Source: Gammaproteobacteria bacterium
Lineage (GTDB): Bacteria > Pseudomonadota > Gammaproteobacteria > S012-40
DNA length: 32,582 nt
Direction: 5' to 3'
NCBI GenBank assembly: GCA_029883265.1
Contig: JAOUJM010000025.1
Span: 1-32,582, forward strand
Within the stretch, counting starts at the first letter, position 1. Each line of letters opens with the position of its first letter. This document shows positions 1 through 32,582 of this stretch, in pieces. A program made the position numbers and the translations under genes. The notes beneath the pieces are model-generated. The model was not told the origin of the DNA. It saw nothing but the letters and a program-made list of their open reading frames with translations, and did not search any database.

Positions 1-24
1 GGAAAATTTAGACTTATTCAATTC

Positions 25-2790
25 TTATAGGATGGATAGTTCACGTGCCTTAGCCACTGCTTCCGTGCGTCGTTGCACTTGTAATTTATTGAATATTTTT
101 TGGTTATGACCTTTGACAGAACTTAGTGCAAGATAAAGCCGTTCACTGATTTCTCGATTGGATAGCCCCTGTTCAATTAAACGCAAAACTTGCAACTCGC
201 GTTTACTTAGAGGTTCAATTAGACCAAATGCTTGATATTCTGGGGTGTCTTTCTGCGCAGCACCTGTGTAAATTTCGGGTGAAACTTTTTCATTGCCAAT
301 GTGATTGGCAAATTTTGCTCTTAGCAACTCAACAAAGTGCAATAATCGTTCATGCGGATTGAGCTTCGCCAACAGCTTAATCACCACTGGCCCTTCATCT
401 AGATATAATTGCACGTAATTCTGTTGATGGGCAATATCGAACGATCGCACTAATGCTGCATGGGCAGCCGATTCATCGCCAGCCTGCTGGTGGATAAGCG
501 CCTGCATCAAATATAATTCCATCACACTGGCCAAACGCCCCGCCTCCATCGCAGCATCCAATATTTTCTGTGAAAATATTAATAATTGCTGTAACTGTAC
601 TTGCTGTTGGTTGTGTTGATGCGAGACCAGCAACAACCGCAAGTAAGTGATGTTGTCAAATTCACTAAGAAAATTACAAACATTATCTACACTTAAGTTT
701 TTTTCTGTAGCCCAACTATTAGCATCGTCTAAGTAGCCCTGCTGTATCCATAGTCTAGCTTTAATGGCATCCAATGGTTGAAACTCAGGCACAACATTTC
801 GATAATATAGTCGCTCTGCTTTATTCACATAATGCACAGCCAACTCAAACTCTTTTTGCGCTTGCGCCGCACGTACTTGCGCTAATGCTATACGGTACTG
901 ACAGAGTTGCAATGGCGTTTCACGATCAATATCGATAGCACGATTCAAATTATCATCAGCTAATTGTTGTTGCCCTTGCTCACGATGAATTTTGCTTAAT
1001 CCCAAATAAATATAGGCTGCACCCTGCGGGAGTGGCTCGCCGACATCCATGCTTTGTTTGGTCTGTAGATAAATGCGTTCCGCTTCATCCAACCGAGCTT
1101 GTATCATTTTTATATCGCCAAGAATAAAACAACCACCCACGCTCTCATTAACAAACCCCGCTTTGCGCATACCTGCCATGCTTTGATAAAATGTCTGATA
1201 GGCCGCATCCAAATCACCTTTGGTACAATATACCAAACCCATCAAAGCTGTTGCGGCAAAACGTTTTTGAATATCATTTGCTGCTGCCATGCTTAAAACT
1301 TGTTGCGCATGTTTAACTGCATCTACAAGCTGACCTTGTGCAAGCGCTAAAAATGAACGAGCAGAAACTAGGGTTACGGGTATATCTTGAAACTGTTGTT
1401 CATCCAAATAAACGCTCAATGCAGGTTGCTTTAACTTTACTTGAAAATCATTGGCTATTTCCAGCATCGCTTCTACTAATTGCAGGTAGTGCTCACTTTG
1501 CTCAAGCTCACCCACATCCAATAATGCCCAGGCATAATTAGTTGCTAAAACGGGCCTTTGTAGAAGAATGGCTTGCGGAATCTGTTTTGCCCAAGTCAAC
1601 CATGGAGCCGTCATGACATAACGCTCCATTCCTGGCCAAGCTAATTCTAAAAGATCAGCAGCACGATCAAAGTGTTTCGCCTTTAACGCATAACGAATTG
1701 CATCATCTTCATAGCCATTCGCATAACACCATTCACTGGCACGCTGATATAACTGATTCACCAGCGATGGATTGAGTTTTTGCAAACGAAGCCGTAATAT
1801 GTCCGCAAATAAATGATGATAACGATACCATTGCCGCTGAACATCCAAAGGAATCAAGAATAGATTGGACTGCTCGCAATGTTCCAAATATTCTTGACTC
1901 GCTTGCTGCTTATCCTGCAACACCGCATCACACAAGGCACTAGATATGCGCTCAAGCACCGACGTTCGCAACAAAAAATTCTGCACCGATTCAGTTTGTT
2001 GGTTCAATACTTCTTCAAGCAGGTAATCCAAAACAAATCGATGACTTCCCGCAAACGAGTTCACAAATGCCGAAACATTTTTTTGTTCTCGCAAAGAAAT
2101 AGCCGCTAGTTGTAAACCAACAATCCAACCTTCCGTGCGTGACTCAAGCGAAGCAACATGCTCGCTTGCTAAATTCAAATCTGTAGACACACTTAGAAAT
2201 TCAGCAGTTTCAGACTGAGTAAAGCGTAAATCGGCCACCCGAATTTCATTGAGCTGATTGCGAGCTCTTAATTTAGCCAAAGGGAAATTGGGATCTTCTC
2301 GGCTGGTAATAATAATGTGAAACCTTGGCGGTTTATACTCAAGGATCTTTATCATCATTTCATCGACGCTCCGACAATCGAGAAGATGATAATCATCAAG
2401 CACAAGAATGATTTCTTGATTTGTGGCACTAATCTCATTCAGAAGAATTGTGATTAAATTGTCTAAATCGGGCGTTTGCGAGGACTGAAGCGTAACTACT
2501 ACGTTCTCAGCCAAATTCGGTACAACCGTTTGTAATGCCTTAATGAAGTAAACCAAAAATCGATGCGTATCATTATCGTTTTCATCAAGCGAGAACCAGG
2601 CAACTGTCTTTTGATAGTGAGTGATCCATTGAATAACCAGCGTTGTTTTACCAAAACCTGCTGAAGCCGATATTAGGCTCAAACAACGTCCTACCCCCTC
2701 ATTCATGCGCTCAAGCAAACGTGTCCGCTCAACACTATGCGAACGTACTGTTGGTATAAAAAGTTTGGTGCTAAGTATAGGGCTTGACAT
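25..2790 (-). CDS. MalT-like LuxR-family ATP-dependent transcriptional regulator
   Basis: At 921 residues this has the size and layout of the large ATP-binding LuxR regulators typified by MalT. A Walker A loop (SASAGFGKTT) lies at residues 41-50 and an acidic LVLDDYH Walker B-like segment near residue 130. A long helical, TPR-like middle follows, and a LuxR/FixJ helix-turn-helix occupies about residues 862-921 (SKRELQVLRLIEQGLSNREI and onward). MalT-type proteins bind ATP and a small inducer, oligomerise and activate promoters; the inducer here is unknown. The gene stands alone, with no maltose or other catabolic genes next to it, though the DNA beyond position 1 is not visible. The ribosome site before the ATG is weak. 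The family call is firm; the regulon cannot be read from the sequence. Confidence 0.93.
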   Translation of the reverse strand: MSSPILSTKLFIPTVRSHSVERTRLLERMNEGVGRCLSLISASAGFGKTTLVIQWITHYQKTVAWFSLDENDNDTHRFLVYFIKALQTVVPNLAENVVVTLQSSQTPDLDNLITILLNEISATNQEIILVLDDYHLLDCRSVDEMMIKILEYKPPRFHIIITSREDPNFPLAKLRARNQLNEIRVADLRFTQSETAEFLSVSTDLNLASEHVASLESRTEGWIVGLQLAAISLREQKNVSAFVNSFAGSHRFVLDYLLEEVLNQQTESVQNFLLRTSVLERISSALCDAVLQDKQQASQEYLEHCEQSNLFLIPLDVQRQWYRYHHLFADILRLRLQKLNPSLVNQLYQRASEWCYANGYEDDAIRYALKAKHFDRAADLLELAWPGMERYVMTAPWLTWAKQIPQAILLQRPVLATNYAWALLDVGELEQSEHYLQLVEAMLEIANDFQVKLKQPALSVYLDEQQFQDIPVTLVSARSFLALAQGQLVDAVKHAQQVLSMAAANDIQKRFAATALMGLVYCTKGDLDAAYQTFYQSMAGMRKAGFVNESVGGCFILGDIKMIQARLDEAERIYLQTKQSMDVGEPLPQGAAYIYLGLSKIHREQGQQQLADDNLNRAIDIDRETPLQLCQYRIALAQVRAAQAQKEFELAVHYVNKAERLYYRNVVPEFQPLDAIKARLWIQQGYLDDANSWATEKNLSVDNVCNFLSEFDNITYLRLLLVSHQHNQQQVQLQQLLIFSQKILDAAMEAGRLASVMELYLMQALIHQQAGDESAAHAALVRSFDIAHQQNYVQLYLDEGPVVIKLLAKLNPHERLLHFVELLRAKFANHIGNEKVSPEIYTGAAQKDTPEYQAFGLIEPLSKRELQVLRLIEQGLSNREISERLYLALSSVKGHNQKIFNKLQVQRRTEAVAKARELSIL

Positions 2791-3003
2791 AATTTACCAC
2801 ATTAACTTCACAATGCTTCATCGATCCAGTCATTTTGTAACACTAAATACCCACGTTTCACTTGTAAACCTTTCTCTTCCATATTCCATACTGAATGGTT
2901 TTAGGCAGTGACAAACGCTTTGATTGTTCATATATAACAGCAGGAAGCTAAAAAATCGCTACTTTTTGTTTACTATCTATGTAAAAGCTATAAATGATAA
3001 TAA

Positions 3004-3037
3004 CAAAAAACCCGATACGATGAAAAATCGTACCGGG
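3004..3037 (-). terminator. Rho-independent terminator of the dihaem cytochrome gene
   Basis: On the minus strand an 11-base stem (3037-3027 with 3021-3011, one G-T type mismatch) encloses a five-base loop and is followed by TTTTTTGTT. It starts about 40 bases past the stop at 3079 and is oriented to end that transcript. Confidence 0.85.
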
Positions 3038-3078
3038 CTCTTTATTATTGAGAATGACTGGGTTTGCTAAAATACAAA

Positions 3079-4056
3079 CTAGAACATTTGCACCACCATC
3101 ATGGCTGCTGCTGCCTGTTCAGGCCCTCCAAAATGCAAACCGTCAGTGAGTATCAACTCATACAATCCGGGCATAACACTGACATCCACGGTAAATCCTG
3201 GAAATGCTGCGAGGGAACGTGGAGAGCCAAAATTTGTCCGATGTAAAAATTGAAAAGGATCATTCCAAGCACTAGCTCTCAAATCAATCCCGGCAACCCC
3301 TAAGCCATCGACACCATGACAGCTCACGCAATTAAAACCTGAACCATCAACCCGGACAATAGGAGACACGCCCGCTGCATCAATTAGACTGTTGTAAACC
3401 GCATTTCCCTCGGCCATATCACCTAGGCTTCCACTACTCGGTGCGCGAATATACATATGGGTATCATAGATTTCGTTAACTACAAAATCAGCAACGTCGA
3501 CCATGGCTTGCGGTGTTAAAAGGGCGGAATAATTATGCACGTTCTGCACGGCAGCGCCATCCCACATGTCAAAGCCATTAAATAATAAACCAATAACGAA
3601 TTCCTCGTCCCTCCCACGTACATCCTGTAGTTCCAATAAATTATTGGTCGCACCGTTATTAAAGGAAAACACGCCACCTTCATAATCAAAACCATGACAT
3701 TGACTGCAACGCCAGCTATCCGTATCCGTAATACCGGCAGGTCCAGAGGTGGCAATTGCAACAATAGGATTCGGCCCAGCAACTGCCTGATCCAGTTCTA
3801 TAGTAAAATCATCATAAATCCGTGCACCACGGACATGACTTGGTTCAAGTCCATCATGCCCTTGCTTGATAGTGATTGGGGCCGCATTAGATGACACTCG
3901 CTCACCATTATTTCGAATAATATATCCGTTTACTTCGGCAGAAGTTTCAGTCGTTGGTCCTGCAATTGTTGTTGGTGGTATATGTTCAGAACAAGCAAAA
4001 ATAAGTAGCAAACTTACGGTTATTACCGCAAATTGCAATTGACGAACGCAATACAT
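3079..4056 (-). CDS. Dihaem c-type cytochrome lipoprotein
   Basis: The 325-residue product starts with a hydrophobic signal ending in a lipobox-like LIFAC, so Cys22 is the probable lipidated residue and the protein is probably anchored in an envelope membrane. Two haem c attachment motifs are visible: CSQCH at 117-121 and CVSCH at 243-247, each followed by G and acidic residues as in class I cytochrome c domains. The haem domains are about 125 residues apart, consistent with two fused domains; residues 25-110 match no domain I recognise. The likely role is periplasmic electron transfer. No oxidase, dehydrogenase or haem-lyase gene is adjacent, so the redox partner is unknown. It has its own terminator and probably its own promoter in the 166-base upstream gap. 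Confidence 0.85.
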   Translation of the reverse strand: MYCVRQLQFAVITVSLLLIFACSEHIPPTTIAGPTTETSAEVNGYIIRNNGERVSSNAAPITIKQGHDGLEPSHVRGARIYDDFTIELDQAVAGPNPIVAIATSGPAGITDTDSWRCSQCHGFDYEGGVFSFNNGATNNLLELQDVRGRDEEFVIGLLFNGFDMWDGAAVQNVHNYSALLTPQAMVDVADFVVNEIYDTHMYIRAPSSGSLGDMAEGNAVYNSLIDAAGVSPIVRVDGSGFNCVSCHGVDGLGVAGIDLRASAWNDPFQFLHRTNFGSPRSLAAFPGFTVDVSVMPGLYELILTDGLHFGGPEQAAAAMMVVQMF

Positions 4057-4079
4057 GAGAGGTCCCCTTCCCTTGAATC

Positions 4080-4104
4080 AAATTATTATCTTCCGTAATA
4101 ATTT
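4080..4104. repeat. AT-rich inverted repeat upstream of the dihaem cytochrome
   Basis: AAATTATTA (4080-4088) and TAATAATTT (4096-4104) form a perfect nine-base inverted repeat with a seven-base spacer, 24 bases before the ATG at 4056. It could be an operator or a weak hairpin. Being all A and T, it could also be chance. Confidence 0.35.
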
Positions 4105-4222
4105 TGTTGATTTTCCCCACGTTCATAAAGATATGAACAGTCATTTTTTTATGTGTATTACTAAAGTATAGAGATTCGATTGGCTTTTTCCAAGCTCCAG
4201 GGATGAATTTCCTTGTTTAAAT

Positions 4223-5179
4223 TTAAGTTAGTTGCTTAAGTCCCGTTTCTTGGTCAATAACAGGTCTATAGGCTAGTTCTCGCTTAGCTCTGTCAATTTT
4301 ATAACGCCGTGGCATGGCGACAAATGCTACGTCAAAGCGGGTAATCGGCGGTGTCGATTTCAAGCCAAATAGACGCCACAATGTTTCACAACCAATTGCT
4401 GATAGTAGCGCCAAAATCCGAGGAATATTTTTATTTGGGTTACTTATTTGTTTGGCTTGAAACAATTTGCTTAAAAAGGTTTGCACTGTCTGAGGTGCAT
4501 CATCGGTAATAAAATAAACGCCTTTATCTTGACCGGATTCACAGGCTAAAACACAGGCATGAGCCACATTGTCTACGTGAACCATTTCAAACATACTGCG
4601 GCCATGGTCCACCCACATAAATTGCTTTGACGCTATTTTCGCCTTCATGGTTTCCAATGCCGCCACACCCACCCCCCAAATAAATGTGGGGCGCAAAATA
4701 ATAACTTGAGTTGCACTATCTTGTTTAAGCAGCAATTGTTCAGCTTGTTTTTTCGCTAGACCATAATAAGAATTCGGCTGTTTCGGATAGGGTTCCGATT
4801 CGTCAATATCCAGCAGTGGCTTTCGGTCTTGTAGTACCGACTCAGAGCTAATGAAAACAAACCGTTTGACGGTAGCCTGTTCAGCCGCTTGAAACAAACC
4901 TTGCGTCGCTTGAACAATGCCTTGTTCATAGAGTCGCCACGGCCCCCAAAATATTAGCGGCGCAGCACAGTGAATAACTACATCGATAGATTCAAGTGTG
5001 GATTTCCAGGAGTTAAGATTTTCCAAATCACCAAGCACCACCCGAATATTATCGTTCTCATATGCAGACGCTTTATTTGCATCACGCAGAAGAATAGTGG
5101 CATGCCAGCTTTTTTGTAAAACCTGTTTTAAAACCCTGGCGCCCAAAAAGCCGCTTGCGCCTGTAATAAAAACCCGCAT
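4223..5179 (-). CDS. NAD(P)-dependent epimerase/dehydratase (extended SDR)
   Basis: The 318-residue protein has the N-terminal Rossmann motif GASGFLG at residues 7-13, an acidic GDL at 50-52, the SSES active-site strand near 111-114 and the catalytic YxxxK as Y139 and K143. These define an extended short-chain dehydrogenase/reductase, closest in feel to 3-beta-hydroxysteroid dehydrogenase/isomerase-like or nucleoside-sugar epimerase members. The substrate cannot be assigned. It is the last gene of the ten-gene run: its ATG shares one base with the stop of the upstream exported-protein gene (TAATG), implying translational coupling. With a phospholipase D-type enzyme two genes upstream, a lipid or glycan substrate is an inference only. 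Confidence 0.88.
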   Translation of the reverse strand: MRVFITGASGFLGARVLKQVLQKSWHATILLRDANKASAYENDNIRVVLGDLENLNSWKSTLESIDVVIHCAAPLIFWGPWRLYEQGIVQATQGLFQAAEQATVKRFVFISSESVLQDRKPLLDIDESEPYPKQPNSYYGLAKKQAEQLLLKQDSATQVIILRPTFIWGVGVAALETMKAKIASKQFMWVDHGRSMFEMVHVDNVAHACVLACESGQDKGVYFITDDAPQTVQTFLSKLFQAKQISNPNKNIPRILALLSAIGCETLWRLFGLKSTPPITRFDVAFVAMPRRYKIDRAKRELAYRPVIDQETGLKQLT

Positions 5180-6297
5180 TAGATACCGACCGCGCCGCCT
5201 AGGCCTTCAATGATTTTTTCAAAGTCGGCATTCCAATCCAAATAAAACCTAACCACGTCTTGATCATCTTTTGGATCAGTGCCGGGAATGGCCATATTAA
5301 CGATTCCACCAAAGAAAATTCGTGAACCATTGGCAAACTTATACATGGGTAATTGCAAACGTAACTCCATGCGTTTTGAGGCCAAACCTTCGCTTTGGCC
5401 TAATAGTGCATCAAAATAAGTCTCGGGGTTGATTGCATTACGAAAGCCTAAATACACTCGCGCACGGGATCGTGTTTCATCATCCCGTTTACGTATACCT
5501 AGAGAAAGTATCGGCCCGATTAAATCGCTTAGTGTCGCATCCAGACGAATCAAAGAATGAAACAAGGGCACAAAAGTCTCTACATCAGCTTCTAGCGTAT
5601 TTGTTAATACTGTTTCAGCCTCAGAGCCGGTTTGCTCACCGGAACTGGTGAGCTGCAAGGTGGCACGCATATGCATGCCATAGTAATGAATACCTTCACG
5701 CATAATTGGGGTCGGCCCAAATCGCCGATAGGCCATTAAACCAATGCGAGGAAATCCGCGCTGGAAAATCTCGGAAAAGGTGATGTACTCAAATCCTAGA
5801 TTAAAGGCATGATACTGACGATGATAATTATTTTCCGGGTAATCAAAATCGAGATAAAGCGGCTCTAACAATTTATTATGCCCTGTAAATTCGATCAGAT
5901 TTGTAATTTGATCGACATGGTCTTTTCCTTCGATTATGCGTTGCTCAACATAATGTCTTTCTTCATCGCGCAACTGACCATTATTCGCCAACGCCATATA
6001 TTGCTTTAAGGCTTCTAGCAAATAACGCCCCTTAATACGCATAGCTGTTTCCAATTCCATACGATTATTTTGACAAAGTTGATTGGGGTAACACGCAAGA
6101 ATTTGATTAAGATTCTGCAAGTGAGCATGGCTGGCACAAGGGCAAGCCGGGGGTTTAGGTGTGTCGATATCAGTTTCAGCATATGCAGTTTTTGCACTAA
6201 AAAAACTGAATACAAACAAAATCCCTATGAGTGTGTATACTTGCTTAAATTTAGAAAAATTTAAAATGGAACAACAAAACCGTTGCATATAACTCAC
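5179..6297 (-). CDS. Exported protein of unknown family, Cys-rich N-terminus, possibly outer membrane
   Basis: The 372-residue product has a signal peptide with a hydrophobic core around residues 21-34 and a probable cleavage after AYA at 40. All cysteines of the mature chain sit in its first 35 residues (C52, C54, C69, C75); the rest is free of cysteine. Residues 80-140 look helical, and about 160-370 alternates polar and aromatic residues in short strand-like stretches, as in small beta-barrels or beta-sandwich envelope proteins. I do not recognise the family. The annotated start is a GTG overlapping the upstream phospholipase D stop by four bases (GTGA); an ATG three codons in (6288) is an alternative. 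Overlaps on both sides tie its expression to PLD and the epimerase. Confidence 0.75.
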   Translation of the reverse strand: MSYMQRFCCSILNFSKFKQVYTLIGILFVFSFFSAKTAYAETDIDTPKPPACPCASHAHLQNLNQILACYPNQLCQNNRMELETAMRIKGRYLLEALKQYMALANNGQLRDEERHYVEQRIIEGKDHVDQITNLIEFTGHNKLLEPLYLDFDYPENNYHRQYHAFNLGFEYITFSEIFQRGFPRIGLMAYRRFGPTPIMREGIHYYGMHMRATLQLTSSGEQTGSEAETVLTNTLEADVETFVPLFHSLIRLDATLSDLIGPILSLGIRKRDDETRSRARVYLGFRNAINPETYFDALLGQSEGLASKRMELRLQLPMYKFANGSRIFFGGIVNMAIPGTDPKDDQDVVRFYLDWNADFEKIIEGLGGAVGI

Positions 6298-7424
6298 CTA
6301 CGTGTAACCCGATCCAATAGTATATCAACTTTCCCCCAAAACCACTCCAAGATTTTAGACAACCAGGGACGCTGATGCCAGCTTGAATATTGAAAACGTT
6401 GACTATCCGAAAAACCGAGCTCAAACCAGTCCGTCACTACTTTGGCAAACTGAGGATCATCGATTTCAATATTGGCTTCCAAATTCCAACGAAAATTCCA
6501 GCGGTCAATATTACTCGAACCAATGCTAGCCCAATTATCACAAAGCAAAACCTTTGCATGCAAAAAACGTGGCTGATACTCATAAATATTCACACCGGCC
6601 TTTAGTAAGCTTGCGTAAAACCGACGACCGGCATGGCGCACCGCAGGATGATCTGTGAAGCGACCCGGTAATAATAAATTCACATGAACACCACGTCGAG
6701 CTGCACTTTTCAAGGCACGTCGGATTTTATGGGATGGAACAAAATACGCGGTTGATAAAAACACACTACGTTCGACCGAACGCAAACGTTTAAGCAAGGA
6801 AGTTTTAATTTCTTGTGTGCCTTTACCTTGAGTCTGGGTCAAGCGCCCGGTCACGCCATGCACATATTGGTGAACATTAAAGGGCTGGATTTTTAGAATA
6901 TCGCCTTGGGCTTGCCTCCAAGTATGCAAAAACATATCGACGCAATCAGTTAAGCAAGGCCCTTTTAACTGCACCATGAGATCATGCCAAGGCTTGTGGT
7001 TTTTTGCATATTGCGCATAGAAGTCGTCTGTTAAACCACTTCCACCAATGAAACCGACTTTGGCATCAACGACTAGTAATTTACGGTGATCACGAAAAAA
7101 TGCACGCCGAAGTCGGCCATAACGCATGGGATTGTAATAATAAGTTGATATGTTTTGTCGATTGAGCAACTCACGATCACTCATTTTTAATCCACGGCAA
7201 CCGAAGTCGTCCAGGAGTATATAAACGCTAACGCCGTTGTTGGCAGCTTGAATACAGGCATGAATGAAAGCTGAACTAATATGCCCCGATTCAACCAAAT
7301 ACATTTCCAACAGGACAACATGTTTAGCCTGCTCGATCGATTGAATCATGACTGGAAAATAACGACTGCCATCCACTAGCAAATCAAAAACATTTCCATC
7401 ACGCCAAGGATAACGATAATCCAT
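6294..7424 (-). CDS. Phospholipase D-family protein, cardiolipin synthase-like
   Basis: Two HKD catalytic motifs are complete: HRKLLVVD at 113-120, followed by GFIGGSG, and HAKVLLCD at 289-296, followed by SIGSSNID. This is the bacterial cardiolipin synthase/phosphatidyltransferase pattern, and 376 residues fits the shorter ClsB-type proteins that lack the N-terminal membrane segments of ClsA. The expected reaction is phosphatidyl transfer at the inner membrane, giving cardiolipin or a related lipid. It starts 14 bases after the ubiB stop and ends overlapping the next gene, so it appears co-transcribed with ubiquinone genes. The enzyme class is certain; the exact acceptor is not. Confidence 0.9.
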   Translation of the reverse strand: MDYRYPWRDGNVFDLLVDGSRYFPVMIQSIEQAKHVVLLEMYLVESGHISSAFIHACIQAANNGVSVYILLDDFGCRGLKMSDRELLNRQNISTYYYNPMRYGRLRRAFFRDHRKLLVVDAKVGFIGGSGLTDDFYAQYAKNHKPWHDLMVQLKGPCLTDCVDMFLHTWRQAQGDILKIQPFNVHQYVHGVTGRLTQTQGKGTQEIKTSLLKRLRSVERSVFLSTAYFVPSHKIRRALKSAARRGVHVNLLLPGRFTDHPAVRHAGRRFYASLLKAGVNIYEYQPRFLHAKVLLCDNWASIGSSNIDRWNFRWNLEANIEIDDPQFAKVVTDWFELGFSDSQRFQYSSWHQRPWLSKILEWFWGKVDILLDRVTRR

Positions 7425-7438
7425 GCGTTGATTCCCAT

Positions 7439-9094
7439 TTAAAGTCGTCTAATTAAACGTACTAGCAGACTCAGAACAACAAGAGTACCGGCTGCAAAAA
7501 ACCAACTCCATAAAGACAAACTGGCAACAACTGGGACTGCGTTATTTGCTAGCAGTAAACTCAATACAAAAGCGATCAAACTGGCGATAAAAAAAGAAGA
7601 ATAGACAATGCTAGTAATCAAGGTTTTGCTGTGACCTGTTTGCGTTTCTGCTTGGAGGTTGGATCTGGCATCAGATCTTTGATTTAGCGCTGACAACGCG
7701 TTATATACTAGATCTGGCACTTGTGGCAACTGCTCCAACCATCCGGGAAATTGTTGACGTAACGATTTTAAAACCGCTTTTGGCCCCGCACGATCCAACA
7801 TCCAGTTTTCAAGAAAAGGCTTAGCCGTCTGCCATAAATCCAGCTCCGGATTTAACTCACGACCCAAACCTTCAATATTCAGCAATGTTTTTTGCAATAA
7901 TACTAATTGCGGCTGAATTTCCATATCAAAGCGTCGCGCCGTTTGAAACAAACGTAACAACACTTGTCCAAACGAAATATCTTTTAAGGGTTTTTCAAAA
8001 ATAGGCTCGCACACCGTGCGAATCGCAGATTCGAATTCTTCGATACGGGTTCCTGTGGGCACCCAACCTGACAACACATGCAATTCTGCTACGCGACGAT
8101 AATCACGATTAAAAAAAGCAAGAAAATTTTCTGCAAGATACCGCTGATCTTCTGTCGTCAGACTACCAACGATACCAAAATCAACGGCGATATACTGACC
8201 ATCATTAGCAACGAAAATATTCCCCGGATGCATATCCGCATGAAAAAAATTATGTTTAAACACTTGGGTGAAAAATATTTCCACGCCTCGTTCAGACAAG
8301 GATTTCAAGTCAATACCGGCTTGCTTTAGAGCATTCACATCACCAATGGGTATTCCAGATATGCGCTCCATCACCATCACTGAGTGACGCGTGTAGGACC
8401 AATAGATATCTGGAATATATAGATCTTTGGAGTTCTTAAAATTACGCCGCAATTGAGACGCCGACGCGGCTTCTCGCTGCAAGTCTAATTCATCGATAAT
8501 GGTTTTTTCATAGTCGGCGACTACTTCCTTGGCGCGTAAGCGACGCGCTTCCGACCAATAACGTTCCGCCAAGTCCGCTAATGTATGCAACAAAGAAATA
8601 TCGCGTTTAATAATTTTTTCAATGCCAGGACGCACCACCTTAACCACGACGCGCTCACCGCTATTCAGTGTTGCCGCATGCACTTGCGCAATAGACGCAG
8701 ATGCCAACGGTTTATCCTCAAACTCAGCGAATAAATTTTCAATAGAGTCACCGAGTGCTTGCGAGATTCTTTGACGAGCATCGTGAATCGAAAAGGGTGG
8801 CACCTGATCCTGCAATTTTGCCAGTTCCTGGGCGATATCAACTGGCAATAAGTCAGGACGAGTCGATAACATTTGCCCAAACTTAATGAATATTGGCCCC
8901 AAATCTTCTAAACATAATCGAATCCGCTCAGCCTGGGGTTGCTGGTGACGCCGAAACCAACGCCAAGGAAAAATCAACTGTACCATTCGCACAGGACGAA
9001 ACAAGTGGGTTGCTAGAATAATCTCGTCTAGGCCATGACGCACTAATACACGATTAATATGCAGCACTCGAAACAACTGCGCAGGTTTAATCAC
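7439..9094 (-). CDS. ubiB: Ubiquinone biosynthesis atypical kinase/ATPase UbiB
   Basis: UbiB is a membrane-bound ADCK/ABC1-type protein with ATPase activity that supports coenzyme Q synthesis. The 551 residues match the E. coli length (about 546). Diagnostic elements are the KxGQ motif as KFGQ at 71-74, the alanine-rich nucleotide loop ASASIAQVH at 131-139, the catalytic loop HADMHPGN at 285-292 and the metal-binding DFG at 305-307. Two hydrophobic C-terminal segments occupy about residues 495-548. The start is a GTG sharing one base with the ubiJ stop (TAGTG), consistent with coupling in the ubiE-J-B order of gammaproteobacteria. Confidence 0.97.
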
Positions 9095-9708
9095 TAACTC
9101 GATTCTCCTGCTTGCCTTAATTTTTGCACTCGCTGACTCAAACGATCAACCTGTCCTCGCAAATCGTCGACTTGATACAAAAAACTTTCAACTTCATATT
9201 TTGATGGTACATAATTTTTTTCATGTTGCACAAACTCAGCACTATCCATAGCTAAATGCGCTCCTGCTTTTTTTATCCATGAAAAAAAATCTCGCCCCAT
9301 CGTCGCCAGTTGATGCGCAGCAACATCACCAAGCATATGAGACAAACCTTCTTCCCAATCAATATCTAATTGGTTCAACAGATGTTGTACTTGGCGACCC
9401 AATTCCATATCACCTTCAATAACAATATCACCACTAAAAAATGCTTGTTTCTTTTTAGTCAACACATGGTGGCCAAGCGTGAATAATTTACCGCGTATTG
9501 TTGCATCAGCGACGTGTTCAATTTCATTAAGTAGTTGTATGCCGTCAAAATTCATTGCGATGAAAATTTGCAAATCAATACCCTGAATATCCAGGCATAC
9601 CACGTTTCCGCTCAAGCGCTGAATACGCGCCATGGAATCCGGATCGAGTGCAAGCGCACGGTTCAATGCAATTTCAAGCGTGGATAACAAAGCGTGAGGA
9701 ATTCTCAT
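9094..9708 (-). CDS. ubiJ: Ubiquinone biosynthesis accessory factor UbiJ (SCP2 domain)
   Basis: This 204-residue protein has an N-terminal SCP2-like lipid-binding fold (about residues 10-115, with [16 protein letters not shown] near 90-105) and a C-terminal coiled coil with heptad-like spacing over about 170-200. That is the layout of UbiJ, a lipid-binding scaffold of the soluble Ubi metabolon. Its position directly before ubiB supports the call. It overlaps the RDD-gene stop by four bases (ATGA) and its stop overlaps the ubiB start. In many gammaproteobacteria it follows ubiE directly; here one gene intervenes. Confidence 0.93.
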
Positions 9709-10193
9709 TGCATTTCCTTCAACAATTGTCGTAAAGATTTTTGTGATTCATCTTCTTCGTTCCGGATCGGCTGATTGACAACAACGGTACGTGCCAATTT
9801 GTCGTGAAATCCTTGTTTGCGTTTATCCCATAAGATCCACAAAAAACCTAAGCCCAACGGTAACAGTGAAACAAAATAGGCAAGATAACGCACACCGGCT
9901 TGCAACCATGTCACTGCTTGACCAGTATCTGCATCAACAACATAACAACCTAAAATCAATTTCCCGGGCGTCGCTTGCCACCGCACCCACATCACAACAC
10001 AGACTAAAAAAAATAAAAATTGTTCAAACCACTGATGCACATCCCAGGAAAACAATACCGTATCAGAAAATTGACTATTAACACTACGACCAAACACTAA
10101 ACCACTGATTAAACCAAACACTAGGGTAAATAATATTCCATCAATCAATTGCGCCACCAGGCGACGCCAGGGTTCGGCATAGGTTTGATTCAA
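9705..10193 (-). CDS. RDD-family integral membrane protein
   Basis: The 162-residue protein opens with [12 protein letters not shown], the Arg/Asp signature of RDD proteins, and has three hydrophobic stretches at about residues 15-33, 55-66 and 100-121. The second helix is followed by [11 protein letters not shown], also typical. RDD proteins are small membrane proteins of mostly unknown role; some have been linked to ion transport. The start is TTG at 10193, supported by a GAGG nine bases upstream and by a four-base overlap with the ubiE stop (TTGA). It lies between ubiE and ubiJ, an unusual insertion in this otherwise conserved order. A ubiquinone-related role is inferred from position only. 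Confidence 0.85.
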
Positions 10194-10948
10194 ATTTTAT
10201 AACCTCGATGCAAAGCCACTATGCCGCCGGACATATTGCTATAGTCACAGTGACTAAAGCCTGCCGCTTGCATCATGGCCTTCAACTCTTCTTGCGAGGG
10301 ATGCATGCGAATAGACTCGGCCAGGTATTGATAACTTTCTGCATCATTGGCCACCAACTTCCCAATGCGAGGTAGAAGTTGAAACGAGTAAAAATCATAA
10401 ATAGGTTTTAGACCAGGCAAGGTGGGTTTAGAAAATTCCAAAACTAGTAATTTTCCGCCGGGCTTTAACACCCGATACATGGAAGCCAAGGCTTGATCCT
10501 TGTGCGTAACATTGCGCAAACCAAAACCAATGGTAATAAAATCAAAATAATTATCAGGAAAAGGCAAATTTTGTGCGTCTGCTTGCACAAAACGGGTATT
10601 AGCCACTTGCCCTTCATTCATCATGCGATCACGACCCAAGCCCAACATGGAACTATTGATATCAGACAAAACCATTTCACCGGTATCGCCTAACTTAGGT
10701 GCAATCAATGCGGCAATATCTCCCGTACCTCCGGCCAAGTCTAAAGCTTTTTGTCCGAGTCGAGGTCGCACAAATTCAAGTGTGATACGTTTCCAAATTC
10801 GATGCACGCCGAGTGACATTAAATCATTCATCACGTCATACCGTTGTGCCACCGAATGAAATACACCGGCCACCTTTGATGCTTTTTCTTCGGTTTTAAC
10901 TTGTTGATAACCGAAGTGAGTGGTGTTATCAGACTTGGAATCGCTCAT
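10190..10948 (-). CDS. ubiE: Demethylmenaquinone/2-polyprenyl-6-methoxybenzoquinol C-methyltransferase UbiE
   Basis: UbiE is the SAM-dependent C-methyltransferase of ubiquinone and menaquinone synthesis. The 252-residue length is standard. The N-terminus has the family signature [19 protein letters not shown] (27-45), the SAM glycine motif [10 protein letters not shown] lies at 68-77, and [12 protein letters not shown] and LEFSKP are further family blocks. A GGAG lies four to five bases before the ATG. It follows the DUF971 gene by nine bases and begins the ubi part of the ten-gene run. Confidence 0.98.
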
Positions 10949-10957
10949 AATACTCCT

Positions 10958-11326
10958 TTAATTGGCTTTTTCTTTTCGTGAATAACCAGCGGTTTGCAAA
11001 CGCTGTAAATATTCCTGCCAATAGCTCGCTTGGTTTGTTCCAAGGTCATAAAGCGTTTCCCAAGAATAAATACCCGTATCATGCCCATCATCAAACACCG
11101 GTTTGATTGCATAAGTACCAACAGGTTCGATGCGTTCAATATTGACATCTTCCTTACCTAATTGCAGCACTTCCTGCCCAGGACCATGTCCACGAACTTC
11201 AGCAGAAGGCGAATATACTCGCAAGTATTCACAAGACAGATTAAAGCGCTGACCGTCGTCAAACGCAACTTCAAGTACGTGGGATTTCTGATGTAACTTT
11301 ATTTCGGTCGGTGTATGTTTTGACAT
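10958..11326 (-). CDS. DUF971 domain protein (GBBH-like N-terminal fold)
   Basis: This 122-residue single-domain protein has the DUF971 blocks: TEIKLHQKSHVLEVAFDDG at the start, then LSCEYLRVYSPSAEVRGHG, GTYAIKPVFDDGHDTGIYSW and YLQRLQTAGY. The domain resembles the N-terminal domain of gamma-butyrobetaine hydroxylase and, in other proteins, is found near iron-sulfur assembly factors; its biochemical role is not settled. It sits between hslU and ubiE with nine-base gaps on both sides, an arrangement common in gammaproteobacteria. Confidence 0.9.
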   Translation of the reverse strand: MSKHTPTEIKLHQKSHVLEVAFDDGQRFNLSCEYLRVYSPSAEVRGHGPGQEVLQLGKEDVNIERIEPVGTYAIKPVFDDGHDTGIYSWETLYDLGTNQASYWQEYLQRLQTAGYSRKEKAN

Positions 11327-11335
11327 GTTTTTTCC

Positions 11336-12673
11336 CTATAGGATGTATCGACTTAAATCTTCATCTTCGACTAAAGTGGCCAAATGTTGGTCCACATAAT
11401 CACGATTAATGGTAACGCTTTCTCCAGATTTATCTGATGCTTCAAAAGAAATCGTTTCCAGCAAACGCTCTATAACAGTATGCAAACGTCGCGCGCCAAT
11501 ATTTTCGGTGCGTTCATTCACTTCCCAGGCAACCTCGGCGATTCGTGCAATTCCGTCAGCTTCGAATAGGAGTTCAACACCTTCGGTTTGCATTAAAGCT
11601 TGATATTGTTTAGTCAAGGATGCATCGGGTTCCGTTAGAATCCTCACGAAATCCTTAGTCGTCAATGCGCTGAGTTCAACGCGAATAGGTAAGCGTCCTT
11701 GTAACTCAGGAATCAAATCTGAAGGTTTGGATAAATGAAATGCACCCGAGGCGATAAATAAAATATGATCGGTTTTAATCATGCCATATTTAGTGGATAC
11801 GGTGCAGCCTTCAACCAAAGGCAACAAATCTCTTTGCACCCCTTCACGTGAAACATCGCCACCACTGGTTTCACTGCGTTTACAAATTTTATCCATTTCA
11901 TCAAGAAACACGATGCCATTATCTTCCACGGCCTGTAATGCGATTTGCTTGATCTCATCTTCATTGATCATTTTCGCGGCTTCGTCTTCAGTGGCCAATT
12001 TCAACGCTTCTTTAACTTTTAGCGAACGAGTTTTGGTGCGGCCTGAGTTAAGGTTTTGAAAAACTGACTGCAATTGACTGGTCATGTCCTCCATGCCCGG
12101 TGGCGTCATGATTTCCACGCCTATCGCCGGTTCACGCAATTCCACTTCCACATCTTTATCATCGAGCTTACCTTCGCGCAGCATTTTTCGAAACTTTTGC
12201 CGTGTAGCCGATTGTTCTTCGCTGGCGGGCCGTTCATCATAGATATTCGGTGTACGCGCAGGTCGTAGCAAAGCATCAAGAATTCTTTCTTCTGCCGCTT
12301 CTTCTGCTCGATGACGTACATGTTTCATGGCATTTTCACGCGTGAGTTTAATTGATATATCAATGAGGTCACGCACAATGGATTCCACGTCGCGACCAAC
12401 ATAACCGACTTCAGTAAACTTAGTTGCTTCAACTTTTACAAACGGGGCATTGGCTAAACGTGCCAAACGCCGCGCAATTTCAGTTTTGCCCACACCAGTA
12501 GGGCCAATCATTAAAATATTTTTTGGGGTAATTTCCGGGCGCAAACTTTCTTCGACTTGGGAGCGTCTCCAACGGTTACGCAAAGCAATCGCCACCGAGC
12601 GTTTCGCTTCGGTTTGACCAATAATATGTTTATCCAGTTCTTGTACGATTTCTCTTGGTGTCATTTCAGACAT
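11336..12673 (-). CDS. hslU: ATP-dependent protease ATPase subunit HslU
   Basis: HslU is the AAA+ unfoldase ring of the HslUV protease. The 445 residues fit the family (E. coli 443). Walker A is GPTGVGKT at 57-64, the pore loop GYVG is at 90-93, Walker B VFLDEMD is at 255-261, and the sensor/arginine-finger region contains NIGARRLHT. The insertion (I) domain lies between about 110 and 245. The C-terminus ends in DLSRYIL, the tail that docks into HslV and activates it. It follows hslV after 18 bases. Confidence 0.98.
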
Positions 12674-12691
12674 AGCGCTTTATTAAACCTT

Positions 12692-13237
12692 TTATGCTGT
12701 TGTTAATTCTTCAATGGTTAAATTCTGATTAGTATAAATGCAAATATCACCAGCGATTCGTAAAGATTTTTCCACAATTTCACGGGCGCTGAGTTCACTA
12801 TCATCCAATAGCGCACGAGCCGCAGCCTGTGCGAAACCACCGCCGGAACCAATCGCAATTAAACCATCGTGTTCAGGTTCAATCACATCGCCATTACCGG
12901 TAATTATCAAGGAACTCTGTTCATCGGCCACTGCCAGTAAGGCTTCAAGACGGCGTAATGCACGATCTGTTCGCCAATCTTTGGCTAATTCCACGGCAGA
13001 ACGCACCAAATTGCCCGAGTGCTTTTCCAGTTTCCCTTCAAAACGCTCAAACAAAGTAAACGCATCAGCAGTACCGCCAGCAAAACCTGCGATAACCTTA
13101 TCGTGATACAAACGGCGCACTTTGCGGGCATTGCCTTTCATGACGGTATTACCCAAACTCACTTGGCCATCACCACCAATGACCACAGCATTACCTCGGC
13201 GCACTGAACAAATCGTTGTGCCACGCATTTGTTCCAC
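12692..13237 (-). CDS. hslV: ATP-dependent protease peptidase subunit HslV
   Basis: HslV is the N-terminal-threonine peptidase of the HslUV complex. The longest frame starts with ATG at 13243, but an AGGAG lies only one base from that ATG and seven bases from the in-frame GTG at 13237. The GTG gives MEQMRGTTI, close to the usual N-terminus of orthologues, so I chose it (181 residues). Processing after RG would expose the catalytic Thr7. Other family blocks include [46 protein letters not shown] and [15 protein letters not shown]. It heads the ten-gene run. Confidence 0.96.
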
Positions 13238-13243
13238 TGACAT

Positions 13244-13631
13244 TCTCCTTTTCTGGTGTCGAATCAGGCATTTTACACGATTGAGGGAGTGCTAAACCAG
13301 TTTCATTATTAATTCTTTAGTAATTTAATCAGGATAGTCTGTGGTATAACAAAAATCACACTATTCTAGTTTGCTAGTACTCACTTGCAAACCATTGGAT
13401 AGAATTAGATTAGCATATTGTTTTAACCAAACCACCCTATTCGAAAGGTATTACAGATAGATGCTCGCCCATGTCTAGTGAATTGAGCTAAGTCGTCACG
13501 GGCTTGGCTTGCTAGTCTCATCATTCAAAAATTAGAAAAAGCGACAATTCCAACACCTGAGCATGTATTGAATTGTAATTAGACGATCCTTATTTAAAAC
13601 CATGCTACGGATCATGCGCGCTAACAACAAC
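13244..13631. other. Intergenic stretch upstream of hslV
   Basis: These 388 bases hold no credible gene. They should contain the hslVU promoter on the minus strand; TAAAAT about 30 bases before the start is a possible -10, but I see no convincing sigma-32 (CTTGAAA / CCCCAT) pair. The part nearest 13631 is the downstream region of the Cys-rich gene and shows no clear terminator hairpin. Confidence 0.5.
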
Positions 13632-14045
13632 CTAACGTTTACGTTGTTTCTCGCGCAGACTAAAGGCCTTAATGAAAGGCATAATTTCGCTATAGGGAAA
13701 ATTTTCCAAACGCCCATAACGCATGAGGGTATCGCCGACAATTTCTCGAACCACGGGCGGCTCGCCATTGTATTTACCCAATACTTTTTGCATGCCTAAC
13801 AAACCACCACAGCGGATTTTCATCATTTGTTGATGCGTCAAATTATTTTCGAGCTGACTGAGGCCAAAAACAAAACGCGAGTTTTGCCGTAGGATCTGAC
13901 TCAGATTTTCGCATTCACGCCAAACCGATGTGTCTGCGCCACAGTTCATCTTACCCGAACAATGTTCAGCGAGACGCGCCTGTGAACAGCGGCACCAATC
14001 CCCAAGTATGGGTTTTGAGAAAGCACATAATTTTTCTTCACTCAT
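13632..14045 (-). CDS. Hypothetical Cys-rich protein with SEC-C-like metal motif
   Basis: This 137-residue protein (two residues longer if the GTG at 14051 is used) is not one I recognise. Near residue 18 it has WCRCSQARLAEHC, a CxC-x8-C spacing like the zinc-binding SEC-C motif, although the final CC/CH pair is replaced by HC. Further cysteines (NCG, REC, RCGG) follow before residue 90. The C-terminus is helical and basic (REKQRKR). The ribosome site is poor. It is preceded on the same strand by the GFA gene after an 88-base gap. A small metal-binding protein is the most that can be inferred. Confidence 0.6.
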   Translation of the reverse strand: MSEEKLCAFSKPILGDWCRCSQARLAEHCSGKMNCGADTSVWRECENLSQILRQNSRFVFGLSQLENNLTHQQMMKIRCGGLLGMQKVLGKYNGEPPVVREIVGDTLMRYGRLENFPYSEIMPFIKAFSLREKQRKR

Positions 14046-14133
14046 TATCACATTATAAATTTAAAGCGCAAAGGTGCAAGTTCCGCAGCCTTATCAAACC
14101 CTGCCTGCCTACACACAACTTCTATCATGACTC

Positions 14134-14532
14134 TCATGCCATGCCATGTTCAAAGTTTTTTAATTGATCCAAGCGCATACTCCACTGCAAATGGTTTTCA
14201 CACCATACATTCAGTTTTGGTTGAATATCACTGCTATCATGAATACTGCCAAAATGAATTAAGCGAATTGTTTGATATTTAGCGTGGCTGTTAAAAACCG
14301 GACTACCACATTCGCGACAGAAAAATTTAGTCGCATTTTCTTTGCAATAACTGGCAAGATGGGCGGCTTCATCGCGAAAAGAAAAACTGTCAGCAGGTAT
14401 GATCACATAGGTACTAAACGCTGCTCCGTTAAAGGCACGACACATGGAGCAGTGGCAATTAATAATTCTAGGTTTATTCGCTTCAAAAGAATATTGAACC
14501 GCTCCACACCCGCATGATCCTTGTTTTTTCAT
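14134..14532 (-). CDS. GFA family zinc-binding protein (glutathione-dependent formaldehyde-activating enzyme-like)
   Basis: The protein has the two-zinc cysteine pattern of the GFA family: GSCGCGAVQY at the start, CHCSMC about 20 residues later, and CRECGSPVF about 45 residues after that. The best start is the second ATG at 14532, six bases after AAGGA, giving 132 residues; the ATG at 14538 lacks this spacing. Founding members bind glutathione and act on S-hydroxymethylglutathione, but most family members have no proven substrate, and no formaldehyde dehydrogenase is adjacent. It lies alone between the Cys-rich gene and the DUF1835 gene. Confidence 0.88.
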   Translation of the reverse strand: MKKQGSCGCGAVQYSFEANKPRIINCHCSMCRAFNGAAFSTYVIIPADSFSFRDEAAHLASYCKENATKFFCRECGSPVFNSHAKYQTIRLIHFGSIHDSSDIQPKLNVWCENHLQWSMRLDQLKNFEHGMA

Positions 14533-14739
14533 TACCATTCCTTTGTCTAGTTTATTTTTCTTATGCCTTCATCTTCGATCAAGAAAATTCACGATCGAAT
14601 TCATCGATTGAAAAACATAATACAGAAGCTGAGCAAGTACTTCCTAATGCACACAGATCGATGATTATTGCTGTATTGACAACATTCACAGCAATTATAG
14701 CTTTGTATATCATATGGTATTCGCATCCAACTTGCATCA

Positions 14740-15708
14740 TTACTTTAGTTGTTTTACGGTTTGCATACTCGCATCCCAGCACCAACTATCGTCCATTGTT
14801 AAATGTACACCTCCAATCCAACGATCAATGGGACGGACTTGTAAAAAATTCATTTCACCTTTTAAAACAACTTGCCCAGTTTCGGTAATACTCAGCTTTT
14901 GATCAGGGCTAGTCGGCAAGCTTAAACATTTCCCGGATGGTAACGATAATAAATTGGGTGAACTTTCTAAAAACCCTCGTAACAAATTCCAAAAACTTGA
15001 ATCACCCATAAAACGTTTCTCTTCGCGATTTAGGTTTTCAGCAAAAACTCGTCCTGGCCGCTGCTCGCCCTGGCTAATTATTTCCAAGGCTTGCTGTTCG
15101 CTTCGCGACAGCCCGTTCACACAACTGGGAAACTCTTCTAACATACGTCGAACGGCAGCATCGAAAAAGGGTAAAACGCCAGTGTCAGCGTCTAATAGTG
15201 CACACCATTGCTCCGGTGTGTTGTGACAAAAAGCATCCCAGGCTTTTTTACCTGATTCAAGTTGCGCCCGACTAACAACGGTTTCATAAGAACGTAAAGC
15301 TAACATTGCTTCTGGCGAAAGCGGCCCTAAATATTGATCAACACAAATTAAATTCAATTGTGTTGTTGCATCAAGATTATCGTGAAACCAATGCAATAAT
15401 TGCATCAACTGCAATTGATCCGTCAAGTCATGTTCAAACCACAAAATGACTTTATCATAATCACCATGCGTTGCTAGAACGTCATCTCGCTGCATAAAAT
15501 CACGATGAACAACTGAAAATTCACCCCAACCTTGTTGCGAAATATATTCAGCACGTATTTTAGAGAGCTCAGTCAATGATTGAACGGCGGGTACTGGCCC
15601 TTCGTATAAAATATCTCGCCAAGGCAAATAATCACCGAGAAGCTTGGCCTGTTTAAACACATCGACTGCGCAATCGCCATTGGTGATATTGAGTATTTTT
15701 TCACTCAC
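14740..15708 (-). CDS. DUF1835 domain protein
   Basis: The N-terminal LNITNGDCAVDVF, the GDYLPWRDILYEGPVP block and the later VILWFEHDLTDQLQLMQLL segment are the hallmarks of DUF1835 proteins. The longest frame begins at 15735, but AAAGGAG lies eight bases before the in-frame GTG at 15708, which also brings the first conserved block close to the N-terminus; I use that start (322 residues). The function of the family is not established. The following GNAT gene lies 48 bases upstream on the same strand, so an operon with GNAT and the amidohydrolase is plausible. Confidence 0.85.
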   Translation of the reverse strand: MSEKILNITNGDCAVDVFKQAKLLGDYLPWRDILYEGPVPAVQSLTELSKIRAEYISQQGWGEFSVVHRDFMQRDDVLATHGDYDKVILWFEHDLTDQLQLMQLLHWFHDNLDATTQLNLICVDQYLGPLSPEAMLALRSYETVVSRAQLESGKKAWDAFCHNTPEQWCALLDADTGVLPFFDAAVRRMLEEFPSCVNGLSRSEQQALEIISQGEQRPGRVFAENLNREEKRFMGDSSFWNLLRGFLESSPNLLSLPSGKCLSLPTSPDQKLSITETGQVVLKGEMNFLQVRPIDRWIGGVHLTMDDSWCWDASMQTVKQLK

Positions 15709-15756
15709 GACAGCAACTCCTTTTGTATTGTCCATTCGTAAGCATGGCTATTTATT

Positions 15757-16236
15757 CTATGAAACAACATGGAATGTTTGTCTTGTTACCTGACCCCAAT
15801 AAGCATCCATATACTGATCTTCATAAGAATCAGCAGGAGAAAAATCGTTTATTACTTTTCGCCAGAAAAGAGTGGCGTAGGCTGCGCCTTGTATTTGTTT
15901 GACTTGCCACTCACCAGGCGATGACTTCCATATTCCGTGTGCAAAATGTCTACCCAAGCCTTGTTGGCGAAAAGAAGGAATAATATAAAACTCACAAACT
16001 TCATATTGGTGGGTTTGAATCGTCTTTATTGCTGCCAATCCCGCAGGTAGACCATCGATCAATAATAAGTAGCCATTAACTTCAGGGCCTGGTTGCACAT
16101 CCAATTCAAATAAACCTTGCGCATTGGGTTTTTTCTGAGTAATCGCTGAAAATTCCGCTTCATAATATTGAACGAGTTGAAGATAAAGTGGCCAGTTTTT
16201 TTCATTGACAAGAACAATATCCATTCGCCCATCCAT
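15757..16236 (-). CDS. GNAT family N-acetyltransferase
   Basis: The 159-residue protein shows the GNAT core: a beta strand (YEVCEFYIIPSF) leading into the acetyl-CoA pyrophosphate-binding loop RQQGLGRHF, then a helix and a later strand (QIQGAAYATLFWRKV). The acceptor cannot be told. Two ATGs (16236 and 16224) are possible starts and neither has a strong ribosome site. The amidohydrolase gene ends eight bases upstream, so the two are probably co-transcribed. Confidence 0.85.
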   Translation of the reverse strand: MDGRMDIVLVNEKNWPLYLQLVQYYEAEFSAITQKKPNAQGLFELDVQPGPEVNGYLLLIDGLPAGLAAIKTIQTHQYEVCEFYIIPSFRQQGLGRHFAHGIWKSSPGEWQVKQIQGAAYATLFWRKVINDFSPADSYEDQYMDAYWGQVTRQTFHVVS

Positions 16237-16244
16237 TTTTCTAG

Positions 16245-16979
16245 TTATATTTCAATCGTCATTGTCGAATGTGATTGCTGCTGACTATCATAAATTAACA
16301 CTTCGGCCTGATCTTGACTCAGCATCGCCATCACTTCACCATTTGGCGCAATAATCATACTGCCACCACCGGCAGGTTTACCTTCGCAATAGCCGATGCT
16401 ATTGACCACCAGTATTGGCACATTGTATTTTTTTGCTTGCATACAAAGTCTTTGTTTAGCCGACTCAATGCCGCTAACCGTTTTGGCAACCGTGGCTATG
16501 TACAGTTCCATTCGCTGCGCAGCAGCTTGTTCCATATGCGCATCAACACTTAATTCATAACAAATAGCTAATGCTGTTTTTTGTGGCATCGGTAAAATGA
16601 CTGATGCTTTTTCCGCTGGTGTGAAAAACTCCAACTCATCGGCATGCAAATACTGCTTACTGAATATGCGTCGACTATGATGAGCCTGAAAGAAAAGTAC
16701 AGAGATCATCGGTTTTGTTTGCATCTTACTAAGTAAACCAACAGCAATGCTTGTTTTGCTATCATTGGCATAAGTTTGAAAAACTTCGAGCCGAGCATCA
16801 TTCATTTTAATTGCACATGACGAGGCTATTGTCGGTTCATAATTACACAAAGACAGCTCAGGAAAAATAATTAAATCTAAATCAAGATCACGCAATTGAT
16901 TTAACACACGATGGTGCTGCTGTATATTCCATTCAATGTCACCCGATCGGGATCCAATCTGCACGAGTGCGATTTGCAT
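16245..16979 (-). CDS. Nitrilase/carbon-nitrogen hydrolase family protein
   Basis: This 244-residue enzyme has the complete Glu-Lys-Cys triad of the carbon-nitrogen hydrolase superfamily: Glu41 in FPELSL, Lys108 in SKQYL and Cys140 in AICYELS. Such enzymes hydrolyse amides, carbamoyl groups or nitriles; the substrate here is unknown. Length and motif spacing fit a single-domain amidohydrolase rather than a glutamine-dependent NAD synthetase. No signal peptide is present, so it should be cytoplasmic. AAGGA lies about ten bases before the ATG. It is the first gene of the amidohydrolase - GNAT - DUF1835 group. Confidence 0.88.
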   Translation of the reverse strand: MQIALVQIGSRSGDIEWNIQQHHRVLNQLRDLDLDLIIFPELSLCNYEPTIASSCAIKMNDARLEVFQTYANDSKTSIAVGLLSKMQTKPMISVLFFQAHHSRRIFSKQYLHADELEFFTPAEKASVILPMPQKTALAICYELSVDAHMEQAAAQRMELYIATVAKTVSGIESAKQRLCMQAKKYNVPILVVNSIGYCEGKPAGGGSMIIAPNGEVMAMLSQDQAEVLIYDSQQQSHSTMTIEI

Positions 16980-17533
16980 TGAGCATGTCCTTTTTCATCA
17001 ATACAAAATAATTAATTTAGCAGGACTTTAGCATATAAGTATCAATCATAGCGTTCACAGAAACATCAATTGTTTCTTATTGCCTGAGGCACTTGAAATC
17101 GTTGATTCTTGATTAGGCTTAGTTGTGACCATCCGGTGTTTTTTGCATCATTATTTATACTAAGCACATGAGTTTAATAGCGTTTAAGACTTTAAGTGTT
17201 TTTGCCATGTAGCAAATACAACTGACCCCAGCAAAAAGTCATTGGTTTGCCGATCCCCTAAGGCCTTCCCCGCACGAGTTAAAGGTGATTAACCCAGTCT
17301 CACACTTAGGTATAACCAACCAATAAGCAATACTTGATAACTTTTACCTATCAATGCAATTGACACAAACGATTTCACTAATTCCCACTAAATCAGCAAA
17401 ATAGGCTCGTTTTTCAATTAATACTATTTTGCGGGCTGGGTCGTAGAATCTCCCCCCTCAGTGGTTAACCCCTCCAACGGCCTGACCTGCGAAATAGTTT
17501 TTTTGGGAATTTTTTAGGTAGAGGAGTCAAATC
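16980..17533. other. Divergent intergenic region between amidohydrolase and cytochrome c peroxidase
   Basis: The 554 bases separate two divergent genes and hold no convincing ORF. They contain a perfect nine-base inverted repeat (17396-17432) and a strong ribosome site (AGGAG, eight bases before the ATG at 17534). A TTGACA at about 17360 has no good -10 at 17 bases, so I do not call a promoter. Confidence 0.5.
17396..17432. repeat. Perfect inverted repeat upstream of cytochrome c peroxidase
   Basis: GCAAAATAG at 17396-17404 is exactly complemented by CTATTTTGC at 17424-17432 across a 19-base spacer, about 100 bases before the peroxidase start. It is not followed by a T-run on either strand, which argues against a terminator and leaves an operator or structured leader as options. 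Confidence 0.5.
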
Positions 17534-18562
17534 ATGAAAAATATTTTTAGTTTTGCACTAACGTCCATAGCGATGAGTTTTACCGCACAGGCCTTCGAAC
17601 CATTACCTGCGAATCCACCCATACCTGCAGATAATCCCATGACTGCAGCAAAAATCGAATTAGGTAAACAACTTTTTTTCGATCCACGGTTATCAATCGA
17701 TGGTACTATCTCATGTAATTCCTGTCACAACGTTATGTCTAGCGGTACCGACAATCGTTCAGTATCAGTGGGTGTGGCCGGTGCAAAAGGTGGACGTTCC
17801 GCGCCAACGGTGTGGAATGCAGCTTTCTTAAGCGCACAATTCTGGGATGGTCGTGCAGCGACATTGGAAGATCAAGCCAAAGGCCCAATTCTGGCGCATG
17901 TAGAAATGGCTATGCCATCAGCCGATGCCGCAGTGAAGCGTATTAAATCTATTCCTGGATATGTGCAAAGTTTTAAAGCCGTATTTGCTGGTGAAGACCC
18001 GGTCACTTATGACAATATGGCCAAAGCGATTGCCACCTATGAACGAACATTAATAACGCCGAATAGCCCTTTCGATCGTTATATGCGTGGTGATAAAACC
18101 GCTATGACTGATCAAGCGGTGCGCGGCATGAAGACTGCTGAGTCAGTAGGTTGTACATCTTGTCACAATGGCCCTAATTTTTCAGGACCTGCGTTACCGG
18201 CAGGAACGCCGTTTTTACAAAAATTTCCAACCTACAGTGGTAGCAGTTATGAAAAGAAATATGATTTAGCATCAGACTTGGGGCGTTATGGCGTAACCAA
18301 AGACGCATCCGATAAGAATATGTGGCGCGTACCTACGTGGCGCAATGTCGCTATAACTGCACCGTATTTTCATAATGGTAAAGTTGAAACCTTAAGCGAA
18401 GCGATTCGTGTCATGGCTAAAACTCAGTTGAATAAAGACTTGAGCAATAAACAAGTCGCCGATATTGAAGCTTTCTTGCATTCACTCACAGGTGAATTCC
18501 CGGTGCAGACATTTCCACGTTTGCCGGATTATGCGTTTAGCAGCATTGTTGAAATTGATTAA
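17534..18562 (+). CDS. Dihaem cytochrome c peroxidase (CcpA/MauG family)
   Basis: The 342-residue precursor has a Sec signal cleaved after AQA at residue 20, then two haem c motifs, CNSCH at 61-65 and CTSCH at 207-211. A tryptophan between the haem domains (APTVWN, W94) and the probable distal methionine ligand of the high-potential haem (M294 in VMAKTQL) match bacterial dihaem peroxidases, which reduce hydrogen peroxide in the periplasm with electrons from small cytochromes. The ribosome site AGGAG is well placed. It is the only gene on this strand in its neighbourhood and ends at a strong terminator. No cytochrome donor gene is adjacent; the lipoprotein cytochrome at 3079-4056 is far away. 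Confidence 0.95.
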   Translation: MKNIFSFALTSIAMSFTAQAFEPLPANPPIPADNPMTAAKIELGKQLFFDPRLSIDGTISCNSCHNVMSSGTDNRSVSVGVAGAKGGRSAPTVWNAAFLSAQFWDGRAATLEDQAKGPILAHVEMAMPSADAAVKRIKSIPGYVQSFKAVFAGEDPVTYDNMAKAIATYERTLITPNSPFDRYMRGDKTAMTDQAVRGMKTAESVGCTSCHNGPNFSGPALPAGTPFLQKFPTYSGSSYEKKYDLASDLGRYGVTKDASDKNMWRVPTWRNVAITAPYFHNGKVETLSEAIRVMAKTQLNKDLSNKQVADIEAFLHSLTGEFPVQTFPRLPDYAFSSIVEID

Positions 18563-18580
18563 ATCATTTTTTGCAAACAC

Positions 18581-18610
18581 AAAAAAAGGCAGCCAAGCGC
18601 TGCCTTTTTT
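18581..18610. terminator. Bidirectional terminator between cytochrome c peroxidase and DUF484 gene
   Basis: GGCAGC (18588-18593) pairs with GCTGCC (18599-18604) around a five-base loop, with seven A before and six T after. The symmetry lets it end the plus-strand peroxidase transcript and the minus-strand DUF484 transcript. Confidence 0.92.
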
Positions 18611-18627
18611 ATGCTTAACAATTCTAT

Positions 18628-19329
18628 TTAGGCAAAACGATTCAAACTCAAACCGGCCATATCGCCAAGTTGGTTTAAGAATGTTGTCGATGTTCCCGCA
18701 CGAAAACGCTCGGCATCACGACTGCCAATAGCCAATAAACCTTTTGGTGTACTATAAAATAAAGGTACAACCGCCACGGACACGACTTCTTCGGCGTCAT
18801 CGGCAAACAAGTATTGCAATTGTTGGCGATTCAAACGCCCACAAATTGGTTTGCCACGATTCAGAATGCTGTCAAATAATGGATAAACCTCATCGCTTGG
18901 ATCAAGCAGTATATCGGCAGGAGCAGCTTGACTAATTTCGTTATTCAATAAACGCACTGCAACAAAATCCGCATCAAAATCCGTTTCCAATTGACTATGA
19001 ATAATTTCCAAAAATTCTTCAATACTCACGGCTTTCAATAAACTCATACTCAAGCTATGAATTTTTTGCATTAAATCGTCGTTTTGTTTCGCAACATTGA
19101 CCAATGATTTGATTTGATTACGCAAGGTTTTATTTTCTTTACGCAACACACCAACTTGGCGTTCAATCAACGAAATTGCAGCACCACTTGAGTGACTCAA
19201 ATCCAATTGTGCCAACACTTCCGGATGTTTATCAAAAAAGTTGGTATATTTTAAAAGATATTGACTCACTTCATCGGCCGTGCATGTAATTCGGCTTTGC
19301 TGCTTCTCAAATGTCGTGCTTTGCGTCAT
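18628..19329 (-). CDS. DUF484 family protein
   Basis: The 233-residue protein has the DUF484 layout: an N-terminal segment TADEVSQYLLKYTNFFDKHPEVL, a coiled-coil stretch over about residues 55-100 (ERQVGVLRKENKTLRNQIKSL) and a GAF-like domain to the end (LLAIGSRDAERFRAG). Its function is unknown; in gammaproteobacteria it usually lies between dapF and xerC. Here dapF is upstream on the same strand after 79 bases, but xerC is absent and the gene ends at a terminator. Confidence 0.92.
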   Translation of the reverse strand: MTQSTTFEKQQSRITCTADEVSQYLLKYTNFFDKHPEVLAQLDLSHSSGAAISLIERQVGVLRKENKTLRNQIKSLVNVAKQNDDLMQKIHSLSMSLLKAVSIEEFLEIIHSQLETDFDADFVAVRLLNNEISQAAPADILLDPSDEVYPLFDSILNRGKPICGRLNRQQLQYLFADDAEEVVSVAVVPLFYSTPKGLLAIGSRDAERFRAGTSTTFLNQLGDMAGLSLNRFA

Positions 19330-19408
19330 CTGCTACGATCCTTTCAACGCGATTTGTTATAAAGTTGTGGCTTAATATTAGCGAGAACTTGGCTAAATTA
19401 ACAGCGAA

Positions 19409-20242
19409 TTAAAAACTTTCTGTCAATTCACCTTGAAACACCGTGGTCGCAGGCCCCGTCATAAAAACTGATTGACCCCCACCAGCCCATTGAATTGTCA
19501 AATCGCCACCACCTAAGCTGACAACAATTTTTTCATCCACTAAATTCCAATGTCTCGCAATCACCATTGCAGCACACGCGCCAGTTCCGCACGCCATGGT
19601 TTCACCCACACCGCGTTCATGCACACGTACACGCAAGTGTTGACGATTAATAACTTGCATAAAACCTGTGTTCACTTGTTTAGGAAAATCTGAATGATGA
19701 GTTACTAAATTGCCTAAGCTTTGCACCGGCGCGTCTTCGATCGCCTCAACCTGCATGACCGCATGGGGGTTACCCATGGACACAGCGCCAATGACCATGC
19801 TTTGTCCGTCCACCTTCAATTCGTATTGATCTCTCGTTTGTGGTCGCTGAAACGGTAGACTTGCCGGATCGAAGTTGGGCACACCCATGTCCACGGTTAC
19901 ATCACCATTTTCTTCCAAATGTAAAACAATAAGTCCACTTTGTGTTTCAACAGGAATTTGCTTTTTTTTGCTGAGCCCCTGTGCTTGCACAAAGCGCGCA
20001 AAACAACGCGCACCGTTGCCGCATTGCTCCACTTCGCCACCATTCGCATTAAAAATACGATATCGAAAATCGGCTTCTGTGAGATCACTGCTTTCGACCA
20101 GTAATAATTGATCACAACCCACGCCAAAATGGCGATCGGCAATACGACGAATAATGTCTGGCTGAGGATCAAAGTGCTGGTTAATTGCATCAATGACCAC
20201 AAAGTCATTGCCCAAGCCGTGCATTTTAGTAAATTTCAACAT
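19409..20242 (-). CDS. dapF: Diaminopimelate epimerase
   Basis: DapF interconverts LL- and meso-diaminopimelate for lysine and peptidoglycan synthesis. The 277-residue length is standard. The two catalytic cysteines are Cys74 in EQCGNGARC and Cys218 in MACGTGAC, and MHGLGNDFVV opens the protein as usual. It is divergent from hemN, with 124 bases between the starts, and is followed by DUF484. Confidence 0.98.
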   Translation of the reverse strand: MLKFTKMHGLGNDFVVIDAINQHFDPQPDIIRRIADRHFGVGCDQLLLVESSDLTEADFRYRIFNANGGEVEQCGNGARCFARFVQAQGLSKKKQIPVETQSGLIVLHLEENGDVTVDMGVPNFDPASLPFQRPQTRDQYELKVDGQSMVIGAVSMGNPHAVMQVEAIEDAPVQSLGNLVTHHSDFPKQVNTGFMQVINRQHLRVRVHERGVGETMACGTGACAAMVIARHWNLVDEKIVVSLGGGDLTIQWAGGGQSVFMTGPATTVFQGELTESF

Positions 20243-20321
20243 GTGATTATCTTTGGATTCACTCTCAAAACCCTGAGTATACTTGGAAATGCTTTGCCTA
20301 GCTAATTCCCTTACATATTAG

Positions 20322-20327
20322 TATAAT
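20322..20327 (+). promoter_or_regulatory. Probable -10 element for hemN
   Basis: A perfect TATAAT lies 40 bases before the hemN ATG. The -35 candidate 17 bases upstream (TAGCTA) is poor, so an activator may be needed. No TTGAT-N4-ATCAA FNR box is visible in the dapF-hemN gap. Confidence 0.45.
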
Positions 20328-20366
20328 AAGCCGTTTGTAGCGCCATAAAAAAGAGAATTTTAAATT

Positions 20367-21767
20367 ATGAATCAAAACGTTAGCTTCGATATTGACCTCA
20401 TCCGCCGTTACGATAAATCCGGCCCACGCTACACCTCATATCCTACGGCCGTGCAATTCGATCCAGCCTTTGATTCCACCCGTTATGCACAGTGGGCTGA
20501 AATCAGTAATCAGCGCTCACGTGAATTGGCCACAGCCAGTCCCATATCCTTATATTTCCATATTCCATTCTGCGACACGGTTTGTTTTTATTGTGGCTGC
20601 AACAAAGTGGCAACGAAAAATCGTGATTTAGCCCAGCCTTATTTGAACCGGGTTTACCGCGAATTAGAAATGCAATCGGCCTTATTTGATGATAAGCGTA
20701 TCGTCGAACAACTACATTGGGGCGGCGGCACGCCCACATTTATTAGCCATGCACAAATGCGCGAACTGATGGATAAAACTCGTGAACAATTCACCTTGCT
20801 TGATGATGATAGCGGTGAATATTCCATAGAAATTGATCCACGTGAAGTCGACAACCAAACCATTCAGCTCTTACGCGATATTGGTTTTAACCGTTTGAGT
20901 CTTGGGGTGCAGGATTTAGATCCGCAGGTGCAAAAAGCAGTTAATCGCATTCAACCAGAAGCGGTAACCATGACCGCGATAGAAAATGCACGTAAGGCCA
21001 ATTTTAAGTCCGTGAGTATTGATTTAATTTACGGTTTACCCTTTCAAAGTGTCAAAACATTTAGCAACACCTTGGAACGTATAATTGACATCTCCCCCGA
21101 TCGTTTATCGGTTTTTAATTACGCGCACTTGCCGGAAATGTTCAAACCTCAACGCCGTATTAATGAAGCCGATTTACCATCCGCACAAGAAAAACTCGAT
21201 ATTTTACAATTCGTCATCGAACGTTTAACTGGCGCAGGTTATGTGTATATCGGCATGGATCATTTCGCTAAACCCAATGATGAGCTAGCCGTGGCGCAAC
21301 GCGAAAAAACTTTATATCGTAACTTCCAAGGTTACTCCACGCATTCCGATTGTGATTTGATTGGACTCGGCATCACTTCAATCGGCAAAGTCGGGGATAC
21401 TTATAGCCAGAATTTAAAAACCTTGGATGAATATTACGCCGCAATTGATAGCGGACAACTTGCGGTATTCCGCGGCATCGAATTAGACGAAGATGATTTA
21501 TTACGCCGTGAGGTCATTACTCAATTGATTTGCCATTTTGATTTAACAAAATCTGCTATTGAAAATCAATTCTCCATCAAGTTCGACGATTATTTTTCAA
21601 CAGAAATGGAAGAACTTAAATCCATGGCCAATGATGGTTTGATTGAACTCAGCGACCAGCAAATCACGGTACAACCTGCCGGACATTTATTGATTCGCAA
21701 TATTTGCATGGTGTTTGATAAACATTTACGCCAACAAAAACAGCAGCGGTTTTCTAAAGTTATTTAA
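20367..21767 (+). CDS. hemN: Oxygen-independent coproporphyrinogen III oxidase
   Basis: HemN is a radical SAM enzyme converting coproporphyrinogen III to protoporphyrinogen IX without oxygen. The 466-residue protein has the [4Fe-4S] motif CxxxCxxC with a following Cys (C69, C73, C76, C78, in FCDTVCFYCGC), the glycine-rich WGGGTPTF and the N-terminal YDKSGPRYTSYPTA that distinguishes true HemN from HemW-like homologues. It fits a facultative organism and supplies haem for the c-type cytochromes encoded nearby. It ends just before a strong terminator. Confidence 0.97.
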   Translation: MNQNVSFDIDLIRRYDKSGPRYTSYPTAVQFDPAFDSTRYAQWAEISNQRSRELATASPISLYFHIPFCDTVCFYCGCNKVATKNRDLAQPYLNRVYRELEMQSALFDDKRIVEQLHWGGGTPTFISHAQMRELMDKTREQFTLLDDDSGEYSIEIDPREVDNQTIQLLRDIGFNRLSLGVQDLDPQVQKAVNRIQPEAVTMTAIENARKANFKSVSIDLIYGLPFQSVKTFSNTLERIIDISPDRLSVFNYAHLPEMFKPQRRINEADLPSAQEKLDILQFVIERLTGAGYVYIGMDHFAKPNDELAVAQREKTLYRNFQGYSTHSDCDLIGLGITSIGKVGDTYSQNLKTLDEYYAAIDSGQLAVFRGIELDEDDLLRREVITQLICHFDLTKSAIENQFSIKFDDYFSTEMEELKSMANDGLIELSDQQITVQPAGHLLIRNICMVFDKHLRQQKQQRFSKVI

Positions 21768-21787
21768 TACTTTTAACTTTGTACTAG

Positions 21788-21825
21788 AAAAAACCGGCAA
21801 CACATGTGAATGTTGCCGGTTTTTT
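21788..21825. terminator. Bidirectional terminator between hemN and the repeat lipoprotein gene
   Basis: ACCGGCAACA pairs with TGTTGCCGGT (stem 21793-21802 with 21811-21820, extended by flanking A and T runs to 21788-21825) around an eight-base loop. It serves hemN on the plus strand and the lipoprotein gene ending at 21853 on the minus strand. Confidence 0.93.
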
Positions 21826-21852
21826 ATTGCGTAAATTATAGTTTAGCTGTGA

Positions 21853-23865
21853 TTATTGATTCACTTCGTCGACTTTTATTTCAAATAGATTTCCGTGTCG
21901 TGTATTGACACCAGAAACAGCAATCATACTATTGAGTGGCTGCACCGCTGTAAATTCACAGACCAGGGTGCGTGCATCTTCAAACATTGGAAAATAAAAC
22001 GGGCTCATACATTTTTGTTGATGAAAACGTCCTTCGTCGTCGGCAACATTAAGGCGCAAGTTAGAATCTTCCTTGGGAATTAAGGTTTGCCCCCACATTA
22101 GTTCAAAACCTAGCGTCATAGTTAAGGTAATCTTGTATTGCTGACCTTGTTCGGTTTCAATTCGGAAATAGCTGGTTGTATTATCCACTTCTGCAGCAAC
22201 AGCTTGGTTAAATCCAGGAATCGTAAGCGGCCCCTCATCATCAATGCCAACCGCACGTGTTGCCAATTCGCCACTATATAAACTCAAATCAAATAAAAAC
22301 CCAGTATTTTGAGAATGATTAACAATCGTAATCAGAACTTCTTCTGCGTATGCATAAAAAATACAACTCGATAGCCAATTGTTACAGGTGACTCTTTGGC
22401 TCGATGTGTTGAAACCAATATGGACCGAATAACTTGCATCAAAGACTTCACCATTTTTCAAATAGGTTTGCAAATTCAAGCGATACACCGCGTCTTTTTC
22501 TAGACCAATACTGTAATAACTATTTTTTTGTGATACTGAACCTTCAACTTCTAACGGCAATACCGCAGGCAAACTAAGTTCATACGGTGCTTGATAACTA
22601 CCCACACTTGAATAAAGCTCACCTTCAGCTTTCAATGTAAGTGTAAATTCAGCACCATAGTAAGCAGGATTAACAAAAATAACGAAATCCTTTTTACTCG
22701 CCTTAAATACACAAGAGCCCGTGAACGTTAAATCACACAGCGGCTCACCCGTGGCTTGCGCGGGTGTTTGATTATAGGCACTTAAATATGCCTGTGAGGA
22801 TAACACGGTTTGAAACTCAAGCGTGTACACATGGTCAATTTCCAACATTGCATAATAAACACTACCGTCCACACCTGCTGCTCCATGGTGGGCAACACCA
22901 ATACTGAGATCAACTGGATTGTCTTCACTGCCTTGCGATGGAAACTCTGTTATATCCGTTACATAAATTTCTACAAAGTCGCCATTCTCTTCTCCGGTGT
23001 ATTCTGTTTCAAGATACACAAGCGAATACTCGCTACCATTGACTTCACAACGAGAACTAGGATCCGAGGACTCATGCCCACAAATCTTATTTTTGAATTC
23101 AATATCGCTATATAACGCATAACGCGCACTCACTTCAGACCGCTGTGAAAGCGAAAATTCAAATTGTCGATTGGCAAACAAATTGATTTTATGGTGGAGC
23201 AGCTGTCCTTTTTCATGCCACCATCCGGAACCGCTAAATCCTGCAGCTAAGTCAAGTTCACCAAGCGAATTATCGCTGTCAATTATTTCATATTTTACAT
23301 CAAACTCCCCACGCAAACGTAATTGATTTTCTGGTTTCACACAGAATGCTTGTAATACTTTATCGAGGCAAAGCGTGATGTCGTATGTCCCTTTAAGCAA
23401 GTGCCTGTCTTTATCCCACTGCTCAATAACAATGGTCGCAGGAAGTCCAGTTGCATCACCATCCAAGCTGAATTGATTGCCTTCCCAAGCCAATGAGGCG
23501 TGCGCCGCAGGCGCACCATAAGTACCTACTTCATTTGTATCGATGGAAAAACGAAAAGTTCTAATCGATTCGTATGGCAAGGGTCCATTGCTAAACCCAA
23601 GCTGAATTGTTTGCTCATCACTGAAAAACTCACTATGTACAAAATGCTGACCCGATTCGCGAGTCTGATTCTGAAATGAGTTAAAATGCTCGATTTCCTC
23701 CATATTATTAAATTGAACACTTATTTTCTGTTGATAAGCAAGATCCACCGCTTCATTCTCTTGCGTTTTCGAGGCACATGCGCTTAATGAAAAAATGATG
23801 AATAAAAGACACAGGGAAAATGCGCTACGAAAACTCAGCGTCTGAACAATAACAAGGCAATTCAT
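21853..23865 (-). CDS. Large lipoprotein of unknown function with tandem beta-domain repeats
   Basis: The 670-residue product has a lipoprotein signal ending in SLSAC (lipidated Cys30) and AAGGAAG before the ATG. Residues about 315-415, 427-532 and 543-668 look like three diverged copies of one domain of about 100 residues. Each has a Y-rich strand (VYYAMLEIDHVYTLEFQT; SYYSIGLEKDAVYRLNLQT; SYFRIETEQGQQYKITLTM), then a C...CxF segment, then a hydrophobic strand such as VIFVNPAYYGAEFTLTL. This resembles pre-peptidase C-terminal (PPC-type) beta-sandwich domains, though no peptidase is attached. A possible fourth, weaker copy lies at about 215-300. The protein is likely anchored in the outer membrane; ligand and role are unknown. 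Confidence 0.8.
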   Translation of the reverse strand: MNCLVIVQTLSFRSAFSLCLLFIIFSLSACASKTQENEAVDLAYQQKISVQFNNMEEIEHFNSFQNQTRESGQHFVHSEFFSDEQTIQLGFSNGPLPYESIRTFRFSIDTNEVGTYGAPAAHASLAWEGNQFSLDGDATGLPATIVIEQWDKDRHLLKGTYDITLCLDKVLQAFCVKPENQLRLRGEFDVKYEIIDSDNSLGELDLAAGFSGSGWWHEKGQLLHHKINLFANRQFEFSLSQRSEVSARYALYSDIEFKNKICGHESSDPSSRCEVNGSEYSLVYLETEYTGEENGDFVEIYVTDITEFPSQGSEDNPVDLSIGVAHHGAAGVDGSVYYAMLEIDHVYTLEFQTVLSSQAYLSAYNQTPAQATGEPLCDLTFTGSCVFKASKKDFVIFVNPAYYGAEFTLTLKAEGELYSSVGSYQAPYELSLPAVLPLEVEGSVSQKNSYYSIGLEKDAVYRLNLQTYLKNGEVFDASYSVHIGFNTSSQRVTCNNWLSSCIFYAYAEEVLITIVNHSQNTGFLFDLSLYSGELATRAVGIDDEGPLTIPGFNQAVAAEVDNTTSYFRIETEQGQQYKITLTMTLGFELMWGQTLIPKEDSNLRLNVADDEGRFHQQKCMSPFYFPMFEDARTLVCEFTAVQPLNSMIAVSGVNTRHGNLFEIKVDEVNQ

Positions 23866-24178
23866 TTATTACTTCCTTTGATAAACCTGCTGTAATTTTA
23901 TAGTTAGGGTAGCTATTTTAGCGCAGCATTATTTTTACCACAATATAATAGAAGTTATTTGTGTGCACCGTTTTTTACCATGCTGACTGAAATAGAAATG
24001 GCCACTTCAAACGATGACCACTGTCGGTTTATTTGGATACTGAGGCTTGGCTAATGCATTGGTATAACCTGTGAGTTTATATTTTAGTTTTAACAATAAA
24101 ACCGCTACGATTTCGCGCAGCGGTTTTGTTATGCCCTAGCTTGGAGAACAGCAAAATCTGGTTTCAATACATAAACTA
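23866..24178. other. Intergenic stretch between lipoprotein gene and chemoreceptor
   Basis: The 313 bases hold no credible gene. The left part is the upstream region of the lipoprotein gene; the right part carries the chemoreceptor terminator at 24098-24127. Confidence 0.6.
24098..24127 (-). terminator. Rho-independent terminator of the chemoreceptor gene
   Basis: AAAACCGCT (24098-24106) and AGCGGTTTT (24119-24127) form a nine-base stem with a 12-base loop. On the minus strand the stem ends in TTTTATTGTT, about 50 bases past the chemoreceptor stop at 24179. Confidence 0.8.
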
Positions 24179-25843
24179 CTACACCGTGACAAATTGCCCC
24201 GTCAATTCTCTTAAACTACCGGCTAGCAGTGTGACTTGTGAACTTGCCGTTGAAGATTGCTCAGCACCAGATGCAGTATCCTGTGAGATGTCACTAATGC
24301 TTACAACGCTTTGATTGATTTCCTCAGCCACACAACGCTGCTCTTCTGCCGCGCTAGCGATTTGATCATTCATTTGGCGAATACGTGTAACTGCGTGAGT
24401 GATGGCTTTAAGTGACTCGCCAGCCGTTTGCACCGTCTCCACACTTTTTTGCGCCTGTGTTTTGCTAATAGTCATAGCGCTCACGGCATTGGTGGCGCCG
24501 ACTTGCAAAGTTTCTATCATTGCTTGAATTTCTTGTGTTGACTGCTGTGTACGGCTCGCTAACACCCGAACTTCATCCGCTACCACGGTAAAACCACGCC
24601 CATGTTCACCTGCTCGTGCTGCCTCAATGGCGGCATTCAGCGCTAGCAAATTAGTTTGTTCGGCAACCCCTTGAATTACATCCAGTACCGAACCAATCGC
24701 CATACTTTGCTCTTTCAACTGTAGAATCACACCATTGGCTTGATCAATTTCTTGTGCCAACACATTCATCATTTGAATGGACATTTCAACCACACGCTGA
24801 CCATTACTCGCATCATCGTCTGCCGATTGCGCGGCCATTGCGGCATCGGACGCATGGCGCGATACTTCTTGCACCGCAGCACGCATTTGGTTCATTGCCG
24901 TGGCCACTTGTTCCAACTGGGCGTGTTGTTGCTTGACACCACCGGAAGTTTGATTCGTAATTTTACTCATATCGGTTGAGGCCGTATTTAATTGTTGAGT
25001 GGAATTGCGAATTTGATCAACAATCGAATGAAACTTTTCTAGCATACTATCAAACGCACTAGCTGCCGCACCCAACTCATCTTTGGATTTCATTTGCAAT
25101 CGCTGTGTTAAATCAGAATGTGTGGCAATATGCTGTATAGTGGTTTGTAATTTAACAATCGGCCTAGTGATGGATCCAGCAATAATAAATGCGAATAACA
25201 ATGTAAGCACAATAGTTGCCGCCGTTAAATAAAACAATATGTTGGTAATATTGCTGATCTGACCGCTTGCACGTCCTTGGGTAGCCGCCAGAAACTCATC
25301 TTCCAACTTAGTTAAATGGGCAAAACTTTTTCGTGCCTTGTTTGCCAAGGGCGACGCAGCTTTTTTATAATCTAACCACGCTTGATTCAATACACGCTCA
25401 GTGCGATTGACTCGCCCTAAAAATAACATACGTGAGCGTCCGTCTTCGAGAAACGCACGAGTATCTTGTTCTGATTCATTAATTGCCTGCAAATAGTTTC
25501 GCGCAAATGCTTGATCAGAAATCGCAGCGGTGCTGTTTTGCAAATTTTTGAAATGAGAAAAAATACTATCAATTCGAGTATTCAGTTTATCTAGATTTTT
25601 TTGATAATCATCACCTAACATAATACTGCGTGTCAAACGAGATACATAATTCATGTCACGACTAATCATTAGACTGAATTTCTGACTTTGAACACCTGCA
25701 TCATTAAACTCATTAAAACTCTGCTGTATATTGGTTAAATGGTTTGCCAGAAAAAATGCCAGAAATAGCATCGCTGCTAGCGGTATACCAAATAGGAGAC
25801 TTAAACGAAACTTGATAGATCGGTTAGACAATAGCGACAACAT
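24179..25843 (-). CDS. Methyl-accepting chemotaxis protein
   Basis: The 554-residue receptor has transmembrane helices at about 13-33 and 199-222, a periplasmic helical sensor of about 165 residues between them (four-helix-bundle-like), a HAMP domain at about 220-275, and a signalling domain with the conserved hairpin tip [20 protein letters not shown] (393-412) followed by [12 protein letters not shown]. It should control CheA through CheW at the inner membrane. It ends in QFVTV, with no CheR/CheB-docking pentapeptide. No che genes are adjacent. The ligand cannot be predicted. Confidence 0.95.
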
Positions 25844-26340
25844 AAATCAATCCAATTGTTGGCAAGACCTCCCTTATTAGCGTTTCCTAATATTGCATTA
25901 GTTAACTGTTTCATTGCGAGCAAGGTCTCATTTCGCCTCATTACTGTAAGCAGTTTAACCAACAATGAACGACTTAGCCCTGGATTTGGTTTAGTTCAAA
26001 ATGAATAATACTAGCTGTTGGCATAAACCGTATGGGAAACACTAGGGAAAATCCTGAGACTCAGAGCATCACCCCGGCTGCGATCACGATTTTAATTGCA
26101 GCAAACGCTCACAGACACAGACCAACCAACCAACAATAAGCATCGTCGGCGCAGGCATGCCTAAGCAGGTTCATCTCAATTATGGGGTATTGAAAAATGT
26201 TATTTGATTTTATGGAATACGTTTGACACGCGAGACGGTATCTGAACTCGATCCATTCAAAATATGCTGATGAGTACCCAGTATAATTTGATATTAATGA
26301 ATAAAGTTTAAGACCAATTTACAAGTGGCTCAATCGAAGC
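25844..26340. other. Long upstream region of the chemoreceptor gene
   Basis: The 497 bases have no credible ORF. They contain two GGGAAA copies 11 bases apart (26034-26039 and 26045-26050), the palindrome CTGAGACTCAG (26054-26064) and a short CCAA-type run (26122-26134). No terminator is visible for the orphan gene whose stop is at 26341. Confidence 0.5.
26034..26064. promoter_or_regulatory. Direct repeat plus palindrome, candidate operator
   Basis: GGGAAA occurs twice with a period of 11 bases, one helical turn, and is followed four bases later by the perfect palindrome CTGAGACTCAG. It lies about 190-220 bases upstream of the chemoreceptor start. A regulator-binding site is possible; none is identified. 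Confidence 0.3.
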
Positions 26341-27201
26341 TCAGGCTGGTTCTATCTGCGCGAATCTTTCTGCGTAGGACATGAACTCATCTATTTTAAC
26401 AACGCCGTCAACCAGCTTTTGAAGTTGTTGAAATGCTGTTTCATTGGCTTCCCTTGCTGCACCAAGAACAGATTGTACTGCATCAAAACGCTCCAATGCA
26501 CGATCAGCATCTTCTTTAAATCGAGGACCACTATCACGTTTGAACATGGGAGCAATGACTTCATTATAGTGCTTGCGAAAATCCTCTACGTTTTCAATCT
26601 TAAAGTCGAACTCTGCAATCAGGTCGAACAAGCCAAGTATCGTATCTTGAACACGCGACATATCGGCTGGATTTTCGCCCTGTTCTCTTGCGAGTCGCTC
26701 ATATATGGGAACGACAAGAGCACGTTGTCCTCTATAACGATTTGATTGCTGTTCTTCCGGGGAAAGGGAATCGAGATACTCAATGTACTTTTCATAATAC
26801 ATCTTATAGTCCGGAGGGGATTGTTTGGCGTATTTTCCAAACGCATTCAATTCCTGTTCATTCCGAGCCTTTATAAGTTCTGTTCTTTCTTTCTCTGCTA
26901 AGGATTTGTCTTCAATTTTTACGATCAGGTCTTCGGGGTAAGTCTTTAAACTCTTGATCGCCATTTCGTAGAGACGCTCACCGTTCTCTGTGAGAAATGT
27001 ATCAATAGCATCGGTAATGACGGATTTATTTAAAGCATCTAAGGCTTCGTCCGAGAAACGGATGGTCTCATGCTTGTCCACGGTAGCGATTAATTGATTG
27101 CGATCTGGTGCATCGTCCCGTGAAATTGCTTCATGAGGCGACACATAATTAGTGGACGACGACGTGCGTATCAATTCAGCACGCATTTGTTGAATATCCA
27201 T
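26341..27201 (-). CDS. Hypothetical helical cytoplasmic protein (orphan)
   Basis: I do not recognise this protein. The longest frame starts with GTG at 27210; the ATG at 27201 is better placed, five bases after GGTGA, and gives 286 residues (MDIQQMRAEL). There is no signal peptide or membrane segment. The sequence is highly charged and predicted almost all helical, with no visible catalytic motif and no cysteine. Charged runs such as EDKSLAEKERTELIKARNEQ suggest coiled-coil or bundle structure. It stands in gene-poor DNA with no operon partner. It could be a chromosomal orphan or cargo gained by transfer; nothing mobile is visible nearby. Confidence 0.75.
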   Translation of the reverse strand: MDIQQMRAELIRTSSSTNYVSPHEAISRDDAPDRNQLIATVDKHETIRFSDEALDALNKSVITDAIDTFLTENGERLYEMAIKSLKTYPEDLIVKIEDKSLAEKERTELIKARNEQELNAFGKYAKQSPPDYKMYYEKYIEYLDSLSPEEQQSNRYRGQRALVVPIYERLAREQGENPADMSRVQDTILGLFDLIAEFDFKIENVEDFRKHYNEVIAPMFKRDSGPRFKEDADRALERFDAVQSVLGAAREANETAFQQLQKLVDGVVKIDEFMSYAERFAQIEPA

Positions 27202-27676
27202 GAGATTCACCGCTTGTAGCCTCAGAGAGTTATTCCAACACAGTGCAGGATATGCGCCATTATAGTTCCTCTATTTACGACTACTATTTAAGGAAATCCT
27301 CATGCACATTATCACTTGTCAAAATTACAGTTAAACCGACAGCATTTTCAATTGAATTAATTAAGAGAAAAATCCCAAAGACTCTTACTCCAATTGCAAT
27401 CCAATTTGTTATTGATATGATATTGCCTTCTAATGTCAAGCTGCAGTTTAGTGGTAAAGTGAAAGGATTTAATAGGTATTGCTTGCTAGAAGAATAGATT
27501 CCCGAATTCACCGGCGTCCATTCTCTTTATAAATTGTTTTTGTTTTGTCCTTTGTGTTTTTAAAATTCAGCACAACAAAGTCACTATGAAAACTAAATGC
27601 AAAATCCTGCCCTTCAATCCCAAAAAACACTGGAACATATGAATCCGGAGAATTATCTCAGCTCTCCTTCATCGCA

Positions 27677-27874
27677 TCAAACCAGGCCAGGCCAGGCCAG
27701 GAATACTTTGTGTTTTAGGGAACCAGTTTTAACAAGCATAGACTTTTTAACCCAATTGAAAACAGGGTAGGCCTGCGATTCAAACAGCAAGTCTTGGTGT
27801 GGCTCAATTTGAAAATCTAAGTCGGTTTTACAACTCGAAAACAGCACGATTTGCAAAATAATTAATATTCGCAT
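27677..27874 (-). CDS. Candidate small lipoprotein ending in a CCAGG repeat
   Basis: From the ATG at 27874, preceded by AAGG six bases upstream, a 65-residue protein starts MRILIILQIVLFSSC, a short signal with a lipobox-like FSSC, then a polar stretch (KTDLDFQIEPHQDLLFESQ). Its last residues are encoded by four tandem CCTGG units (minus strand) that lead to a stop at 27677. In the frame these units would give with two or five copies, reading continues as FDAMKES and stops at 27658. It may be a small gene, a remnant or chance. Confidence 0.4.
   Translation of the reverse strand: MRILIILQIVLFSSCKTDLDFQIEPHQDLLFESQAYPVFNWVKKSMLVKTGSLKHKVFLAWPGLV
27682..27701. repeat. Four tandem CCAGG units
   Basis: CCAGG occurs four times in immediate succession. 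A five-base unit inside or beside a frame changes the frame with each copy gained or lost. Confidence 0.85.
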
Positions 27875-28408
27875 CATAAACCTTATGCATAGCAGTAACC
27901 ATCCATCCACGACATACCTAGCAAGGTTGGATAACGCCGAGTTTGTCACTATACATGGTGTAATAAAGTTTACCGTCATCGCTAGGAAGGTTAATGAGAA
28001 ACAAATCATCAGGTGGTTAGGCTATTTAAAACGCCTATTTTTGTCTGCGATGCTATTTAGCCATTTGTTATGGAATCACCAAACCAGAGAGCTTGCCGTT
28101 GCTATGCTTAATATCTGCAATAAATTGCACCAGCATATAAACACTACTTTTGATTAACAATACCGGTTTGTTATTCAAAAGCTAATCCTAAGCAAATTCT
28201 TCATGTTTTGACATCACAGTGTTAAACCGCATCTACATCGTTTCATATAATTGCTTATTGTGATTGGTTTGAGCTTGAAAATTGTTTTTGACTGGCAAAC
28301 TTTTTATGATAGCAAGTAATCTATGGTGACATTCACCCCAGAACAATTCATGAATCGAGCTCTAAATCATATTATGTTTGCATTGTTAAAACTGGTCATG
28401 CGAAACAT

Positions 28409-28441
28409 AAAAAACCACCACGCCGAGGCGTGGTGGTTTTT
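28409..28441 (-). terminator. Rho-independent terminator of the secreted-protein gene
   Basis: A GC-rich stem (AAACCACCACGC with GCGTGGTGGTTT, loop CGAG) is flanked by A and T runs. On the minus strand it lies about a dozen bases past the stop at 28453 and ends in TTTTT; it could also act on the plus strand. Confidence 0.9.
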
Positions 28442-28452
28442 GCTAGCGAAGA

Positions 28453-29121
28453 TTATTTTGTGAGTAAATTGTTACTGCGCTTAAGATACGTTTCTACACT
28501 TTCCAAATCATTTTGGCCGGGATAAGTGGCTATTTCGCCATTGGCGGTTAAGCGTGGGGCTAGTGATTTGGATAATTGGTCGGTTTCTAATTCCATGTAA
28601 TATTGGTCTTTCGCTGTTAAATCAGAACTGGCGATCCAATCTCTAGGATACGCACATTTACCAGCGCGTTGCAATTTAGCATTACCCCATCCGATAATGC
28701 GACCAAAACGACTGTCTTCGCGCCATTCCGTCCAATCTTTAAATGCCATAGCCGGCACTTGGCCGCCAACATCATAGGTGGTGTGAAGTAAAGTCATGTG
28801 GTCATGACCAACATCTTTTGCATAGTCACCGGTCATTTTGACTTCGTCACCTTCTTGGTAATAACGGCCATTCCAATCGGGGAAAGTAGTCGAATACCAA
28901 ACACCTTGAATGCTGGTGCCAACTTGGGCGTAAGGTAAAAAACAAATGCCTTGCGTGGCCCATTGTTGATGGTTTGTTGTAGGATCATTATAGTAAGTGA
29001 TATACCAAAGATTGCCACCATCAAATACATTAGGCTTGGGTGGATTTGCTAGCGCAGCGCCGGCAAACAAGCTTGCACTGATCGCAATTGCTGCCAATTG
29101 TACTCGTTTTGTAATTTTCAT
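28453..29121 (-). CDS. Secreted protein of unknown family
   Basis: The start at 29121 is fixed by AGGAGG seven bases upstream; the longer frame to 29184 is not needed. The 222-residue product begins MKITKRVQ and has a clean Sec signal ending in ALA, then a mature domain rich in aromatic residues: GNLWYITYYNDPTTNHQQW, QGICFLPY, GVWYSTTFPDWNGRYYQEGD, DVGHDHMTLLH and FKDWTEWRED. Only two cysteines are seen in the mature part (ICF and KCAYP), which could form a disulfide. There is no CxxCH haem site. The pattern suggests a beta-rich periplasmic or secreted protein; I do not recognise the family. It stands alone with its own terminator and a strong ribosome site, hinting at high expression. Confidence 0.8.
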   Translation of the reverse strand: MKITKRVQLAAIAISASLFAGAALANPPKPNVFDGGNLWYITYYNDPTTNHQQWATQGICFLPYAQVGTSIQGVWYSTTFPDWNGRYYQEGDEVKMTGDYAKDVGHDHMTLLHTTYDVGGQVPAMAFKDWTEWREDSRFGRIIGWGNAKLQRAGKCAYPRDWIASSDLTAKDQYYMELETDQLSKSLAPRLTANGEIATYPGQNDLESVETYLKRSNNLLTK

Positions 29122-29465
29122 AACATTACCTCCTTGATAATGTATATCAATAGTATTTGGGACTTTTATGGTTCGACACAACATCCATGTCGCGCTAAAA
29201 GCCTAACAGATGGTAAGTTTTAAATTAGTGAAATATTTCACATATGTTTTTGGCGAAACTTCATAGTGCAGCAAGAAGTTAAAGCGATATTGCTTGCCAT
29301 AGCGGGAAAACCAAGTGAATTGAAAACGCTTGGGAGATATTAAAAGTGGTTTGTTGAATTCTGCATAAAAATTGATACTGCTCAGGTTTGCCAGCTCGAA
29401 ACAAATAGTTGATTAATGCCCATGAGTTGTTTTCTGTTCAAGAAAATAATAGGCCATATAAAATG
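29122..29465. other. Upstream region of the secreted-protein gene
   Basis: The 344 bases between this gene and the acetyltransferase hold no credible gene. They contain the inverted repeat at 29134-29150 and, on the minus strand just upstream of it, a possible -10 (TACTAT) without a clear -35. Confidence 0.5.
29134..29150. repeat. Inverted repeat overlapping the ribosome site of the secreted-protein gene
   Basis: TTGATA (29134-29139) and TATCAA (29145-29150) are perfect complements with a five-base spacer. They abut the AGGAGG on the minus strand (plus CCTCCT from 29129). The half-sites resemble TTGAT/ATCAA of FNR, but the spacer is wrong for FNR. It could be an operator or a small hairpin beside the ribosome site. 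Confidence 0.4.
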
Positions 29466-29957
29466 TTATGATTTTTTCAGCACTTTCGCGGCTTGTACGC
29501 GAAACGGTCGGTAACCCAGTTGTGCCCAGGAAACTTCTGCTTCAATATTACCAAGAATAAAACTTAACTCAATAGCGCTGACTTGTTGTTCTTCAAACCA
29601 AATTTCTATAGCACTGACTAATTGCTGCGCCAACCCTTTACGACGTTGGGATTGATCCACCCAACAAGATTCGATTTTACCCACAGGCGCGGCAGTCGGT
29701 ACGAGAATTGAGGGTGAGGCGACTAAACCATGAATAAATGCACATGGCATGGCTTGCTCTTGCGCAATTAAAATGTGTTGATGTGTTTCGGCTAATACTG
29801 TTTGAAAATATTCAGCGGGCACTTGTAAATTATCTAATAGTTGTTTAGCATAATTACTATCAGCACTATCGCTAATGTGTCGCACCATGGCGCGCATACC
29901 ATCAACTAAAAATTCAATATCGTTTTCTGTGGCAGGTCGAATAATTAAATCGTTCAT
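29466..29957 (-). CDS. GNAT family N-acetyltransferase in the DUF1538 operon
   Basis: The 163-residue protein has the GNAT order: N-terminal IIRPATENDIEFL, a strand IESCWVDQSQ leading into the acetyl-CoA loop RRKGLAQQL, and the C-terminal WAQLGYRPFR strand common to many GNATs. It follows the CBS gene by five bases, so it is probably the last gene of the transporter operon. Substrate unknown; acetylation of a partner protein or a polyamine-like solute are both possible. Confidence 0.85.
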   Translation of the reverse strand: MNDLIIRPATENDIEFLVDGMRAMVRHISDSADSNYAKQLLDNLQVPAEYFQTVLAETHQHILIAQEQAMPCAFIHGLVASPSILVPTAAPVGKIESCWVDQSQRRKGLAQQLVSAIEIWFEEQQVSAIELSFILGNIEAEVSWAQLGYRPFRVQAAKVLKKS

Positions 29958-29962
29958 ACAAA

Positions 29963-30367
29963 TTAAATGTGATTCACAAATCCTTTTAACACCAAATCGG
30001 TAAAGCTGACGATACCAACAACTTCGCCATTTTCAACCACAGGTGCGCGAGAAATATCAAAACGATCAAACAAGCGTGCACAATAACGAATATCCATGGA
30101 TGGATCAACATTCATCACGGGTTTGGTCATGACTTCATAAACATTAATACGATCAGCCGACAGGTCTTTGGCTAAAACTTTCCGTGCAATATCGGATAAC
30201 AGCAACATACCATACTCATCATTATCATGACGTTTTTGCACAATCAGACACTTGGTTTCCACATGCTGCATAGTTTTCAATGCTTGACTAATTGTATCCA
30301 TACCGTCGACTAAATCAAATTGGGTTTTCATGACTTCTTTAACTCGTATCAATTTGCGTTCGCTCAT
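29963..30367 (-). CDS. Tandem CBS domain protein
   Basis: This 134-residue protein consists of two CBS domains, about residues 10-68 (VKEVMKTQF ... GMLLLSDIARKVL) and 75-132 (VYEVMTKPVMNV ... GIVSFTDLVLKG). Stand-alone CBS pairs bind AMP, ATP or SAM and regulate partner enzymes or transporters. Its ATG overlaps the PII-like stop by four bases (ATGA). Its place directly after the PII-like gene in a transporter operon suggests a second sensor for the same membrane complex, by inference. Confidence 0.92.
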   Translation of the reverse strand: MSERKLIRVKEVMKTQFDLVDGMDTISQALKTMQHVETKCLIVQKRHDNDEYGMLLLSDIARKVLAKDLSADRINVYEVMTKPVMNVDPSMDIRYCARLFDRFDISRAPVVENGEVVGIVSFTDLVLKGFVNHI

Positions 30368-30714
30368 AGCTCGTCCTCCACAAGTTTGGATAAAGCGCTT
30401 ACTTGATGCGATACGCCGACCGCATCTTCCACATTAATTTGAAAAGCAATTCCAGCACCGGAGTTTTCATCCATACTGGCGACTAGCTCGATTTTCTCAA
30501 GAATTTTCCTCGACAAATGTTCTTCTACTAAAAACAGAATCATATCGCGTTGCGTCTCAAGCGAAAGCCCAAAAAATGTTTTTACTGGTTCCAGCCCCTC
30601 ACCACGGGCGTGATTAATAACCGTCGCCCCTGTTGCGCCTTCCTTACGAGCCGCGTCCATCACATCTTCGGTGCGATCATCGGGTACTAATGCAATAATT
30701 AATTTAAAGTGCAT
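30364..30714 (-). CDS. PII-like (GlnB-superfamily) signalling protein
   Basis: The start at 30714 has GGAG seven bases upstream and lies two bases past the upstream stop; the longer frame reaching into the membrane protein gene is rejected. The 116-residue product begins MHFKLIIALVPDDRTEDVM, as PII-like ferredoxin-fold proteins do. It has a loop region GEGLEPVKTFFGLSLETQRD in the T-loop position and closes with ENSGAGIAFQINVEDAVGV. The loop lacks the usual PII uridylylation tyrosine context, so it is a PII-like relative rather than GlnB or GlnK. PII-like proteins often regulate a neighbouring transporter in response to nucleotides; here the neighbours are two DUF1538 proteins. Confidence 0.85.
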   Translation of the reverse strand: MHFKLIIALVPDDRTEDVMDAARKEGATGATVINHARGEGLEPVKTFFGLSLETQRDMILFLVEEHLSRKILEKIELVASMDENSGAGIAFQINVEDAVGVSHQVSALSKLVEDEL

Positions 30715-30716
30715 GA

Positions 30717-31499
30717 TTATGCTCCTTTTTGTTTTGCTCGTTTTTGCTTGAGCGCTAACATGAATTCGGTGACTTGCGCATAAGCCATAACAGTAATCAT
30801 TGGAAATAAACAAGTAAATGCAATCAAACCAAATCCATCCAATAGGGGACTTCGTCCGGGTACAGTACTCGCCAAACCAAGTCCCAAGGCGGCAATTAAT
30901 GGTACCGTCACGGTCGACGTCGTCACACCACCCGAATCATAGGCCAACGCAATAATTGATCGAGGTGCAAAAAAAGTTTGAATTACGACAATGACATAAA
31001 GCGCAATGATGTAATAATGCAACGGCGTACCCGTGACAATACGAAAAGTTCCGAGTGAAACACCAAGCGCTGCGCCGATGCCAACAGCAATACGCAAACC
31101 CCAAACACTAATCGCCCCGGCCGACACTTGATTCGCTTTCATGGCGACTGCAATGAGTGAAGGCTCTGCCATGGTGCAGGCAAAGCCAATCGAAAAAGCA
31201 AAAAGATAAACCCATTTGTATTGTAACCAGTGAAATTCCAATCCTTCGGGATTAATAAAACTAGGATGAGTTAATTGTTCCGCCATGGTTTTGCCAAGTG
31301 GGAATAAGGCTTTTTCCAAACCAACTAGAAAAAAACCAAGCCCAAGCAAGACCAAACCAAAGCCTATCAGTACCCGTTTGAAATTTGGAATAGGTTTGCG
31401 GATAACAAAAAACTGAAAAAACAAAATAATCAACGCAATTGGCAACACATCCAAAATGGTTTGCGCAGTAACGGTAAAAAGCTCTATAAGTAACTCCAT
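30717..31499 (-). CDS. DUF1538 integral membrane protein, second subunit
   Basis: The 260-residue protein has about six to seven hydrophobic segments and the DUF1538 signatures GLEKALFPLG (60-69), TMAEPSLIAVA (109-119), [11 protein letters not shown] (186-196) and DGFGLIAF (221-228). It is a paralogue of the next gene upstream, with the AYDSGG motif at the same residue number. From memory, a DUF1538 pair in Halomonas (named UmpAB) has been reported to act as a two-component sodium, lithium and potassium/proton antiporter; I could not check that here. The C-terminus is basic (KQKRAKQKGA). Its ATG shares one base with the upstream stop (TAATG). Confidence 0.88.
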   Translation of the reverse strand: MELLIELFTVTAQTILDVLPIALIILFFQFFVIRKPIPNFKRVLIGFGLVLLGLGFFLVGLEKALFPLGKTMAEQLTHPSFINPEGLEFHWLQYKWVYLFAFSIGFACTMAEPSLIAVAMKANQVSAGAISVWGLRIAVGIGAALGVSLGTFRIVTGTPLHYYIIALYVIVVIQTFFAPRSIIALAYDSGGVTTSTVTVPLIAALGLGLASTVPGRSPLLDGFGLIAFTCLFPMITVMAYAQVTEFMLALKQKRAKQKGA

Positions 31500-32230
31500 T
31501 AAACGAGCACCCCGTAAACCATAACGAATATCATTGGGAACAATGACGCAAATGCAATCAAACCAAATCCATCCAACATGGGATTCCGCCCTTTGATACT
31601 AGAGGCAAGCCCAACGCCCAGTGCTGTTACCAGTGGTACTGTAATCGTTGACGTCGTCACGCCACCTGAATCATAAGCGATACCAATAATTTCTTTCGGC
31701 GCAAAAGCGGTCATAACGACTACACCAATATAACCTGAGATAATTAAATAGTGAATCGGCCAGCCCTTAATAATTCGAATCACGCCGACAACAATAGCCG
31801 TGCCCACCGATAACGCCACAGTCAAACGCAGACCAAACGCATAATCATCTCTAGCCATTTCTGTATTGGCAACAATACCTGCTTGCGCGGCGACATTCGC
31901 AGCTTCACCCGCGACCGCAATCAACGTAGGTTCCGCTACAGTCGTACCAAAACCCAGTGAAAAAGCAAATGCCAACAGCCACCAAATATTTCCTTTTCGG
32001 GCAAAAGCAAAAGCCATGTTTTCGCCTAACGGAAAAAGTCCCATTTCCAAACCACGAATAAATAACGAAAGGCCTATGGCCACCAGAAATGCGCCAATAA
32101 TGATTTCCAGAATATTGGGCAATGTTTGCGGAAGTACAAAAAACTGAAAAAAAGTGACTACTGCAATAATAGGCAGTAGATCGCGAAAGCTTCCAAATAG
32201 CCAAGCGCTCCATGCATATATCGATTTCAT
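31499..32230 (-). CDS. DUF1538 integral membrane protein, first subunit
   Basis: This 243-residue protein (ATG at 32230; a GTG one codon earlier is possible) carries [33 protein letters not shown] and DGFGLIAF in the same order as its downstream paralogue. The extra region between the AEP motif and the next helix ([21 protein letters not shown]) distinguishes the two. Conserved acidic, serine and threonine residues inside membrane segments suit ion binding. It is the first gene of the five-gene unit; the start has only a weak ribosome site, and no clear promoter could be assigned in the 116 bases before it. Confidence 0.88.
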
Positions 32231-32346
32231 CACTATAGTAAACTGTCAAGTTATTGGCTTATCTATAGGGTAGCAGGAAATGCTCCAAATGTAATAATCG
32301 TTTTAAATCTCAAATAATTAACTGAATGTTTTATAAAACTATAAAA

Positions 32347-32582
32347 CTATTCTGGTAACGATTTATTTTTAATTAATCCCACCCGCAGATCTTTGGCGAT
32401 ATAAATTGCTTTACCCTGGTATTTAACCAGCCCATCGGCAATACCTAAGGGCAATGGTTGCTTAAACACTCGTTTAATGTCGAGTTGGTATTCAATGCTT
32501 CCTGCCTGCGGATAAATTTGCCCACGAAACTTCACTTCACCTACGCCCAACGCACGACCACGTCCCGCTAGGCCAGAACAGG
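32347..32582 (-). CDS. fabA: 3-hydroxydecanoyl-ACP dehydratase/isomerase FabA, C-terminal part
   Basis: The frame is open to the window edge, so only about the last 77 residues are seen. They contain GRGRALGVGEVKFRGQ, IKRVFKQPLPLGIADG, and the terminal AIYIAKDLRVGL, which line up with the E. coli FabA C-terminus. FabA dehydrates 3-hydroxydecanoyl-ACP and isomerises the product, starting unsaturated fatty acid synthesis. The catalytic His and Asp lie in the missing part. The start is outside the window; the TTG at 32550 is internal. Confidence 0.92.
   Translation of the reverse strand, partial: CSGLAGRGRALGVGEVKFRGQIYPQAGSIEYQLDIKRVFKQPLPLGIADGLVKYQGKAIYIAKDLRVGLIKNKSLPE

Follow-up and report, generated by a model that had tools for sequence, protein, structure and literature searches.

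A cardiolipin-synthase-like gene directly behind ubiB in an hslV-ubi gene unit of one gammaproteobacterial family

The window, by which we mean the whole 32,582-nucleotide stretch of DNA analysed, contains a run of ten minus-strand genes from hslV to an SDR oxidoreductase gene, with intergenic gaps of −4 to +18 bases (Table 1). The ubiB product scores 783.1 bits against the NCBIfam equivalog NF003404, above the cut-off of 667, and has hydropathy windows at 496 and 530, corresponding to two C-terminal hydrophobic helices. The neighbouring SCP2-domain gene we take to be ubiJ, and the genes farther upstream are presumably ubiE, a DUF971 gene, hslU and hslV. Behind ubiB lie genes for a phospholipase D (PLD)-type protein, an exported protein and the SDR.

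Table 1. Genes of the ten-gene unit, listed from its downstream end
Feature	Position	Strand	Basis
SDR oxidoreductase, 3-beta-HSD/OleD kind ("epimerase")	4223..5179	-	PF01073, PF01370; NF042422 below cut-off; 3wj7
Exported protein, putative barrel	5179..6297	-	signal-peptide-like start, structure model; likely ATG start 6288
PLD-type cardiolipin-synthase-like protein, 376 aa	6294..7424	-	PF13091; two HKD motifs
ubiB	7439..9094	-	NCBIfam NF003404; two C-terminal hydrophobic helices
ubiJ (SCP2 domain; presumed name)	9094..9708	-	PF02036; position
Membrane protein of the RDD family, gene lying between ubiE and ubiJ	9705..10193	-	PF06271 2.9e-25
ubiE (presumed name)	10190..10948	-	ORF; conserved position
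DUF971 gene, hslU and hslV (presumed names), head of unit	10958..13243	-	ORFs; conserved order

A sequence-only reading of the window had described the last three genes as packed behind ubiB, and this is what the junctions show: 14 bases separate the end of ubiB (7439) from the PLD gene (7424), and a TAATG overlap joins the exported protein gene to the SDR gene. The same reading placed a GTGA overlap between the PLD and exported protein genes. The GTGA is present, but the overlap itself is doubtful, since the exported protein more likely starts at the in-frame ATG at 6288, five bases from the PLD gene, than at the overlapping GTG at 6297; a Shine-Dalgarno-like AGGTGA run spans the PLD stop codon and lies five bases ahead of that ATG. 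The three genes show no sign of recent foreign origin in their GC content (0.416-0.437, against 0.42 for the whole window).

The PLD-type protein matches PF13091 (Pfam, 1e-42) and carries two HKD (HxKx4D) motifs, H113/K115/D120 and H289/K291/D296, which are invariant across nine sequences. Its match to NCBIfam ClsB (NF008427) covers residues 5-355 of 376 and reaches 229.2 bits, below the 281-bit equivalog cut-off, and its 219 bits against the bacterial cardiolipin synthase model TIGR04265 are below the cut-off of 290; three relatives from the family and one copy from another family likewise score below the ClsB and cardiolipin synthase cut-offs. No membrane span is predicted, as no 19-residue hydropathy window reaches 1.4 (maximum 1.33). 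A phmmer search for solved relatives gave none at 0.001. In five genomes, namely that of the window (G000) and G004, G005, G008 and G010, no other protein was found to match PLDc_2 twice. The enzyme is presumed to act at the inner membrane, where it would make cardiolipin or swap phospholipid head groups.

Gene neighbourhoods were compared in 13 genomes of the little-known bacterial family that includes the window (G000 and 12 others, some of them incomplete) and in genomes of the class outside it. The order hslV-hslU-DUF971-ubiE-RDD-ubiJ-ubiB is conserved in the family, and the PLD gene directly follows ubiB in eight of the 13 genomes, against none of the 66 class genomes outside the family that have both genes. 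Both lie on one contig in 14 outside genomes, where the closest pair is 42 kb apart. A Fisher test on 8/9 versus 0/66 takes related genomes as independent and serves as a rough guide only. Between the stop codon of ubiB and what we chose as the most probable start of the PLD gene, the distance is −25 to +14 bases in seven of the eight genomes and +59 or +98 in G003. The five family genomes in which the pair was not seen differ in their PLD matches: G007 carries the gene at another site among different neighbours, the sole PLD of G001 is 29% identical and also lies at another site, G002 gave no PLD match and its ubiB is cut by the contig end, and searches of G011 and G012 returned fragments or distant paralogues.

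Outside the family, the PLD gene was found near mpl and a gene for a 170-residue protein in 15 of the 21 loci read, whereas family genomes retain mpl-ubiX without it; no PLD match was present at the mpl cluster of the 12 family genomes in which mpl was found, 11 of which had a readable upstream flank. A cardiolipin-synthase-like gene has therefore probably relocated to the tail of the ubi operon, and we infer the direction from mpl-ubiX to ubi. The ubiB-linked proteins themselves show no sign of specialisation: the window protein is 55% identical to its best family copy (G008) and 56% identical to an outside copy (G252). In a PLD tree that is largely unresolved (4 of 27 inner branches well supported, bootstrap not settled), a single clade of ubiB-linked PLDs was neither supported nor rejected (p-AU 0.324), and the tree lends no support to a foreign origin.

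Transcription of the PLD, exported protein and SDR genes from the hslV-ubi unit, as the sequence-only reading proposed, is likely because of the short gaps along all ten genes and the tight ubiB-PLD arrangement in eight of 13 family genomes. A sequence scan of positions 3900-9200 counted 15 sites resembling promoters, against 11.0 (sd 3.0) in shuffled sequence, and nine resembling terminators, against 5.9 (sd 2.5). Among them are a promoter-like site on the minus strand at 6381-6352, shortly ahead of the exported protein gene, and terminator-like sites within ubiB and the PLD gene, all at or little above chance; an internal promoter may be present. With a general sigma32 consensus, the 397 bases before hslV held no sigma32-like site above chance (287 of 300 shuffles were as good), and a heat-shock promoter there was set aside.

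The N-terminus of the exported protein resembles a signal peptide, with one hydrophobic window at residue 20. Searches against Pfam, NCBIfam and PHROG returned nothing for this protein, none of the solved sequences scored below E 0.9, and on these searches assignment to a known lipid enzyme was rejected. Its structure model (mean pLDDT 69.5, pTM 0.53) contains a helical hairpin at about residues 63-134 followed by ten strands (161-358) arranged as a barrel, which is probably an outer-membrane barrel. The model aligns with OpcA (2vdf; Z 13.1, rmsd 3.7, 180 aligned) and Pla (2x4m; Z 12.0, rmsd 3.8, 173 aligned), and also with soluble nitrobindin barrels (Z 10-10.8). General barrel matches from Foldseek, with low TM-scores, include PagL (E 9.8e-04) and OMPLA (E 2.0e-02). 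Seven of the genomes compared carry the protein, and when 84,980 species genomes were scanned with one pattern, five loci came up, which are the records of G004, G007, G009, G010 and G045. The protein is thus rare, and on its predicted fold it defines a small, unnamed barrel family. For the SDR, the label "epimerase" holds to the extent that PF01370 matches (1.9e-28), but the 3-beta-HSD family PF01073 scores best (2.9e-31); 3wj7 is a solved relative (3e-19).

Beyond their packing, the sequence-only reading had joined the three genes into one functional unit, to be given up if relatives did not keep them together, and the other 12 genomes of the family, some of which are incomplete, gave no case of the three standing together. 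A shared envelope-lipid pathway, with the exported protein moving or modifying what the PLD makes, would agree with the tight packing in the window and with the PLD and exported protein genes being neighbours in G003 and G009 as well (three of the seven carriers, with G000). However, the exported protein gene lies away from the PLD gene in the other four carriers (in G004 and G010 it follows secF-like genes, in G007 and G045 it stands at other sites), and the ubiB-PLD pair occurs without an adjoining exported protein gene in five family genomes (G004, G005, G006, G008 and G010). The SDR gene is next to the other two only in the window and elsewhere stands alone; its four best relatives (G003, G077, G037 and G149, the last near a contig end) have opposite-strand neighbours and adjoin neither partner. 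These gene orders largely refute the single pathway, which we regard as very improbable. The lipid-export role suggested for the exported protein from its PLD partner is weakened by the same scattered positions; in its favour is G003, where LolA_like-FtsX-FtsX-ABC genes begin 14 bases after the barrel gene.

The account that we favour, to which we give about an even chance of being correct as a whole, starts in the family ancestor or early within the family, when the PLD gene would have left its site near mpl-ubiX and settled as the next gene behind ubiB, at the end of the hslV-hslU-DUF971-ubiE-RDD-ubiJ-ubiB operon. The gene would be co-transcribed with ubiB, and its enzyme would work at the inner membrane, yielding cardiolipin or phospholipids with swapped head groups, and so tie the supply of anionic lipid to the ATPase of UbiB and to ubiquinone production. 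The barrel and SDR genes would be later additions at the operon end, expressed with it and outside any PLD pathway. Anionic phospholipid supplied together with UbiB would be the most likely use of the arrangement; the mitochondrial relative COQ8 is an ATPase whose activity rises with cardiolipin, according to earlier work cited in PMC7615680 and PMC12938788. In one yeast study, cardiolipin loss was neither necessary nor sufficient for altered CoQ synthesis (PMC13392021). Gene order alone is no demonstration of a functional link between PLD and UbiB. A stronger form, in which UbiB has a dedicated partner in the one PLD-type cardiolipin synthase of the family's cells, whose local product switches on the ATPase, so that anionic lipid controls ubiquinone synthesis, appears unlikely; if true, it would add to the usual mpl-ubiX site a second, separate genomic link between the PLD enzyme and ubiquinone genes.

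The enzyme could instead make cardiolipin with no specific tie to UbiB, its gene having reached the operon by neutral rearrangement or been retained in it so as to be expressed alongside HslVU, a heat-shock protease, when the membrane is stressed. The position of hslV-hslU at the head of the unit fits this possibility, as does the normal stress or growth-stage control of such enzymes, E. coli ClsB being induced in both the late log and the stationary phase (PMC8027125). The barrel gene also ends another conserved gene set (G004 and G010), showing attachment to conserved operons in this family without clear functional reason, and ubiB-linked PLDs are no closer to each other than to outside copies. 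The lack of a standout sigma32-like site before hslV and the tightness of the ubiB-PLD junction in seven of eight genomes argue against it, leaving it tenable but less probable than the coupling to UbiB. A different transphosphatidylase or hydrolase in place of a cardiolipin synthase, for example one exchanging head groups from PE to PG, would explain scores under both synthase cut-offs, and ClsB itself has a low-level activity that forms PG out of PE plus glycerol (PMC8027125). Both HKD motifs are intact, the ClsB match is near full length and no second protein of this type occurs in five genomes, which makes this alternative quite unlikely.

Several of these proteins can be set beside known systems. 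The ubiE-ubiJ-ubiB core order is common elsewhere in Gammaproteobacteria, and the window has the same core genes in identical order, differing in the RDD gene between ubiE and ubiJ, the PLD tail after ubiB, and hslVU with the DUF971 gene ahead. The PLD-type protein resembles E. coli ClsB (YbhO) in its two HKD motifs, near full-length match and absence of N-terminal transmembrane helices, unlike ClsA, and differs in its sub-equivalog score and in lying behind ubiB, whereas such genes of other families usually lie near mpl-ubiX. The exported protein shares barrel size and strand number with the ten-stranded OpcA/OmpT-type outer-membrane barrels in its model, but has 3-9% identity over aligned residues and an additional helical hairpin N-terminal to the barrel, and we claim no membership. 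The SDR matches the OleD 2-alkyl-3-oxoalkanoate reductase model (NF042422) over its full length at 158.7 bits, far below the cut-off of 580. A literature search, mostly of papers outside subscription, found no paper naming both ubiB and clsB and no title on such an operon. The COQ8 data come from eukaryotic proteins. A bacterial family with a cardiolipin-synthase-like gene directly behind ubiB bears on what UbiB/COQ8 proteins do and why cardiolipin stimulates their ATPase, and offers a natural, testable case for the link reported for the mitochondrial proteins in the literature found.

In the little-known gammaproteobacterial family to which the window's genome (G000) belongs, the gene for a cardiolipin-synthase-like phospholipase D-type protein (PLD) directly follows ubiB in eight of 13 genomes (G000, G003, G004, G005, G006, G008, G009 and G010). 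Taking the likeliest PLD start, picked by us, the distance from the ubiB stop to the PLD start is +14 bases in G000, +4 in G004 and G010, −25 in G005, −4 in G006 and G009, +1 in G008, and +59 or +98 in G003. Five genomes did not show the pair: the sole PLD match of G001 (29%) is located elsewhere, the ubiB of G002 is truncated by the contig end and PLD is unmatched in that genome, G007 has PLD at another site, and G011 and G012 gave fragments or distant paralogues. Among the genomes of the class drawn from outside the family, 67 had a PLD match at E ≤ 1e-60 and 66 of them also matched ubiB; the two genes were adjacent in none of these 66, and shared a contig in 14, at a distance of at least 42 kb. 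Five of the 67 PLD genes start less than 500 bases from the contig start, where a neighbour could be hidden; the check covered contig starts, and the locus read in one of the five, G225, has PLD near mpl. The adjacency, with its gene order, spacing and restriction to this family within our sample, is established as a real, family-level feature, and literature searches found no report of the pair.

In the PLD protein the two HKD motifs are present and a membrane span is absent. ClsB and bacterial cardiolipin synthase are its top NCBIfam matches, but the protein scores below both cut-offs, and on this sequence evidence we call it cardiolipin-synthase-like, not ClsB. The window's genome has one other PLDc_2 match, a single domain match in a 1004-codon frame on a different contig, and no further matches were found in G004, G005, G008 and G010 (the last 78% complete).

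Among 21 PLD loci outside the family (20 picked by us and that of G046), 15 have PLD no more than about 3 kb from mpl and from a 170-residue-protein gene that precedes mpl, with ubiX visible in ten of these and genes that we take to be ribonuclease-D-like intervening in four; the other six have no such neighbours. Mpl and UbiX were identified by NCBIfam, and the one copy of the 170-residue protein checked, that of L076, had no Pfam match. Within the family, mpl was found in 12 of the 13 genomes, followed by ubiX in all 12 and preceded by the 170-residue-protein gene in 11, the G007 locus beginning at a contig start; the flanks retrieved, at most 1.5 kb long, held no PLD match in any of the 12. 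On the simplest interpretation, the PLD gene was relocated in the family from the mpl-ubiX neighbourhood to ubiB, a direction that we infer. In the PLD tree 4 of 27 inner branches are well supported, and a single clade of ubiB-linked PLDs was not rejected (p-AU 0.324; 0.32 with G007 included). The window PLD shares 55% identity with its best family copy (G008) versus 56% with an outside copy (G252), and thus gives no sign of a specialised ubiB-linked form.

In the window, the pair lies in a run of ten minus-strand genes (hslV, hslU, a DUF971 gene, ubiE, an RDD gene, ubiJ, ubiB, PLD, an exported protein gene and an SDR gene) with successive gaps of 18, 9, 9, −4, −4, −1, 14, −4 and −1 bases; 166 bases separate the SDR gene from the next, cytochrome-c-like gene. 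The sequence-only reading had placed the last three genes and their junctions correctly. The GTGA that it described as an overlap of PLD with the exported protein gene is present, but is likely a piece of a ribosome-binding site rather than a start overlap, because AGGTGA stands 5 bases ahead of an ATG located 9 bases downstream of the GTG; the GTG start is probably not used. Scans of 3900-9200 gave 15 promoter-like sites against 11.0 (sd 3.0) in shuffles and 9 terminator-like sites against 5.9 (sd 2.5). One promoter-like site lies ahead of the exported protein gene, so transcription could start within the ten-gene unit. Another is immediately upstream of the cytochrome-c-like exported protein gene, which is probably a separate unit. 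The RDD-family membrane protein gene stands between ubiE and ubiJ in nine of the ten family genomes in which this interval was read, G006 being the exception, and G046 has a partial match. Elsewhere in the window, a tandem pair of DUF1538 genes lies with a P-II-like gene and a CBS-domain gene in a cluster whose members overlap or almost touch, and which looks like a regulated membrane transport unit.

Features of the window and of two compared loci
Feature	Location	Positions	Strand	Remark
ubiB	window	9094-7439	−	
PLD	window	7424-6294	−	
Exported protein	window	6297-5179	−	likely ATG start 6288
SDR	window	5179-4223	−	
RDD gene	window	9705-10193	−	
Cytochrome-c-like gene	window	3079-4056		
Promoter-like site	window	6381-6352		ahead of exported protein gene
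Promoter-like site	window	4193-4165		TTGGAA-17-TATACT
DUF1538/P-II-like/CBS-domain cluster	window	29963-32233		
Barrel-gene cluster	L051 (G003)	198-5240		
170-residue protein	L076	2337-2846		

PLD, the exported protein and the SDR, read earlier as one functional unit, were found together in the window only, among the genomes compared. That reading is mostly wrong, since the exported protein gene lies apart from PLD in G004, G007, G010 and G045, and the four best SDR counterparts, which were the ones read, in G003 (48%), G077 (54%) and, more weakly, G037 (35%) and G149 (33%, near a contig end), have no close same-strand neighbour. The protein labelled "epimerase" is an SDR whose top models are 3-beta-HSD in Pfam, with Epimerase second, and OleD in NCBIfam, the OleD score being far below the cut-off.

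The exported protein was present in seven of 56 genomes searched (G000, G003, G004, G007, G009 and G010 of the family, and G045). Its profile matched four of 369 drawn class genomes (G000 and G045, plus G207 and G082 as more distant matches), and scanning 84,980 species genomes with a sequence pattern returned five loci, those of G004, G007, G009, G010 and G045. The distant relatives in G207 (L069) and G082 (L070), from other families, have frames of 397 and 350 codons and are comparable in their N-terminal part; PLD and ubiB lie far away or on different contigs in both genomes. The gene directly follows PLD in G000, G003 and G009, lies between presumed secF-like and glyA-like genes in G004 and G010, is close to a contig end in G007, and is flanked by opposite-strand genes in G045. 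In G003, it is followed after 14 bases by genes for a LolA_like protein, two FtsX/MacB permeases, an ABC ATPase and a 376-residue protein with no Pfam match.

A structure model of the exported protein built from six sequences (mean pLDDT 69.5, pTM 0.53) has helices at 63-134 followed by ten strands (161-358). The top VIA-align ranks were ten-stranded outer-membrane or designed membrane barrels, including OpcA (Z 13.1), a designed ten-strand barrel (Z 12.5) and Pla (Z 12.0), and Foldseek returned mostly outer-membrane barrels with low TM-scores. Soluble nitrobindin barrels reached Z 10.8 and lower, so the predicted fold alone is no proof of an outer-membrane location; the model is of middling quality, and function cannot be derived from it.

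A functional reading of the pair would have ubiB and PLD on one transcript, with PLD encoding an inner-membrane lipid enzyme that is put to use in connection with UbiB. A serious rival is that PLD moved to ubiB neutrally or is simply co-expressed with it. The ATPase of COQ8 is reported to be increased by CoQ intermediates and cardiolipin (PMC7615680; PMC12938788). The mitochondrial enzyme Fmp30p, which belongs to a different superfamily and has phospholipase D activity, is reported to change CoQ synthesis via PI; cardiolipin loss was neither necessary nor sufficient for this change in that study (PMC13392021), which weakens the cardiolipin idea. E. coli ClsB is reported to convert two PG to cardiolipin and to be able to form PG from PE as well (PMC8027125).
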